Below, one piece after another: positions 1 to 64,000 of a DNA stretch of 64,000 bases. Origin of the DNA: Ferrovibrio terrae. GTDB lineage: Bacteria > Pseudomonadota > Alphaproteobacteria > Ferrovibrionales > Ferrovibrionaceae. Numbering within the stretch: the first letter of the stretch is position 1; every line of letters starts with the position of its first letter. The position numbers and the translations under genes are program-made. The notes below the pieces were generated by a model, which made no database searches, was not told the DNA's origin, and was given only the letters and a program-made list of their open reading frames with translations. The stretch spans positions 4,004,001 through 4,068,000 of the forward strand of contig NZ_CP041636.1 of the NCBI RefSeq assembly GCF_007197755.1, read 5' to 3'.

Positions 1-528
1 CTTGCCTTCATGAAGCGCAACGGAATGTCGCCCAAGGATGTGCAGTTCGCGACGCTCGGCCCGCAGCCGGCGGCGCAGGCCTTCATCGCCGGCCAGTATG
101 ATGCGGCGCTGACCTATGAGCCGTATCTGTCGTCGGTGCGCAATGCGCCGAATGCCGGCAAGATCCTGATCACCACGCTGGATTATCCGGTGGTGGTGGA
201 CATGGTCGCCTTCCAGCCCGACTACATCAAGAAGAACCCGAAGATCGTGCAGGGCGTGGTCAACGGCTACTTCGACGCGCTGGAAATGATCAAGAAGGAA
301 CCGGCCAAGTCGAACGAGATCATGGGCGCCAAGGTGAAGCAGACTGCCGAGCAGTTCGCGACCTCGGCCTCGTATATCGCCTGGCAGGACAAGGCCGCCA
401 ATCAGGCCTATTTCAAGGGCGAGCTGCAGACCTTCATGAAGGAAGCCGCCGACATCCAGCTCGAAGCCGGCGTGATCCGTGCGATCCCCGACCTCAAGGC
501 GCTGGTCGATGACACGTTCATCAAGTGA
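1..528 (+). CDS. ABC transporter substrate-binding protein, NitT/TauT type (3' part)
   Basis: The frame is open from the first base of the window, so this is the C-terminal part (about 175 residues) of a longer protein whose start lies upstream. The sequence resembles the NMT1/THI5-like periplasmic binding fold used by nitrate/sulfonate/taurine-type importers; the stretch GQYDAALTYEPYLSSV is typical of the second lobe. The ABC permease and ATPase follow at once on the same strand (40 bp, then an overlap), so the three form one importer operon. The ligand cannot be read from the sequence; aliphatic sulfonates, nitrate-like anions, pyrimidine precursors or aromatic acids are all possible for this family. 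Confidence 0.85.
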   Translation, partial: LAFMKRNGMSPKDVQFATLGPQPAAQAFIAGQYDAALTYEPYLSSVRNAPNAGKILITTLDYPVVVDMVAFQPDYIKKNPKIVQGVVNGYFDALEMIKKEPAKSNEIMGAKVKQTAEQFATSASYIAWQDKAANQAYFKGELQTFMKEAADIQLEAGVIRAIPDLKALVDDTFIK

Positions 529-567
529 AAACCGGCATCAAGTGAGTCTCTGACTTAAGGACAATAA

Positions 568-1347
568 GTGTTCGATCCACTTAAGCCTGTTTCCCCGGGG
601 CGGCGTACCGCCCTGGGGATTCTCTTTTTCGTCGTCTTCCTCGCCGGCTGGAGCGCAGTCACCTTCGGCGGCATCGTGCCGCCGCTGTTCCTCGCCAATC
701 CGGTGAAGGCAGCGCAGGCCGGCATTTCGCTGTTCACGGAATACGGCTTTGCCAAGGATGTCGGCGTCACTATCTGGCGCGTGGTCGGCGGCTTCGTGAT
801 CGCTGCCGTATTCGCCGTGCCGCTCGGCATCCTGATGGGCGCCTTCAAGAGTGTCGAAGCCTTCTTCGAGCCATTCATTTCCTTTGCCCGCTACCTGCCC
901 GCCTCCGCCTTCATCCCGCTGCTGATCCTGTGGGCCGGCGTCGGCGAGGCGCAGAAGCTGTCGGTAATCGTCATCGGCTCCTTCTTCCAGATCGTGCTGA
1001 TGGTCGCCGTGATTGTCGGCGGCAGCCGCATGGATCTGGTCGAGGCCTCCAAGACGCTGGGCGCCAAACGCGCCGGCATCGTGCTGCGCGTACTGTTACC
1101 GGGCGCCGCGCCGCAGATCGCCGAAACCCTGCGCCTCGTGCTGGGCTGGGCCTGGACCTATGTGATCGTCGCCGAACTGATCGGCGCGCAGAGCGGCATC
1201 GGCCATATGATCATGGACAGCCAGCGCCTGCTCGATACCGGGCAGATGATCTTCGGCATTTTCGTGATCGGCCTGATCGGCCTGGTCTCCGACTTCCTGT
1301 TCAAGCAGGCCAACGAGCGCCTCTATCCCTGGTATTTCATCAAGTGA
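568..1347 (+). CDS. ABC transporter permease, SsuC/TauC family
   Basis: A 259-residue inner-membrane protein with about six hydrophobic segments and the permease signature region EASKTLGAKRAGIVLRVLLP around residues 155-175, which is the coupling loop that contacts the ATPase. The length fits the BinPDT_transp_1 family of NitT/TauT importers. The start is a GTG; an AAGGA sits 7 bases upstream, which supports it. It forms the membrane channel for the binding protein encoded just upstream and overlaps the ATPase gene downstream in a GTGA arrangement, so translation of the two is probably coupled. Confidence 0.9.
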   Translation: MFDPLKPVSPGRRTALGILFFVVFLAGWSAVTFGGIVPPLFLANPVKAAQAGISLFTEYGFAKDVGVTIWRVVGGFVIAAVFAVPLGILMGAFKSVEAFFEPFISFARYLPASAFIPLLILWAGVGEAQKLSVIVIGSFFQIVLMVAVIVGGSRMDLVEASKTLGAKRAGIVLRVLLPGAAPQIAETLRLVLGWAWTYVIVAELIGAQSGIGHMIMDSQRLLDTGQMIFGIFVIGLIGLVSDFLFKQANERLYPWYFIK

Positions 1348-2132
1348 GCAAGCTTCGCATCGAGAATGTCAGCCGGATTTTCCCGGGCGTGCGCGGCGGC
1401 GAGCCGACCCGCGCGCTGGAACCGACCCACTTAAGCGTCGAGGACAACGACTTCATCACCATCCTGGGCCCTTCGGGCTGCGGCAAGAGCACGCTGCTGC
1501 GCATCGTCGCCGGGCTGGACCAGCCGACCACCGGCCGGGTACTGCTCGACGGCCAGGCCGTGCGCGACCCCGGCCCGGATCGCGGCATGGTGTTCCAGAG
1601 CTACACGCTGTTCCCCTGGCTGACCGTGCGGGAAAACATCTGCTTCGGCCTGCGCGAAAAGCAGGTGCCGGACAGGCAGCAGGCCGAGATCGCCGACCAT
1701 TTCATCAACCAGGTCGGCCTCAAGGGGTTTGAGAACCATTTCCCCAAGCAGCTCTCGGGCGGCATGCAGCAGCGCACCGCGCTGGCACGCGCGCTGGCCA
1801 ACGATCCGAAGATCATGCTGCTGGATGAACCCTTCGGCGCGCTCGACAACCAGACCCGCGCGCTGATGCAGGAACTGCTGCTCGGCATCTGGGAAGCCGC
1901 CAAGAAGACCGTGCTGTTCGTGACGCATGATATCGACGAAGCGATCTTCATGGCCAACCGCGTGCTGGTGATGACGGCCCGGCCCGGCAAGGTGAAATGC
2001 GACATTGCCATCGATCTGCCGCATCCGCGCCATTACACGATGAAGACCTCGCCCGAATTCGCCGCCTTCAAGGCGCGGCTGACCGAGGAAATCCGCGTCG
2101 AGTCGATCCGCGCGGCACAACTGGAACACTGA
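1344..2132 (+). CDS. ABC transporter ATP-binding protein, NitT/TauT family
   Basis: A 262-residue ABC ATPase. Walker A is GPSGCGKST, the signature motif is LSGGMQQR, Walker B with D-loop is [12 protein letters not shown], and the switch histidine lies in VTHDIDEA. The frame stays open far upstream inside the permease gene, but the real start is the GTG that overlaps the permease stop codon (GTGA); from there the product begins [13 protein letters not shown], the normal N-terminus of the family. It energises uptake by the permease. The last member of the importer operon; the acetyltransferase ATG comes 2 bases after its stop. Confidence 0.92.
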
Positions 2133-2134
2133 CC

Positions 2135-2551
2135 ATGCAGATCCGCCCGTTTGCGGAAGCCGACCGCAGCGCCGTCATCGCGCTGTGGCAGGCCTGCGGC
2201 CTGACCCGGCCGTGGAACGATCCGGATACCGATATCAGCTTCTGCATCTCGCGGCCGGAATCGACCATCCTGGTCGGCGCCCGCGACGGCAAGGTGATTG
2301 CCAGCATCATGACCGGCCATGACGGCCATCGCGGCTGGCTCTACTATCTCGCGGTCGAGCCGGCCCTGCAGAAGGGTGGCCATGGCCGCGCCATGGTGGC
2401 GGCTGCCGAAAGCTGGCTGCAGCAGCGCGGCGTGCCCAAGGTCATGCTGATGGTGCGCCCCGAGAACGACAAGGTGCGTGCCTTCTACGAGGCGCTCGGC
2501 TACGAGGAAGAACCCCGCGTCATCTTCGCCCGCCGGCTGGACGGGAAGTGA
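2135..2551 (+). CDS. ypeA: GNAT acetyltransferase, YpeA-like
   Basis: A 138-residue single-domain GNAT protein that transfers acetyl from acetyl-CoA to an unknown amine. It resembles Escherichia coli YpeA along its length: LWxxCGLTRPWNDPDxDI near the N-terminus, HDGHRGWLYYLAVEP as the central strand, a Q/RxGxG/A acetyl-CoA loop (KGGHGRAM), and NDKVRAFYEALGYEE near the end. The ATG is 2 bases after the ATPase stop, so it is probably translated from the transporter mRNA. The frame extends further upstream, but that part only shadows the ATPase gene. The substrate is unknown. Confidence 0.85.
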   Translation: MQIRPFAEADRSAVIALWQACGLTRPWNDPDTDISFCISRPESTILVGARDGKVIASIMTGHDGHRGWLYYLAVEPALQKGGHGRAMVAAAESWLQQRGVPKVMLMVRPENDKVRAFYEALGYEEEPRVIFARRLDGK

Positions 2552-2616
2552 CGTTACGACAGTCTTGAGCGCCGCCGCGAAGCCGGCCTAGTCTCCTCTC
2601 CTCACGGGAGGACATC

Positions 2617-3489
2617 ATGGCCCAGTCTATTGCGGTGCTCGGCGGCAACGGCGTCTATGCCCGCCACCTGATTCCCCGCCTCATCGCGGCCGGCCATACC
2701 GTGCGCGCCGTGGTGCGCCGTCCCGAAGCCGCCGGCATCGCGCGCGACAGCAATGCTGAAGTTTGCACCGGCGATATCTTCGACACGGCATCGATGGCAG
2801 CCGCCTTCGCCGGCTGCGACACCGCGATCAACCTCGCCACATCCTTGCCCGGCCCGAGCGGGCGTGGCGACTTCGCCGCCAATGACAGGCTGCGCGTCGA
2901 GGGCGCGCCGAATTTCGTCACCGCCTGTAAGCAGGCCAATGTTTCGCGCGTGATTCAGCAGAGCATCAGCTTCCTGAATGCCTCGGGCAGCGCGGACTGG
3001 TCCGATGAAGACCACCGCTATGCGCCGCCGGCCGAGACCATCGCGAGCAAGGCGATGGATGCCGCGGAGGCGATGGAAGCCACGATCCGGGCGTCGGGCC
3101 TCGACTGGATCATCCTGCGCGGCGGGCTGTTCTACGGCCCCGGCACCGGCTTCGACGAACGCTGGTTCGCGGGTGCGGCCGCCGGCAAGCTGAAGATGCC
3201 GGGCGACGGCAGCGACTATGTCTCTCTGCTGCATATCGCCGACATGGCGGCCGCCACCGTCGCCGCGGTGCAGAAGTGGCCGTCGCGCCAGACGCTGATT
3301 GTCTGCGACGATCAGCCTGCGCAGTGGCGCGAGGTATTCGGCTTCATCGCCGCCAGCCTCGGCCAGCCGGCCCCGGCACCCGGCGGCGCGGCCGGCTTTC
3401 CGTCCTTCCGCCTGCGCAATGCGCGCGCCAAAACCGCGCTTGGGTGGCAGCCGTTTTACAAGAGCTTCCGCGAAGGCCTCGCGCGCTGA
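2617..3489 (+). CDS. NAD(P)-binding oxidoreductase, atypical SDR (NmrA/NDUFA9-like)
   Basis: A 290-residue protein with an N-terminal Rossmann fold: a strand, then GGNGVYARHLIPRLI in place of the usual GxxGxxG, and VVRRP after the second strand as an NADP-type arginine pair. The middle has ISFLNASG and SKAMDAAEAME in the place of the SDR serine and YxxxK, but no clear YxxxK is present, so it may be a binding or regulatory member and not a catalytic dehydrogenase. GLDWIILRGGLFYGPG is typical of the NmrA/epimerase group. A GGGAGGAC ribosome site precedes the ATG. It stands alone between the importer operon and the convergent DUF1993 gene. Confidence 0.75.
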   Translation: MAQSIAVLGGNGVYARHLIPRLIAAGHTVRAVVRRPEAAGIARDSNAEVCTGDIFDTASMAAAFAGCDTAINLATSLPGPSGRGDFAANDRLRVEGAPNFVTACKQANVSRVIQQSISFLNASGSADWSDEDHRYAPPAETIASKAMDAAEAMEATIRASGLDWIILRGGLFYGPGTGFDERWFAGAAAGKLKMPGDGSDYVSLLHIADMAAATVAAVQKWPSRQTLIVCDDQPAQWREVFGFIAASLGQPAPAPGGAAGFPSFRLRNARAKTALGWQPFYKSFREGLAR

Positions 3490-3506
3490 TCCGGGCGCGC
3501 TGAGCC

Positions 3507-4013
3507 TCACCCCAGATTGAGGAAATCGCGCTTCACCAGCGGCAGGCCCTTGTGACGCAGGATGTCGTAGGCCGTCACCGCGTGGAAAAAGAAATTCGGC
3601 AGCGCGAAGCCCGTCAGATAGTCCTGGCCGGTGAAGCTCAGCTCGCCGCTGCCGGTCTTGAGCGCCACGGCGCGGGTCTCCGCGCCCTCGAAGGCCGCCT
3701 CGCCGATACCATTGACGAAATCCAGCACGGCTTTGATCCGCGCCTGCAGTTCGGCAAAGCTGGTCTCGGTATCGGGATGGCTCGGCGGCGTGATGCCGGC
3801 CGGTCGCGCGGCGCCGAATTTGGCGGCATCGCAGGCGGCCTGGATCTGGCGGGTGAGCGCATACATGTCGGGCGCCAGCCGCGCCTCCAGCAGGTCGGCA
3901 GGCGACAGGCCGTTGGCGGCGGCATGCGCCTCGGCCTTGGTCAGCAGCTTGGACAGCATGCTCAGGCCACGGGCAAAGACCGGCACCGAGGCCTGGTACA
4001 TCGAGAGCGACAT
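3507..4013 (-). CDS. DUF1993 family protein
   Basis: A 168-residue protein that matches the DUF1993 pattern: MSLSMYQASVPVFARGLSMLSKLLTKAE at the start, a central LAPDMYALTRQIQAACDAAK, and a C-terminal NFFFHAVTAYDILRHKG. Family members are predicted four-helix, DinB-like proteins; no reaction is established. No signal peptide or membrane segment is visible. It converges with the reductase gene upstream and is separated from the PAS gene by about 70 bp. Confidence 0.8.
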   Translation of the reverse strand: MSLSMYQASVPVFARGLSMLSKLLTKAEAHAAANGLSPADLLEARLAPDMYALTRQIQAACDAAKFGAARPAGITPPSHPDTETSFAELQARIKAVLDFVNGIGEAAFEGAETRAVALKTGSGELSFTGQDYLTGFALPNFFFHAVTAYDILRHKGLPLVKRDFLNLG

Positions 4014-4084
4014 TTTCTGATCTCCGAAGGATTAAACGTCAGCGGTAACCGCTGGCCTACAGCTAGGCTTCGCGTGGCAAAAGT

Positions 4085-4639
4085 CTAGCGCCCGCCGCCG
4101 CGGGCCTCATCGAAATATTTGCGTAACAGCGGCAGCGCATTGCCGTAATCCTGCAGCACCATCGCCATGTCCATGGTCTCGCCATCGGCGCCCAGCGGCA
4201 GGCGCAGCACGCGGTAGGACATCGGCTCGCCGGTGCTGGCAATCACGCTGATCTGCAGATACTGCGGGGCGCGCTCGCGCTGCATTTCGCAGAGATCGTT
4301 CCACAGCCGCAGGCCATGCTGTTGCGGCACCAGGTCGAGCACGGAATGTCCGGTCACTTCCACGCCGCGCAGGTCACGGCTCATGGTGCCGGCCAGCCTG
4401 TAACGGAAATCCGGTGGGTCGCTGATCACGTCGATCAGGATCAGCCGGGGCAGGATGGGCTTGAGTTCGACCGGGTCGAAATCGGCGCGCGCCGGCATGA
4501 CCCGGCCGGCACGCTTGACCTGCCACAGATCGATGGCCAGCCGGCAATCCGGATTGGCCAAGGCCTCCTCCAGCGGCAGGCGCGTGAATTGCGCCCGCGA
4601 ATCCCGGCTGTCGATCTCGACCGGATCGTGGAATGCCAC
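4085..4639 (-). CDS. PAS domain protein (PAS_5 type)
   Basis: A 184-residue stand-alone PAS protein. The core is LAIDLWQVKRAGRVMPARADFDPVELKPILPRLILIDV followed by FRYRLAGTMSRDLRGVEVTGHSVLDL, which is the pattern of the PAS_5 family common in Alphaproteobacteria. There is no attached kinase, HTH or cyclase domain, so any output must come through a partner. No heme or flavin ligand is evident. It is a single gene with a 110-bp gap on its 5' side in which I see no gene. Confidence 0.75.
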   Translation of the reverse strand: MAFHDPVEIDSRDSRAQFTRLPLEEALANPDCRLAIDLWQVKRAGRVMPARADFDPVELKPILPRLILIDVISDPPDFRYRLAGTMSRDLRGVEVTGHSVLDLVPQQHGLRLWNDLCEMQRERAPQYLQISVIASTGEPMSYRVLRLPLGADGETMDMAMVLQDYGNALPLLRKYFDEARGGGR

Positions 4640-4751
4640 AGTTCCCCTCCCGCCAGCAGCCGGTATCGGTCGCTGTTGGGAGGCACCATAGCAGTTTCTG
4701 CCGGGGGCGGCGTTTTTTTGGCGCGCCCCGCGCCAGGCCGGATATACGAAT

Positions 4752-5117
4752 TTAACGCTTCAGGGCCGCCGCGTAAGCGTCGGGCCTGAAGCCGGCCATC
4801 ACCTTGCGGTTATTGCCTTCCGGGCCATATTCAAGCATCGGCCGCTTGATCATCGAGGGCTGCGCGATCATCAGCGCGATCGCCTTCTTCTCGGTCAGGT
4901 TCTCGCGGTCGGAGTCCGGCAGCTTGCGAAACGTCGTGCCGGCACGGTTGAGCACCGCCTCCCAGCCCAGCGCTCCGCACCAGCTTTCCAGATGCGCCTG
5001 GTCGATGCCGCTGGCCTTGTAGTCGTGGAAGTCATGCTTCACGCCACGATCCTTCAGCCAGGTGAAGGCCTTCTTCATGGTGTCGCAGTTCTTGATGCCG
5101 TAGATGGTGACGGGCAT
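4752..5117 (-). CDS. ArsC/Spx-family protein (YffB-like)
   Basis: A 121-residue thioredoxin-fold protein. It starts MPVTIYGIKNCDTMKKAFTWL, with a single cysteine in NCDT and no CxxC, as in the YffB/ArsC-like group. Residues ...KRPMLEYG supply the conserved RP motif that follows the middle helix in ArsC-family members. True arsenate reductase activity is uncertain because the group includes many housekeeping proteins of unknown role, and no ars genes are adjacent. The sulfotransferase gene ends 4 bases before... its start lies upstream on the same strand, so the two may be co-transcribed. Confidence 0.8.
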   Translation of the reverse strand: MPVTIYGIKNCDTMKKAFTWLKDRGVKHDFHDYKASGIDQAHLESWCGALGWEAVLNRAGTTFRKLPDSDRENLTEKKAIALMIAQPSMIKRPMLEYGPEGNNRKVMAGFRPDAYAAALKR

Positions 5118-5121
5118 GTGT

Positions 5122-6141
5122 TTACTCCAGATAACCCTGCAGGCGCATCCAGTCGCCCAGTTCGCGGTTCACCGCCCCGGTGAGTGCCGCATCGAAATCC
5201 CTGCTGCGCCCGATATTCGCCTTGTCCGATGAAATCATTTTCGTGTCGAAGCGGTTCTCGACCTCGAGGAAAGCAGCAACTGTGGCCATGGTCTCGTCGG
5301 TTTTAGTCACGAGATCCTCGAGCCGCACTTCCAGCAGGCTGTCGGCCGGAATGCTGTCCTTCAGCGCGCGGTAGCTGCGGATCATCGCGGCACAGACCGA
5401 TACGGCCAAGGGCTGATCGGACGGGAACCAGGTCTGGTTGATGAAGGATGATGCCACATCGCGCGGATCTCGGATCATGTGGATGAACTTCATCTTCGGA
5501 TACAGCGCGTGCAGAAAATCGAAGTTGACGAAATTCAGCGGCGTATCGTCGATCCAGCGCGAGGCTCCGGCTGCAGTCACCGGCTGCGCATAGAGCTCAT
5601 CGAGGAAGCGGCCGCATTCGGCGAGGATCGCTTCGCGCGTGAAAGTCCTCGCCACGAAGAACGGCTTGAGCAGGCCATCGGCGCCGACAATGCCATCCGG
5701 CGCGATATGCGCCACAACACGCAGCAGAAAGGCATTGATGCAGGCGATATAATGCTCGATGCCGAAGCGTACGCCGATGGCATGGATCGAGCCGGGAATG
5801 TCGGGATTCTCGCGCTGGACAATCTCGAAAGCCTGCTGAAAGTTGAGCTTCTGCCCGTCGCGCAGCTGGTTGAGGCGATGGTTCAGTTCCGGCACAGGAA
5901 AGCCGAACTGCTGCATCCGCTGCGCACGCGACAGGAAACCCTGGATGATGGCGTGCAAGCGATTGATCTCATAGCGGCCGCTCAGGTTCTCCACGATGTC
6001 CCTGAGGCCGCCATGCTCGACGATCAGCTTGTTCTCATGGACCGGCAGGCAGAAATCGGCATGGCTGTTGAGCAGATTCGCCATGATCGAGGTGCCGGAG
6101 CGCCCCGTTCCGCCGATAAAGACCGGTCTGTCCAGTTGCAT
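5122..6141 (-). CDS. Sulfotransferase family protein
   Basis: A 339-residue PAPS-dependent sulfotransferase-like protein. The 5'-phosphosulfate loop is VFIGGTGRSGTSIMANLL near residues 8-24, and the 3'-phosphate loop is KFIHMIRDPRDVASSF in the middle; both motifs are intact. The ATG at 6141 puts the first loop at the normal distance from the N-terminus. A second in-frame ATG at 6234 would add 31 residues and overlap the end of the dipZ-like gene by 20 bases; neither has a strong ribosome site, so the start is uncertain. The acceptor is unknown; carbohydrate, lipid and small-molecule acceptors are all known in the family. Confidence 0.8.
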   Translation of the reverse strand: MQLDRPVFIGGTGRSGTSIMANLLNSHADFCLPVHENKLIVEHGGLRDIVENLSGRYEINRLHAIIQGFLSRAQRMQQFGFPVPELNHRLNQLRDGQKLNFQQAFEIVQRENPDIPGSIHAIGVRFGIEHYIACINAFLLRVVAHIAPDGIVGADGLLKPFFVARTFTREAILAECGRFLDELYAQPVTAAGASRWIDDTPLNFVNFDFLHALYPKMKFIHMIRDPRDVASSFINQTWFPSDQPLAVSVCAAMIRSYRALKDSIPADSLLEVRLEDLVTKTDETMATVAAFLEVENRFDTKMISSDKANIGRSRDFDAALTGAVNRELGDWMRLQGYLE

Positions 6142-6214
6142 CCGTGGTCCGATTCGCTTGCCGTGACGGTCCCTGTCTTTATACACAATCCTGACTTTTG
6201 CCGCCGCCCGCAGC

Positions 6215-7960
6215 TCAGCCGAAAGTGAAGGCATAGGCGCGGATGCCGGGATCGTCGAACTCGATCCGGAAGGTCCGCTCGCCCACCGTGCCGGACTGCC
6301 GCACCAGCTGGTACAGCCGGCTGTCCTGCACGACGCCCCAGCCCTCCGCATCGATATCCGCACCGTGATCGGCGCCGGGTGCTGCGCCATCGAGGGTGAC
6401 GCGGAAACGCACCGGTCGGCTGCCGCCATTGGCATCAGACGTGGGCGCCAGCACCAGATGCAGGTCGCGGGCGCGGAAGCGATGCAGGATGCCACCGCCG
6501 GCGCTGTGCAGGGTTGCGAATTCCGCCCCCACCGTCCAGCTGCCGTCCAGGCCCCAGCGGTTGCGCGACAGCGCCGCCGGCGCCTGATAAAGCTGCGCTG
6601 TATCAGGATGCAGGCCGCCCGGCGAGGCGAAGCCGCTGGTCTGTTGGTAGCCGATATAGGTTTCGCCCGAAGCGAGATTGCGCAGATCCGGCGCCGCCTG
6701 CGCACCATTTCCGGCCACCGTGCCGAGCGGCATCGTCATGGCGGCACCGCGCGTCTCGGCCAGCAGCTGCTGGATCAGTTTCTCGCCGCGATCCTCGCTG
6801 CCCTCGCCCAGGATGCGCTGCCGGATCTGGCCATCGCTGCCGATGAAATACAGCGCCGGCCATGCCTGGTTGCCGAAGGCGCGCCAGGTGGTGAAATCGT
6901 TATCGAGCGCGACCGGATAGGTGATGCCGAGCGAGGGCAGCGCCCGCGCAACATTCTCGATCCGCTTCTCGAAGGCGAATTCCGGCGTATGAACACCGAC
7001 CACCACCAGGCCACTGTCGCGATACTTCTCGGCCCAGCCGCGCACATGCGGCAGCAGGCGCAGGCAGTTGATGCAGGAATAGGTCCAGAAATTCACCAGC
7101 ACGACCTTGCCGCGCAGGTCTTCCGCCCGCAGCGCCGGACCATTCAGCCAGGGACGCGGCTGCAGCAGCGCCGCCAGCGGGCCGGTGAGCGGCTGCGGTT
7201 TGGGCTGTGCCTCGGCAGCGCGCGCATTGCCCAGCAGGGTCAGCAGGCATTGCTCGATCTGCGCCGTGCCGGCCGACGACAGCCGCGTCAACAACCCGAC
7301 ATCGAGGCCGCTCCAGATCGCCGCCACGCCGGCAATCACCGCGGCACCCGAGACACGGCGTAGCCGGTCGGTCCAGGCCGATGAAAAACCTGCGGCCAGA
7401 CGCCGGCCGAACAGCAGGCCGAGCGCCAGTGCCGTCGCCGCGCCCAGGCCATAGGTGAACAGCAGCAGCGAGGTTTCTGCGCCCGGGCCGCGCAAGGCGG
7501 CACCGGTGAGGATCACGCCCAGCACCGGGCCGGCGCAGGGCGCCCAGACCAGTCCGGTGGCGATGCCGACCAGCAGTGAGGCGCCGGACGATGTCTTGCC
7601 GCCATCACGCTGCGCCGACCGGTACATCTCGACCCGGTGCAGCAGCCGATTGCCGGCACTCACCAGCGGCGCCATCAGCCGCGTCGCCACTGCCGGCACC
7701 AGCATGGCGAGCCCGAACAGCGCCATGCCGGCCAATGCAATGTTGCGGCCGTAATGGCTGGCCGCCACCGCCCAGTGCCCGGCGACCGCACCGAGGCTGG
7801 CCGCCGCAGCAAAAGCGACCGCAAGCCCGAGCAGCAGCGGCAGCGCGCCCTGCCGGAAAGGTTGATCCGCACGCGCCAGCACGAAGGGCAGCACCGGCAG
7901 GATGCAGGGCGTGACGATGGTGAACAGTCCGGCCAGGTAAGCCAAAGCAAAGAGCGTCAT
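6215..7960 (-). CDS. DipZ-like protein: CcdA membrane domain fused to thioredoxin
   Basis: A 581-residue membrane-bound thiol-disulfide exchange protein. Residues 1 to about 230 hold six to seven hydrophobic segments of the CcdA/DsbD-beta type, with the first redox cysteine in TPCILPVLP and a second in VWAPCAGPVLG. Residues about 270-410 are a thioredoxin/TlpA-like domain with WTYSCINCLR, so the active site is CINC. The last 150 residues are a beta-rich domain of the kind found at the end of DipZ proteins. It should carry electrons from cytoplasmic thioredoxin to the periplasm, serving cytochrome c maturation or peroxide defence. No ccm genes are near; ohr lies close by. Confidence 0.88.
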   Translation of the reverse strand: MTLFALAYLAGLFTIVTPCILPVLPFVLARADQPFRQGALPLLLGLAVAFAAAASLGAVAGHWAVAASHYGRNIALAGMALFGLAMLVPAVATRLMAPLVSAGNRLLHRVEMYRSAQRDGGKTSSGASLLVGIATGLVWAPCAGPVLGVILTGAALRGPGAETSLLLFTYGLGAATALALGLLFGRRLAAGFSSAWTDRLRRVSGAAVIAGVAAIWSGLDVGLLTRLSSAGTAQIEQCLLTLLGNARAAEAQPKPQPLTGPLAALLQPRPWLNGPALRAEDLRGKVVLVNFWTYSCINCLRLLPHVRGWAEKYRDSGLVVVGVHTPEFAFEKRIENVARALPSLGITYPVALDNDFTTWRAFGNQAWPALYFIGSDGQIRQRILGEGSEDRGEKLIQQLLAETRGAAMTMPLGTVAGNGAQAAPDLRNLASGETYIGYQQTSGFASPGGLHPDTAQLYQAPAALSRNRWGLDGSWTVGAEFATLHSAGGGILHRFRARDLHLVLAPTSDANGGSRPVRFRVTLDGAAPGADHGADIDAEGWGVVQDSRLYQLVRQSGTVGERTFRIEFDDPGIRAYAFTFG

Positions 7961-7984
7961 GCGGATCTCCGATCAGAAGCGCAG

Positions 7985-9034
7985 TCAGAAACGGGCAGCG
8001 TCGAGCACGGCCCGGGCAAAAGCCTGCGGCGCTTCCTGCGGCAGGTTATGGCCGATACCGCCGGTGACATGCCGATGCTCGTAGCGACCGGTGAACTTCG
8101 CCGCGTAAAGTTTCGGATCGGGATGCGGTGCGCCATTGGCATCGCTTTCCATCGTGATGCTGGGCGCGGCGATCGCCGGCGCCACGGCCAGCCGCTGTTC
8201 CAGCGCGTCGTAGCGCGCCTCGCCCTCGGCCAGTCCCAGACGCCAGCGGTAATTGTGCACCACGATGGCGACATGGTCTGGATTGTCGAAGGACTGCGCA
8301 CTGCGGTCGAAGGTGGCGTCGTCGAACCGCCATTGCGGCGAGGCGAGCTGCCAGATCAGCCGGTTGAAGTCACGGCGGTATTTCTCATAGCCCGCCTGGC
8401 CGCGCTCGGTGGTGAAATAGAACTGGTACCACCAGTCGAGTTCGGCCTTCGGCGGCAGCGGCATGCGGTTGGCTGCCGGGCTGCCGATCAGATAGCCGCT
8501 GACCGACACCATCGCCTGCACGCGCTCGGGCCAGAGCGCCGCCATGATATTGGCCGTGCGCGCGCCCCAGTCGAAACCCGCCACGACAGCGCGGTCGATG
8601 CGCAGCGCGTCCATCAGGGCGATCATGTCGAGCGCCACCGCCGATTGCTGACCATTGCGGACCGTGGCATCGGACAGGAACCGCGTGTCGCCGTAGCCGC
8701 GCAGATACGGCACGATGACGCGATGTCCCGCCTGCACCAGCAGCGGCGCCACTTCGACAAAGCTGTGGATGTCGTAAGGCCAGCCGTGCAGCAGCAGGAC
8801 CGGCGGGCCATCCGCAGGGCCGGCTTCCGCATAGCTCACGCGCAGCAGGCCGGCATCGACCTGTTTCAGCGGCGCGAATCCCGCTGCGCTGCCCTGCCCG
8901 GCCACCCCTGCCTGCGTATTGCCCGGCTGTGCCCGGGCTGACACCACGAGGCCAAGTTGCACGGTGGCCATGGCCATCGCAGCGGCGCTCATGAAATGCC
9001 GGCGCGAGGGGATGATGCTCTCTATCGACTTCAT
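7985..9034 (-). CDS. Tat-exported alpha/beta hydrolase, epoxide hydrolase-like
   Basis: A 349-residue protein. The N-terminus has a twin-arginine signal: SRRHFMSAAAMAMATVQLGL and then an ARA cleavage-type site near residue 35. The mature part is an alpha/beta hydrolase with oxyanion-hole HGWP, nucleophile elbow VAGFDWGA (Asp nucleophile) and a late GGIGHNLPQ supplying the catalytic histidine. An aspartate nucleophile with HGWP points to an epoxide hydrolase or haloalkane dehalogenase relative and away from an esterase. The cap-domain WYQFYF supplies candidate ring-opening tyrosines. It lies 24 bp upstream of the DipZ-like gene on the same strand and 10 bp downstream of ohr, so the three may share a message. 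Confidence 0.85.
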   Translation of the reverse strand: MKSIESIIPSRRHFMSAAAMAMATVQLGLVVSARAQPGNTQAGVAGQGSAAGFAPLKQVDAGLLRVSYAEAGPADGPPVLLLHGWPYDIHSFVEVAPLLVQAGHRVIVPYLRGYGDTRFLSDATVRNGQQSAVALDMIALMDALRIDRAVVAGFDWGARTANIMAALWPERVQAMVSVSGYLIGSPAANRMPLPPKAELDWWYQFYFTTERGQAGYEKYRRDFNRLIWQLASPQWRFDDATFDRSAQSFDNPDHVAIVVHNYRWRLGLAEGEARYDALEQRLAVAPAIAAPSITMESDANGAPHPDPKLYAAKFTGRYEHRHVTGGIGHNLPQEAPQAFARAVLDAARF

Positions 9035-9044
9035 GTTCGCTCGC

Positions 9045-9464
9045 TCAGGCCAGGTTCAGGGTGACGTCGATATTGCCGCGCGTGGCGCGCGAATACGGAC
9101 AGGTCTGGTGCGCTGCTTCGACCAGGCGCCGCGCCGTCTCGGCATCCAGGCCCGGCAGGCTGACCGTCAGCCGCGCGGCCAGGCCGTAATCGCCCGCCGC
9201 GCTCTTGCCGAGATCGACCTCGGCATCCACCGCCAGGCCCGCCGGCAGCTTCACGCGCTGCTGCGTGGCGGCAATGCCGATGGCGCCGATGAAGCAGGCC
9301 GACCAGCCGGCAGCAAACAACTGCTCGGGATTGGTGCCGGCGCCCTTGCCGCCAGGCTGGGAGAGCTGGAGGTCGAGCCGGCCGTCGTCGCTGCGGGCGG
9401 CGCCGTCGCGGCCACCAGTGGTGCGGGTTCTGGCGGTGTAGAGAACAGTCTGAAGCTGGGTCAT
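9045..9464 (-). CDS. ohr: Organic hydroperoxide resistance protein (Ohr/OsmC family)
   Basis: A 139-residue OsmC-family thiol peroxidase that reduces organic hydroperoxides in the cytoplasm. The two catalytic cysteines are in SACFIGA (about residue 60) and HQTCPYS (about 124), and the conserved NPEQLFAAGW is present, which together identify the Ohr subgroup. It is divergent from a MarR/OhrR-type gene across a 155-bp region with two identical-pattern palindromes, the standard ohr-ohrR layout. Expression is therefore expected to rise when OhrR is oxidised by peroxide. Confidence 0.93.
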   Translation of the reverse strand: MTQLQTVLYTARTRTTGGRDGAARSDDGRLDLQLSQPGGKGAGTNPEQLFAAGWSACFIGAIGIAATQQRVKLPAGLAVDAEVDLGKSAAGDYGLAARLTVSLPGLDAETARRLVEAAHQTCPYSRATRGNIDVTLNLA

Positions 9465-9499
9465 GGGGGTGTCCTTGGGGGAAGGTTTATTTATCTGTA

Positions 9500-9512
9500 C
9501 CGATTAAATCGG
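9500..9512. promoter_or_regulatory. OhrR-type operator, copy 1 (ohr side)
   Basis: Perfect 13-bp palindrome CCGATTAAATCGG lying 36 bp upstream of the ohr start on its 5' side. It has the same pattern as the copy on the ohrR side, CCGATTWAATCGG, and the 14 bases to the right are also conserved between copies (ATRCGATMTATATT-like). Binding by the adjacent MarR-family regulator is inferred from position. Confidence 0.7.
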
Positions 9513-9554
9513 ATGCGATACATATTGGACAGCCTGCCGCAACGTCAACCCCTT

Positions 9555-9567
9555 CCGATTTAATCGG
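9555..9567. promoter_or_regulatory. OhrR-type operator, copy 2 (ohrR side)
   Basis: Perfect 13-bp palindrome CCGATTTAATCGG, 55 bp from copy 1 and 51 bp upstream of the ohrR ATG. It is followed by TATATT at 9576-9581, which could be the -10 of the regulator gene; binding here would then repress ohrR itself. The role is inferred from symmetry, duplication and context. Confidence 0.7.
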
Positions 9568-9618
9568 ATACGATCTATATTGAGATTGCGATCACCTTTT
9601 TGTGTCCCGGAGGCCGTC

Positions 9619-10095
9619 ATGAGCGCCCAGATCACCAAAGCCCAGGCCACCAAGGCCCAGTCGCGGCGACTGACCGAGTTCATGTGTTTTTCCATCTATT
9701 CGGCCAATCTGGCCTTTGGCCGCGCCTATCAGCCGATCCTGGAAAAGCTCGGCCTCGCCTCCTACACGCAATACATCGCCATCGTGGCACTGTGGGAGGA
9801 GGACGGCCAGACCGTCGGCGGGCTGGGCGAGAAGCTGTTCCTGGAATCGAACACGCTGACACCGATGCTCAAGAAACTGGAAGAGATGGGCTATGTCAGG
9901 CGCCAGCGCGATCCGCAGGATGAGCGCCAGGTGCGAGTGCATCTGACGCCGCAGGGCCGGCGCCTGCGCGAAAAGGGCATGACCATGAGCCTGGTAAAGG
10001 ACACCGGGCTGTCGCCGGACGAATTTGCGCAGGTGCAGAAGGCCGTGGCGCGCGTGCGCGACAACCTGCTGAGGGCAACGCGCAAGCCAGAGTAA
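9619..10095 (+). CDS. ohrR: MarR-family peroxide-sensing repressor (OhrR)
   Basis: A 158-residue winged-helix regulator. The segment MCFSIYSANLAFGRAYQPIL near residues 20-40 carries the conserved redox-sensing cysteine of OhrR, in the usual CFxxYxA context. GLASYTQYIAIVALWEEDGQTVGGLGEKLFLESNTLTPMLKKLEEMG is the DNA-binding winged helix. The ATG at 9619 is preceded by CCGGAGG 5 bases upstream; an earlier ATG-like start at 9580 would sit inside the promoter. Divergent from ohr, which it is expected to repress. A second cysteine for the two-Cys mechanism is not obvious, so it may be of the one-Cys type. Confidence 0.88.
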   Translation: MSAQITKAQATKAQSRRLTEFMCFSIYSANLAFGRAYQPILEKLGLASYTQYIAIVALWEEDGQTVGGLGEKLFLESNTLTPMLKKLEEMGYVRRQRDPQDERQVRVHLTPQGRRLREKGMTMSLVKDTGLSPDEFAQVQKAVARVRDNLLRATRKPE

Positions 10096-10142
10096 GCACG
10101 GAGTTTTGCCGGAACGGACTGGGCTGGTGCAAGCCGGCCTGA

Positions 10143-10982
10143 ATGCCTAGACTGATGGCGATGTCGGAACTGTTCTCAGATCTGGAAAACACTGAACGGC
10201 CGATCCCCACCGGACAGGGCTTCCGGCGCCGGTTGCAGGACCTGTATTTCGGCGAAAGCCATGAGGCCCGCCGCTTCCGCTACAGCCTGGTGTTTTTCGA
10301 TATCACCACGATCGCGCTGTTTGTGCTGGTCGCCAGCGTACAGGACCAGTGGTGGATACTGCCGCTCGACTTCGCGCTGGGCGTCCTGCTCACGCTTGAA
10401 CTGGCGCTGCGGCTCTATGCCGAACCGAACCGCCGCCGCCAACTGCTCAGCCTCGCCACGATGGCCGATCTGGCAGTGATTGCGTCGCTGTTCCTGCCGG
10501 TGCTGCTGGAGAATCTTGCCTTCCTGCGGGTCTTCCGCGCGCTGCGTCTGCTGCGATCCTACTATCTGCTGAAAGACCTGCGTGCCAGCTCGCTGTGGTT
10601 CCGCCTGCATGAAGATGTCATTCTTCGCAGTCTGAACCTTCTGATCTTCATCTTCATCGTGACCTCCTTCGTTTATGTCAGCCAGCACAACATCAATGCC
10701 ACCATCACCACCTATGTTGATGCGCTGTATTTCACCATCACGACACTGACCACCACCGGCTTCGGCGACATCACCCTGGTCGGGCCGGGCGGGCGGCTAT
10801 TGTCGGTGCTGATCATGATGGTCGGCGTCGGCCTGTTCCTGCGGCTGCTGCAGGCCATTTTCCGGCCCAACAAGGTGCGCTTCGAATGCCCCGACTGCGC
10901 GCTGCGCATTCACGACATCGATGCCGTGCATTGCAAACATTGCGGCCGCGTTCTGCCGATCCCGACTGACGGCGCAGTCTGA
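10143..10982 (+). CDS. Voltage-gated-type ion channel with C-terminal zinc ribbon
   Basis: A 279-residue membrane protein. Hydrophobic segments from about residue 40 to 230 form an S1-S6-like bundle; FRVFRALRLLRSYYLLKDL near residue 120-140 is an arginine-rich S4-like voltage sensor. The pore loop YFTITTLTTTGFGDITLVG holds a TxGFGD selectivity filter, a K+-channel variant with F in place of Y. After the last helix comes FECPDCALRIHDIDAVHCKHCG, a CxxC-x13-CxxC zinc-ribbon pair. Starts at 10143, 10155 and 10161 are all possible. It stands alone between ohrR and the DUF899 gene. Confidence 0.82.
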   Translation: MPRLMAMSELFSDLENTERPIPTGQGFRRRLQDLYFGESHEARRFRYSLVFFDITTIALFVLVASVQDQWWILPLDFALGVLLTLELALRLYAEPNRRRQLLSLATMADLAVIASLFLPVLLENLAFLRVFRALRLLRSYYLLKDLRASSLWFRLHEDVILRSLNLLIFIFIVTSFVYVSQHNINATITTYVDALYFTITTLTTTGFGDITLVGPGGRLLSVLIMMVGVGLFLRLLQAIFRPNKVRFECPDCALRIHDIDAVHCKHCGRVLPIPTDGAV

Positions 10983-11047
10983 TCTCCGGCGGAACCGCGC
11001 GGGCGGCGCGGTGTTTATCCTGCGGCATCACTGCAGGAGACGCGACC

Positions 11048-11746
11048 ATGGCTGATCTGATCCCCGCTGCCGACCTGGCCAGGCTGGCCAAGACGCCCTT
11101 CCCCGGCGAAAGCACCGACTATCGTGCGGCGCGGCAGGCTTTGCTGGCCGAGGAAATCGAATTCCGCCGTCATGCCACCCGGCTGGTCGAGCAGCGCCGC
11201 GCCCTGCCGCCCGGCCCGGTGATCGAAAAGAATTACCGCTTCAGGGACGAGAACGGTTTCGAGGTCGGGCTGGCCGACCTGTTCGGCGACAAGGATACGC
11301 TGGTCACCTATTTCTGGATGTACGGGCCGGAACGCGACCGCCCCTGCCCGATGTGCACCAACCTGCTCGGTTCGGTCAACGGCAATGCGATGGACATCAA
11401 GCAGCGCGTGGCGCTGAAGATTCTCGGCCGCAGCACAGTAGAGCGCCAGTTTCTGTTCGCGCAGGAACGCGGCTGGCGCGATCTCGATTTCATCCAGACC
11501 GTTGGCGACGACTATGCCAGCGATCTCGGCCTGCTGCAGAAGGACGGCGAGTATCCCGCGCTGACCGTCTATCGCCGCGACGACAGCGGCAAGGTGCGGC
11601 TGTTTTGGGCCAGCGAGATGACCAAGGCGATGGCCGATCCCGGCCAGGACCCGCGCGATTCACCCGATCTCGGCGTGCTGTGGTCGGTGCTCGACCTCAC
11701 GCCGGGCGGGCGCGGCACCGACTGGTATCCCAAACTGCGGTATTAA
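11048..11746 (+). CDS. DUF899 family thioredoxin-like protein
   Basis: A 232-residue protein of the DUF899 group, a predicted thioredoxin-fold family with no settled function. The recognisable core is the segment after residue 70: [20 protein letters not shown], then RPCPMCTNLLGSVNG with a CPMC motif in the thioredoxin active-site position. The region near FLFAQERGWRDLDFIQT is also typical. GCAGGAGACGCGACC precedes the ATG and contains a good ribosome site. It converges with the RidA gene, with only 13 bp between the stops. Confidence 0.82.
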   Translation: MADLIPAADLARLAKTPFPGESTDYRAARQALLAEEIEFRRHATRLVEQRRALPPGPVIEKNYRFRDENGFEVGLADLFGDKDTLVTYFWMYGPERDRPCPMCTNLLGSVNGNAMDIKQRVALKILGRSTVERQFLFAQERGWRDLDFIQTVGDDYASDLGLLQKDGEYPALTVYRRDDSGKVRLFWASEMTKAMADPGQDPRDSPDLGVLWSVLDLTPGGRGTDWYPKLRY

Positions 11747-11758
11747 GGCGCTGCAGTA

Positions 11759-12181
11759 TCAGGGCAGTTGCGGATTTTCGGGCTCGGGGACCGCCGCGAT
11801 CACTTCCACCTCGATCAGCAGGTCGGGATTCACCAGCGCGGTGACGCCGACCAGCGTGCTGGCCGGAAACGGCCCGTCGCCGAAACGCTTCGCCCGCGCC
11901 GCGCGCACCGGCGGCAGCAGCTCGGGCGTCAGGCCCACCACATAGGTGACCTGCTTGAACACATGCGAGAAGTTCAGCCCGACCGCGGCGAGCGCGATTT
12001 CGAGGTTTCTGTAGACCTGCTCGGCCTGCGCGCCGATATCGCCCTTGCCGACCACATTGCCGTTCGAATCCAGCGCCACCTGGCCGGAGATATGCACATG
12101 CTGGTTGGCCGTCACCACCGTGACATGCGTATAGCCGGTCGGCTTGGACAGGCCGTCGGGGTTGTGATGGGTGATGGGCAT
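11759..12181 (-). CDS. RidA family protein
   Basis: A 140-residue member of the RidA/YjgF/UK114 family, trimeric enamine/imine deaminases that clear reactive intermediates from PLP enzymes. It has THVTVVTANQHVHISGQVALD near residues 18-38 and IEVEVIAAVPE at the end. In canonical RidA an arginine near residue 105 binds the substrate carboxylate; in this protein KRFGDGPFPASTLVGV sits in that region without a clear match, so it may belong to one of the Rid2-Rid7 subgroups. It ends close to purT and shares its strand, with 14 bp between, so co-transcription with purT is likely. Confidence 0.8.
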   Translation of the reverse strand: MPITHHNPDGLSKPTGYTHVTVVTANQHVHISGQVALDSNGNVVGKGDIGAQAEQVYRNLEIALAAVGLNFSHVFKQVTYVVGLTPELLPPVRAARAKRFGDGPFPASTLVGVTALVNPDLLIEVEVIAAVPEPENPQLP

Positions 12182-12195
12182 GGGTTTTCCTCCGC

Positions 12196-13377
12196 TCAGG
12201 CCTTGTAGCTGATCTTCACCTTGTCGGCCGCCGCCCTGGCCGCCTTGCGCGCCGCATCGGTGTCACCGTTTTTGGCCAGCGCCAGCGCCACGCCCATGCG
12301 ACGATAGGGCCGCGTGGTTGGCTTGTTGAAAATGCGCAGGTCGATATCGATGCCGGCAGGCGCAGAGCCCAGCGCATCGGCCAGGCCGTCCACGCTGAAA
12401 TCGGTGCTGTCGCGGTCCGCCAGGATCACCGCCGAGGCGGCCGGGCCATGTTGGGTGATGCTCGGGATCGGCAAACCGAGAATGGCGCGGGCATGCAGAT
12501 CGAATTCGGTCAGGTTCTGCGAGATCAGCGTCACCATGCCGGTGTCATGCGGGCGCGGCGATAGTTCGGAGAAGATCACTTCGTCGTTCCTGACGAAGAA
12601 TTCGACGCCGAACAGGCCATAGCCGCCGAGATTGTCGACCACCGCCTTGGCCTGGCGCTGCGACTCTGCCACGGCCTTGTCCGACATCGGCGTCGGCTGC
12701 CAGCTTTCCTGATAGTCCCCGCGTTCCTGCCGGTGGCCGATCGGCGGGCAGAAGATCACGCCCTGGCGCGTCCGGATGGTGAGCAGGGTGATCTCGTAGT
12801 CGAAATCGATGAAGGCCTCGACGATCACGCGCTTGCGGTCGCCGCGCATGCCGGCCACGGCATAGTCCCAGGCCTTGTCGACATCACCCTCGGCCTTCAC
12901 CGTGCTCTGGCCCTTGCCCGACGATGACATCACCGGCTTGACCACGCAGGGAATGCCGACCTTGGCCACGGCATCGCGCATCTCCTCCAGGCTTTCGGCA
13001 TAGAGGAATTTCGAGGTCGGCAGGCCGAGCTCGTTGGCGGCGACATCGCGGATGCGGTCGCGGTTCATGGTCATCTGCGTGGCGCGCGCGGACGGCACGA
13101 CATTCTGGCCGCGGTCTTCGTAGTCCTTCAGCACCTCGGTGCGGATGGCCTCCACTTCGGGCACGATGAAATCGGGCTTGTGCTTGTCGATGGCAGCGCC
13201 GAGCGCTGCGCCATCCAGCATCGAGAAGACCTCGAACTCGTCAGCCACCTGCATGGCGGGCGCGCCGGCATAGGCATCGCAGGCCACCACATGGGCGCCG
13301 AGACGCTTGGCCGAAATCACGAATTCGCGGCCGAGTTCGCCCGAGCCGAGGAGGAGGATTTTCTTGATGGCGGCCAT
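12196..13377 (-). CDS. purT: Formate-dependent GAR transformylase
   Basis: A 393-residue ATP-grasp enzyme that makes formyl-GAR from GAR, formate and ATP in purine synthesis, without folate. Length and sequence fit PurT throughout: [30 protein letters not shown] at the N-terminus, [13 protein letters not shown] as the ATP-grasp phosphate loop, and [34 protein letters not shown] as the metal- and ATP-binding region. RidA follows on the same strand. The purine link with guaA and guaB later in the window is functional only; the genes are 10 kb apart. Confidence 0.95.
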
Positions 13378-13466
13378 GGCCCGTATCCCTGCTTGCGTTA
13401 CCTGCGGGCGGCCGAGTCGAGAGGCGCGCTCCGGGCAGGCTTATAGCAGTCCGGGCGGCAAAATTG

Positions 13467-13501
13467 CAGGGCCGGCGCGGGTTCTGTCCCGGCCGGCCCT
13501 G
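13467..13501 (-). terminator. Hairpin downstream of the MFS gene
   Basis: A 10-bp perfect stem (CAGGGCCGGC with its complement at 13492-13501) about 30 bp past the MFS stop. On the minus strand it is followed by CAATTTTG, a short T-run. It could end MFS transcription before purT; the T-run is weak. Confidence 0.5.
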
Positions 13502-13531
13502 TTGATAACTGGCCCTGTCGACAATTGGCGG

Positions 13532-14773
13532 TCAGGCCGCGACGGGCACCGCCTGCGGTCGCCGCAGCGGCCTGAAAGTGAGCGCGATCAGCACCGCGCC
13601 CAGCCCCATGGCCCAGGCCCCGACATAGAGCCAGCGGTAGCTGTCGAAGATGTCGAAGATCAGCCCGCCGACCAGCGGCCCGGTCGACATGCCGAGGCTG
13701 CCGGCCATGGCGATGCCGCCGATCACGGTGCCCATCATATGCAGCGGGAAATTCTCGCGCGCGATCACCGAATAGAGCGGCATCACGCCGGCGTAGATGA
13801 AACCGAACAAAGCCGCCACCGCATAGAAGCTGCTGAGGTCGCGCGCCAGCAGGAAGCCGAGTGCCCCGAAGGCCTGCACCAGCAGGCCGAGCACCAGCAC
13901 GCGCCGGGCGCCGAAGCGGTCGCCCATGATGCCGAAGCCGATGCGGCCGGCCAGGCCCGCGAGCCCTTCAACGCTGTAGATCGACACGGCGAGCAGCAGC
14001 GGAATGCCGCAGGTGACGGCATAGCTGACGGTATGGAAGATCGGGCCGGCGTGAGTCGCGCAGCAGAAGAAGTTGGTGACCAGCAGAATGAGGAAGGCCG
14101 GCGAGCGCAGCACCTGGCCTAAGGTCAACCCGGGCGTGAGATCGCTTTCCGCCGCGGCGGTCCCCTCTTCTGCCGCTGCAGCCTGCTCCAGCGCGGGCGG
14201 GCGGCGCACCAGCAGCCCGGCCGGCAGCATCAGCACGGCCGCGAGTACGGCGATGATCAGCATGGATGTACGCCAGTCGTAATTGGTCACCAGCCAGCCG
14301 GCCAGCGGCGACATGGTCATCGGCGCGACGCCCATGCCGGCCGAGACCAGCGAGACGGCCAGGCTGCGATGCGTATCGAACCAGCCGGTGACGGCCGCCA
14401 TCATCGGCGCGAAGATCGCCGCCGTGCCGCCGCCCACCAGAAGCCCGAACACGATCTGGAACATCAGCAGCGACGTGGCCTGGCTGGCCAGCGCGAGGCC
14501 GACGGTGAGGATGACGGTCCCTGAAAGCACGACCACACGCGGGCCGTAACGGTCCGACAGGTTGCCCCAGGCCATGCTGCCCAGCGCCATGGCCAGGAAG
14601 GCGATGGTCATGGCGGTGGAAATGCCGGCGACCGACCAGCCGGTGGCCTGCGAGACCGGTTGCAGGAAGACCGGCAGCGAGAACATGCCACCGATGGCAA
14701 CGCAGCTGAGCAGGCCGCCTGCCGCCACGATCACCCACCTATATTGTGAACTGGGATACTGAAGATTGGTCAT
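13532..14773 (-). CDS. MFS transporter (OFA/MCT-like)
   Basis: A 413-residue inner-membrane carrier with twelve predicted hydrophobic segments. The loop between segments 2 and 3 reads GNLSDRYGPRVVVLSG, the MFS motif A, and a degenerate copy GIMGDRFGARRVLVLG occurs between segments 8 and 9. The shape and the ITGWxxAxxS-like first loop (ATGWSVAGISTA) resemble monocarboxylate/oxalate-formate type carriers. The substrate is not evident, and no enzyme next to it gives a strong hint. The intergenic stretch upstream (80 bp) separates it from the GFA gene on the same strand. Confidence 0.85.
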   Translation of the reverse strand: MTNLQYPSSQYRWVIVAAGGLLSCVAIGGMFSLPVFLQPVSQATGWSVAGISTAMTIAFLAMALGSMAWGNLSDRYGPRVVVLSGTVILTVGLALASQATSLLMFQIVFGLLVGGGTAAIFAPMMAAVTGWFDTHRSLAVSLVSAGMGVAPMTMSPLAGWLVTNYDWRTSMLIIAVLAAVLMLPAGLLVRRPPALEQAAAAEEGTAAAESDLTPGLTLGQVLRSPAFLILLVTNFFCCATHAGPIFHTVSYAVTCGIPLLLAVSIYSVEGLAGLAGRIGFGIMGDRFGARRVLVLGLLVQAFGALGFLLARDLSSFYAVAALFGFIYAGVMPLYSVIARENFPLHMMGTVIGGIAMAGSLGMSTGPLVGGLIFDIFDSYRWLYVGAWAMGLGAVLIALTFRPLRRPQAVPVAA

Positions 14774-14852
14774 CCCTTGTCTCCGTCCGGCATTGGATCG
14801 GCACTGATGTAAAGACGTGCCGGCATCGCTGGGTCCGACATCACCGCAGAAA

Positions 14853-15272
14853 TTATTGCGCGGGCGGCATTGTGTCGAATTTCACCAGCGCCGGATCGAG
14901 CAGGTCCCAGCCATGGCCACGGCTGGCATAGGTGACGGCCTGCGGCTGAAACCGCTCCGGTTCGTCCAGGCTGGCGGCATGGATGGTGATCACGTCGGGC
15001 ATCGCCGGATAGGTCTGGAAGACCGGCGCGCCGCAGGTGGGGCAGAAGCTGCGCGTCTTCACCTTGCCGCTGTCGGCGGTCATATCCCAGCTCGTCGCCT
15101 GGCCGCTCAGCTGCACATCCTTGCGGCCGACGAAACTTAAGTAAGAGCCATGGCCGGTGCCGCTCTTGTGCTGGCACTGGCGGCACTGGCAGTGATTGGA
15201 AAACACCGGCTCGGACGCGATCTCGTAGCGGATCGCGCCGCAGGCGCATCCACCAGTATAGGCTTTGGTCAT
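14853..15272 (-). CDS. GFA/CENP-V family zinc protein
   Basis: A 139-residue single GFA domain. Zinc-binding cysteines are visible as GGCACGAIRYE, then HCQCRQCQHKSG, and later SFCPTCGAPVF, which is the full CxCxxx...CxxC...CxxC set of the family. The founder was named for glutathione-dependent formaldehyde activation, but most members have no proven reaction. It lies 80 bp downstream of the AHSA1 gene on the same strand and may be in one unit with it and the ArsR regulator. Confidence 0.85.
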   Translation of the reverse strand: MTKAYTGGCACGAIRYEIASEPVFSNHCQCRQCQHKSGTGHGSYLSFVGRKDVQLSGQATSWDMTADSGKVKTRSFCPTCGAPVFQTYPAMPDVITIHAASLDEPERFQPQAVTYASRGHGWDLLDPALVKFDTMPPAQ

Positions 15273-15349
15273 CGTCGGTCTCCTTCAGACGCAGGTCTCC
15301 GGGCCGCTGGAGGCCAGCGGCGGAACAGTTCAGATCGGGTGGGTTTAAC

Positions 15350-15826
15350 TCAGGCTTGCTCGCCGGCCACGGTGCTGAGGGTTTCGACACATTTGACCCA
15401 GCCCTTGCCCATATTGGTGTAGGCCGTGTCGTTCTTCGGCAGCACGAAGCCGGAATGCTCCATGCGCAGCCGCGTGCCGGTCTGCACGCGTTTCAGCGTG
15501 AAGGTGACCACCGTATCGAGTTTCGAGCCGTAGCCGACATTGGCCTCGTCGCCGCCGCGCCAGGCGAAGGCGAAACGCTCCAGCGGCGCGACTTCCAGCA
15601 CCTCGCAGCGGATGGTGCCGTCCCAGGCGCCGGCCGGCGTGGTCTGGAAGGTGAAACGGTTGCCGACCTCCGGCGCGAAGCCGTTCGGCTTCATCATCCA
15701 GCGCCCCATCAGGTCGCCATTGGTGATGGCGCGCCACAGCACCTCGGCGCGATGCGGGAAGACTTCGTCGATCACGATGGAGGTCGTGTCGGCCAGGTGA
15801 GCGGATTGGGCGGCAAGGTTGTTCAT
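15350..15826 (-). CDS. SRPBCC/AHSA1-domain protein
   Basis: A 158-residue START-like helix-grip protein of the Activator-of-Hsp90 homology group. The pattern FPHRAEVLWRAITNGDLMGRWMM near the N-terminus and TRLRMEHSGF late are typical. The gene overlaps the ArsR gene by 4 bases (ATGA), an arrangement common for ArsR/SRPBCC pairs in Alphaproteobacteria. Members probably bind a hydrophobic ligand; the ligand is unknown. Its expression should follow that of the regulator, which is the first gene of the unit. Confidence 0.85.
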   Translation of the reverse strand: MNNLAAQSAHLADTTSIVIDEVFPHRAEVLWRAITNGDLMGRWMMKPNGFAPEVGNRFTFQTTPAGAWDGTIRCEVLEVAPLERFAFAWRGGDEANVGYGSKLDTVVTFTLKRVQTGTRLRMEHSGFVLPKNDTAYTNMGKGWVKCVETLSTVAGEQA

Positions 15827-16167
15827 GAGCTGGTATCCTCGGGGTCGATGTCCTTGAGCACGGCGCGCAGTTTGTCGAAATTGTCGCGCCAGAAGATGCT
15901 GTAATGCTTCATCCAGTCGGCCAGCGGCTCCAGCCCGTCGGGCTGCGCGCGGTAATAAACCTTGCGGCCCTCCGGCCGTTCGATCACCAGGCCGGCCTGC
16001 TTCAGCGATTTGAGATGCTGCGAGATCGCGCCCTGGGTGACCCCGCTGCCACGGGTCAGTTCCGCGACGGTGATTTCCTCGGCGCCGGCCACGCGCTCGA
16101 ACACCGCCCGGCGGGTGGGATCGGCAAGGGCGCGCATGACGACGGAAACGGGTGTGGCTTCGATCAT
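15823..16167 (-). CDS. ArsR-family transcriptional regulator
   Basis: A 114-residue winged-helix protein: MRALADPTRRAVFERVAGAEEITVAEL, then GVTQGAISQHLKSLKQAGLVIERPEGRKVYY as recognition helix and wing. It has no cysteine metal site of the ArsR/SmtB kind (no CxC), so it probably does not sense arsenite; the subgroup is usually found with SRPBCC proteins, as here, where the two overlap by 4 bases. An AT-rich upstream stretch holds a palindrome that may be its own operator. Confidence 0.87.
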   Translation of the reverse strand: MIEATPVSVVMRALADPTRRAVFERVAGAEEITVAELTRGSGVTQGAISQHLKSLKQAGLVIERPEGRKVYYRAQPDGLEPLADWMKHYSIFWRDNFDKLRAVLKDIDPEDTSS

Positions 16168-16193
16168 GGAGTTACATTAGCCATCACTTATTG

Positions 16194-16209
16194 ATTAGTC
16201 AATACTAAT
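16194..16209. promoter_or_regulatory. Candidate ArsR operator
   Basis: Inverted repeat ATTAGT-CAAT-ACTAAT, 27 bp upstream of the ArsR start, set in an AT-rich patch that stands out from the GC-rich surroundings and also contains overlapping ATTGA/TCAAT arms. ArsR-family sites are often short AT-rich dyads like this. The same region may drive the divergent PhnB-like gene. Confidence 0.5.
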
Positions 16210-16295
16210 TTATTCATTTATTTTCCAACCCTGTCGGAACAGCCACCCCGCCCGCGTCCTTGGATGACAAACCCCCGCAAAGGAAGGAAAACACC

Positions 16296-16769
16296 ATGAA
16301 GGTTTCGCAATGTCTCTGGTTCGAGAAGGGCATGGATGAGGCGCTGCGTCTCTACACTTCGCTGATCCCCGGGTCGTCGCTCGACTGGGGCTCGGCGCTG
16401 CCGGCTGAATCGCCGAGCGGCCCGCCCGACAGCGTGAAGATCGCCGGCTTCACGCTCGGCGACCAGCGCTACATGGCCTTCCAGGCCGCCGGACGGCCGG
16501 GCGCCTTCAATCACTGCGTCTCGATCATGATCGAATGCGAGACCCAGGCCGAGATCGACAAGCTGTGGGAGGCGCTGGGCGAAGGCGGCCAGTATGAACA
16601 ATGCGGCTGGCTGCGCGACCGCTGGGGCCTCGCCTGGCAGATCAATGCGAAGCGGCTCGGCGAGCTGCAGAAAGGCCCGGACCGCGCGGCGGCCAAGCGC
16701 GTGACCGAAGCCATGCTGAAGATGGTGAAGATCGATATCGCCGCGCTGGAGGCGGCCGCCAGGGGCTAG
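16296..16769 (+). CDS. PhnB-like VOC protein (3-demethylubiquinone methyltransferase-like annotation)
   Basis: A 157-residue glyoxalase-fold protein of the PhnB/YjdN type. It starts MKVSQCLWFEKGMDEALRLYTSLIPGS and contains QRYMAFQAAGRP, NHCVSIMIECETQAEIDKLWEALGEGG and CGWLRDRWGLAWQI, all hallmarks of the group that is often misnamed 3-demethylubiquinone-9 methyltransferase. AAAGGAAGG precedes the ATG. No reaction is established. It diverges from the ArsR/AHSA1 unit; PhnB-like and AHSA1 genes are often neighbours of such ArsR regulators. Confidence 0.85.
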   Translation: MKVSQCLWFEKGMDEALRLYTSLIPGSSLDWGSALPAESPSGPPDSVKIAGFTLGDQRYMAFQAAGRPGAFNHCVSIMIECETQAEIDKLWEALGEGGQYEQCGWLRDRWGLAWQINAKRLGELQKGPDRAAAKRVTEAMLKMVKIDIAALEAAARG

Positions 16770-16788
16770 TCTTTCTGGATAGCATTTA

Positions 16789-16822
16789 TTGCGCAGGCGG
16801 GGTGTCATACCCGCCTGCGCAA
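16789..16822. terminator. Convergent-gene hairpin
   Basis: A perfect 13-bp stem (TTGCGCAGGCGGG at 16789-16801 with its complement at 16810-16822, 8-nt loop) between the stops of two converging genes. No real T-run follows on either strand. Position and strength suggest a bidirectional transcription barrier. Confidence 0.6.
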
Positions 16823-16827
16823 GATGA

Positions 16828-17229
16828 CTATGGCGTGTTGCCGCGCAGCTTCATATGCGTGACCGTTACGCCGCCTTCTGCAAGCTCCGGCAGACGAGCG
16901 AACCAGGCCTGCACATGCGGCGTCGCATTATGCGCCTGGAAATCCGCCTCCGTGGCAAAGATTTCATAGAAGACGAAATGTCCAGGCGCGGCGCGATCCT
17001 CGTGCAGGAAGTACACGATGTTGTTCGGCTCGTTCCGGACCGCCGTCACAAGCGGCAAGGTCGCCGCCCGCAAATCGTCTTCCCTGCCCGCCTTCGCCCG
17101 CACTTCTGCGACGACTGCATAGGCGCCAGCGGGAATCCCGGCATAACGGACTGCTGTTTCGCCGGCAAATGCCGGCACGGAGACGGCAAGCGCCATCGCG
17201 GCAGCATATTTAACGGATGCTTTCGACAT
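16828..17229 (-). CDS. Exported antibiotic-biosynthesis-monooxygenase (ABM) domain protein
   Basis: A 133-residue protein. Residues 1-22 (MSKASVKYAAAMALAVSVPAFAGE) look like a Sec signal peptide with an AFA cleavage-type site. The rest is a dimeric alpha+beta-barrel ABM domain: YAVVAEVRAKAGREDDLRAATLPLVTAVRNEPNNIVYFLHEDRAAPGHFVFYEIFATEADFQAH. Quinol monooxygenase YgiN is the nearest characterised relative in shape, but the cytoplasmic members lack a signal peptide, so this one would work in the periplasm. It lies 17 bp downstream of the Tat-exported VOC gene and is probably in one unit with it. Confidence 0.8.
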   Translation of the reverse strand: MSKASVKYAAAMALAVSVPAFAGETAVRYAGIPAGAYAVVAEVRAKAGREDDLRAATLPLVTAVRNEPNNIVYFLHEDRAAPGHFVFYEIFATEADFQAHNATPHVQAWFARLPELAEGGVTVTHMKLRGNTP

Positions 17230-17245
17230 TGTTTTTCTCCTCGCT

Positions 17246-18085
17246 TCAGATTTTCCGACGTGCGTCGCGCGCCTGGTCGAACACCCGCTTGACCGGGCCC
17301 AGGGCCTGGACGAATTCGAGCTGCTCGCCCTCGGGACCTTTGCAGTAGATCAGCCTCCAGCCATTCGACTGGCCTTCGGTGATCCCGTTGCTGTTGGCCT
17401 CGATCGGCGTTGCCAGGCGTTCCGTCTCGCTGCCGACCGTGACCACGCGATTGGCCCTCACCTGCGTCATGCCGCGCCGTGCCGACTCCGCTTCAAGGTC
17501 GGCGATGAAGCGGTTGAAATCGACATCGTCGCGGAGATGGAAGCAGATGTGCATCATGCGCGGGAAGGCCGGGCTCATATGATCGAGCGGTTCGGCAAAG
17601 GCGTTGCCGCTGCCGGCCGGCTGATCCGCATCGCGATACTGCAGCAACTCGATCACCACATTGTCGAACTGGATGAAGCGCACATCCAGGCGCTGCGCAC
17701 CGCCGCGCAGATCGGGAATGCCGATCGTCTGCGGATTGACGCGGCGAGCCCGGGCCTCGATGTCCTGGTCGGTCAGCAGCGTGTTGTGGATGCGCTCACC
17801 ATAGAAATCGCCGTCGCGCATCACCTCTGTGCCGCCCAGCACCTCGGTGTAGAAGGCATAGGCACGGTCCATGTTCTGCACCGTGAGGCCGAAATGCTGC
17901 ACGCCCTGCAGGCGGGTACCCAGCGGGCCGCTGTCTCCGCCGCCCCGGGGCCCATCCCGGCGTGCCGTCTGGGCCTCGGCTGGCAGGGCAACAATGCCCA
18001 GTCCGCCGATGAGCGCGGCCGCGCCGGTTCCCTGAAGCACCCTGCGCCGGTCAACGGGGGTTTCGTAATCATATTGGTTGGTCAT
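17246..18085 (-). CDS. Tat-exported VOC-family protein
   Basis: A 279-residue protein. The start at 18085 gives MTNQYDYETPVDRRRVLQGTG and an AAALIGGLGIVAL hydrophobic core ending AEAQ: a twin-arginine signal. An AAAGGAACG ribosome site supports this start over one 12 codons upstream. The mature part is a glyoxalase/dioxygenase fold: VQHFGLTVQNMDRAYAFYTEVLGG opens it, with likely metal ligands H (QHFGL), H (MHICFHL) and E (QLEFVQ). Function in the periplasm is unknown; an oxidative step on a small ring compound is possible. It diverges from a TetR gene whose operators lie between. Confidence 0.8.
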   Translation of the reverse strand: MTNQYDYETPVDRRRVLQGTGAAALIGGLGIVALPAEAQTARRDGPRGGGDSGPLGTRLQGVQHFGLTVQNMDRAYAFYTEVLGGTEVMRDGDFYGERIHNTLLTDQDIEARARRVNPQTIGIPDLRGGAQRLDVRFIQFDNVVIELLQYRDADQPAGSGNAFAEPLDHMSPAFPRMMHICFHLRDDVDFNRFIADLEAESARRGMTQVRANRVVTVGSETERLATPIEANSNGITEGQSNGWRLIYCKGPEGEQLEFVQALGPVKRVFDQARDARRKI

Positions 18086-18126
18086 CTGTCGTTCCTTTGC
18101 TGTGAGTGAAATCAGCATCATCTCTG

Positions 18127-18145
18127 ATGTGATGACCTATCACAT
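18127..18145. promoter_or_regulatory. TetR-type operator, copy 1
   Basis: Palindrome ATGTGATgacctATCACAT, perfect over 7-bp arms, between the divergent VOC and TetR genes. A second copy lies 47 bp to the right with 18 of 19 bases identical. The adjacent TetR-family protein is the natural binder. Confidence 0.72.
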
Positions 18146-18173
18146 ACAATGGATTGACCATGAGGCAAGTGAA

Positions 18174-18192
18174 ATGTTATGACCTATCACAT
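18174..18192. promoter_or_regulatory. TetR-type operator, copy 2, overlapping the tetR start
   Basis: ATGTTATGACCTATCACAT differs from copy 1 at one base. It covers the ATG at 18179 and ends at the in-frame ATG at 18191. A repressor bound here would sit on the first codons of its own gene. Confidence 0.7.
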
Positions 18193-18760
18193 GAAAAAAC
18201 CGACAACCAAAAGCAAACGTGACGCCTATCACCACGGGGACCTGCGCCGCACCCTGTTGCAAGCGGCGCGCAGCGAAATCGCCGCGCATGGCGCGCAAAG
18301 CCTGTCGCTGGCCTCCCTGGCGCGTCGGGCCGGCGTGGCGCAATCGGCGCCATACCGTCATTTTGCGGATCGCGACGAGCTTCTGACCGCCGTCGCCATT
18401 GCGGGATTCGAGGCTTTCACTGAAACACTGCGGATCGCCTCGGAGGCCGGCTCCAGAGCCGGCGCCATCAAGCGTATCTGCGCGGCCTATCTCGGCTTCG
18501 GCGCCGAGAATATTCAGCTTTACCGCCTGATGTTCGCATCCAGCCTTGTCGCCAGCGCCACCGAGGACAGCGAATTGCGCAAGGCGGCCTGGGCAAGCTT
18601 CGACCCGCTGCTGGAACGCGTGGTCGAGGGCGGCAAGTCGAAACAGGCGCGCCTCACCGCCTATGCCATCTGGGCCCAGTTGCACGGCTTCGTCACCCTG
18701 CAGGCCGACGGGCTGCTCACCGAGCCGCCGGAGGAACTGCTCAAGGGCCTGATGCTTTAG
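18179..18760 (+). CDS. TetR-family transcriptional regulator
   Basis: A 193-residue repressor, or 189 if the ATG at 18191 is used. The N-terminal HTH is YHHGDLRRTLLQAARSEIAAHGAQSLSLASLARRAGVAQSAPYRHFADRDELLTAVA, an intact TetR_N domain; the C-terminal part is a helical ligand domain of the WHG type. It diverges from the exported VOC/ABM pair, with two 19-bp operator copies between, so it probably represses both itself and that pair. The inducer is unknown. Its stop overlaps the 3' end of the convergent LysR gene by 4 bases. Confidence 0.88.
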   Translation: MTYHMKKPTTKSKRDAYHHGDLRRTLLQAARSEIAAHGAQSLSLASLARRAGVAQSAPYRHFADRDELLTAVAIAGFEAFTETLRIASEAGSRAGAIKRICAAYLGFGAENIQLYRLMFASSLVASATEDSELRKAAWASFDPLLERVVEGGKSKQARLTAYAIWAQLHGFVTLQADGLLTEPPEELLKGLML

Positions 18761-19674
18761 CCGGCGCTGACCTTGGCCCTGCCGCTGTCCCTGACCACAT
18801 CGAGGAAGGCGCGGAGCGCCGGCGGCACGGCGCGGTGGCCGGGATAATAGACTGCCAGCGTCTCCGCCGCCGGCATCCAGCCGGCCAGCACCTGGCGCAG
18901 CTGCTTCGTCTTGAGTGCGGCGGTCGCGGCGGCATCCGCGACATAGGCGATGCCCAGCCCCTGCACGGCCGCTTCCGCCATCAGCCGGTCGTCGTCGAGG
19001 ATGAGCGCACCGGGCGGATCGAGCGCCAGTGTTTGCTTGCCGCGTTCGAAGTCCCAGCGATACAGCCTGCCGCCCGGCAGGCGATGCCGGATGCAGCGAT
19101 GGCGCATCAGGTCATCGGGCGTTTTCGGTGCGCCGGCACGCTTGAGATACTCCGGCGCGGCGACGCAGACGAAACCGACCGGCTTGCCGAAGCGCACGGC
19201 AATCATGTCGCGCGGGATGGTGTCGCCCAGCCGCAGCCCGGCATCGAACCCGCCGGCGACGATATCGACCAGCCGGCCTTCCGCTACCAGATCCACCGTG
19301 ACATCGGGAAAGCGTTCGGCCATGCGCGGCAGCACATCACGGATCAGCATGGCGATACCCAGCGGCGGCGCGTTGAGGCGCACGGTGCCGGCAACTTTTG
19401 CGCTGCCGCGAAACGCCGCGACGCTGTCCAGCGCATCGTCCAGCGAGGCCAGCGCGGTCTGCAGGCTGGCCAGCAGCCGGACGCCGGCCTCGGTGGGCGA
19501 GACGCTGCGCGTGGTGCGGTTCAGCAGCCGCACGCCCAGCCGCTCTTCCAGCGCGCGCATGGCATGGCTGAGCGTGGACGGCGCGGTGCCGAGCTCATCG
19601 GCGGCGCGACGGAAGCTGCGATGGGTGGCGACCGCCACGAAGGCGGACAGGTCGTTGAAGGATGGCCGGCTCAT
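18757..19674 (-). CDS. LysR-family transcriptional regulator
   Basis: A 305-residue LTTR. The N-terminal winged helix is FNDLSAFVAVATHRSFRRAADELGTAPSTLSHAMRALEERLGVRLLNRTTRSVSPTEAG; residues about 95-300 form the two-lobed effector domain. The start at 19674 (MSRPSFNDLS) is the normal position; an earlier ATG would add 12 residues. It diverges from a RidA-family gene across 97 bp, so that gene and the cupin behind it are the likely targets. Effector unknown. Confidence 0.88.
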   Translation of the reverse strand: MSRPSFNDLSAFVAVATHRSFRRAADELGTAPSTLSHAMRALEERLGVRLLNRTTRSVSPTEAGVRLLASLQTALASLDDALDSVAAFRGSAKVAGTVRLNAPPLGIAMLIRDVLPRMAERFPDVTVDLVAEGRLVDIVAGGFDAGLRLGDTIPRDMIAVRFGKPVGFVCVAAPEYLKRAGAPKTPDDLMRHRCIRHRLPGGRLYRWDFERGKQTLALDPPGALILDDDRLMAEAAVQGLGIAYVADAAATAALKTKQLRQVLAGWMPAAETLAVYYPGHRAVPPALRAFLDVVRDSGRAKVSAG

Positions 19675-19770
19675 TACTGGGGATTTTGCATCACCCCATG
19701 CGGATTTCAACGTCTAATCCCAGCAATCCCTCGTTGTTATATCAGGCCTGTACTCACACAGGAGCCTGCC

Positions 19771-20169
19771 ATGATCAAACGCGACGCCGTTTTCCCCGCC
19801 AACCGCCACGCGCTGTATGACGCGCATCAGTATTCGCCGGCGGTCCGCTCCGGCGACCTGCTCTTTATCTCGGGCCAGGTCGGCAGCCGCGCCGACGGCT
19901 CGCCCGAGCCGGACTTCGCGAAACAGGTGAAGCTCGCCTTTGACAACCTGAAGGCCGTGCTGGCGGCGGCCGGCGCCAGCTTCGACGACGTGATCGACGT
20001 CATCAGCTTCCACACCGATCCGGAAACGCAGTTCGAAACCGTGATGGCGGTGCGCGCGGGAGAAATCGGCGACGCGCCCTGGCCGACCTGGACGGCGGTG
20101 GGCGTGACCTGGCTGGCCGGCTTCGACTTCGAGCTCAAGGTGGTGGCGCGGGTGCCAGCGAAGGCGTGA
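19771..20169 (+). CDS. RidA family protein
   Basis: A 132-residue Rid-family protein, the second in the window and clearly diverged from the one beside purT. Segments are YSPAVRSGDLLFISGQVGSRADGSPEPDFAKQVKLAFDNLKAVLAAAGASFDDVIDVISFHTDP and WPTWTAVGVTWLAGFDFELKVVARVP. It lacks the late arginine of canonical RidA, so it belongs to a Rid subgroup of unknown substrate. AGGAG lies 6 bases before the ATG. It is divergent from the LysR gene, which probably controls it. Confidence 0.82.
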   Translation: MIKRDAVFPANRHALYDAHQYSPAVRSGDLLFISGQVGSRADGSPEPDFAKQVKLAFDNLKAVLAAAGASFDDVIDVISFHTDPETQFETVMAVRAGEIGDAPWPTWTAVGVTWLAGFDFELKVVARVPAKA

Positions 20170-20180
20170 TTTCACAATCG

Positions 20181-20206
20181 CCCGAGGACCCAACCGGGCC
20201 CTCGGG
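20181..20206 (+). terminator. Hairpin between RidA and cupin genes
   Basis: An 11-bp stem with one mismatch (CCCGAGGACCC with GGGCCCTCGGG, 4-nt loop) starts 12 bp past the RidA stop. Only TGTT follows, so it may be a weak terminator or an attenuating structure before the cupin gene. Confidence 0.45.
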
Positions 20207-20247
20207 TGTTACGAACATCATGCATCATGCAAGACGGAGGGATGCCG

Positions 20248-20598
20248 ATGAAGGTTCGCAAATTCACCCAAAGCGATGCGTCGTTCGAACGATCGCCGGG
20301 ACAGGATGCCGGCATCTATGCTGGCAACGTGATCGACCAGCGCCATGGCGGGCCGATCACCATCGGATATGGCCGCTACGACCCCAACCAGAGCCTGACC
20401 GCGGCAATCGCCGTTTATGATGTGATGGTCGTTCTGGAGGGGCGGCTGTCGGTCGAGGCGGATGGGAACACGCTCACTGCCGGTCCGGGCGAGATCGTCC
20501 ATATGCCCAAAGGCACATCAGTCACCATCCGCTCACATGAAGAGGGCGCAGTGACGGCCTATGTCACCTATCCGCACTGGCAGGAGGCGGGCGACTGA
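20248..20598 (+). CDS. Cupin protein, EutQ-like
   Basis: A 116-residue single-domain cupin. The shape MKVRKFTQSDASFERSPGQDAGIYAGNVIDQRHGGPITIGYGRY resembles EutQ-type proteins of ethanolamine utilisation, but no eut genes are near. VLEGRLSVEADGNTLTAGPGEIVHMPKGTSVTI is the second half of the cupin barrel; classical histidine ligands of the first motif are not obvious. GGAGG at 20236-20240 is 7 bases from the ATG at 20248 and only 1 base from the ATG at 20242, which decides the start. It converges tightly with the ABC-F gene (3 bp). Confidence 0.8.
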   Translation: MKVRKFTQSDASFERSPGQDAGIYAGNVIDQRHGGPITIGYGRYDPNQSLTAAIAVYDVMVVLEGRLSVEADGNTLTAGPGEIVHMPKGTSVTIRSHEEGAVTAYVTYPHWQEAGD

Positions 20599-20601
20599 CC
20601 C

Positions 20602-22227
20602 TCAGCCCGGGTGCAGCCCCGGCGCTTCCTGGCCGGTCCGTTCCACATATTCGGTATAGCCGCCGGTGAACTGGTGCACGCCCTCGGGCGTCAGTTCCAG
20701 CACGCGGTTCGACAGCGCCGCCAGGAAATGGCGGTCATGCGACACGAACAGCATGGTGCCCTCGAAATCCGCCAGCGCGGCCACCAGCATCTCTTTCGTG
20801 GCCATGTCGAGATGGTTGGTCGGCTCATCCAGCACCAGGAAGTTCGGCGGGTCGAACAGCATCAGGGCCATGACCAGACGCGCCTTCTCGCCGCCCGAGA
20901 GCACGCGGCAGGTCTTCTCGATGTCGTCGCCGGAAAAGCCGAAACAGCCGGCCAGCGTGCGCAGGGCCGGCTGTCCGGCCTGCGGGAAGGCCTTGTCGAG
21001 CGTTTCGAAAATCGTGTCGTCGCCGTCCAGCAGGTCCATCGAATGCTGGGCGAAATAGCCCATCTTCACGCTGCTGCCGAGCGAGACGCTGCCCTGGTCG
21101 GGTTTGGCATCGCCGGCGATCAGCTTCAGCAAGGTGGATTTGCCGGCGCCATTGGCGCCCAGGATGCACCAGCGCTCCTTGCGGCGCACCTGAAAATCCA
21201 GCCCGGTATAGATCGCGTGGCTGCCATAGCTCTTGTGCACGTCGCGGAAGTTCGCCACGTCTTCGCCCGAGCGCGGCGGGCTGCGAAATTCAAACTGCAC
21301 CGCCTGGCGCCGCCGCGGCGGCTCGACGCGTTCGATCTTGTCCAGCTTCTTCACCCGGCTCTGCACCTGGGCGGCATGCGAGGCGCGCGCCTTGAAGCGC
21401 TCGATGAACTTGATCTCCTTGGCCAGCATGGCCTGCTGGCGCTCGAACTGCGCCTGGCGATGCTTTTCGTTCAGCGCGCGCTGCTGGTCGTAGAAATCAT
21501 AGTTGCCCGAGTAAGTGGTGAGCGAGCCGCCGTCGATCTCCACGATCTTGCCGACGATGCGGTTCATGAACTCGCGGTCATGCGAGGTCATCAGCAGCGC
21601 GCCGTCATAATCCTTGAGGAAGGCTTCCAGCCAGATCAGGCTTTCGAGATCGAGATGGTTGCTCGGCTCGTCGAGCAGCATGCCATCGGGCCGCATCAGC
21701 AGGATGCGCGCCAGCGCGACGCGCATCTTCCAGCCGCCCGACAGCAGGCCCACATCGCCGTCCATGCGTTCCTGGCTGAAGCTCAGGCCCGCCAGCACCT
21801 CGCGCGCCCTGGCCTCCAGCGCATAGCCGTCCAGCTCCTGGAAGCGGCCCTGCACCTCGCCATAGCGCTCGATGATGGCGTCCATCTCGTCGGCTTGCTC
21901 GGGGTCGACCATCGCGGCTTCGAGCTGCGCCATCTCGGCGGCCAGCGCGCTGACCGGCCCGACGCCATCCATCACGGCGGCGACAGCAGACTGGCCCGAC
22001 ATCTCGCCGACATCCTGGTTGAAATAGCCGATCGTCATGCCGGTATCGATCGCCACCTGGCCATCGTCGGGCTTTTCCTCGCCGACGATCATGCGGAACA
22101 GGGTCGACTTGCCGGCGCCATTCGGCCCGACCAGCCCCGCCTTCTCCCCCTTCTGGAGGCCCATCGACGCATCGATGAACAGGATCTGGTGGCCGTGCTG
22201 CTTGCTGACGTTATCGAGGCGAATCAT
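20602..22227 (-). CDS. ABC-F family ATPase
   Basis: A 541-residue protein of two ABC domains with no membrane part. Walker A motifs are GPNGAGKST (first domain) and GANGAGKST (second), signatures are LSGGWKMR and LSGGEKAR, and Walker B motifs end in DEPSNHLD and DEPTNHLD. The linker near residues 245-310 is rich in Arg, Lys and Gln (RQAQFERQQAMLAKE), the region that in this family reaches the ribosomal P-/E-site. It probably acts in translation; which paralogue (EttA, Uup, YbiT, YheS) cannot be settled by eye, though the layout is nearest the YbiT type. It sits downstream of guaA. Confidence 0.9.
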   Translation of the reverse strand: MIRLDNVSKQHGHQILFIDASMGLQKGEKAGLVGPNGAGKSTLFRMIVGEEKPDDGQVAIDTGMTIGYFNQDVGEMSGQSAVAAVMDGVGPVSALAAEMAQLEAAMVDPEQADEMDAIIERYGEVQGRFQELDGYALEARAREVLAGLSFSQERMDGDVGLLSGGWKMRVALARILLMRPDGMLLDEPSNHLDLESLIWLEAFLKDYDGALLMTSHDREFMNRIVGKIVEIDGGSLTTYSGNYDFYDQQRALNEKHRQAQFERQQAMLAKEIKFIERFKARASHAAQVQSRVKKLDKIERVEPPRRRQAVQFEFRSPPRSGEDVANFRDVHKSYGSHAIYTGLDFQVRRKERWCILGANGAGKSTLLKLIAGDAKPDQGSVSLGSSVKMGYFAQHSMDLLDGDDTIFETLDKAFPQAGQPALRTLAGCFGFSGDDIEKTCRVLSGGEKARLVMALMLFDPPNFLVLDEPTNHLDMATKEMLVAALADFEGTMLFVSHDRHFLAALSNRVLELTPEGVHQFTGGYTEYVERTGQEAPGLHPG

Positions 22228-22295
22228 GAGGTCCGTGCAAAACGAAAAATCTGAAAACCACTCACACCCTGGCGTGGGTTAGTCCCACTCGCCCA

Positions 22296-23855
22296 TTATT
22301 CCCACTCGATGGTGCCCGGCGGCTTGGAGGTGATGTCGTAGGTCACGCGGTTGATGCCGCGCACCTCGTTGATGATGCGGGTGGCGACGCGGCCGAGGAA
22401 GTCATGCGGGAACGGGTAGTAATCCGCCGTCATGCCGTCGGTCGAGGTCACCGCGCGCAAGGCGCAGGCCTGGTCATAGGTGCGGCCATCGCCCATCACG
22501 CCCACGGTGCGCACCGGCAGCAGCACGGCAAAGGCCTGCCAGATCTGGTCATAGAGGCCCGAGCGCCTGATCTCGTCGAGATAGACCGCATCCACCTCGC
22601 GCAGCAGGTCGAGCTTGTCCCTGGTGATATCACCCGGAATGCGGATCGCCAGGCCCGGGCCGGGGAACGGATGCCGGCCGACGAGGCTTTCCGGCAGGCC
22701 GAGTTCGCGGCCGAGCATGCGGACTTCGTCCTTGAACAGCTCGCGCAGCGGCTCCACCAGCTTCATGTTCATGCGCGCCGGCAGGCCGCCCACATTGTGG
22801 TGCGACTTGATCGTCACGCTCGGGCCGCCGGAGAAGCTGATGCTCTCGATCACGTCGGGGTAGAGCGTGCCCTGCGCCAGGAATTCGGCGCCGCCGATCT
22901 TTTTCGCTTCGGCCTCGAACACGTCGATGAACAAGCCGCCGATGATCTTGCGCTTGGTCTCCGGGTCGCTGACGCCGGCCAGCTTGCCGAGGAACAGGTC
23001 AGAAGCGTCATTGTGAATGAGAGGGATGTTGTAATGGTCGCGGAACAGCCGCACGACCTCTTCGCCCTCGCCCTTGCGCAGCAGGCCGTGGTCGACGAAG
23101 ACGCAGGTGAGCTGGTCGCCGATGGCTTCATGGATCAGCACGGCAGCGACCGAAGAATCCACGCCGCCGGAGAGACCGCAGATCACGCGGCCCTTGCCGA
23201 CCTGTTCGCGGATCTTGGCGATGGCCTCGTTGCGGAAGCCCTTCATGGTCCATTCGCCCGAACAGCCCGCCACCTTGCGCACGAAATTGCGCAGCAGCTT
23301 GGCGCCGTCCAGCGTGTGCATCACTTCGGGGTGGAACTGCACGGCGTAGATCTTGCGCACGTCGTCGGCGATGGCGGCGAACGGCGAGCCGTCGCTGACG
23401 CCGACGGCGCGGAAGCCGGTCGGGATTTCGGTGATCTTGTCGCCATGGCTCATCCAGACCTGGTGCTTCTCGCCCTTGGCCCAGACGCCGTCGAACAGAT
23501 CGCAGTCGTCCTTGATCTCGAGGAAGGCGCGGCCGAATTCGCGGTGGTGCCCGGTTTCGACCGCGCCGCCGAGCTGCATGCAGATGGTCTGTTCGCCGTA
23601 GCAGATGCCGAAGATCGGCAGGCCAAGCTTGAAGACACCGTCAGGCGCGCGTGGCGAGAATTCTTCCGTGGTCGAGGCCGGGCCGCCGGAGAAGATGATG
23701 CCCTTCAGCGTGCCGTGATCGTTGACGAGGTCAAGGCACTTGTCCGCCTTCTGGAAGGGCACGATCTCGCAATACACGCCGGACTCGCGCACGCGGCGCG
23801 CGATCAGCTGGGTCACCTGCGATCCGAAATCGATAATAAGAATGCGCTCCGCCAT
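22296..23855 (-). CDS. guaA: GMP synthase (glutamine-hydrolysing)
   Basis: A 519-residue enzyme that converts XMP, glutamine and ATP to GMP. The N-terminal class I amidotransferase has its nucleophile in [15 protein letters not shown] and its histidine in [10 protein letters not shown]; the ATP pyrophosphatase P-loop is [12 protein letters not shown]; and the C-terminus ends in the usual KPPGTIEWE. It is full length. Upstream on the same strand lie two TPR genes, an rRNA methyltransferase and guaB, so the two guanine-nucleotide genes bracket one probable operon. Confidence 0.97.
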
Positions 23856-23886
23856 CGGCGTTCCCGAACTCCTGTGTCGTGTAAGA

Positions 23887-24387
23887 TTAGCTGGGTTTGG
23901 CGGCCTTGAAGGCCGCGATCTTGGTTTTCAGTTCCGTCAGTTCGGCGCAGCCGAAGGTGCAGATGCTGTCGAGGCGCCTGAGGTGTTCCTCGGCCTTCGC
24001 GACATTGTTCACCTTGAGATAGGCCTCGCCGATATATTCATGCGCGCCCTTGTGGCGCGGATCGATGCCGAGCGCCTTCTCATAGGCCGCGAAGGCCTTG
24101 GGGTAGTCACCCTGGTTGCGCAGCGCATAGCCGAGCCAGTTGAAGGCATCGGCATTCTTCTCGTCCTTCGCCACCACCCTGGAGAACAGGTCGACCGCCC
24201 TGGGCCAGTCCTTGGCGTCGATGGCTTTCTTGCCCTCGGCGAAATCGGGATCGGCCGCCTTGGGCGCGCCGGCAGCGGGATCGCTGCTGCCCATCGCGGC
24301 GACAGGCTGCGGCGCGGCAAGCGCGAACGCGGCCAGCAGGGCGAAAACGACGACGGAAATCCGGGAAAATTTAGGCAGATCAATCAT
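23887..24387 (-). CDS. Small exported TPR protein (copy 2)
   Basis: A 166-residue protein. The start at 24387 gives [31 protein letters not shown], a Sec signal peptide; a longer frame upstream adds 23 residues and breaks this signal. Three TPR-type helix pairs follow ([70 protein letters not shown]), then a short segment with a cysteine pair in [11 protein letters not shown]. It is a close paralogue of the next gene, so a tandem duplication. The role is unknown; a periplasmic scaffold is likely. Confidence 0.82.
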
Positions 24388-24492
24388 GACGGGACCCCTT
24401 GGAAAAGACTCCGTGGACGCCCGCCAGTATACGCCAGCCGATCGCTGCCGGGCCACCCACAGGACTGGGCGCCGCGGCAGGGACGGCCCGAT

Positions 24493-24975
24493 TCAGCTCG
24501 GTTTGGCAGCCTTGTAGGCGGCGATCTTGCCCTTCAGCTCGGTGTATTCCGCGCAGCCGAAGGTGCAGAGGCTGTCGAGCCGTTTCAGATGCTCTTCCGC
24601 CTTTTGCAGGTTGTTCACCTTCAGATAGGCCTCGCCGATATATTCGTGCGCGCCGCGATGCCGCGGATCGATCGTCAGTGCTTTTTCGTAGGCCGCAAAC
24701 GACTGGGGATAGTCGCCCTGATTGCGCCAGGCATAGCCGAGCCAGTTGAAGGCATCGGCGTTCTTGTCGTCCTTGGCCACCACCTGCTGGAACAGCGGAA
24801 TGGCGCGCGCCCAGTCCTTGGCGTCGATGGCTTTTTTGCCCTCGGTGAAATTCGGATCGGCCGGCTTGGCCACCGGTGCCGGATCGGAGCCGCCGGCGGC
24901 CCAGGCCGGCATCATGACGGGCGATGCCATCATCAGGACGGCGATCATGGAAAGGACGAGACGCGACATGGACAT
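24493..24975 (-). CDS. Small exported TPR protein (copy 1)
   Basis: A 160-residue protein with signal peptide MSMSRLVLSMIAVLMMASPVMMPAWAAGG, then three TPR units nearly identical in spacing to those of its neighbour and the same cysteine pair near the end (DSLCTFGCAEY). Start at 24975 or 24969. The two copies share most residues from about [11 protein letters not shown] to the C-terminus but differ in the linker after the signal peptide, so they duplicated and then diverged. They lie between the RsmB-like gene and guaA, on the same strand. Confidence 0.82.
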   Translation of the reverse strand: MSMSRLVLSMIAVLMMASPVMMPAWAAGGSDPAPVAKPADPNFTEGKKAIDAKDWARAIPLFQQVVAKDDKNADAFNWLGYAWRNQGDYPQSFAAYEKALTIDPRHRGAHEYIGEAYLKVNNLQKAEEHLKRLDSLCTFGCAEYTELKGKIAAYKAAKPS

Positions 24976-24996
24976 GCTCCTCAGGTTGCCGTCCGG

Positions 24997-26277
24997 TCAT
25001 GCCTGCCCTCTCTGGAAAGCAGCGGCGAAGAAACCATCGGTGCCATGCCGATACGGCGTCAGCACGAGGCGATTGCCCGACCGGATACGCTGATCGGTTA
25101 CACCCGCCGGCCAGGCTTCGGCCAGTGGCAGCGCCGTAAACTCGGCGTGATGCGCCAGGAACCAGTCAGCCTGCTCGCCATTCTCGGCCGGCAGGATCGA
25201 ACAGGTCGCATACACAAGTCGTCCGCCCGGCCGCACCAGTTTCGCGCCATCGCTCAGGAGCCCACGCTGACGGCGCAGGACCTCGTCCAGACTGGCGGGA
25301 TCGTAACGCCAGCGCGCTTCCGGATTGCGTCGCCAGGTGCCGCTGCCCGAACAGGGCACATCAAGCAGCACACGATCGGCGTTGCCTTCCAGCTCGCGCA
25401 GCAGGTCCGGCATTGCATCGGCATCGCGGATCACGATGTTGCGAGCATGCGCGCGTTCAAGTCTTGGTGAGAGACGCGCCAGCCGGCGCGGATCGTTGTC
25501 GCAGGCATGCAGCACGCCCTGATTGCGCATGGCGGCCGCCAGCAACAGCGTCTTGCCGCCGGCCCCGGCGCAGAGATCGACCACGGTTTCATCGGGTTTG
25601 GCATCCACGAGAAGGCCGGCGAGCTGGGCGGCTTCATCCTGCGGTTCGATCAGGCCGTCGCGATACAGCGAATTCATGTCGAGCCGTACGCGCTCGGGCA
25701 GGCGAATGCCCAACGGCGACATCGGCGTGAAGGCCGCCGCGATGCCATCTGCGCGCAGCTGCTCCAGCACCATCTCGCGGTTCCCCTGCAGGGTGTTCAC
25801 CCGCAGATCGAGCGGTGCACGGCCGTTCAGCGCGGCCAGCTCCATCTCGGTGTCGGCGCCGAAGGTCGCCTGCACCATCTCGGCCACTTCGGGCGGCAGG
25901 TTGGCGCGGGCCCAGAGCGGCGCGTCTTCATCGCTCGGCAGTTTGGAGAGCGCTGCGATTTCGGTCTCGTCCAGCGCCGGCGGTGCATAGGTGCCGTTGC
26001 CGCAGAGATCGCGCCAGACATGCAGCGGCGTGGCCGCATCGGCCAGCACCAGCAGGCGTGGCGTCAGTTCCGCGCCCGTGGCGGCCACGCGCCAGCGCCG
26101 CATGCCCTGCTCGCGCAACACGGCATAAACCATTTCCGCCACCGCGCGACGGTCCTTGGCGCCGGCAAAACGGCTGCGCCGCTGCCATTCGGTGACCACA
26201 CGGTCGGCGGCAGCGGCGCGCTGTAAAATCTCGGCGATGATCTCGATGCTGGCGGCGAGCCGCGCCGCAGGGGTCAT
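24997..26277 (-). CDS. RsmB/NOP-family RNA (cytosine-5) methyltransferase
   Basis: A 426-residue SAM-dependent enzyme that methylates cytosine in rRNA or tRNA. The N-terminus (AARLAASIEIIAEILQRA...) is a NusB-like helical domain; the catalytic domain begins near residue 210 with VVDLCAGAGGKTLLLAAA (motif I), then DVPCSGSGTWRRNPEARWR (motif IV, with its PC cysteine) and LVYATCSILPAENGEQ (motif VI, with the catalytic TCS cysteine). The ATG at 26277 is 8 bp past the guaB stop; a longer frame upstream only shadows guaB. RsmB is the nearest named member, but the exact target base is not provable here. Confidence 0.88.
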   Translation of the reverse strand: MTPAARLAASIEIIAEILQRAAAADRVVTEWQRRSRFAGAKDRRAVAEMVYAVLREQGMRRWRVAATGAELTPRLLVLADAATPLHVWRDLCGNGTYAPPALDETEIAALSKLPSDEDAPLWARANLPPEVAEMVQATFGADTEMELAALNGRAPLDLRVNTLQGNREMVLEQLRADGIAAAFTPMSPLGIRLPERVRLDMNSLYRDGLIEPQDEAAQLAGLLVDAKPDETVVDLCAGAGGKTLLLAAAMRNQGVLHACDNDPRRLARLSPRLERAHARNIVIRDADAMPDLLRELEGNADRVLLDVPCSGSGTWRRNPEARWRYDPASLDEVLRRQRGLLSDGAKLVRPGGRLVYATCSILPAENGEQADWFLAHHAEFTALPLAEAWPAGVTDQRIRSGNRLVLTPYRHGTDGFFAAAFQRGQA

Positions 26278-26284
26278 GGGAGCC

Positions 26285-28479
<2,195 letters not shown>

Positions 28480-28574
28480 GGCGGCTCCTGACTGGGAGTG
28501 GTGTCTTGCCGCGGAGGATATAGACCGTCTTTCCGGGTCGGTCCAGTATCAAGAAATGCAGGGATTCCGGGTGT

Positions 28575-29261
28575 TTAGCCGCGGAAGCCGGTGGCGATCA
28601 CATAAGACTCCGCCGAATCCGCGCGGCTGGCCGGCGGTTTGACATGCCGCACGCTGCGGAAATCCCGCTTCATCGTATTCAGCATCTCGTTCTCGCTGCC
28701 GCCACGCAGCACCTTGGCGAGGAAGACGCCGCCCGGATTGAGCACGCGGCGGGCAAAATCCAGCGCCAGCTCGCACAACAGCATGATGCGGATATGGTCG
28801 GTCTGGCGGTGGCCGGTGGCCGGTGCGGCCATGTCCGACAGCACCAGGTCGGCCTTGCCGCCCAGCGCCTCGATGATCTTCAGATCAGCGCCTTCCTCCA
28901 GGAAATCCTGCTGCATCAGCGTGGCGCCGACGATGGGATCGACCGGGTTGATGTCGACGCCCAGCACGAAGCCGCGCCCCTTCTCGCCCTCAGCCGATTT
29001 CACGCGCTTGACCGCCACCTGCGTCCAGCCGCCCGGCGCCGCGCCGAGATCGACCACACGCATGCCCGGCTTGAGCAGTTTGTATTTCTCATCCAGCTCG
29101 ATCAGTTTGAAGGCGGCGCGGCTGCGCCAGCCATCCACTTTCGCGGCGGCCACATAAGGATCGTTGAGCTGGCGCCGCAGCCATTTCGCCTGACCGACCG
29201 TGCGGCCGCGCGCGGTCTTCACGCGCACCTTGACGCCTGCCTTGCGTGGAGGTTGTGCCAT
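28575..29261 (-). CDS. rlmE: 23S rRNA 2'-O-ribose methyltransferase RlmE/FtsJ
   Basis: A 228-residue RrmJ-type enzyme that methylates the 2'-O of U2552 in 23S rRNA. SAM motif I is VVDLGAAPGGWTQVAVKRV, and the catalytic K-D-K-E tetrad is in place: K in RSRAAFKLIELD, D in LVLSDMAAP, K in GGVFLAKVLRGG, and E in ADSAESYV. The N-terminus carries a basic extension (KAGVKVRVKTARGRTVGQAKWLRRQ). The ATG overlaps the ppx stop by one base (TGATG), so the two are translationally coupled. Confidence 0.95.
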   Translation of the reverse strand: MAQPPRKAGVKVRVKTARGRTVGQAKWLRRQLNDPYVAAAKVDGWRSRAAFKLIELDEKYKLLKPGMRVVDLGAAPGGWTQVAVKRVKSAEGEKGRGFVLGVDINPVDPIVGATLMQQDFLEEGADLKIIEALGGKADLVLSDMAAPATGHRQTDHIRIMLLCELALDFARRVLNPGGVFLAKVLRGGSENEMLNTMKRDFRSVRHVKPPASRADSAESYVIATGFRG

Positions 29262-30325
29262 CAGCGTCGCCTCCAGCCGTTATGCCGGCCGCCGTCGCCA
29301 ATCTGGCGGCGCTGGCCCATCAACTCGACCAGCACGCCCTCGCGCACGCCACGGTCGGCGACGCGCAGCCGCGTGGCCGGCCAGAAACGATACAGTGCCT
29401 CAAGGATGGCGCAGCCGGCCACCACCAGATCGGCGCGTTCCTCGCCGATGCAGGGATGCAGTGCGCGTTCGGGCACGCTGATCGAGGCCAGCCGGCGCGA
29501 CTGCTCAATCACGGTGGGGAATTCCAGCCAGCAGCCATCGACATATCGGCGCTCGTAACGCGGCAGGTTGAGATGCACGCCGGCCAGCGTGGTGACGGTG
29601 CCGGACGTGCCCAGCACCTGGATCTGGCCTGACAGCAGCTTCTGCGACAGGGCGTGTTTGACCTCGAACGGACGCAGTTCATCGGCCACCAGATCGATCA
29701 TCTGCGCGTAAGAGCCGCTCTGTATATCGCCGGGACCGAAGCGTTCGGTCAGGTTGACGACGCCGAAAGGCAGCGAGATCCAGTCGATCACATCGGTGCG
29801 GCCACCGCCGAGCAGTCGCGCCCAGAGGATTTCGGTCGAGCCGCCGCCGATATCAAAGACGATGGCTTCGCGATGCGGCGGCTCCAGCAGCGGCGCGCAG
29901 CCGTTCAGCGCCAGCCGGGCTTCCTCGGCCGTCGAGATGATGTCGAGGCTGATGCCGGTGGCGGTCTTCACCTCATGCAGGAATTCGTTGCCGTTGGCGG
30001 CGCGGCGGCAGGCCTCGGTGGCGACGGCGCGCGCAGACGACACGCCGCGACGCGCCATTTTCTCGGAACAGATCTTCAGCGCCTCGATGGTGCGCGCCAT
30101 GGCGGCATCCGACAGGCGACCGGATACGCTGAGCCCCTCGCCCAGGCGCACGATGCGGGAAAACGCCTCGATGACGCGAAAACCATCGCGAACCGGCCGC
30201 GCGATCAGCAGGCGGCAGTTGTTGGTCCCGAGGTCGATGGCGGCGTAGACCGGTGCCGGCTCAGACGCCGCCTGCACTCCGGCCGCGCCGGCGCCCGGCC
30301 GGGAAACGGGAGAATCCGTGCTCAC
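29261..30325 (-). CDS. ppx: Exopolyphosphatase / pppGpp phosphatase (Ppx/GppA)
   Basis: A 354-residue protein of the ASKHA fold. The opening AAIDLGTNNCRLLIA is the phosphate-1 motif, EARLALNGCAPLL lies before VFDIGGGSTEILWARL, which is the phosphate-2 motif, and LGTSGTVTTLAGVHL is the adenosine-type motif. It is shorter than two-domain Ppx proteins (about 500 residues), which suits the alphaproteobacterial single-core type. It is the first gene of a minus-strand block that runs through rlmE; its last base overlaps rlmE's start. Whether polyP or pppGpp is the main substrate cannot be told. Confidence 0.9.
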   Translation of the reverse strand: MSTDSPVSRPGAGAAGVQAASEPAPVYAAIDLGTNNCRLLIARPVRDGFRVIEAFSRIVRLGEGLSVSGRLSDAAMARTIEALKICSEKMARRGVSSARAVATEACRRAANGNEFLHEVKTATGISLDIISTAEEARLALNGCAPLLEPPHREAIVFDIGGGSTEILWARLLGGGRTDVIDWISLPFGVVNLTERFGPGDIQSGSYAQMIDLVADELRPFEVKHALSQKLLSGQIQVLGTSGTVTTLAGVHLNLPRYERRYVDGCWLEFPTVIEQSRRLASISVPERALHPCIGEERADLVVAGCAILEALYRFWPATRLRVADRGVREGVLVELMGQRRQIGDGGRHNGWRRR

Positions 30326-30441
30326 AGAATTGGTCCTCGCGCCTGACGGGCTTCGCAGCCTCGCGGACGGCCCAGCCGGCGCAATAGAAGTTGACGATCA
30401 TGGGGGGAGTGTAGCGCGACAGGGCCGCCACTGTAAGACCC

Positions 30442-30474
30442 TCACCCCTCCCGGCCGCGAGCCGGAAGGGGTGA
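30442..30474. terminator. Strong hairpin between the LysM and ppx genes
   Basis: Stem of 14 bp with one G-T type mismatch (TCACCCCTCCCGGC with GCCGGAAGGGGTGA, 5-nt loop), 9 bp past the LysM stop. No T-run follows on either strand. It could be a terminator, or a copy of a dispersed palindromic element, since this pattern is common between genes in GC-rich Alphaproteobacteria. Confidence 0.5.
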
Positions 30475-30482
30475 AGTCAGCG

Positions 30483-31502
30483 TCAGTTGGTCGATTTGCC
30501 GCCCGGAGTATTATGACCCGGCACGGCGAAGACCTGACCCGGATAGATCATGTCCGGATCGGTGATCTGGCTCTGGTTGGCCCGGTAGATTTCGGTATAG
30601 CGCGGGCCCTGGCCGTAAACCTGGCGGGCAATACGCCACAGGCTGTTGCCCGGCTGCACGATGATGCTATTGCCGCTGGCGTCGAATTTCACGTCTTCGG
30701 GCCGGGCACGGCTGAACGGCATTTCCAGACGCGAGGCGACCTTGCCGCCGGCCTGCTCGACCTGGTCGACACGCAGCGAGTAGATGCCCGGATCGACGGC
30801 CTTGTCGGGCCGCATGCGCCAGGTGCCCTTGTCATCGGCAGTGGCGACGCCGATCGGCTCGTTATTCAGATAGATCTGCACGGTCGAACCCGGCTGGGCG
30901 CGGCCCGAGAGGATCAGGTTGCCGGCCTGGTCGTATTCGATGGCATCCAGCGCCAGCCCCTTGCGGGCCGGATCGAGCGGGCCGTCCGGCCGCTGCAGCA
31001 GGCGGCTGGCACCCTTCAGCGGGGTGAGCACGGCAATCGCCTGCTCGCCGCCTTCGCCCGGCTGGCACTCCGGCACCACGGCAACGACATTGGCCTCGGC
31101 CTTGATCGGCTCCTGGCCCTGCATCTGCGATTCCAGCGTGAATTCCTGATTGCCGCGTTCCAGCGGCAGGTCGGGCACCAGCACCCATTCGCCGCGCGTA
31201 TCGGCGGTGACACGGCCAAGCTCGCGCTGACCGGTCTTCACCACCACCACCGAGCCGGCCATGGCACGGCCGGCGAAAACGGAGGTGCAGTTGCGGCTGA
31301 TGCGCACCACATCGAAGCTGGGCGGGGCCTTGGCCACGCTGTCGGGCGATGGCGCCACAGGGGCGGCCGGCACCGGCGGAGGGGGAATGTTTGCCGTCGG
31401 CGTCATGCCCCGCTTGTTGGGGTCGGCGCCGAAAAAGATCACGGCCAGGATACCCAGGACCGCTGCAGCAAGAAGGATGAAGAAGAAACGACTTCCGCGC
31501 AC
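30483..31502 (-). CDS. Membrane-anchored LysM protein
   Basis: A 339-residue protein with an N-terminal uncleaved membrane anchor (FFFILLAAAVLGILAVIFFG, residues 5-24), a Pro-rich linker, two to three Ig-like beta-sandwich stretches (residues about 60-270: GQRELGRVTADTRGEWVLVPDLPL, GVATADDKGTWRMRPDK) and a C-terminal LysM domain, SIIVQPGNSLWRIARQVYGQGPRYTEIYRANQSQITDPDMIYPGQVFAVP. It should bind peptidoglycan in the periplasm while tethered to the inner membrane. The Ig-like/LysM order is that of the YgaU/XkdP-like proteins common in this class. It has a 130-bp gap to the divergent cytochrome gene. Confidence 0.88.
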   Translation of the reverse strand: MRGSRFFFILLAAAVLGILAVIFFGADPNKRGMTPTANIPPPPVPAAPVAPSPDSVAKAPPSFDVVRISRNCTSVFAGRAMAGSVVVVKTGQRELGRVTADTRGEWVLVPDLPLERGNQEFTLESQMQGQEPIKAEANVVAVVPECQPGEGGEQAIAVLTPLKGASRLLQRPDGPLDPARKGLALDAIEYDQAGNLILSGRAQPGSTVQIYLNNEPIGVATADDKGTWRMRPDKAVDPGIYSLRVDQVEQAGGKVASRLEMPFSRARPEDVKFDASGNSIIVQPGNSLWRIARQVYGQGPRYTEIYRANQSQITDPDMIYPGQVFAVPGHNTPGGKSTN

Positions 31503-31637
31503 CAGCTTGTCCCGGTTATCTAAATTGTGAACGACGCGAGAGATTAAGTCCTCGCCCCCAGACCCGCAACACCTCTAACTTGTCCAGCGTTTGCAAATCC
31601 TTACGATTGCGCCGCAAAAAGCCCCTGGAACCAGCCC

Positions 31638-32336
31638 ATGACCATAGAAACGCCCGGCATCGCCTCTGGTTCGGCCCCTGTACAGGCCAGGATCACGGTT
31701 TGGGACCTGCCAACCCGCCTGTTCCACTGGGCGCTGGTGCTGCTGGTGATCGCTATGGTCTGGACCGGCTGGACCGGCAAGCTCGAACTGCACATGACCC
31801 TGGGCCAGGCGGTGCTGTCGCTGGTGCTGTTCCGCCTCGTCTGGGGCTTTACCGGAAACCGCTACGCCCGCTTCACCGAATTCGTCACCGGGCCAATCAG
31901 CTGCCTGCGCTATCTGGGCTCGCTGTTCAGCAGTTCAAGCGGTCAGCATGTCGGCCATAACCCGGCCGGCGGCTATGCCGTCCTGGCCATGCTTGTGCTG
32001 CTGGCAGTGCAGGCTGGATCAGGACTGTTCACCAGCGACGACATCTTCACCGATGGGCCACTGTTCTCCAAGGTGTCGAGCGCGACGGGATCGCTGCTCA
32101 GCACCGTCCATCGCCGCACGATCTGGATCCTGCTCGGCGTGATCGGCCTGCATCTGCTGGCCAATGTGTTCTATCTTGTGGTGAAGAAGAACGATCTGAT
32201 CAGTCCGATGGTGACCGGCCGCAAACTCGCGCCGGCAGCGGCCGATGCCGGCCGTGGCGGCCATCCGCTGCTGGCGCTGGTGATCCTGGCCGTCTGCGCG
32301 GCGATCGTCTTCGGCGGCATCGCCCTCGTAAAATAA
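31638..32336 (+). CDS. Cytochrome b561-type membrane protein
   Basis: A 232-residue di-heme membrane cytochrome of the Ni/Fe-hydrogenase b-subunit type. It has four main hydrophobic segments with heme-ligand candidates: H in TRLFHWALVLLVIAMVWTGWTG, H in the second segment's HMTLGQA, H in the fourth, TVHRRTIWILLGVIGLHLLANVFY. The typical WDLPTRLFHW opens it. Two genes on, converging, lies a cytochrome c' gene, so a small electron-transfer pair from membrane b to periplasmic c is plausible. The start uses an ATG after AACCAGCCC; no strong ribosome site. Confidence 0.87.
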   Translation: MTIETPGIASGSAPVQARITVWDLPTRLFHWALVLLVIAMVWTGWTGKLELHMTLGQAVLSLVLFRLVWGFTGNRYARFTEFVTGPISCLRYLGSLFSSSSGQHVGHNPAGGYAVLAMLVLLAVQAGSGLFTSDDIFTDGPLFSKVSSATGSLLSTVHRRTIWILLGVIGLHLLANVFYLVVKKNDLISPMVTGRKLAPAAADAGRGGHPLLALVILAVCAAIVFGGIALVK

Positions 32337-32352
32337 AAGCTGGGTGAAATAA

Positions 32353-32383
32353 AAAAAGGCGCAGCTTGCCGCCGCGCCTTTTT
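32353..32383. terminator. Bidirectional intrinsic terminator
   Basis: AAAAAGGCGC at 32353-32362 pairs with GCGCCTTTTT at 32374-32383. The A- and T-runs at the stem ends give a T-tract on both strands, suited to ending the two converging cytochrome genes. Confidence 0.85.
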
Positions 32384-32403
32384 CACAATCGGATAACCGC
32401 CGA

Positions 32404-32856
32404 TCAATCGGCGCGGAAAGCCTTGTGGCAAGTGCCGCAGGCACCGCCCATGGCGCCGAAGGCCGCCTTCAGCGCGGCGGCATCGCCCGCCTTGCCGGCA
32501 GCGGCAACAGCCGTGGCCTTGCCTTCGAGATCCTTCATGCCGGCCTCGAACTGCGCCCAGTTGGCCCAGATTTCCGGCTTGGCCTTGGTGTTGCCCTTGT
32601 CGGAGCCCGGCGGGAAATGCTGCAGCTGCCTGGCCGCCTGCTGGGCAATCGCTTCGGCCGCTGCCACGGCGCCCGACGGCGCGCTGTTGTCATCGACCAC
32701 TTTCTTGATGGCGCCCGCGGACACGCGGAACACCTGGAAACCGTCCTTGCGGGCCTTGATGTGGTCGTCGGCTGACTGGGCAAAGGCCAGACCGCCGACC
32801 GACATCATTGCAAGACCCAGCGTCGCCGCCAGGACTGCCTTGTGCCAAGTAGCCAT
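32404..32856 (-). CDS. Cytochrome c', class II
   Basis: A 150-residue periplasmic heme protein. The start at 32856 gives MATWHKAVLAATLGLAMMSVGGLAFAQ, a Sec signal peptide. The mature part is a four-helix bundle with FFPPGSDKG-like loop (QHFPPGSDKGNTKAKPEIWANWAQFEA) and the heme site GACGTCHKAFRAD at the very C-terminus (CxxCH). This is the class II layout. Members bind NO or serve as electron carriers. It converges with the b-type cytochrome gene. Confidence 0.9.
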   Translation of the reverse strand: MATWHKAVLAATLGLAMMSVGGLAFAQSADDHIKARKDGFQVFRVSAGAIKKVVDDNSAPSGAVAAAEAIAQQAARQLQHFPPGSDKGNTKAKPEIWANWAQFEAGMKDLEGKATAVAAAGKAGDAAALKAAFGAMGGACGTCHKAFRAD

Positions 32857-33085
32857 TCTTATGATCCCCTCGTTGAAACCCGTCTGCTGGAACGGGCGAT
32901 TCACTCTATACCGGCCGCCACGAAATGAGCGACAAGTCCTTACGCCCTCACGAAAAATTTAAAGCCACCGGTTTCCATCCGGAACCCGCCATTTTTCCGG
33001 CCATTTTAACTGGCATCCATGGGCGGAATCAGCTACCCATCCCCACCCCGCAAACACCGCCTCCCCGTATCGGATCCGTCTTTAC

Positions 33086-33670
33086 ATGACCGCCATTCGC
33101 TCCGTCTGTGTCTATTGCGGCTCAAGCCTCGGCGAGAGCAACGTCTACACGGCCCAGGCCCAGATTCTGGGCCAGCGGCTGGCGGAGAACGGCATCCGCC
33201 TGATCTATGGCGGCGGCCGCATCGGCCTGATGGGCGTGGTGGCCGATGCCGTCATGAAGGGCGGCGGCGAAGTCGTCGGCATCATCCCCAATCACCTGCA
33301 CGACTGGGAAGTGGGCCATACCGGCCTGACCGAACTGCATGTCGTCGACAGCATGCACACGCGCAAGCGCATGATGGTCGAGATGTCGGATGCCTTCATC
33401 GCCCTGCCCGGCGGCCTGGGCACGCTGGACGAATTCTTCGAGATCATCACCTGGCGCCAGCTCAAGCTGCATGACAAGCCGGTGCTGGTGCTCAACACCG
33501 AGGATTACTGGCATCCGCTGATGGCGCTGATCGAGACCGTGATCGAGCGCGGCTTTGCCCGCCGCACCGCCACCACGCTCTACACCGTGGTCGAGGATGC
33601 GGAAGCGGTGATCGCCGCCCTGCTGGCCGAGCCGCCGCCGGAACACGCCGCGCGCACCAGCAAAATCTGA
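33086..33670 (+). CDS. LOG family protein (TIGR00730 type)
   Basis: A 194-residue Rossmann-like protein with SVCVYCGSSLGESNVYTAQAQILGQRLAENGIRLIYGGGRIGLMGVVADAV and PGGLGTLDEFFEIITWRQL, the PGGxGTxxE signature of LOG phosphoribohydrolases that release a base from nucleoside 5'-monophosphates (cytokinins in plants, and general nucleotide salvage in bacteria). The lysine-decarboxylase name often given is wrong. It lies alone upstream of icd, with a terminator between. Confidence 0.9.
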   Translation: MTAIRSVCVYCGSSLGESNVYTAQAQILGQRLAENGIRLIYGGGRIGLMGVVADAVMKGGGEVVGIIPNHLHDWEVGHTGLTELHVVDSMHTRKRMMVEMSDAFIALPGGLGTLDEFFEIITWRQLKLHDKPVLVLNTEDYWHPLMALIETVIERGFARRTATTLYTVVEDAEAVIAALLAEPPPEHAARTSKI

Positions 33671-33672
33671 GG

Positions 33673-33705
33673 TCAGGCCCCGTCTGCGGGCCTGAATTGA
33701 CCTTT
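33673..33705 (+). terminator. Intrinsic terminator after the LOG gene
   Basis: TCAGGCCC and GGGCCTGA form an 8-bp stem with a 7-nt loop, 3 bp after the stop codon, followed by ATTGACCTTTT. The paired GGTCA/TTGACC flanks extend it. Confidence 0.65.
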
Positions 33706-33833
33706 TCTCGCCCCCGCTAAAGTTTAAATCCACCCGTCCGGCGGGGGCTTAAGGCTTCTCGCCCTGCACCCCGTTTGCTAGGGTCCGGGCCATCACGAAG
33801 TCCGTAAACCTGAGCCTGTGGAGGGAGCCTTTT

Positions 33834-35048
33834 ATGGCGAAGATCAAGGTCAAAAATCCGGTCGTCGAGCTCGACGGCGACGAGATGACCCGCATCATCT
33901 GGAAGTTCATCAAGGAGAAGCTGATCCTGCCGTATCTGGACGTGGATCTGCTCTACTACGATCTCGGCGTCGAATACCGCGACCAGACCAACGACCAGGT
34001 CACCATCGACAGCGCCCAGGCCATCCTGAAGCACGGCGTCGGCGTCAAATGCGCCACCATCACGCCGGACGAACAGCGCGTGACCGAGTTCAAGCTGAAG
34101 GAAATGTGGAAGTCGCCGAACGGCACGATCCGCAACATCATCGGCGGCACGATCTTCCGCGAGCCGATCATCTGCAAGAACGTGCCGCGTCTGGTGCCGC
34201 ACTGGAACGACCCGATCGTGGTCGGCCGCCATGCTTTCGGCGACCAGTATCGCGCCACCGACTTCCGCTTCCCCGGCAAGGGCACGCTGACGATCAAGTT
34301 CGTCGGCGAAGACGGCAAGATCATCGAGAAGGAAGTCTTCAAGGCTCCCGGCAGCGGCGTCGCCATGGCGATGTACAACCTCGATGACTCGATCCGCGAC
34401 TTCGCCCGTTCCAGCATGAACTACTCGCTGGTGCGCGGCTGGCCGCTGTACCTGTCGACCAAGAACACGATCCTCAAGGCCTATGACGGCCGCTTCAAGG
34501 ATCTGTTCGAGGAAGTGTTCGAGAAGGAATTCGCCGACCAGTTCAAGAAGGCCGGGATCACTTACGAACACCGCCTGATCGACGATATGGTCGCCTGCGC
34601 GATCAAGTGGTCGGGCAAGTTCGTCTGGGCCTGCAAGAACTACGACGGCGACGTGCAGTCCGACGTGGTGGCGCAGGGCTTCGGTTCGCTCGGCCTGATG
34701 ACGAGCGTGCTGATGACTCCCGATGGCAAGACCGTCGAAGCCGAAGCCGCCCATGGCACGGTGACGCGTCACTATCGCGAGCACCAGGCGGGTCGCGAGA
34801 CCTCGACCAACCCGATCGCCTCGATCTTCGCCTGGACGCGCGGCCTGATGCATCGCGCCAAGCTGGACAACAATGCCGATCTGGACAAGTTCGCCCAGAC
34901 GCTGGAGAAGGTCTGCATCTCCACCGTGGAAGCCGGCTTCATGACCAAGGATCTCGCGATCCTGATCTCGAAGGACCAGCCCTGGCTGACGACCCAGAAG
35001 TTCCTCGACAAGATCGACGAGAACCTCAAGACGGCCCTGGCGGCGTAA
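33834..35048 (+). CDS. icd: Isocitrate dehydrogenase, NADP-dependent
   Basis: A 404-residue enzyme of the TCA cycle that converts isocitrate to 2-oxoglutarate. It is the eukaryote-like homodimeric type used by Alphaproteobacteria: [50 protein letters not shown] opens it, the metal- and isocitrate-binding loop is [20 protein letters not shown], and [43 protein letters not shown] follows. GGAGGGAGC precedes the ATG. The alaS and recA genes lie a few kb downstream on the opposite strand, the usual neighbourhood. Confidence 0.97.
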
Positions 35049-35070
35049 GCCACGCCATCTCAAAGGCCTG

Positions 35071-36258
35071 TCAGACGGCGGGGGGAGATAATCCCTCCGC
35101 CGTTTTTCGTTGCTCCAGCCGCTCCGCCGCCAGGCGGTCGATATGCTCCTTGATGGTGGGATGCACCTGCAGCAGCCGCTGGAAATCCGTGACCTCCAGC
35201 GCCAGCAGGCGGCAGTCGGTGATGGCGCTGACCGTGGCGGTGCGGTCGGTGCGGCGCAGCAGCGCGATCTCGCCGAAATGCTGGCCGGACCCCAACACCA
35301 CCGGCTTAGGCAGAATCTCCACCTCTACTTCGCCCGCCATGATGAAGAACATCGCCTCGGCGCGTTCGTCCCTGCGCACGATGGCGGTGCCTGACGGCAC
35401 CACCTGCGGCTTTAGCAGGCTGGCGATCTCGGCGATCGAACTGGCATCGAGATTGTGGAACAGCGGCAGAGACGCCACCGCGCGCCAGGTGACCATAAAC
35501 TCGCGGCGCTTGATCTCCTCGGCGAAACCTGACGCCAGCAAACCGGCGGGAATGGCGATGGTGCCGACGCCTATCAAGATGATCACGCCATTGAAGATTT
35601 TGCCCAGCGGCGTGATCGGGATCATGTCGCCATAGCCGACCGAGCCGACGGTGACGATGCCCCACCACAGCGCCTTGGGGATCGAGCCGAACACCTCGGG
35701 CTGCGCATCGTGTTCCAGCATGTACATGATGCACGACGCCACCACCAGCAGCACGCCTGCCGCGCCCAGAGCCGCGGTCAGGCCGCGCGCTTCGCGCCGC
35801 AGCACTGCCGCCACCAGCGGGAGGCCGGGCGTGTAGCGCGCCAGCTTGAACAGGGTGAACATCTCGGTGGCGAGAAACAGGTCACGCGGGAACGGCACCA
35901 CCAGATTGAGCCAGAACGGCAGGATCACCAGCAGATCGACGACGCCGAGGAAGGAGCTCATATAACGCCGCCGCATGGTCGTCGCGCCGACCCGGCCGCT
36001 ATGGGCATAGGCCGGCGCGATCCAGATGCGCAGCAGGTATTCGGCGGTGAACAGGATATCGGTGGCTTCGCGCAGGCGGTCACACCAGAAGACGGTGCGC
36101 GCATCGAGGCCCGGCACGGTGACCAGCATGATGGCGGCCGCACAGGCAAAGACACTGATGATGATCAGCGTCGAGAGCAGCCGATGACCGATACGCGCAT
36201 CGCGGCGATCATCCGCCAGCAGATCGAAGCAGATCCGGCGCCAGTCTGTTTTTGACAT
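35071..36258 (-). CDS. Potassium channel with cyclic-nucleotide-binding domain
   Basis: A 395-residue membrane protein. Six hydrophobic segments span residues about 25-250; the pore is LWWGIVTVGSVGYGDMIPITPLG, with an intact TVGSVGYGD-type K+ selectivity filter. The C-terminal domain from about residue 275 is a CNBD: SLLKPQVVPSGTAIVRRDERAEAMFFIMAGEVEVEI, FGEIALLRRTDRTATVSAITDCRLLALEV. The phosphate-binding cassette FGEIALL..R matches cAMP/cGMP binders. The layout is that of MlotiK1-like bacterial channels. Its 3' end carries the icd terminator. Confidence 0.9.
   Translation of the reverse strand: MSKTDWRRICFDLLADDRRDARIGHRLLSTLIIISVFACAAAIMLVTVPGLDARTVFWCDRLREATDILFTAEYLLRIWIAPAYAHSGRVGATTMRRRYMSSFLGVVDLLVILPFWLNLVVPFPRDLFLATEMFTLFKLARYTPGLPLVAAVLRREARGLTAALGAAGVLLVVASCIMYMLEHDAQPEVFGSIPKALWWGIVTVGSVGYGDMIPITPLGKIFNGVIILIGVGTIAIPAGLLASGFAEEIKRREFMVTWRAVASLPLFHNLDASSIAEIASLLKPQVVPSGTAIVRRDERAEAMFFIMAGEVEVEILPKPVVLGSGQHFGEIALLRRTDRTATVSAITDCRLLALEVTDFQRLLQVHPTIKEHIDRLAAERLEQRKTAEGLSPPAV
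35076..35107 (+). terminator. icd terminator inside the 3' end of the channel gene
   Basis: An 11-bp stem with one wobble (CGGCGGGGGGA with TCCCTCCGCCG, 5-nt loop) and a run of five T at 35103-35107, about 30 bp past the icd stop. It lies within the last codons of the converging channel gene, so the terminator also encodes residues near its C-terminus. Confidence 0.7.
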
Positions 36259-36279
36259 TGCGCCGGTGCCTTTCCGTGA

Positions 36280-38925
<2,646 letters not shown>

Positions 38926-39130
38926 GGACTTCGCACCCCTGGTCGGTGGCGCCCGGCTGGACCGGGTCGCCTTGTCGTTTGCTGGTCAGATTGTCACGAG
39001 CCGGACCCCATCCGGCAAGCGACCTGTCTTAACGGTCTGCCCTTTCCCTGTCCAGCCGGCATGCGGCCAGTTAAGTCCTTGGTCGGATAGGGAATTGCCC
39101 GTAAATCGGCCGGCCCTGCCGGCCACCCTG

Positions 39131-39271
39131 TCCGATCTTCGCGCCGCTTCGCCCGTGTTCGCAGCGCTTCGCCAGTGTTCGTAGCGCTTCGCTGGTGTTC
39201 GTGGCGCTTCGCGCGTGTTCGCCAGCGTTCGTACGGCTTCGTGGCGGTTCGCTGGTGTTCGGACGGCTTCG
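39131..39271. repeat. Phased TTCG array, 14 steps of exactly 10 bp
   Basis: Fourteen consecutive 10-bp blocks each end in TTC followed by G, so TTCG recurs at exact 10-bp spacing from 39138 to 39271. The tetramer is preceded alternately by GC (GCTTCG) or GT (GTTCG), so a 20-bp unit of the form GCTTCGCnnGTGTTCGnnGC is also seen in the first five blocks. Ten is not a multiple of three, so the period is a property of DNA or RNA and not of a protein. Function unknown. Confidence 0.85.
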
Positions 39272-39342
39272 CCGCCGGAACCGCCGGCCCGGCAACGGGC
39301 CAACAGGAACATTTAGGGTCCGGACGGTCACATTCAAGGGAC

Positions 39343-39375
39343 AAAAAAACCCGGTATCGCGCGAGCGATACCGGG
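39343..39375 (-). terminator. recA terminator, second
   Basis: Perfect 11-bp stem CCCGGTATCGC/GCGATACCGGG with a 4-nt loop. On the minus strand it is followed by seven T. It is about 180 bp past the recA stop. It shares the flanking CCATGGAGGAGA with the first terminator. Confidence 0.85.
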
Positions 39376-39458
39376 GTCCATGGAGGAGAGAACTTCTCCC
39401 CTGCCAGATAGCGCCCGGCGGCCGGAAGGCAACCGGGTTCCGGAGCCGAAGGAGGCAA

Positions 39459-39492
39459 AAAATAACCCCGGCAGCGAGGTCCGCTGCCGGGG
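39459..39492 (-). terminator. recA terminator, first
   Basis: Perfect 11-bp stem CCCCGGCAGCG/CGCTGCCGGGG with a 5-nt loop; on the minus strand a TTATTTTTT tract follows. It is about 65 bp past the recA stop and is preceded (minus strand) by TTCTCCTCCATGG, which also precedes the second terminator. Confidence 0.87.
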
Positions 39493-39557
39493 CTTTGCCC
39501 ATGGAGGAGAATAACTCAGGCGCCGTGGTTTACCGGCGTTGAGCGGGGCGAAACTGT

Positions 39558-40631
39558 TTACTCGGCGTCCTCCGCCTCGCCCGCATCCGGGCCGGCGTCG
39601 ATGGCGGCCGCGACGATGCCGGTGTTGGCCTTGATCGCGGCTTCGATACGATTGGCAACCTCAGGGTTTTCCTTGAGGAAGGTCTTGGCAGCCTCGCGGC
39701 CCTGGCCGATGCGCTGGCTGTCGAACGAGAGCCAGGAGCCCGACTTCTCGACCACATTGGCCTTCACGCCGAGGTCGATCAGTTCGCCGGTCTTGGACAC
39801 GCCCTCGCCATACATGATGTCGAAATCGACCACCTTGAACGGGGGCGCCACCTTGTTCTTGACCACCTTCACGCGGGTCTGGTTGCCGACCACCTCGTCG
39901 CGGATCTTGATCGCGCCGATGCGGCGGATATCGAGACGGACCGAGGCATAGAACTTCAGCGCATTGCCGCCGGTGGTGGTTTCCGGGCTGCCGAACATCA
40001 CGCCGATCTTCATGCGGATCTGGTTGATGAAGATGACCATGCAGTTCGACTTGGAGATCGAGGCGGTCAGCTTGCGCAAAGCCTGGCTCATCAGGCGGGC
40101 CTGCAGGCCGACATGGGTGTCGCCCATCTCGCCTTCGAGTTCGGCCTGCGGCACCAGGGCGGCGACCGAGTCGATGACCAGCACGTCGATGGCGCCCGAG
40201 CGGACCAGGGTATCGGCGATTTCCAGCGCCTGCTCACCGGTATCGGGCTGCGAGATCAGCAGCTCTTCGATATTCACACCGAGCTTGCGGGCATAGGACG
40301 GGTCGAGCGCATGTTCGGCGTCGACGAAGGCGCAGGTGCCGCCCTTCTTCTGGGCCTCGGCCACGACATGCAGCGCGATGGTGGTCTTGCCCGAGCTTTC
40401 CGGACCGTAGACTTCAACGATACGGCCCTTGGGCAGGCCGCCGATCCCCAGCGCGATATCCAGGCCGAGCGAGCCGGTGGAAATGGCTTCGACTTCCATG
40501 CTCTGGCGCTGGCCGAGCTTCATCACCGAGCCCTTGCCGAAATTGCGCTCGATCTGCGAGAGCGCAGCTTCCAGAGCCTTACCCTTATCCATGTTCTCTT
40601 TTTCCACGACGCGAAGTGAGGGGGACGACAT
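39558..40631 (-). CDS. recA: DNA recombinase RecA
   Basis: A 357-residue recombinase. Walker A is GPESSGKTT, Walker B ends in [11 protein letters not shown]1 is [19 protein letters not shown] and L2 is [22 protein letters not shown]. The C-terminal tail is acidic ([11 protein letters not shown]). The start at 40631 ([24 protein letters not shown]) has AAAGGA 9 bases upstream; [11 protein letters not shown] at 40592 is the other candidate. It polymerises on ssDNA, drives strand exchange and stimulates LexA self-cleavage. A near-consensus SOS box lies 62 bp upstream. Confidence 0.97.
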
Positions 40632-40989
40632 TTGCGAGCATCCTTTCATGGGGGCCGGTGAATTGCAATTATACGCCGTTCTGACCCCATATGTTCTCAT
40701 ATCGTTGCCGTTGTCCAGCGAAAAATATGCCCCTCTGTATGTGCCTGATATTTATGGAATATTCCCCTGATGTTCTCATAAGACCGCCGCCCCGTTCCGG
40801 TCTGTTCGGCAGCAGGCGATTCTCTGGCGGCCAGGCTTACGATGCCTCTGCCTGGCCGGTCTGTCGGCCCAAACCCGGTCTTTTGAACGGATAAGAAGGT
40901 GCGATTTCGCCATATCATGGCGAAGCATCAAAGCCAATACATCCAGAAGTAATGCCGCGACTCGGTCAGGCCGGGCGGTTGGACGGTGC
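40632..40989. other. 358-bp gap between recA and the giant repeat gene
   Basis: Holds the recA promoter region, including the candidate SOS box, an AT-rich patch near 40725-40770, and two small hairpins: GGCCAGGC/GCCTGGCC (40829-40857) and TTCGCCAT/ATGGCGAA (40906-40924). Neither hairpin is followed by a T-run, so neither is a convincing terminator for the repeat gene, although one may serve. No gene seen. Confidence 0.65.
40693..40707. promoter_or_regulatory. Candidate LexA (SOS) box of recA
   Basis: GTTCTCATATCGTTG on the plus strand, i.e. CAAC-N7-GAAC on the recA strand. The alphaproteobacterial LexA box is the direct repeat GTTC-N7-GTTC (GAAC-N7-GAAC); 7 of 8 fixed bases match. It lies 62 bp upstream of the recA start. 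lexA itself is not in the window. Confidence 0.45.
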
Positions 40990-43900
40990 TCAGAGCACCC
41001 GCAGCCAAGCCCAGTACTGCCACCACTGCATGGCGCCGACCTGCTGCTGCGTGAAGGCATTCGCCTGCGCGGAGCTGAGGCCGAGGATGTCGCCGACGCC
41101 GAGACCGCTGATCGCGGTGGTCGAGATCGCGGCGATCTGCGAGGTCGTGAAGGCCTGGATCTGCGTGCGGTACAGCTCGTTCACGTCGGTCGAGCGCAGG
41201 CCGGCGATCTGGGTGGTGCTCAACGCCAACACCTGCGACGAGGTCAGCGCGCGCGCCTGGGTGCCGCTCAGCGCATTCAGGTTGGTGGTGCTGAGCGTCT
41301 GCAGCTGCGACGTGGTCAGCGCGGCGACCTGGTCCGTATCCAGTTCGCCGATATCGGTGGTGCGCAGGTTGGCGATCTGCGACGAGGTCAGGGCGGCGAT
41401 CTGCGAATTGGCCAGCGCCTGCACCTGCGTGGTGTTCAGCGCGTTGAAGTTGGTGCTGCCGAGCGCCTGGATCTGCGCCGTGGTCAGCGCCTGCACCTGC
41501 GCGGTGCCGAACTCGCCGATATCCGAGGTACGCAGGCCGGCGATCTGCGTCGAGGTCAGCGCCGCCACCTGCGTGGAGGCCAGCGCCTGGATCTGCGTCG
41601 TGGTCAGGGCATTCAGGTTGGTGGTGCTGAAGGACGCGATCTGCGTCGTCGTCAGGCCGCGCACCTGGTTCGTGCCCAGTTCGGCGATGTCGCCGGTGCC
41701 CAGACCGGCCAGCTGCGTCGTGGTCAGCGCCGCGATCTGCGACGTGGTCAGGGCAGCGACCTGCGTGGCCAGCAGCGCATTGAAGTTGGTGGTGCCGAGC
41801 GCCTGGATCTGCGCCGTGGTCAGCGCCTGGATCTGGCTGGTGCTCAGCTCGGCAATATCGGTGGTGCGCAGCCCGGCGATCTGCGTGGTGGTCAGCGCCT
41901 GGATCTGCGCGCTGCCCAGCGCGCGGGTCTGCGTCGTGCTGAAGGCATTCAGGTCGCCGGTTTCAAGCGCGGCCACCTGCGTGGCGGTCAGTGCGCCGAT
42001 CTGCGAGGTGCCCAGCGCGCCGATCTGCGCCGTGGTCAGGGCGGCGATCTGCGTGGTGCCGAGTTCGGCGATGTCGCTGGTGCGGAGCGCGGCGATCTGC
42101 GCGGTGGTCAGCGCCGCGACCTGATCGGCGGACAGCGCCTGCACCTGCGTGGTGGAGAGCGCGTTCAGGTTGGTGGTGCTGAAGGCCTGCAGCTGGGTGG
42201 CAGTGAGCGCGCGGATCTGCGCGGTGCCCAGTTCGGCAATGTCGGTGGTACGCAGACCGGCGATCTGCGTGGTGGTCAGCGCCTGCACCTGTGCCGAGCC
42301 CAGCGCCTGCACCTGCGCGGTATTCAGCGCCTGCACGTTGGTGGTGTTGAGCGCCTGAACCTGCGCCGTGGTCAGCGCGGCAATCTGCGACGTCGTCAGT
42401 TCGCCGATCTCGGTGGTGCGCAGGCCGGCGATCTGCGTCGTGGTCAGGGCCTGGATCTGCGCGGTCGACAGCGCCTGCACCTGCGCGGTCGAGAAGGTGT
42501 TCAGGTTGGTGCTGCTCAGCGCCTGCACCTGCGCTGTCGTCAGCGCGGCAATCTGCGTGGTGCTGAATTCACCGATCTCGGTGGTACGGAGCCCGGCGAT
42601 CTGGCTGGTGGTCAGCGCCTGGATCTGACTGGTGGTCAGCGCCGCAACCTGGTTGCCGTTCAGGGCGTTCAGCGCCGTGCTGGTCAGCGCCGCGATCTGC
42701 GTGGTGGCCAGCGCCGCCACATCCGTCGGCGTCAGCGCGCCGACCTGGGTGGCGTTCAGCGTGCCGATCTGCGCGGTGGTCAGCGCACGCAGCTGCGTCG
42801 TGGTCAGTTCGTCGATGTCGGTGGTGCGCAGGCCCGCGATCTGGCTGGTGGTGAGCGCCGCGATCTGCGTGGTGCCGAGCGCCTGGGCCTGCGTGGTGTT
42901 GAACGCATTCAGGTTGCCGCTGCCCAGCGCCTGCACCTGCGCCGAGGTCAGCGCGGCGATCTGCCCGGTGGTCAGCTCAGCAATATCTGTGGTGCGGAGC
43001 CCGGCGACCTGCGTCGTGGTCAGGGCCTGGATCTGCGTCGCACCCAGCGCCTGGGTCTGCGTCGTGCTCAGCGCGTTCAGGTTGGCGGTGCCGAGCGCCT
43101 GTACCTGCGCCGTGGTCAGCGCCGCGATCTGGCTGCTGGCCAGTTCGGCGATATCGGTGGTGCGCAGACCGGCAATCTGCGTCGTGGTCAGCGCGGCGAT
43201 CTGCGAGGTGCCCAGCGCCTGCGTCTGGCTCGTCGAGAAGGCGTTCAGCGCCGAGCTGCTGAAGGCTGCGACCTGTGCCGGCGACAGTGCCGCGATGTCG
43301 GCCGTGCTCAGCGCGCCGACCTGGGTCGCATTCAGCGTGCCGATCTGCGTGGCGGTCAGCGCGGCAATCTGCGACGTCGTCAGTTCGGCGATGTCGGTGG
43401 TGCGCAGGCCCGCGATCTGGCTGGTGGTGAGCGCCGCGATCTGCGCGGTGCCCAGCGCCTGGGTCTGCGCCGTGGTCAGCGCATTCAGGTTGGTGGTGCT
43501 GAGCGCCTGCGCCTGCACGGTCGTCAGCGCGGCGATCTGCGAGGTGGTCAGCTCGCCGATCTCGGTGGTGCGCAGGCCCGCGATTTGCGCCGTGGTCAGG
43601 GCTGCGATCTGCGTCGCACCCAGCGCCTGGGTCTGCGCCGTGGTCAGCGCATTCAGGTTCGTGGTGCCGAGCGCCTGCACCTGCGCCGTGGTCAGCGCCG
43701 CGATCTGCGTGGTGGTCAGTTCGGCGATATCGGTGGTGCGCAGATTGGCGATCTGCGTGTTGGTCAGCGCGCCGATCTGCGACGTGGTCAGCGCCTGCGC
43801 CTGCGTCTGGGTCAGCGCGTTCAGGTTCGTGGTGCCGAGCGCCTGCAGCTGCGTGGCGGTCAGCGCCGAGACCTGGTCGGTATCGAGTTCGCCGATATCG

Positions 43901-46900
43901 GTGGTGCGCAGGCCCGCGATCTGGCTGGTGGTGAGCGCCGCGATCTGCTCAGCCGACAGCGTCTGCACCTGGGTCTGGTTCAGGCCATTCAGGGCCGAGG
44001 TGGTCAGCGCGGCGATCTGCGTGCCGGCCAGCGCCGACAGCGCCGCGGTGCTCAGGCCGCCGACCTGGGCCTCGGACAGCGCGCCGATCTGCGTGGTGGT
44101 CAGCGCGCGCAGCTGCGTCGTGGTCAATTCGGCGATATCGGTGCCGCGCAGGCCGGCAATCTGCGTGTTGGTCAGCGCGCCGATCTGCGCGGAGGTCAGC
44201 GCCTGCGCCTGCGTCGTGTTGAAGGCATTCAGGCTGGTGGTGCTGAGCGCGCGGATCTGCGTGGTGGTCAGCGCCGCGACCTGGTCGGGCGTCAGTTCGG
44301 CAATATCAGTGGTGCGCAGGCCGGCGATCTGGCCTGTGGTCAGCGCGCCGATCTGCGCGGAGGTCAGCGCCTGCGCCTGCGTCTGGCTCAGCGCGTTCAG
44401 GTTACTGGTGCCGAGCGCCTGCACCTGCGCCGTGGTCAGTGCAGCAACCTGCTCGGCGCTCAGTTCGGCGATGTCCGTGGTGCGCAGGCCGGCGATCTGG
44501 CTGGTGGTCAGCGCGGCAATCTGCGACGTGCTCAACGCGGCGGCCTGCGTGGCCGACAGCGCGTTGAGGTTGGCGGTGCCGAGCGCCTGCAGCTGCGTGG
44601 CGGTCAGCGCCGAGATCTGGTCGGTGTCGAGTTCGCCGATATCGGTGGCGCGCAGGCTGGCAATCTGCGTCGTGGTCAGCGCGCCGATCTGTTCGGCCGA
44701 CAGCGCCTGTACCTGGTCCGTCGTCAGCGCATTCAGCGCCGAGGTGGTCAGCGCCGCGATCTGCGTGCCCGCCAGCGCCGACAGTGCCGTGGTGCTCAGC
44801 GCACCGACCTGCGTTTCGTTCAGCGTGCCGATCTGCGCGGCGGTCAGTGCCGCGATCTGTGTCTCGGTCAGTTCTTCGATATCGGTGGCGCGCAGGCCGG
44901 CGATCTGTCCGGTGGTCAGCGCCTGGATCTGGCTGGTGGCCAGCGCCTGCGCCTGCGTCGTGTCGAAGGCATTCAGGTTGGCCGTGCCCAGCGCCTGCAC
45001 CTGCACCGTGGTCAGCGCGGCGATCTGGTCGGCGCTCAGTTCGCCGATATCCCCGGTGCGCAGCGCACCGATCTGCGTGGTGGTCAGGGCGGCAATCTGG
45101 CTGCCGGCCAGGGCCTGGATCTGGCTGGTCTCCAGCGCATTCAGCGCGGTGGTGGTGAGCGCGGCCAGCTGCGTGCCGGTCAGGCCGGAAACCTGATCCG
45201 GACTCAGCGCGCCGACCTGGGTCTCATTCAGCGTGCCGACCTGCGACGTGGTCAGGCCAGCGAGCTGCGTCGCGCCCAGTTCGGCGATATCGGTGACGCG
45301 CAGGCCGGCGATCTGCGTCGTGGTCAGCGCGGCAACCTGATCCGAGCTCAGTGCCTGCGCCTGGGTGGTGGCGAAGGCGTTCAGCGCGGTGGTGCTCAGC
45401 GCGCGCAGCTGCGACCCGGTCAGGGCGGCAACCTGCTGCGTGGACAGCGCGGCGATCTGGGTTTCGTCCAGCGCGCCGATCTGCGTGGCGGTCAGCGCGG
45501 CGATCTGGCTGGTGCCCAGTTCGGCGATATCTTCGGCGCGCAGGCCGGCAATCTGGCTCGTGCTCAGCGCGGCGACCTGGTCGGCCGTCAGAGCCTGCAC
45601 CTGCGCGGTGGTCAGCGCCTGAATCTGCGCCGTGGTCAGTTCGCCGAGATCTGTGTTGCGTAGCCCGGTGATCTGCGTCGTGGTCAACGCGGCGACCTGG
45701 CTGGTCGAGAGCGCCTGCGCCTGCGAGGTGCTGAACGCATTCAGCGCCGTGGTGCTGAGCGCCTGCAGCTGCGTGCTGGTCAGCCCGCTGATAGCGCTGG
45801 TGCTGAGCGCGCCGATCTGCGTGGCGGTCAGCCCGCCGATCTGCCCCGCGCCGAGTTCGGCGATGTCGCTGGCGCGCAGGCCCGTGATCTGCGTGGTGGT
45901 GAGCGCGGCGACCTGTTCCGAAGTCAGCGCCTGCGCCTGCGAGGTATTGAACGCATTCAGCGCTGTGGTGCTGAGTGCTGCAATCTGCGTCGTGGTCAGC
46001 GCCGCGATCGCCTCCGGGCTCAGCCCGGCAATCTGGGTGTCGGTCAGCGCGCCGATTTGCGCCGTGGTCAGGGCGCGCAGCTGCGTGGTGCCGAATTCGG
46101 CAATATCATCGGCGCGCAGGCTGGCGATCTGCGTACCGCTCAGCGCCTGCACCTGCTCGGCCGTCAGGGCCTGCACCTGCGCCGCAGTGAGCGCCTGCAC
46201 CTGCGCCGTATCCAGCTCACCGATATCGCCGGTGCGCAGGCCCGCGATCTGCGTGGCGGTCAGCGCCGCGATCTGGTCGGTACCCAGCGCCTGGGTCTGC
46301 GTGGTCGACAGGGCATTCAGCGCCGTGGTGCTGAGGGCGGCGACCTGCGTGGTGGCCAGCGCCGCCAGATCGGCGGTGTCGAAAGCGCCGACCTGCGTGG
46401 CGGTCAGCGCGCCGATCTGGCTGCTGCCGAGTTCGGCGATGTCGCCGGCGCGCAGACCATCGATCTGCGTGTTGGTCAGCGCCGCGACCTGCTCGGTGGT
46501 CAGCGCCCGCGCCTGCGACGTATTGAATGCATTCAGGGCCGCGGTGCTGAGCGCCGCGATCTGCGAGGTGGTCAGCGCGGCAATGGCGGTCGTGCTCAGG
46601 CCGGCGATCTGGGTTTCGTCGAGCGAGCCGATCTGCGTCGTGGTCAGCGCGCGCAGCTGCGTGGTGCTGAGTTCGGCGAGATCGCTGGCGCGCAGGCCAT
46701 CGATCTGCGTGCCGGTCAGCGCCTGCAGCTGGGTTGCCGCCAGTGACTGCGCCTGCGTGGTCGACAGCGCATTCAGCGCCGTGGTGCTGAGCGCCGCGAT
46801 CTGGCTGGTGCTGAGCGCCGCCAGCGCCGTGGTGGTGAGGCCGGAAATCTGGGTTCCGGTCAGCGCGCCGACCTGGGTGGTGGTCAGCGCGCGGATCTGC

Positions 46901-49900
46901 GTGGCGCCCAGTTCGGCGATATCGCCGGCGCGCAGGCCATCGACCTGCGTCGCGGTCAGCGCCTGCACCTGCGCGGTGGTCAGCGACTGGACCTGTGTGG
47001 TCGACAGTGCATTCACGGCCGAGGTGCTGAGCGCCGCGATCTGGCTCGGGCTGAGGGCGGCAAGCGCCGTCGTGGTGAGGCCGGAAACCTGGGTTTCGGT
47101 GAGCGCGGCGACCTGCGTCGTGGTCAGCGCCTGGATCTGCGAGGCACCGAACTCGGCGATATCCGTCGTACGCAGGCCGGCAATCTGCGTGGTGGTCAGC
47201 GACTGGACCTGCGCGGTCGACAGCACCTGCACCTGAGTGGCGGTCAACGCCTGCACCTGCGCGGTGCCAAGCTCGCCGAGATCGCCCGGCTGCAGGCCGG
47301 CGATCTGCGTATTGGTCAGCGCGGCAATCTGGCTCGAGGTCAGTGCCTGCGCCTGCGTCGTATTGAAGGCATTCAGGTTGGTGGTGCTGAGCGCGGCCAC
47401 CTGCGTGGTGGACAGCGCGGCAATCGCCGTGGTGCTCAGGGCGCCGATCTGTGTCGTGGTCAGCGCGTCGATCTGCGACGTGCTGAGCGCCTTGATCTGC
47501 GTCGCCGTCAGGGCGCCGATCGCGTCGGCATCCAGCGCGCCGATCTGCGTCGGCGTCAGCGCGCCAATCTGTGTCGTGGTCAGCGCCTGCACCTGCGTGG
47601 TGTTCAGCGCATTCAGAACCGTGGTGGTCAGCGCGCCGACCTGCGTGGTGTTCAGCGCCGCCAGAGCTGCCGTGCCGAGGCCGCTGGCCTGGGTTCCCGT
47701 CAGCGCACCAACCTGCGCGGTAGACAGGCCGCCGAGATCGACCGGCTCAAGCGCCGCGACCTGCGTGGCGGTCAGGCCCGCGATCTGCGTGGTGGTCAGT
47801 TCGCCAAGATCGGTGGAGCGCAGGCCGGTGATCTGCGTTGAGGTCAGGCCGGCGATCTGCGACGTGCTCAGCGCCTGAATCTGGCCCTGGTTCAGCGCGT
47901 TCAGCGCAGAGGTGGTCAACGCGCCGAGCTGCGTGGACGAGAAGGCCGACAGCGCCGTCGTGGTCAGGCTGCCGACCTGGGTCTCGTTCAGGGCCGCGAT
48001 CTGCGTGGTGGTCAGCGCCTTGACCTGCTCCGTGGTCAGTTCGGCGAAAGCAGCGGTGCCGAGCGCATTGCGCTGCGCCGTGGTCATCGCCTTGAGCTGC
48101 GCCGCCGTGAGGTTATTCACCTGCGTGGAATTGAAGCCGCCCAGCTGGGTCAGGCTCAGCACCTTTACCTGCTGGGCAGTGAGCGACTGGAGCTGCCCGG
48201 CATTCAGCGCGTTAATATCGGCAATCTCGAGCGCGGCGACCTGCGTCGTTGCCAGCGCCTTGATCTGCGTCACCGTGAACTCGCCGATATCGCTGGTCCG
48301 CAGGTCGATGACCTGCGCGATGCTCAGCGCCTTGATCTGCGGGATGGCCAGCGACTGGACCTGCGCCGTGGTCAGCGCGTTCAGATTCGTTGAGGTCAGG
48401 CCGCGAATCTGCGTTGACGTCAGGGCTTTGACCTGCGCTGTGCTCAGCTCGCCAATATCGCCGGTCGTCAGGGACGCAAGCTGCGACGACGTCAGGGCCC
48501 GGATCTGCCGCACCTGCAGCGCCTGCGTCTGCGCCGTGGTCAGCGCATTCAGATTCGTGGTGCTGAGCGCCTGCAACTGCGTCGACGTGAATCCCTTGAT
48601 CTGCGTCGCGCTCAATTCAGCGATATCTGTCGTACGCAGGCCCGCGATCTGCGTGGCCGTCAGTGCCCCAAACAGCGGGCCGGTCAGCGCCTGGATCTGG
48701 GCCTCATTGAAGGCGTTCAGATTGGTCGTGGTCAGGGCGCGCAGCTGGGTCTTCGTCAGCGACTTGACGCGTGACGCGCTCAGTTCGCTGATATCTTCGC
48801 TGCGCAGGCTGGCAATCTGGGCCGTGGTCAGCGCGCCGAGCTGCGAAGCGGCGAACGCCTGCATCTGCGTGGTATTGAGCGCATTCAGGTTGGTGGTGGT
48901 CAGGGCTTGCAGCTGCGTGCCGGCGAACGCCTTGAGTTGCGTGACGGTCAGCTCGGCGATGTCGGTGGTCCGCAGGTTGGCGATCTGCGTCGATGTCAGG
49001 GCCTTCGCCTGGGCCCCGGTCAGCGCCCCGGTCTGGGTCGCGTCCAGCGCATTCAGGTTGGTCGTGCTGAGCGACTTCACCTGGGTGGCCGTCAATCCGG
49101 CAATGGCCGAGGCGGTCAGCGCCCGGATCTGGGTCTGTGTGAATTCTCCGAGCTGGCCTGGCGTTAAGCCCTTCGCCTGCGTCGCATTCAGGGTTCCGAT
49201 CGCCGTCGTGGTCAGGGCCTGGATCTGCGTCTCGGTCAAAGCGCGGATCTGGTTCGAATTCAGCGCCTGGATCTGCGCCGTGCCGAATGCATTCAGATCT
49301 GTGGTTTCAAGCGCCGCGACCTGTCCGGTGGTCAGCCCCTTGATCTGCGTCGCCGTGAGTTCTGAAATATCAGCAGTGGCGAATGACGCAATCTGCGTGT
49401 TGCTGAGCGCGGCAATCTGATTGCCGGTCAGCACCCGGACCTGGGCTGCGTTGAAGGCGTTCAGGTTCGTCGTGGTCAGGGCGCCCAGTTGCGCCGACGA
49501 CAGCGCCTTGACCTGCGACGAGGTCAGCTCGCCGATGTCAGCGACATTCAACGCCGAAATCTGCGTCGTGGTCAGTGAGCGGATCTGTCCCGGATCCAGC
49601 GCCTGCACCTGCGCAGTGCTGAGCGCATTCAGGCTGGTGGTCGACAGGTACTGCAGCTGGACCGGCGACAGCGCCTTGACCTGCGCCGTGGTCAATTCGC
49701 CGACATCCGCCGCCCGCAGGCCGGCAATCTGCGTCGTGCTCAGGACAGAAATCTGCTTGGGCGTCAGCGACTGGATCTGGGCCGTGTCGAGCGCATTCAG
49801 GTTGCTGGTGCTGAGCGCCTGCAACTGCGTGGGAAGCAGAGCCTTCAGCTGGGTTGTACCCAACTCGGCGATATCCGTGGTTCGCAGGCCAGCAATCTGC

Positions 49901-50670
49901 GTCTCGCTCAGCGCGGCAAACTGGCCGGCCGAGAGCACCCGTATCTGCGTCGTGTCGAGCGCATTCAGGTTGCTGATGCTGAACGCTTTCAGCTGGGCGC
50001 CGGACAATGCGGCGATTGCCGCGCTGCTCAGTTCGCCGACCTGGGCCTCATTCAATTGCGCGATATGGCTGCTGCTCAGTCCGCGCGCCTGCGTCGCATT
50101 CAGGGCCCCGACCAGCGTCGTGTTCAGCGCCTTGACCTGCGCTGTGCTCAAGCCGCTGATCTGAGTGGCCGCCAGCGCCTGAAACTGCGCGGTGCTGAAC
50201 GCATTCAGGTCCGTGGTCTCAAACGCCGCGATCTGCGTGCTGGACAGGCCCTTGATCTGCGTAACGGTCAGCTCGGCAATGTCGCTCGACCGCAGGCCGG
50301 CAATCTGCGTGTTGGTCAGCGCCTTGATCTGCGTGGCCTTGAGCGCGCCCATCTGCGCAGAGTCGAGGTAAGTGATATTGGTCCCCAGCGCCTGCAGCTG
50401 CGAACCGGACAGAACCGAAAGCTGTGAGGCGTCGAAGACAAGCTGCGACGTGGTGAAATAGCCCAGTTGGGTGGGCGTGAGCGCCTTGATCTGCGCGCTC
50501 TTCAGCGCGTCGATCTGCGTCGTGTCGAGTGATGCAATGGCTTGCTGCGACAGCGCGGCGATCTGCGTCGACTTGAGCGACTGGATATCAGACGTGGTGA
50601 GGTCGTCGATCGCCGAGGCCGTCAGGCCTGCGATTTGTCCTGCTGAATAGGAGCTGACACTCGAAACCAC
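40990..50670 (-). CDS. Giant octapeptide-repeat protein, 3226 residues
   Basis: One uninterrupted frame, no recognised domain. After MVSSVSSY nearly the whole chain is 8-residue units of the form [S/T/x]-[T/S/A/P/E]-x-[Q/D/N]-[I/V/L]-x-[A/G/E]-[L/F], such as TTTQIAAL, RTTDIAEL, STTNLNAL. Irregularity is limited to about residues 65-102, where two units have seven residues. From residue 103 to 3214 the span is exactly 389 x 8. The chain ends QWWQYWAWLRVL, holding the only tryptophans I can find; I see no cysteine. There is no signal peptide, membrane segment, RTX repeat or LPxTG. The start is GTG (GGGG 9-12 bases upstream). Adhesin, ruler, scaffold or secreted polymer are all open; function is not known. 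It lies 237 bp downstream of cckA, same strand. Confidence 0.9.
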   Translation of the reverse strand: MVSSVSSYSAGQIAGLTASAIDDLTTSDIQSLKSTQIAALSQQAIASLDTTQIDALKSAQIKALTPTQLGYFTTSQLVFDASQLSVLSGSQLQALGTNITYLDSAQMGALKATQIKALTNTQIAGLRSSDIAELTVTQIKGLSSTQIAAFETTDLNAFSTAQFQALAATQISGLSTAQVKALNTTLVGALNATQARGLSSSHIAQLNEAQVGELSSAAIAALSGAQLKAFSISNLNALDTTQIRVLSAGQFAALSETQIAGLRTTDIAELGTTQLKALLPTQLQALSTSNLNALDTAQIQSLTPKQISVLSTTQIAGLRAADVGELTTAQVKALSPVQLQYLSTTSLNALSTAQVQALDPGQIRSLTTTQISALNVADIGELTSSQVKALSSAQLGALTTTNLNAFNAAQVRVLTGNQIAALSNTQIASFATADISELTATQIKGLTTGQVAALETTDLNAFGTAQIQALNSNQIRALTETQIQALTTTAIGTLNATQAKGLTPGQLGEFTQTQIRALTASAIAGLTATQVKSLSTTNLNALDATQTGALTGAQAKALTSTQIANLRTTDIAELTVTQLKAFAGTQLQALTTTNLNALNTTQMQAFAASQLGALTTAQIASLRSEDISELSASRVKSLTKTQLRALTTTNLNAFNEAQIQALTGPLFGALTATQIAGLRTTDIAELSATQIKGFTSTQLQALSTTNLNALTTAQTQALQVRQIRALTSSQLASLTTGDIGELSTAQVKALTSTQIRGLTSTNLNALTTAQVQSLAIPQIKALSIAQVIDLRTSDIGEFTVTQIKALATTQVAALEIADINALNAGQLQSLTAQQVKVLSLTQLGGFNSTQVNNLTAAQLKAMTTAQRNALGTAAFAELTTEQVKALTTTQIAALNETQVGSLTTTALSAFSSTQLGALTTSALNALNQGQIQALSTSQIAGLTSTQITGLRSTDLGELTTTQIAGLTATQVAALEPVDLGGLSTAQVGALTGTQASGLGTAALAALNTTQVGALTTTVLNALNTTQVQALTTTQIGALTPTQIGALDADAIGALTATQIKALSTSQIDALTTTQIGALSTTAIAALSTTQVAALSTTNLNAFNTTQAQALTSSQIAALTNTQIAGLQPGDLGELGTAQVQALTATQVQVLSTAQVQSLTTTQIAGLRTTDIAEFGASQIQALTTTQVAALTETQVSGLTTTALAALSPSQIAALSTSAVNALSTTQVQSLTTAQVQALTATQVDGLRAGDIAELGATQIRALTTTQVGALTGTQISGLTTTALAALSTSQIAALSTTALNALSTTQAQSLAATQLQALTGTQIDGLRASDLAELSTTQLRALTTTQIGSLDETQIAGLSTTAIAALTTSQIAALSTAALNAFNTSQARALTTEQVAALTNTQIDGLRAGDIAELGSSQIGALTATQVGAFDTADLAALATTQVAALSTTALNALSTTQTQALGTDQIAALTATQIAGLRTGDIGELDTAQVQALTAAQVQALTAEQVQALSGTQIASLRADDIAEFGTTQLRALTTAQIGALTDTQIAGLSPEAIAALTTTQIAALSTTALNAFNTSQAQALTSEQVAALTTTQITGLRASDIAELGAGQIGGLTATQIGALSTSAISGLTSTQLQALSTTALNAFSTSQAQALSTSQVAALTTTQITGLRNTDLGELTTAQIQALTTAQVQALTADQVAALSTSQIAGLRAEDIAELGTSQIAALTATQIGALDETQIAALSTQQVAALTGSQLRALSTTALNAFATTQAQALSSDQVAALTTTQIAGLRVTDIAELGATQLAGLTTSQVGTLNETQVGALSPDQVSGLTGTQLAALTTTALNALETSQIQALAGSQIAALTTTQIGALRTGDIGELSADQIAALTTVQVQALGTANLNAFDTTQAQALATSQIQALTTGQIAGLRATDIEELTETQIAALTAAQIGTLNETQVGALSTTALSALAGTQIAALTTSALNALTTDQVQALSAEQIGALTTTQIASLRATDIGELDTDQISALTATQLQALGTANLNALSATQAAALSTSQIAALTTSQIAGLRTTDIAELSAEQVAALTTAQVQALGTSNLNALSQTQAQALTSAQIGALTTGQIAGLRTTDIAELTPDQVAALTTTQIRALSTTSLNAFNTTQAQALTSAQIGALTNTQIAGLRGTDIAELTTTQLRALTTTQIGALSEAQVGGLSTAALSALAGTQIAALTTSALNGLNQTQVQTLSAEQIAALTTSQIAGLRTTDIGELDTDQVSALTATQLQALGTTNLNALTQTQAQALTTSQIGALTNTQIANLRTTDIAELTTTQIAALTTAQVQALGTTNLNALTTAQTQALGATQIAALTTAQIAGLRTTEIGELTTSQIAALTTVQAQALSTTNLNALTTAQTQALGTAQIAALTTSQIAGLRTTDIAELTTSQIAALTATQIGTLNATQVGALSTADIAALSPAQVAAFSSSALNAFSTSQTQALGTSQIAALTTTQIAGLRTTDIAELASSQIAALTTAQVQALGTANLNALSTTQTQALGATQIQALTTTQVAGLRTTDIAELTTGQIAALTSAQVQALGSGNLNAFNTTQAQALGTTQIAALTTSQIAGLRTTDIDELTTTQLRALTTAQIGTLNATQVGALTPTDVAALATTQIAALTSTALNALNGNQVAALTTSQIQALTTSQIAGLRTTEIGEFSTTQIAALTTAQVQALSSTNLNTFSTAQVQALSTAQIQALTTTQIAGLRTTEIGELTTSQIAALTTAQVQALNTTNVQALNTAQVQALGSAQVQALTTTQIAGLRTTDIAELGTAQIRALTATQLQAFSTTNLNALSTTQVQALSADQVAALTTAQIAALRTSDIAELGTTQIAALTTAQIGALGTSQIGALTATQVAALETGDLNAFSTTQTRALGSAQIQALTTTQIAGLRTTDIAELSTSQIQALTTAQIQALGTTNFNALLATQVAALTTSQIAALTTTQLAGLGTGDIAELGTNQVRGLTTTQIASFSTTNLNALTTTQIQALASTQVAALTSTQIAGLRTSDIGEFGTAQVQALTTAQIQALGSTNFNALNTTQVQALANSQIAALTSSQIANLRTTDIGELDTDQVAALTTSQLQTLSTTNLNALSGTQARALTSSQVLALSTTQIAGLRSTDVNELYRTQIQAFTTSQIAAISTTAISGLGVGDILGLSSAQANAFTQQQVGAMQWWQYWAWLRVL
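41029..50646 (-). repeat. 24-bp tandem array with 168- and 240-bp super-repeats
   Basis: The coding array of the giant gene. The 24-bp unit reads on the plus strand much like GATCTGCGTGGTGGTCAGCG plus four variable bases. Units group into blocks marked by the variant RTTDIAEL (or R-T/A-x-D-I-x-E-L): mostly 7 units (56 residues, 168 bp), and in the middle and later parts also 10 units (80 residues, 240 bp), which add a TTAxxAL/AGTQIAAL/TTSALNAL insert. Repeats are most alike at DNA level in the middle and weaker near both ends. Because 24 is a multiple of three, all six frames tend to stay open through the array. Confidence 0.9.
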
Positions 50671-50798
50671 CGAAGCGTCCCCAAACCCTCAAGCCAGCCG
50701 ATGCCGTGTGGGCATCGACTCGAGCCTGCCTTTCGCCGCAACCCTACGACGATTCTGCCGGGCCGGAGCTTCGCATTAAAACCGGGTGAAAACCAATG

Positions 50799-50823
50799 AA
50801 TTCCTTGGAGTTTCCAAGAAATT
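50799..50823. promoter_or_regulatory. Dyad upstream of the giant gene
   Basis: Interrupted palindrome AATT-c-CTTGGA-gtt-TCCAAG-a-AATT: ten of eleven arm positions pair. It lies about 130 bp upstream of the GTG start, in the cckA-giant gap, in a locally AT-rich patch. It could be an operator for the repeat gene or an RNA hairpin downstream of cckA. Confidence 0.45.
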
Positions 50824-50906
50824 AGGCAATCAGTCCGGGTGCGGCCGTTAACCGGTTGGCACTCGCGGTGCGATTATAGATTATGGGGGCAACTATTGGC
50901 GGTTTT

Positions 50907-53225
50907 TCAGGCAGTCCCGTCCATGACTTCCTTCACTTTGCCGGCCAGCTGGGCGAGCGAGAATGGCTTGGGCAGGAAGTTCACATCGGCCGATTTCGCC
51001 ATATTGTTGCGCAAGCTGTCTTCGGCGTAACCGGAGATAAACAGGATTTTCAGGTCGGGCCGGCGGCTGCGCAACTGGGCGGCCAGGGTCGGACCGTCCA
51101 GATTGGGCATCACGACGTCGGAGATCAGCAGTTCGACCCGGTCGAGCTGCTCGGGTGGCAAGGCGAGCGCCTGCTCGCCCGATGCTGCCTCGATGACTGT
51201 ATAGCCCTTGTTGCGCAGCGCCCGGGCGGCGAAAGCACGCACGGCATCCTCATCTTCCACCAGCAGCACCAGGCCCTGGCCGGTCAGGTCGCGGCTGTCG
51301 GGCCGGGCATCTTCGCGGCCGGCGGGAAGCTCCTCGGCGTTCGGACGGTGGCGCGGCAGGTAGAGGCGGAAACAGGCGCCCTCGCCCGGCTCGCTCTCGA
51401 CATGGATGAAACCGCCGGTCTGCTTGATGATGCCGTAGACGGTCGAGAGCCCCAGTCCGGTACCGGCACCAACAGCCTTGGTGGTGAAGAAGGGATCGAA
51501 AATCTTGGCCATGTTTTCCGGTGCGATGCCGTGGCCGGTATCGGTCACCTCGATCGCCACATAGTCGCCGGCTGGAATGATTTCGGCGCCCAGCTGGGTC
51601 GGCTGCGCGACCGAATGATTGAGCGTGCGGATTTTCAGTTCGCCGCCATCGGCCATGGCGTCACGCGCATTCACCGCCAGATTGATGATCACCTGCTCGA
51701 GCTGACCCTGATCGACCTTGACCAGGCCAAGGTCACGGCCATGCACCATTTTCAGCGTGATGGTCTCGCCGATCAGGCGGCCGATCAGGTTGCGCAGGTC
51801 CGCCAGCACATCCGTGATGTCGAGCACCTTGGGCACCAGCGTCTGCTGGCGCGAGAAGGCCAGCAGCTGGCGCACCAGATTGGCGGCGCGGCTGGCATTC
51901 TGCTTGATCTGCATGATGTCGGCAAACGACTGGTCGCCCGGCTGGTGCCGTTGCAGCAGCAGGTCGCAGAAACCGATCATCGCGGTGAGCAGATTGTTGA
52001 AGTCATGCGCGATGCCGCCGGCGAGCTGGCCGACCGCCTGCATCTTCTGGCTCTGATGGAACTGGGTCTGCAGGCTGCGCTGGTCCGTGGTGTCGACCAG
52101 ATAGACCAGTTGCGCCGACTGGCCATCCTCGCGTTCGGCCGAAGACGCGGCAAAGACCTCGACGACGCGCTCGCGCGGGCCGTCAAGCCGCACTTCCAGC
52201 GCACGGCTGAAGATCTCGCCGCGCCGCAGCGCCACCAGATGACGCGCCAGCGCCAGCGCATCTTCCTCGCGCACCATCGCGGCAAGCCGCTGGCCGAGCC
52301 AGTCGTCGCGGCCGCAGAGCTGGGCGAAGGCGGCATTGGCTTCACGGATCGTGCCGGCGGAATCCAGCACCAGAATGCCGATCGGCGCCTGGTCGAAGAA
52401 GCGGCGGAACTCGGCTTCCACCGGACGCAGCGTGCCGCGCTGGCGCAACTCGAGCCCAAGATCATGCACCACCGCGCTGTAGCGCAGCGGATTGCCATCG
52501 ACATCGGGCACCACGGTCTGGCTGACGCTGACCAGCCGCAGCCGTGCGGGATGATCCGGTTCGGTGTCTTCGGCCGGCAGTGGCCGCAGCTTCGCCTCGC
52601 CGCCCGGCCAGTCGGGCGTCATGGTCTCGTTCTCGCGCGCCTCGCCGTGGCTCAGCACATCGGACAGCAGCAGGTCGCTGCCGACCAGCTGTTCCGGCAC
52701 GCCGCCGAGCCAGGCCGCAAAGGTGCGGTTGGCAAACAGGAAGCGGCCATCCGGCGCCACCGAATAGAGGCCGACCGGCGCATTGTCGATGAAGGCCGCG
52801 AGTTCGTCGCGCTGCTGACGCACGGCCACCAAAGCAGCGGCATTGTCGGCCACTTCCTGGATATCCCAGATCACCCAGTTGCGGCCGCCCGACACCGATC
52901 CCGGCGCCTGCATCGCGGTGACTCGCAGCGAGACCACGCCGGTCGCGGTATGGATGGCGATGTCTTCCTGCACGGCCCTGCCGAGCGGCAACAGGCTTTG
53001 CAGCCGCGCGATGATCTCGGCGTTGCCGATCTCGCGGCCCAGCAGCACATCCGGAGCATGGCCGCCTTCGTTGCCCAGCCGCGCGGCCAGCACGCGATAG
53101 GCCGTGTTGTCCGCAAGCAGCTGGTGGCCGCGGGTGATGGCGCGCGCAAAGGGGCTCGCCTCGGCCAGCATCCAGGCGGCGCGACGGCGCGGCGATCCGA
53201 TCAGCGAGGCGAAGCTCAGCGCCAT
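50907..53225 (-). CDS. cckA: Hybrid sensor histidine kinase, CckA type
   Basis: A 772-residue kinase: PAS domain near residues 138-250 ([21 protein letters not shown]), a second near 270-380 ([20 protein letters not shown]), HisKA with the phospho-accepting H407 in [19 protein letters not shown], an ATPase domain with [10 protein letters not shown] (N box) and [20 protein letters not shown], and a receiver with the Asp in [16 protein letters not shown] and a lysine in [29 protein letters not shown] is the CckA signature. It controls CtrA through ChpT and so links cell cycle, motility and, in some species, gene transfer. I see no transmembrane segments at the N-terminus, unlike textbook CckA. 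It starts 7 bp after flhB. Confidence 0.9.
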
Positions 53226-53232
53226 GACTGCA

Positions 53233-54345
53233 TCACTCTTCAGCCGTCTCTATCGTCGCAACCTTGGGTTCGTATTTGCTCTGGATGCCGTCCTTCAGTT
53301 TCATGATGTAGGAAATCACCTCGGCGACAGCGCGGAAATGTTCGACCGGAATTTCCTGCTCCAGATCCACCTTGTAGAGCGCGCGCGCCAGCGGCGGGTT
53401 CTCCACGATCGGGATGTCATGCTTGGTGGCGAGCTCGCGGATACGGAAGGCGATGTTGTCGGCGCCCTTGGCCACGACAATCGGCGCTTCGGACTGGCCC
53501 TGCTCGTATTTCAGCGCCACCGCAAAGTGGGTCGGGTTGGTGACGATCACGCTGGCCTTCGGCACGGCTGTCATCATGCGCTGGCGCGCACGCTGCATGC
53601 GCAACTGGCGCAGGCGCGCCTTGATATGCGGGTCGCCTTCGATCTCCTTGTACTCTTCCTTGACCTCCTGCTTGGTCATGCGGAGATTCTTCATGTAGTT
53701 AAAGCGCTGATACAGGTAGTCGGCAGCAGCGACGACGAACATGATGCCGAGCAGCGCGCCGACCACCTTGGCGACGATCTTGAGGCAGAGCGGCAGAACG
53801 ACGCTCAGATCGAGATCGATCAGGACTTCCAGCTCATCGAGTTCGGGGATCAGGATGGTGAGCAGGATGCCGCCGATCACCGATATCTTGATCATGTTCT
53901 TGACGAACTCGACAAAGTTCTGCATGCCGAACATACGCTTGAGGCCGGCCATCGGCGATAGCTTCGCGAAATCCGGCTTGATCTTCTCAAGGCTGACATG
54001 AAACGGATTCTGCAGCAGGCTGGCGGCCACGCTGGCCAGCACGAACAGCCCGATGATCGGCGAGAGCGCCAGTGCGATATTCATGGATACGTCGACGGCG
54101 ATGCGGGCCAGTTGGCTGGGATCGACCGGGATCAGATGCGGCTGGGCGAAGAACATCGTGGTGGAGTTGACCACCCGGCTGCCGAGCGAATCCGCCAGCA
54201 TCCAAAGCGATATACTGGCCGCCAGGAAGGTGAACCAGTAGCCGATTTCCATCGACTTGGCGACGTTGCCCTTGTCGGCGGCATCCTGCAGCCGTTTCCC
54301 GGAAGCGTCTTCGGTTTTGGATTCTGGGTCAGCGTCTTCCGACAT
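53233..54345 (-). CDS. flhB: Flagellar export switch protein FlhB
   Basis: A 370-residue inner-membrane part of the flagellar type III export gate. Four hydrophobic segments lie within residues 30-215, and the cytoplasmic domain has the self-cleavage motif N270-P-T-H in VIVTNPTHFAVALKYE. It controls the switch from rod/hook to filament substrates. Tail: SKYEPKVATIETAEE. It lies directly downstream of fliR (10 bp) and is followed by cckA, in one likely operon. Confidence 0.96.
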   Translation of the reverse strand: MSEDADPESKTEDASGKRLQDAADKGNVAKSMEIGYWFTFLAASISLWMLADSLGSRVVNSTTMFFAQPHLIPVDPSQLARIAVDVSMNIALALSPIIGLFVLASVAASLLQNPFHVSLEKIKPDFAKLSPMAGLKRMFGMQNFVEFVKNMIKISVIGGILLTILIPELDELEVLIDLDLSVVLPLCLKIVAKVVGALLGIMFVVAAADYLYQRFNYMKNLRMTKQEVKEEYKEIEGDPHIKARLRQLRMQRARQRMMTAVPKASVIVTNPTHFAVALKYEQGQSEAPIVVAKGADNIAFRIRELATKHDIPIVENPPLARALYKVDLEQEIPVEHFRAVAEVISYIMKLKDGIQSKYEPKVATIETAEE

Positions 54346-54355
54346 ACCCTTTCTC

Positions 54356-55120
54356 CTACCGCTTCACGAGGAACTGGGCGATGTGTTCCTCGAGATGCCC
54401 CGTGAATGCCAGACCGATGGCGCCGAGCGACAGCCCGAGCACCACCAGCGAAAACGCGATCTGCGGCGCCTGCATGATGAAGAAAATCTGCAGCGACGGC
54501 ATCAGGCGGTTGAGCAGGCCGAGCGCCACGTTGAACACGATGCCGTAGACGATGAACGGCGCGGCCATCCGCATGCCGAGCGCGAAGCCCTCGCTGACCA
54601 TCCGTGTCGCCGTGGTGGCGAAATCGCCGAAGGCCGGCGCCTGCATCGGCGGAAACATCGTATAGCTGTCGAAAGCGGCCTGTAAGCCCAGCAGGTGCAG
54701 GTCGGTGACGAAGACCAGCACGATGCCCATGAAGACCAGGGCGCTGGACACCACCACGCTCTGGCCGCCCTGGGCGGGATCGAACAGCATGGCCGAGGCC
54801 AGGCCGGCCTGCAGGGCGATCACCGTGCCCGCCACATGCATGGCCGACATCAGCAGCCGGATCATGATGCCCAGTGCGAGGCCGAAACCGATCTCGGTGA
54901 TGACCAGGAATGCGACATGAATCGGCTGCGCCGGCAGCGGCGGCAATGTCGGGCCGATCACGGGCACGACCAGTCCGGAGATCAGCAGCGCGATGGTGAG
55001 GCGGAAACGCGCGGGGACCGAATTCTCGCCGACGCCGGGCAGCGCCATCATGGTCGAGCCCAGGCGGCTGAAGATCAGCAGGAAGGCATAGACGTTGCCG
55101 GCGACAATGTCCTGCAGCAC
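54356..55120 (-). CDS. fliR: Flagellar export protein FliR
   Basis: A 254-residue integral membrane protein with about six hydrophobic segments: YAFLLIFSRLGSTMMALPGVGENSVPARFRL near the N-terminus and PFIVYGIVFNVALGLLNRLMPSLQIFFI in the second half are conserved in FliR. It forms the export gate with FliP and FliQ. Length is normal. It lies between fliQ and flhB. Confidence 0.95.
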   Translation of the reverse strand: MLQDIVAGNVYAFLLIFSRLGSTMMALPGVGENSVPARFRLTIALLISGLVVPVIGPTLPPLPAQPIHVAFLVITEIGFGLALGIMIRLLMSAMHVAGTVIALQAGLASAMLFDPAQGGQSVVVSSALVFMGIVLVFVTDLHLLGLQAAFDSYTMFPPMQAPAFGDFATTATRMVSEGFALGMRMAAPFIVYGIVFNVALGLLNRLMPSLQIFFIMQAPQIAFSLVVLGLSLGAIGLAFTGHLEEHIAQFLVKR

Positions 55121-55126
55121 CGGCGC

Positions 55127-55393
55127 TTACTCCAGGCCGGCGATTCTCTGGGCCAGGTGCTCCATGAAGGTCACCATGGTGCCGATCATGAACGGCATGG
55201 TGATGATCAGGGCGCCGAAGATGGCCACGATTTTCGGAACGAAGGTCAGGGTTGGCTCCTGCAGCTGCGTCACCGCCTGGAACAGCGAGATGATCAGGCC
55301 GATCACCAGACTCACGATCATGGCCGGGCCGGCCACCTTGAGCAGCACCCAGATGGCTTCACGCATAACGTCTGTGACTTCGACGGCCGTCAT
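55127..55393 (-). CDS. fliQ: Flagellar export protein FliQ
   Basis: An 88-residue two-helix membrane protein: MTAVEVTDVMREAIWVLLKVAGPAMIVSLVIGLIISLFQAVTQLQEPTLTFVPKIVAIF. The frame extends upstream by 14 codons, but the start at 55393 has GGAGA 8 bases before it and gives the usual FliQ length. It is an export-gate component with FliP and FliR. Confidence 0.93.
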   Translation of the reverse strand: MTAVEVTDVMREAIWVLLKVAGPAMIVSLVIGLIISLFQAVTQLQEPTLTFVPKIVAIFGALIITMPFMIGTMVTFMEHLAQRIAGLE

Positions 55394-55516
55394 CGATTCG
55401 GTCTCCGCGGCCGATCTTACCTGATTGCGCGCCATTACCCCAGCCCAGCACCCGCCAGGCGGAATATTATTGTCCAGGTTTGCTGGGACCAGATCCGCTT
55501 CCGCCGGCTGGACGGA

Positions 55517-55819
55517 TCAGATCGGCATGCGCATGATTTCCTGATAGGCGTTGATCACGCGGTCGCGGACGGCCACCACCGTATCCAGCGCGACTTCGGC
55601 ATTGGTCACGGCCGTCACCACGTCCGTTACGTCAGCCTTGCCGTTGACCGCCTTGACCGAGGTTGCCTCGGCCGTCTTCTGGGCATCGACCGTGCTCTGC
55701 AGCGCTTCGCTCAGCATCTCGCCGAAAGCGGTGCCGCCGTCGCCCTTGATCTTCCCGGCATCGGCGCCACCCAGGACCTTGCCCAGGCCCAGTGTATCGG
55801 CAATGCGTAAATCAGCCAT
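55517..55819 (-). CDS. fliE: Flagellar hook-basal body protein FliE
   Basis: A 100-residue rod-adaptor protein that joins the MS ring to the rod. The pattern GGTAFGEMLSEALQSTVDAQKTAEATSVKAVNGKADVTDVVTAVTNAEVALDTVVAVRDRVINAYQEIMRMPI, with the C-terminal AYQEIMRMPI, is diagnostic. It lies between flgC and fliQ, as usual. Confidence 0.95.
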   Translation of the reverse strand: MADLRIADTLGLGKVLGGADAGKIKGDGGTAFGEMLSEALQSTVDAQKTAEATSVKAVNGKADVTDVVTAVTNAEVALDTVVAVRDRVINAYQEIMRMPI

Positions 55820-55840
55820 GGTTCAGGCCTCCGGGAACAG

Positions 55841-56251
55841 TTACTGACGCAGCAGATCGACCGTGCGATTCAGCATCGCCTTGGCCGAGTCGATCACGTT
55901 CAGGTTGGCTTCGTAGGTGCGCTGTGCTTCGCGCATGTCGGCCATTTCGATCACCGACTTCACGTTTGGCATCTTCACATAGCCATCGGCATTGGCGGAC
56001 GGGTGGCCCGGATCGTATTTCAGCTCGAAATCCGACCTGTCCTGCTGCGGCTTCTGCGCCTTGACCAGATTGGCGCCCATCGCGCGGTCCAGCTCCGACT
56101 TGAAGGAGACGACCTTGCGGCGATAGGGATCGCTGCCCGGCGTCTTGCCGAGCGAATCCGAGTTGGCGAGATTTTCGGAGATGATCTTGAGACGCTCGCC
56201 CTGGGCACGCATGCCCGAGGCCGAAATCTGCATTGCGTTCTTGAGTTCCAT
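55841..56251 (-). CDS. flgC: Flagellar basal-body rod protein FlgC
   Basis: A 136-residue proximal-rod protein. MELKNAMQISASGMRAQGERLKIISENLANSDSLG is the conserved N-terminal rod helix and ANLNVIDSAKAMLNRTVDLLRQ the C-terminal one. It is exported by the flagellar type III system without a cleaved signal. It follows flgB and precedes fliE. Confidence 0.96.
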   Translation of the reverse strand: MELKNAMQISASGMRAQGERLKIISENLANSDSLGKTPGSDPYRRKVVSFKSELDRAMGANLVKAQKPQQDRSDFELKYDPGHPSANADGYVKMPNVKSVIEMADMREAQRTYEANLNVIDSAKAMLNRTVDLLRQ

Positions 56252-56298
56252 GCGCCGTCTCCGTCGCTATCCTGTTGGCCGAGTGATCAACCTGGGCC

Positions 56299-56709
56299 TT
56301 AGCCCTGGCGGTTGCCCAACGCCTTGCGCAGCATACCAACCTGCTTGCGGTAAAGGTTGGTCATCAATCCGTGTTCGGCCTGGGTCTCGGCAACATTCAT
56401 CATCTGCTGCTCGAGATTGACCGAGTTGCCGTTCGGCGAGGTTTCGTAGCCTTTGGCAGTGCTGTTGCGCCAGTGGTCGCTGCTGCGCCCGCCCAGGCCG
56501 CGGAAATGGCCGGCCTGCGTGGCGGCAACACCGCCGGACAGCTGACTGCCGCGCACCAGCTCGCTGAAGCTGACCTGCTTCAGGTCCTTGGGCTTGTAAC
56601 CCGGCGTGTCGGCATTGGCCACATTCTCGGCCAGCACGCGCTGACGCTCACCCAGCCAGTCCATCCGCCGGGTAATCGCCTTGATCACGTTGATCTTGTC
56701 GAGATCCAT
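56299..56709 (-). CDS. flgB: Flagellar basal-body rod protein FlgB
   Basis: A 136-residue proximal-rod protein, first gene of the minus-strand flagellar operon. LGERQRVLAENVANADTPGYKPKDL is the hallmark, and the end reads MMNVAETQAEHGLMTNLYRKQVGMLRKAL. The start is at 56709, with the divergent region to the FlhB-like gene on its 5' side holding a CtrA-type site. Confidence 0.95.
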   Translation of the reverse strand: MDLDKINVIKAITRRMDWLGERQRVLAENVANADTPGYKPKDLKQVSFSELVRGSQLSGGVAATQAGHFRGLGGRSSDHWRNSTAKGYETSPNGNSVNLEQQMMNVAETQAEHGLMTNLYRKQVGMLRKALGNRQG

Positions 56710-56795
56710 ACCGACCCTTAAAACGCTGTCCGCCCCGGACCAGACAACTGGCCGCGGAAGAGCTTTTCCGTTGGCTGCAGGCTGACTCCGGGGTC

Positions 56796-56810
56796 TAAAG
56801 ATTCAGTTAA
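56796..56810. promoter_or_regulatory. Candidate CtrA site in the flgB/flhX divergent region
   Basis: TAAA-N7-TTAA (TAAAGATTCAGTTAA) matches the CtrA full site TTAA-N7-TTAA at 7 of 8 positions; the second half continues TTAACC. It is 86 bp upstream of flgB and 60 bp upstream of the plus-strand gene. CckA, the head of the CtrA pathway, is encoded at the end of this operon. Confidence 0.45.
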
Positions 56811-56870
56811 CCGCTGACCGTGATAGGATGTCGCGGCAGGTAACTTTTCAACCACCGAGTCTGACGCAGC

Positions 56871-57170
56871 TTGGCCGACAAACCACCACAAAATACTGGA
56901 AAACCGCCAAAACAGAAGGCGGTCGCGCTCCGTTACGAGACCGAGCATGAGGAGGCTCCCCGTGTGGTGGCCTCCGGAGAAGGGTTTATTGCCGAGCAGA
57001 TCGTCAGAATCGCCCTCGATAACGGTATTACCGTCCACAAGGATTCCGACCTGGTCGAAATTCTCTCAAAGCTGGATATCGATGCCCTGATTCCGATCGA
57101 GGCCTTCGCCGCGGTGGCGGAAATCCTCAGCTATATCTATCGCACCCAGGGCCGCGAACCCGGTAGCTGA
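56871..57170 (+). CDS. FlhB C-terminal-domain protein (FlhX-like)
   Basis: A 99-residue soluble protein. The core KQKAVALRYETEHEEAPRVVASGEGFIAEQIVRIALDNGITVHKDSDLVEILSKLDIDALIPIEAFAAVAEILSYIYRTQG aligns with the part of FlhB that follows NPTH (VALKYEQGQSEAPIVVAKG...IPVEHFRAVAEVISYIM), with no NPTH and no membrane part. Such free FlhB-CC-like proteins (FhlB/FlhX) occur with flagellar genes; in some bacteria they can stand in for the cleaved domain. The start is a TTG. It precedes fliO and is divergent from flgB. Confidence 0.88.
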   Translation: MADKPPQNTGKPPKQKAVALRYETEHEEAPRVVASGEGFIAEQIVRIALDNGITVHKDSDLVEILSKLDIDALIPIEAFAAVAEILSYIYRTQGREPGS

Positions 57171-57260
57171 GCAACGCGTACCCGTTTCACCGGCGGGGCT
57201 ATCAGCTTGACCCGACTCGCTGCCGGCCACCAGAGTAGCGTCCAACCACGGACAGCCGGT

Positions 57261-57659
57261 ATGGACAACATCAACTTCACTCAAGTCGCTCTCGCCTTTG
57301 GCGCCCTGCTGCTGCTGCTGGCGCTGTTCTATTACGGCGCGCGCGCGCTGTCCGGCGCCACCTCGCGCGGCGCCAAATGGCGTGCGGGCCAACGCATCGG
57401 CGTGGTCGAGAACGCGCCGGTCGATGGCACGCGCCGGCTGGTGCTGGTGCGCCGCGACGATACCGAACATTTGCTGCTGGTCGGCACGCATGGCGATCTG
57501 GTGATCGAGAGCAATATTCCAATCACGAAAAATGGCAGTGGCGAGACGACGGCGGCTGCCGCAGCCCGTCGCCCGTCCTCCTCCGTGGCAACGGAAGACT
57601 CCGGCGGCTGGCCTACGCTGCGCGTTCCGGGCCGCGACAAACCCGGACAGGACCGTTGA
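57261..57659 (+). CDS. fliO: Flagellar biosynthesis protein FliO
   Basis: A 132-residue protein with one N-terminal membrane helix (FTQVALAFGALLLLLALFYYGARAL) and a cytoplasmic part with RIGVVENAPVDGTRRLVLVRRDDTEHLLLVGTHGDLVIES, which is the FliO/MopB core. It helps assemble FliP. The start at 57261 (MDNINFT) fits the family better than the upstream ATG. Its stop overlaps the fliP start by one base (TGATG). Confidence 0.87.
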   Translation: MDNINFTQVALAFGALLLLLALFYYGARALSGATSRGAKWRAGQRIGVVENAPVDGTRRLVLVRRDDTEHLLLVGTHGDLVIESNIPITKNGSGETTAAAAARRPSSSVATEDSGGWPTLRVPGRDKPGQDR

Positions 57660-58447
57660 TGCGCAAGATTGCCCGCCAGAAACTTGCCGCCCTGTGGGCG
57701 GATTGCCGGCGCGCCCTGCCCTGGTCGCTCGGCCTCGGCCTGGTGGCGATACTGATGATGGTGCCGGCGGCGCTGGCACAGTCGGTGAATATCGACCTTG
57801 GCCAGGGCGGCACGATCAGTGGCCGCGTGATCCAGCTGGTCGCGCTGACCACGGTGCTGGCGCTGGCGCCGTCGATCCTCGTCGTCATCACCAGCTTTGT
57901 CCGCATCGTGGTGGTGCTGTCGATCCTGCGCAGCGCCATGGGCACGCAGAGCACGCCGCCCAACACCGTGCTGATGAGCCTGGCGCTGTTCCTCACCTTC
58001 TTCATCATGCAGCCCTATCTGGAGCGCGCCTATAACGACGGCATACAGCCGCTGATCGAGGAGCAGATCGACGAGCGCACCGCCTTCGACCGTTCGATCG
58101 CGCCGTTCCATGAGTTCATGCGAAGCCATGTGCGCGAGAAGGACCTGGCGCTGTTCAGCGGCTTTGCCAACGCCCCGATTCCGGCTTCGGCCGAGCAGAT
58201 CCAGCTGCGTGTGCTGATCCCCTCCTTCATCATCAGCGAGCTCAAGCGCGCCTTCGAGATCGGCTTCCTGCTGTTCATCCCCTTCATCGTGGTCGATATG
58301 GTGGTGGCCAGCGTGCTGATGTCGATGGGCATGATGATGCTGCCGCCAGTGATGATCTCACTGCCGTTCAAGCTGATCTTCTTCGTATTGGTGGACGGCT
58401 GGAACCTGGTCTGCGCCGCGCTGGTCGAGAGTTTCATTGCGCGCTGA
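57659..58447 (+). CDS. fliP: Flagellar export protein FliP
   Basis: A 262-residue membrane protein with an N-terminal signal-like segment (LGLVAILMMVPAALAQ) followed by SGRVIQLVALTTVLALAPSILVVITSFVRIVVVLSILRSAMGTQSTPPN, the conserved FliP core, and near the end SMGMMMLPPVMISLPFKLIFFVLVDGWNL. It forms the export-gate core with FliQ and FliR. It is on the plus strand, split from fliQ/fliR by divergence, so the gate genes are in two units. Confidence 0.95.
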   Translation: MRKIARQKLAALWADCRRALPWSLGLGLVAILMMVPAALAQSVNIDLGQGGTISGRVIQLVALTTVLALAPSILVVITSFVRIVVVLSILRSAMGTQSTPPNTVLMSLALFLTFFIMQPYLERAYNDGIQPLIEEQIDERTAFDRSIAPFHEFMRSHVREKDLALFSGFANAPIPASAEQIQLRVLIPSFIISELKRAFEIGFLLFIPFIVVDMVVASVLMSMGMMMLPPVMISLPFKLIFFVLVDGWNLVCAALVESFIAR

Positions 58448-58499
58448 CGCCGCCTGAAAGGTGGCGCCCAATTTATGATGCCCGTCAGTTGATCGCGCC

Positions 58500-61400
58500 C
58501 TAGTTGATCGCGCTGAGGCCGCCCTTGGCGACACGGTCGCGATAGCGGCCCATGAAGGCTTCATACTGGCCCACCTGCGCGATCGTCTGCGCCAGCTGGC
58601 GTGGATCGCTGGCATTGCGCGACACCGACGTCACGACGGCATTGAAGGTTTCGGCATCCGGCGTATCGCGCAGTCGCGCATCATAGCTGCGGCGCAGGAC
58701 ATCCAGCGCCGCGGTGTCGTTGCTCAGGGCATAGGCAACAGCGAGCTGCAGCACCAGTTTGCGCTCATCGGCACTCATCGGCGTCGGATCGGCCGCGCGA
58801 TTGCCGAGCAGCTGGCCGGCGACGCGGGCAAACGCCACCCAGTCCTTGGCGCGCCAGTGCAGCTCGGCACGCAGCGCCAGCGCATCCGGCGACTGGTCCT
58901 GACCCAGCAGGTTGAGCGCTTCGGGGAACCGTTCCAGATCGCCCAGTCCGCGCGCTTCCAGCAGGCGGCGTTCCTGCTGCAGGGCCGGCGGCAGATTCTG
59001 CGCATTGGTGCCCTGCAGCGACTTCAGCGCCGCATCGGGATTGCGATCGAGCAGATAGACCACGGCAAGCCGCGCGCCGGTGCGGGCGCGGGCTTCGCCG
59101 CGCAGGCGATACTGAATCTGGTGTTCCAGCAGCTCGGCGGCGCGGTTGAGCAGGTCGACCGAAACCAGGCGATCCGCCAGCTTGCCGATGATCTCGTCGC
59201 CTTCCGGCCCGACCGGCGTCAGCTCGCGGTAGTCGTAATACAGCGCCAGGGCGACCAGCGGCGGCAGCGACTGCGCGCCGCCATCGAGGAACAGCTTGGC
59301 GAATTCGTCACTCATCTGCTTGGACAGCAGCGGCATTTCCGGTGAACGCGGGAAATACTTCACGATCTGGCGGAAGGTCGTGATGCCGCTGCGCAGGTCG
59401 CCGACGGCGAACTGCAGCTCGCCCAGGCGCCGCAGCAGGTTGAATTCGTAAGGCCCGCCGCGCCAGGCAAAGCGCAGAGAGTCCAGACGCTCGATCGCCT
59501 GCTGCGTATTGATCAGCTTGCGGTTCAGCATCATCTCGGTCTTGGCGAATTCCGCCAGCGCACGCGCCCGGCGGTCGCCACTGCCCGAGGCCATGTCGAA
59601 GAAGCGGATCGCCTCTTCGGGCTTGTTGGTGGCGTCGGCCAGCAGGCCACGGATGTAATTGCCTTCGGCCTCCTGGCCGCGGCTGAGCGTGTCGCTGTCG
59701 AGCGCGCGCAGTTCCGACGTCGCCGCATTCACGTCGCCGCCGGCGAGCCAGGCGCGCGCCATGGACAGGCGCAGGGACGCCCGCAGTTCAGGCGGGAATT
59801 TCGCCACGGCGGCCCCGGCCAGCGAGAACGACCGCCGTGCCGACGGCCAGTCGTCGCGCTCGGCGGCCAGCATGCCGCGATAGGCGAGTACGTCCGGATC
59901 GTCGTCGAAAATCTTGGACTCGAGATCGTTGGCAGAATCGGTCAGACGGCCAATGCGCAGATAGGCGATGCCGCGCAGCGCACGATACAGCTTGTCGCGC
60001 TCCAGATCGGGCTGCTCCGCCCGCGCCCTGGCCAGAACGCCAAGCGCTTCAGGCTGCATGTCGTTGGCGGAATAGAACTGCGCCAGCGCCAGTCGCGCGG
60101 GCTGCCGCTGGTTCGCACTGCTAAGGCCGATGCGGCGCAGCAGGTTTTCCTCCTGCTCGGCATAGGTCTTGCCCTCGACGCGGCGCCATTCGCCGAACTG
60201 CAGGATATCAATGGTTCCGCTGCGCGGATTGGCGCCGCGCGGCGCCGACAGCGAAAGGCCATTCGGCGTGCCGATCTCGACGCCGCGGGGGAAGCGGCTG
60301 ATCACCAGGTTGTCGGTATTGGGCTGAACGGCAAAGCCCTGGAAGCTCGGCAGCACGCTCAACTCAATGAAGTCGCGCCGGCCCGGCACGCCGGCATTGG
60401 CGCCGGCAAAGGGAACCACGATCAGGCGGTCGCCGGTATCCGGATCCGGCACGCTGAGCTCGGCGCCGGGATCATTGGCGGCGAAGAACAGTTTCGCGCC
60501 GCCATCGGCATCAAGCTGGCGACGTACATCGATTTCGGGCAGGCGCGTCTGCAGGGCATTGGGATCTTCGGGAATGCTGCCCGGTGCGGCTTCACGCGCC
60601 ACCAGCTGTTCGGGCTGCAGGGTGTTGATGCTGATCTGCCAGCCGGCATTGCGACGCGCGAAGGTGGCGGTGGTGGAACTCGGCACGCTGAGCCGCAGCA
60701 CGGTCAGGCCGGGCACCGGCAACTGCTCGATGCCATTGATGGCGCCGCCCCAGTCGCGCGTGGTGATCGGACGCAGATCGACTTGCGCATCGCGGTCGAA
60801 CACGATCCACAGCATGCCGTTGCGCATGAAAGCGCTGACCGCCACCGGCCGCGTCCAGGGGAAATTCAGTAGCGGGCCGGTGCGTGTGGAGTCCACTGCG
60901 GGCACCAGCGGCGCACCGGTCAGTCGATCCGTGAGGGGTGCCGGCATGAAGGTGCCGAGCGGCGCGGTGCCAACCCCGGCAACCGGGGCCGCGAGCGGCA
61001 CACCGCCGCTACCCGGCACTGCCGCCGGAGCAGCAGGCTGCTGTGTCGCAGGCTGTTGGGCCACAGGCGCAGGCGTGGGCAGGGTGTTGCGCTGAGGCGC
61101 CGCTGCCGGGGGCTGCGCTGCGGGAGGCTGGGCGGGCGCCGGCGCAACAGCCGCCGGCGCAGCGGCGGACGCGGGCGGCGTGGCAGGTCGCTGCGGTGAC
61201 GGGGCCTGGGCCTGGGCCTGGGCCTGGGCCGGGGCCGGGGCTGGCGCCGGAGCCGGGACCTGGGCCGGACGCGCCGGTTCCGCCGGCTTCGGCGATTCAG
61301 CTTTAGGTGTATCTGGCGCCTTGGCTTCGGCGGAGCGGTTCACATCGAGCACCACCTTGGCGCCATCGCGCCAGGATTTCAGGCTGCTGCCTTCGCTCAT

Positions 61401-61856
61401 GGTGAAACTGACGATGCTGGCTGCCCCGTCGTTGCGCACGGCAAGGCCGCTGATGCCGCGCGGCGGGAATTGCGCCAGCCGGCCGATATCGATGGGCGCG
61501 TTGCGCTCGAAGCGTATGCTGACCTGCTGCCCTTCGGCATTCGCGGTGAAATCGACGCGCTCGGGCCAGTCGAAGACCAGACGGGTATAGGTCGGATGCT
61601 CGCCAGCACGCAGACGAACGGCGCTGTTTGCGGGGGCTGGCGTGGTCGGAGTGGCCGCTGGCGCCGCCGGCTGCCGCGCGCCGATCGGCGGTGTATTGGC
61701 CTGCTGGGCGACAACCGGCCCTGCCTGCGCGACAGACAAGGCGAGAGCGATGGCGCCGGTCACAAAAAGACCGGCGACCCTGCTCTGGTGGGCGCGCCCT
61801 GGGCCACGACCTTGCGGCTGGCCCGGCGCGCGGTCTGTACCGCGACTTTTCGCCAT
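58500..61856 (-). CDS. Exported 1118-residue TPR protein with AMIN-like N-terminal region
   Basis: After a basic leader (MAKSRGTDRAPGQPQGRGPG) and hydrophobic segment (VAGLFVTGAIALALSVAQAG, then VVAQQ) comes a beta-rich domain near residues 75-165: LRAGEHPTYTRLVFDWPERVDFTANAEGQQVSIRFERN. Next is a low-complexity Pro/Ala/Gln linker (residues about 195-300). Residues about 320-540 have a second beta-rich part, and from about 570 to the end helical repeats of the TPR type follow. It is probably periplasmic. It converges with fliP, and the response regulator and DUF1217 genes lie upstream on the same strand. A motility link is plausible from context; no reaction is known. Confidence 0.8.
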   Translation of the reverse strand: MAKSRGTDRAPGQPQGRGPGRAHQSRVAGLFVTGAIALALSVAQAGPVVAQQANTPPIGARQPAAPAATPTTPAPANSAVRLRAGEHPTYTRLVFDWPERVDFTANAEGQQVSIRFERNAPIDIGRLAQFPPRGISGLAVRNDGAASIVSFTMSEGSSLKSWRDGAKVVLDVNRSAEAKAPDTPKAESPKPAEPARPAQVPAPAPAPAPAQAQAQAQAPSPQRPATPPASAAAPAAVAPAPAQPPAAQPPAAAPQRNTLPTPAPVAQQPATQQPAAPAAVPGSGGVPLAAPVAGVGTAPLGTFMPAPLTDRLTGAPLVPAVDSTRTGPLLNFPWTRPVAVSAFMRNGMLWIVFDRDAQVDLRPITTRDWGGAINGIEQLPVPGLTVLRLSVPSSTTATFARRNAGWQISINTLQPEQLVAREAAPGSIPEDPNALQTRLPEIDVRRQLDADGGAKLFFAANDPGAELSVPDPDTGDRLIVVPFAGANAGVPGRRDFIELSVLPSFQGFAVQPNTDNLVISRFPRGVEIGTPNGLSLSAPRGANPRSGTIDILQFGEWRRVEGKTYAEQEENLLRRIGLSSANQRQPARLALAQFYSANDMQPEALGVLARARAEQPDLERDKLYRALRGIAYLRIGRLTDSANDLESKIFDDDPDVLAYRGMLAAERDDWPSARRSFSLAGAAVAKFPPELRASLRLSMARAWLAGGDVNAATSELRALDSDTLSRGQEAEGNYIRGLLADATNKPEEAIRFFDMASGSGDRRARALAEFAKTEMMLNRKLINTQQAIERLDSLRFAWRGGPYEFNLLRRLGELQFAVGDLRSGITTFRQIVKYFPRSPEMPLLSKQMSDEFAKLFLDGGAQSLPPLVALALYYDYRELTPVGPEGDEIIGKLADRLVSVDLLNRAAELLEHQIQYRLRGEARARTGARLAVVYLLDRNPDAALKSLQGTNAQNLPPALQQERRLLEARGLGDLERFPEALNLLGQDQSPDALALRAELHWRAKDWVAFARVAGQLLGNRAADPTPMSADERKLVLQLAVAYALSNDTAALDVLRRSYDARLRDTPDAETFNAVVTSVSRNASDPRQLAQTIAQVGQYEAFMGRYRDRVAKGGLSAIN
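61202..61243. repeat. GGGCCT hexamer run in the TPR protein gene
   Basis: About seven near-perfect GGGCCT-type hexamers (four exact), coding the alternating Ala-Gln and Ala-Pro run (AQAQAQA/PAPAPAPA) near residue 215 of the TPR protein. A six-base unit can expand or shrink without breaking the frame. Confidence 0.75.
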
Positions 61857-62004
61857 ACTCCCTGTCTGCGCCTGTCACTCGATCCGCTGGAGGGGACTCG
61901 CGATCCCGGCAGGCGGATTATAAGAGCCTCGCAGGATAAGGCGATACCGTTAACAGATTGTTCTTGCGGCGAGATCGGACATCTCCCCGCCTTTGAGGGC
62001 GAAC

Positions 62005-62391
62005 TCAGAACGCCCCCAGGACCGCCGACAGTTTTGCCTTCAGGCCAGTGCGGTCGAAGGGTTTGACCAGATAGCCGTCGACACCCAACCGGCGGGCCTC
62101 CAGCACATTCTCCGGCCGGCTTTCGGCCGTGACCAGAATGAAGGGTGTGGCGGCATAAAGCGGGTCGCGCCGCAGGTTTTCCAGCAGGGCGATGCCGCTC
62201 ATCGGCTCCATATTCCAGTCGGACAGGATCAGGCGGTAGCGCCGCTGTGCCAGCATGGTCAGCGCAGTGACCGCATCACCCGCGGTATCGACGCTGTGAA
62301 AGCCGAGATCGCGCAACTGGTGCGCGACGATCGCCTGCATGGTGCGATGGTCGTCGACGACGAGAATCGGCATGGACCAGTCGATGGCCAT
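62005..62391 (-). CDS. Single-domain response regulator (CheY-like)
   Basis: A 128-residue receiver domain alone: PILVVDDHRTMQAIVAHQLRDLGF (acidic pair), LILSDWNMEPMSGIALLENLR (phospho-acceptor Asp in SDWNMEP), LVTAESRPENV and LVKPFDRTGLKAKL (Thr and Lys). The SDWNMP-type acceptor and KPF are CheY-like. It sits in a flagellar cluster, between the TPR protein and a DUF1217 gene, so a motility role such as motor binding is likely. Its kinase is unknown; no CheA is in the window. Confidence 0.88.
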   Translation of the reverse strand: MAIDWSMPILVVDDHRTMQAIVAHQLRDLGFHSVDTAGDAVTALTMLAQRRYRLILSDWNMEPMSGIALLENLRRDPLYAATPFILVTAESRPENVLEARRLGVDGYLVKPFDRTGLKAKLSAVLGAF

Positions 62392-62422
62392 GCCGATATT
62401 TAACGCAGATTTGGCGGAAAAC

Positions 62423-63868
62423 CTAGCCGAACAGGTTGGTCAGGTAGCTTTTCGAGGATGCAGCCGTGTAACCGCCATCCTTGAAGGTCAGATAGCGCAT
62501 GACCATTTTTTCTCGCTCATTCTGGTCGCTCTTGAGCGAATTCAGATCGACCTTGCGCTCCACCGCCGTCACCTGGCTCTCGACTTCCTGGTAGGCGATT
62601 TCCTTCGGGATGTTGTTCGCCACCGTCACCACTTCGCGCAGCACGTTGTCGCCCAACAGCTGGGCGGTCAGGGTGACGTCCTTGATGCGCCGGTTGAACT
62701 CGATGGCGGCGCGCACGCCGGGCGCTTGCTCATCCAGATGCTTTTCGTAAGCGACGCGTTCGTAGCGCGAGGTCAGGTCCTGGATGGTGCTGCCGAGCTG
62801 CAGCTTGGTCACGCCCATGAAGTTGAGGTTGAGATCCTTGGTCAACTGCAGGAAACGCGGATCCTTGAAGCGGTTCGCCAGCGAGTCGATGTCGGTCAGA
62901 TCGCTTTCGAGAATCTTGCGGATCTTGCCCGGATACTGCGCTTCACTCTCGAGATCGTAGGCGGAGAGCACGAATTTCAGCAAACGGTGGTTCTGATTCT
63001 CGAAGAGTTCATCGACCGACTTGATCGTGCCGATATTCTCCTTGAAGTACTCGATGTCCTTCTGGACGTCCTTGCGCTCGCGGAATTTCTGGAATTCGGT
63101 GCCTTCGAATTCATAGACCGCGCTGACGCTCGACTTCTCCGGCGCAACCTTCTCCTGCAGCAGCGCCTTGGTCTCCTTGCGGGTATAGGTGGTGACATCG
63201 CTGGCCGACGGGCCGAGCGTACGTACCAGCTGGGAGGGCGCATCAGCCGTCGCCGGAGTTACCGCGGCATTGCCGGCGTAGTCGACAACCAGCCCCTTCA
63301 TGCGGGCGAGTCCGGCCGGCAGCGCCGTGCCATCGCCGGACACGTTCACCACGCCACCGGCGCTGACCGAAATCGGATTGCCTTCGGTGTCGTACTGATC
63401 GCCCGTGGCGCCGAAATTGTATTTCTGCGCGAGCTCGAGCTCCTTCAGCGTGCCGGTGCGCGCGACAGAGCTCGGATCGTTGACGTCGCTGCGCAGGATG
63501 TCGCGCAGGCGCTGACGATCGTGGAGATACATGTCATCGAAGCCGTTGGCGGAGGCCAGCACTCTCAGGAAACGGTCGTCGTTGATCAGTTCGTCGACGG
63601 TGGTCGCAGTGGCAACGCGGTTCTTGTAGAACATCGCGTCGTCCTGGACCTGCACATTCTGCAGCTTGTATTGCTTGTTGCGCACGCGGATGGCGGCGTT
63701 GTCGATTTCGCGCGTAGCCGCGTCGGCCTTTTCCTTGGCCTGCTCAATGTCACTGGCGCCGGAATTCTCTTCGGCGAGCTTCTGCAGCTTCTTGTACATC
63801 GCCATAGGCGACACGGTCGACACAGTTGTCGACGCGCCCGAGATCAGTACAGACAGATCAATAGCCAT
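62423..63868 (-). CDS. DUF1217 flagellar-associated protein
   Basis: A 481-residue protein. The start at 63868 (MAIDLSVLISGASTTVSTVSPMAMYKKLQ) has AGGAGG 9 bases upstream; a longer frame upstream is spurious. Three DUF1217-type repeats can be traced, each with a pattern like FYKNRVATATTVDELINDDRFLRVLASANGFDD...LRDILRSDVNDPSS, then YFKENIGTIKSVDELFENQNHRLLKFVLSAYDLES...IRKILESDLTDIDSLANRF. Family members are encoded in alphaproteobacterial flagellar clusters; function is not settled. Confidence 0.82.
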   Translation of the reverse strand: MAIDLSVLISGASTTVSTVSPMAMYKKLQKLAEENSGASDIEQAKEKADAATREIDNAAIRVRNKQYKLQNVQVQDDAMFYKNRVATATTVDELINDDRFLRVLASANGFDDMYLHDRQRLRDILRSDVNDPSSVARTGTLKELELAQKYNFGATGDQYDTEGNPISVSAGGVVNVSGDGTALPAGLARMKGLVVDYAGNAAVTPATADAPSQLVRTLGPSASDVTTYTRKETKALLQEKVAPEKSSVSAVYEFEGTEFQKFRERKDVQKDIEYFKENIGTIKSVDELFENQNHRLLKFVLSAYDLESEAQYPGKIRKILESDLTDIDSLANRFKDPRFLQLTKDLNLNFMGVTKLQLGSTIQDLTSRYERVAYEKHLDEQAPGVRAAIEFNRRIKDVTLTAQLLGDNVLREVVTVANNIPKEIAYQEVESQVTAVERKVDLNSLKSDQNEREKMVMRYLTFKDGGYTAASSKSYLTNLFG

Positions 63869-64000
63869 CCTTGCTCGCCTCCTGCGGCAGTGACGCTGGG
63901 GCACCTGCCCTTTTCTGGGCTGGCGCACTGGACCAGATGTCCGACGCGGATTTTACCACGGATACGGATCACGGCAACACCGGCTTTTCTTAGCCGGAAC

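Follow-up and report, generated by a model that had tools for sequence, protein, structure and literature searches.

A giant ALTTAQ-repeat protein of Ferrovibrio predicted to fold as an alpha-helical screw

The giant gene and its octads

The window analysed here is a stretch of 64,000 nucleotides from Ferrovibrio terrae, and its features of interest are collected in Table 1. On the minus strand the order of genes is FliR, FlhB, a hybrid histidine kinase that we take to be CckA, the giant gene and RecA, the first three being identified by Pfam and RecA by reading. The giant frame starts with GTG and runs through 3226 codons (9.7 kb) without an internal stop, which bears out the single intact frame of the original prediction. 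Its product contains no cysteine and carries a net charge of -77. No Rfam family was found at the gathering threshold over positions 38900-53300.

Table 1. Features of the locus, in window coordinates
Feature	Position	Strand	Remark
RecA gene, downstream neighbour	39558..40700	-	named by reading
Giant ALTTAQ-repeat (PF20080) protein gene	40990..50670	-	3226 aa
C-terminal end (QANAFTQQQVGAMQWWQYWAWLRVL), candidate C-terminal cap or export signal	40993..41100	-	function inferred
389 in-register octads, residues 103-3214	41029..50364	-	superperiod ~3.41 octads
N-terminal 102 residues, octads with one-residue slips (LGYFTTSQLVFDASQ)	50365..50670	-	similar stretch in Ferrovibrio paralogs
Inverted repeat, terminator-like, weak, between cckA and the giant gene	50799..50823	-	1 site in region, against a shuffle mean of 4.3
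CckA-like hybrid histidine kinase gene, upstream neighbour	50907..53225	-	Pfam domains

Residues 103 to 3214 consist of exactly 389 octads in an unbroken register, as had been predicted. The octad had also been called near-perfect, and in this respect only the register holds: it is perfect, while the unit is imperfect, with the strict consensus [ST]xxQ[IV]xAL matched by 83 of the 389 octads and a relaxed consensus by 376. In terms of single positions, position 8 is L in 351 octads, F in 35, M in 2 and I in 1, position 5 is I, V or L in 353, and position 4 is Q in 276 and D in 50. Positions 1-3 of these octads hold 759 serines or threonines. Octads are also present on the N-terminal side of residue 103, where one-residue slips occur near residues 77-100. 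At the other end, the C-terminal pattern is similar across 14 aligned C-termini, and both the Q and the A of its QxxA motif are invariant (14/14).

On the plus strand, the region of the giant gene (window positions 40952-50164) holds several antisense open frames, of 390-854 aa. These are probably a by-product of the GC-rich repeat.

The GC content of the giant gene is 0.53 at codon position 2 and 0.89 at codon position 3. Compared with three orthologs (L047, L049 and L048), dN/dS is 0.25, 0.37 and 0.41 over the aligned gene, values that are approximate since the alignment was made over repeats, and 0.22-0.40 at the gene ends. These ratios point to purifying selection. The octad RTTDIAEL is found in 11 copies with 10 different DNA sequences, and no recurring 60-mer was found in the gene, which indicates that the pattern is kept by protein sequence and not by recent DNA duplication. 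By such sequence criteria the giant is a real protein, with a register held by selection at the protein level. As to the concern that the frame might not be translated, raised together with the original prediction, the dN/dS values (0.22-0.41) and the codon-position GC both speak for a real protein.

As for the position of the gene, the matched stretches of cckA and recA lie 156-247 bp apart in five Ferrovibrio genomes and 8.2-10.4 kb apart in four (G000, G001, G002 and G005), counting the nine genomes with both flanks; a tenth, G004, matched neither. With four of nine junctions filled and five tight, the giant is an accessory gene, inserted where the junction is conserved and otherwise tight. 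The proteins encoded between cckA and recA range from 2577 to 3313 aa, and this variation at the same junction leaves a length-setting role, one of the suggestions made earlier, without support.

Family membership and distribution

The giant had been thought to belong to no named domain family, which was wrong. Pfam PF20080 (ALTTAQ_rpt) matches it with 1773 bits in 117 stretches, against a gathering cut-off of 26.4 bits, and by this profile it is a member of the family. NCBIfam models gave no match, and the RTX family (glycine/aspartate-rich nonapeptide repeats) was absent from the Pfam scan.

Four other Pfam families scored above their own curated cut-offs, namely LRR_EndoS (91.5 bits), CAAP1 (78.6), Sigma70_r4_2 (40.1) and WH_Lhr (33.7), and Fibrinogen_BP, DUF378, DUF4351 and Gp5_trimer_C matched below theirs. 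All eight were rejected as matches of composition or periodicity, since only LRR_EndoS has one stretch that passes by itself, compared with 117 for ALTTAQ_rpt. Matches to leucine-rich repeat (LRR) proteins of the PDB were set aside on the same ground.

Two further giant ALTTAQ genes are found in the same genome, ~0.3 Mb from the one in the window. Beyond this genome, the octad was searched in other genomes, as the original prediction had advised, and was found both in relatives and on plasmids. Of 41 genomes, this one and 40 relatives, five have PF20080, all of them Ferrovibrio, a genus from which 10 genomes were searched. A sample of 385 genomes from the class, own genome included, gave six with PF20080, and among 14 control genomes it is found in one, Caulobacter vibrioides. 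The N-terminal 867 residues, used as query against 72,556 plasmid records, matched 59, mostly from Rhizobium, Shinella and Cereibacter (11 of the 59 from the latter); this number includes the lowest rows (Streptococcus, Staphylococcus, probably Spiroplasma and Polaromonas), which look like chance.

A second class of ALTTAQ proteins was observed in G191 (C1) and G057, at L110:14596 to L111:3665 and L114:15476 to L115:4551. These have 1689 and 1691 aa, with their own conserved N- and C-termini. The Pseudomonas plasmid protein L052 (L052:11485-19551) has a C-terminus unlike that of the family, with a separate domain in which EF-hand-like DxDxDG motifs were seen by eye; Pfam and NCBIfam gave no name to this domain.

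Predicted fold and superhelical period

Structure prediction of slices, another check advised at the start, was made with AF2 for the C-terminal 225 and the N-terminal 320 residues, on alignments of 7-8 rows. The C-terminal model (pLDDT 93.9, pTM 0.83) contains 26 helices of at least 4 residues and the N-terminal model (pLDDT 92.7, pTM 0.82) contains 38. Predicted helices mostly have 4-6 residues, approximately one per octad, and cover positions 2-7 or so, with positions 8 and 1 non-helical. Exceptions in the C-terminal model are a 14-residue helix at 159-172, where confidence dips, and the last helix, with 10 residues; in the N-terminal model there is a helix gap around residues 70-80.

No strand was found in either model. 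This bears on the beta-solenoid that the original prediction had kept as its rival, and on a protein of the ice-binding or ice-nucleation kind. Relatives in Cereibacter and Pseudomonas are annotated as “ICE nucleation protein” or “heme utilization protein”, which would suit such a reading. Against it, Pfam assigns ALTTAQ_rpt and the AF2 models are strand-free, for which reason we dropped both forms of it as highly improbable.

In a phmmer search of the PDB, the best match is 9zem, HeliScrew4 (E 1.4e-15), over 104 residues and in the same octad register. This alignment is register-ambiguous, with a mean posterior of 0.44, so the pairing of octad with octad is not fixed. To go by its name, 9zem is apparently the “tightly wound alpha-helical screw” that a preprint (Yang et al. 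2025, PMC12822642) reports as new and for which CD and crystallography gave confirmation. The giant and HeliScrew4 share an octad resembling [ST]xEQ[IVF]A[AR]L; HeliScrew4 is artificial and has 120 residues, whereas the giant is natural and has ~400 octads. Taken together, the AF2 models and the 9zem match support the capped short helices in a superhelix that had been proposed, and the fold is very probably an alpha-helical screw.

A Foldseek search had also been advised. For both models the first seven PDB rows are mesothelin (E 1.3e-5 to 3.1e-4), at a TM of 0.38-0.47 for the C-terminal and 0.23-0.34 for the N-terminal model, and 9zem is not among the best 50 of 420 and the best 50 of 565 matches, respectively. 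The viral library gave 7 matches at E <=0.001, with TM 0.12-0.26. These rows, and a relative of the second class (L110) that scores above the Pfam Mesothelin cut-off, would fit an ordinary ARM-like alpha-solenoid, acting as a binding partner or ligand platform and not as a screw rod. ARM units have ~40 residues, and the repeats of mesothelin and stereocilin are longer and irregular. The models of the giant have about one helix per 8 residues and their TM to mesothelin is just 0.23-0.47, which makes the ARM-like solenoid improbable. The mesothelin/stereocilin superhelix (PMC2628672) is the closest solved fold by Foldseek, but with low TM.

Torsion scans of the screw allow ~2.0-3.8 octads per turn. 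Compact solutions that bury positions 5 and 8 occur at 3.3-3.4 octads per turn, where they are left-handed, and also at 2.1-3.1; with solutions spread over several turns, the scan alone does not select the turn and was used only for an estimate of length. At 3.3-3.4 octads per turn the rise is ~2.5-2.7 A per octad.

The lags preferred in the octad autocorrelation of 17 ALTTAQ proteins are 7, 10, 14, 17, 20, 24, 27, 31, 34 and 38, the integers closest to multiples of ~3.41 octads. Considering the eight top lags of each protein, 102 of 136 fall on this set of multiples (11 among 40 lags), compared with ~37 expected if all lags were alike; the other 34 include 1, 2, 4, 21, 28, 30 and 36. In the periodograms, 16 of the 17 proteins have one of their four strongest peaks at 3.38-3.46 octads, and in 11 it is the strongest of all. 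Only Rhizobium CCGE532 (L051), in which a 17-octad repeat prevails, departs from this. The strongest peak is at 2.0 octads in Cereibacter, Niveispirillum and G286, and at ~2.4 in L051, L052 and L054, the latter fitting the aliased second harmonic of 3.41. The repeat was already known by its name, PF20080; the surface period of ~3.41 octads, seen in 16 of 17 family proteins, is new here.

Such a superperiod could be a mere trace of duplication in blocks of 7 and 3 octads, without structural meaning. Lags 7, 10, 17, 24 and 31 can all be built from these two numbers, recent copies of 17, 24 or 31 octads are present in several relatives, and 8 of the 11 proteins with 3.4 as strongest peak belong to one genus, Ferrovibrio. 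We consider this account unlikely. The lineages differ in their blocks (17, 24, 27, 31, 34), all of them drawn from the same set of multiples, and identical octads of the giant differ in DNA. Furthermore, after removal of near-identical octad pairs (more than 5 of 8 identities), 13 of the 17 proteins keep a peak at 3.30-3.55 above the 99% level of the shuffles, those that lose it being L051, L052, L053 (narrowly) and G286 (clearly), and the signal is absent at the core positions.

In the giant of the window the period is found on positions 1, 4, 6 and 7, weakly on 2 and 3, and core positions 5 and 8 do not show it, as expected if core sites are all equivalent and the outside has faces. R1, D4, E7, N4 and N6 are phase-coherent over the 389 octads at P ~3.41 (R 0.55-0.72, null 99% 0.36-0.55). 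G7 and “any charge” pass the null slightly, K/R6 passes but peaks at 3.474, and A4, Q6, G1, L5 and F8 are below the pass level along the 389 octads. At the periodogram value, P 3.43, the global coherence of the same features falls to 0.21-0.39, so the two estimates of the period differ a little.

We read the surface period of 3.41 octads as the superhelical turn, which would amount to ~27 residues per turn and ~118 turns for ~402 octads. Each octad would contribute one short helix at about positions 2-7, with its N-cap at position 1, and the I, V, L or F of positions 5 and 8 would be turned to the screw axis. The turns would follow each other in one continuous rod, which coarse modelling with the above rise puts at roughly 100 nm. 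Along it, octads with R1, D4 and E7 would be aligned on one face and those with N4 and N6 on another.

Linked genes and possible role

Neither a GT41 nor a type I exporter gene was found beside the giant of the window or its cckA-recA orthologs. The two same-genome paralogs have as neighbours a TPR-GT41 transferase, an NAD-dependent epimerase with 72% identity to an annotated UDP-glucuronic acid decarboxylase, and an FkbM methyltransferase, and a HlyD protein is encoded ~8 kb beyond these genes.

Among 15 chosen genomes, GT41 is found in 8 of 9 that are positive for ALTTAQ and in 5 of 6 that are negative; its presence is uninformative, being common without ALTTAQ, and closeness alone counts. 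GT41 lies within ~6 kb of an ALTTAQ gene in six of the nine (G000, G001, G002, G008, G191 and G286) and is unlinked in G005, G057 and G157, with the G005 copy, on C99, cut by the contig end. On plasmids, GT41 lies at a distance of 0.5-8.5 kb from the ALTTAQ match in at least 26 of the 59 records, and these 26 are spread over 8 genera. The hypergeometric value for this co-occurrence, 3e-60, ignores plasmid relatedness and is not used as a probability.

Fourteen plasmid loci were opened. GT41 is present at 11 (L050-L056, L127 and L131-L133) and absent from the flanks of the other three, L128-L130. Genes of type I secretion systems (T1SS) are in the flanks of six (L050, L052, L055, L056, L127 and L131) and were not found in those of the other eight. 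The exporter of L055 is HlyB-like, with 620 bits to TIGR01846, a score short of the curated 725.55, and its partner protein reaches the cut-off of TIGR01843 HlyD. In L052, from Pseudomonas, the ALTTAQ gene adjoins TolC, HlyD and ABC genes. Plasmid pA of Cereibacter sphaeroides 2.4.1 has a linked module with ALTTAQ, GT41 and HlyB-like ABC genes. By eye and unaligned, no conserved catalytic cysteine context was seen in the C39-like domains of four exporters. The best same-genome match to the ABC protein of the module, a HlyB-like frame with 40% identity, lies ~0.6 Mb from the giant of the window, between an RTX-like frame (L119:42-4858, by eye) and a HlyD gene of its own.

We propose that type I secretion would carry the ALTTAQ proteins out of the cell, the conserved C-terminus acting as their signal or else as a cap, and that the Ser/Thr-rich surface would be glycosylated in the cytoplasm by a GT41 transferase. 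Where the decarboxylase supplies UDP-xylose, the sugar attached would be expected to be a pentose. The outcome would be a stiff and long rod on the cell surface, decorated with sugars, that could serve in adhesion or in a matrix. A secreted surface rod is the fairly probable role of the family, and the fuller reading, a giant helical screw from a family of secreted and probably glycosylated surface rods, is slightly favoured. The “surface or scaffold” role suggested originally would be the likeliest. For the protein of the window itself, export and glycosylation are possible, on the doubtful side, as its own locus has no GT41 or type I exporter. A plausible candidate route is that it borrows the enzymes of its paralogs, which it resembles at both N- and C-terminal ends.

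The giant lies downstream of the FliR, FlhB and CckA-like genes and adjoins recA, and neither GT41 nor a type I exporter is among its neighbours; it could instead be the same helical screw kept inside the cell as a scaffold or spacer, for example in the flagellar or cell-pole region, neither exported nor glycosylated; the GT41 and T1SS genes would then serve the paralogs only. The second ALTTAQ class, in G191 (C1) and G057, has likewise no GT41 or type I exporter neighbour found, which fits this scenario. We hold it to be rather unlikely, as both ends of the giant are like those of GT41-adjoining paralogs and its 3226 residues contain zero cysteines. Its presence in only 4 of the 9 Ferrovibrio genomes with the junction also argues against a core part of the cell pole.

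The preferred reading, a secreted surface rod, brings the family near to the giant adhesins secreted by type I systems, such as LapA, BapA and the RTX adhesins. The likeness lies in great size, repetition and lack of cysteine, and in the HlyB/HlyD genes beside some ALTTAQ relatives. Those adhesins have beta or Ig-like domains, in contrast to the predicted helical octads of the giant, which has no RTX family, and the GT41 linkage of relatives sets the ALTTAQ family further apart. HMW1C belongs to the GT41 family. The HMW1/HMW1C system (PMC3012730) similarly pairs a transferase with a large surface protein; HMW1 uses two-partner secretion and is N-glycosylated, whereas ALTTAQ proteins are Ser/Thr-rich and T1SS-linked in some relatives.

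In the literature searched, no function or structure was found for PF20080, of which Pfam names only the repeat. Among the matches listed from the open PMC literature there is no paper on the ALTTAQ family, and a natural screw, a 3.41-octad surface period, a GT41/T1SS module or an insertion between cckA and recA was not met. The proteins may, as a still tentative proposal that falls just short of being favoured, represent a new class of surface fibre: natural giant screws of ~118 turns at 3.41 octads per turn, with one face charged and another rich in amides, exported by T1SS and O-glycosylated on a lattice of Ser/Thr by GT41 enzymes dedicated to them. If true, several proteobacterial lineages would hold natural counterparts of a fold presented as novel, with the turn of 3.41 octads predicted from sequence alone. 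The module, consisting of an ALTTAQ giant and GT41, joined in some lineages by HlyB/HlyD, UDP-glucuronate decarboxylase and FkbM methyltransferase, would then amount to a glycosylated surface fibre of a new kind, and very long rods for design could be drawn from it.

Lastly, two minor observations concern the GT41 genes and their surroundings. Three Ferrovibrio genomes that gave no match to ALTTAQ (G003, G007 and G006) have frames of 1775-2031 aa with tandem GT41 matches. Just past the FkbM gene beside one paralog there is a prophage-like stretch (L033:1-9986), with integrase-, capsid- and terminase-like frames recognised by eye.
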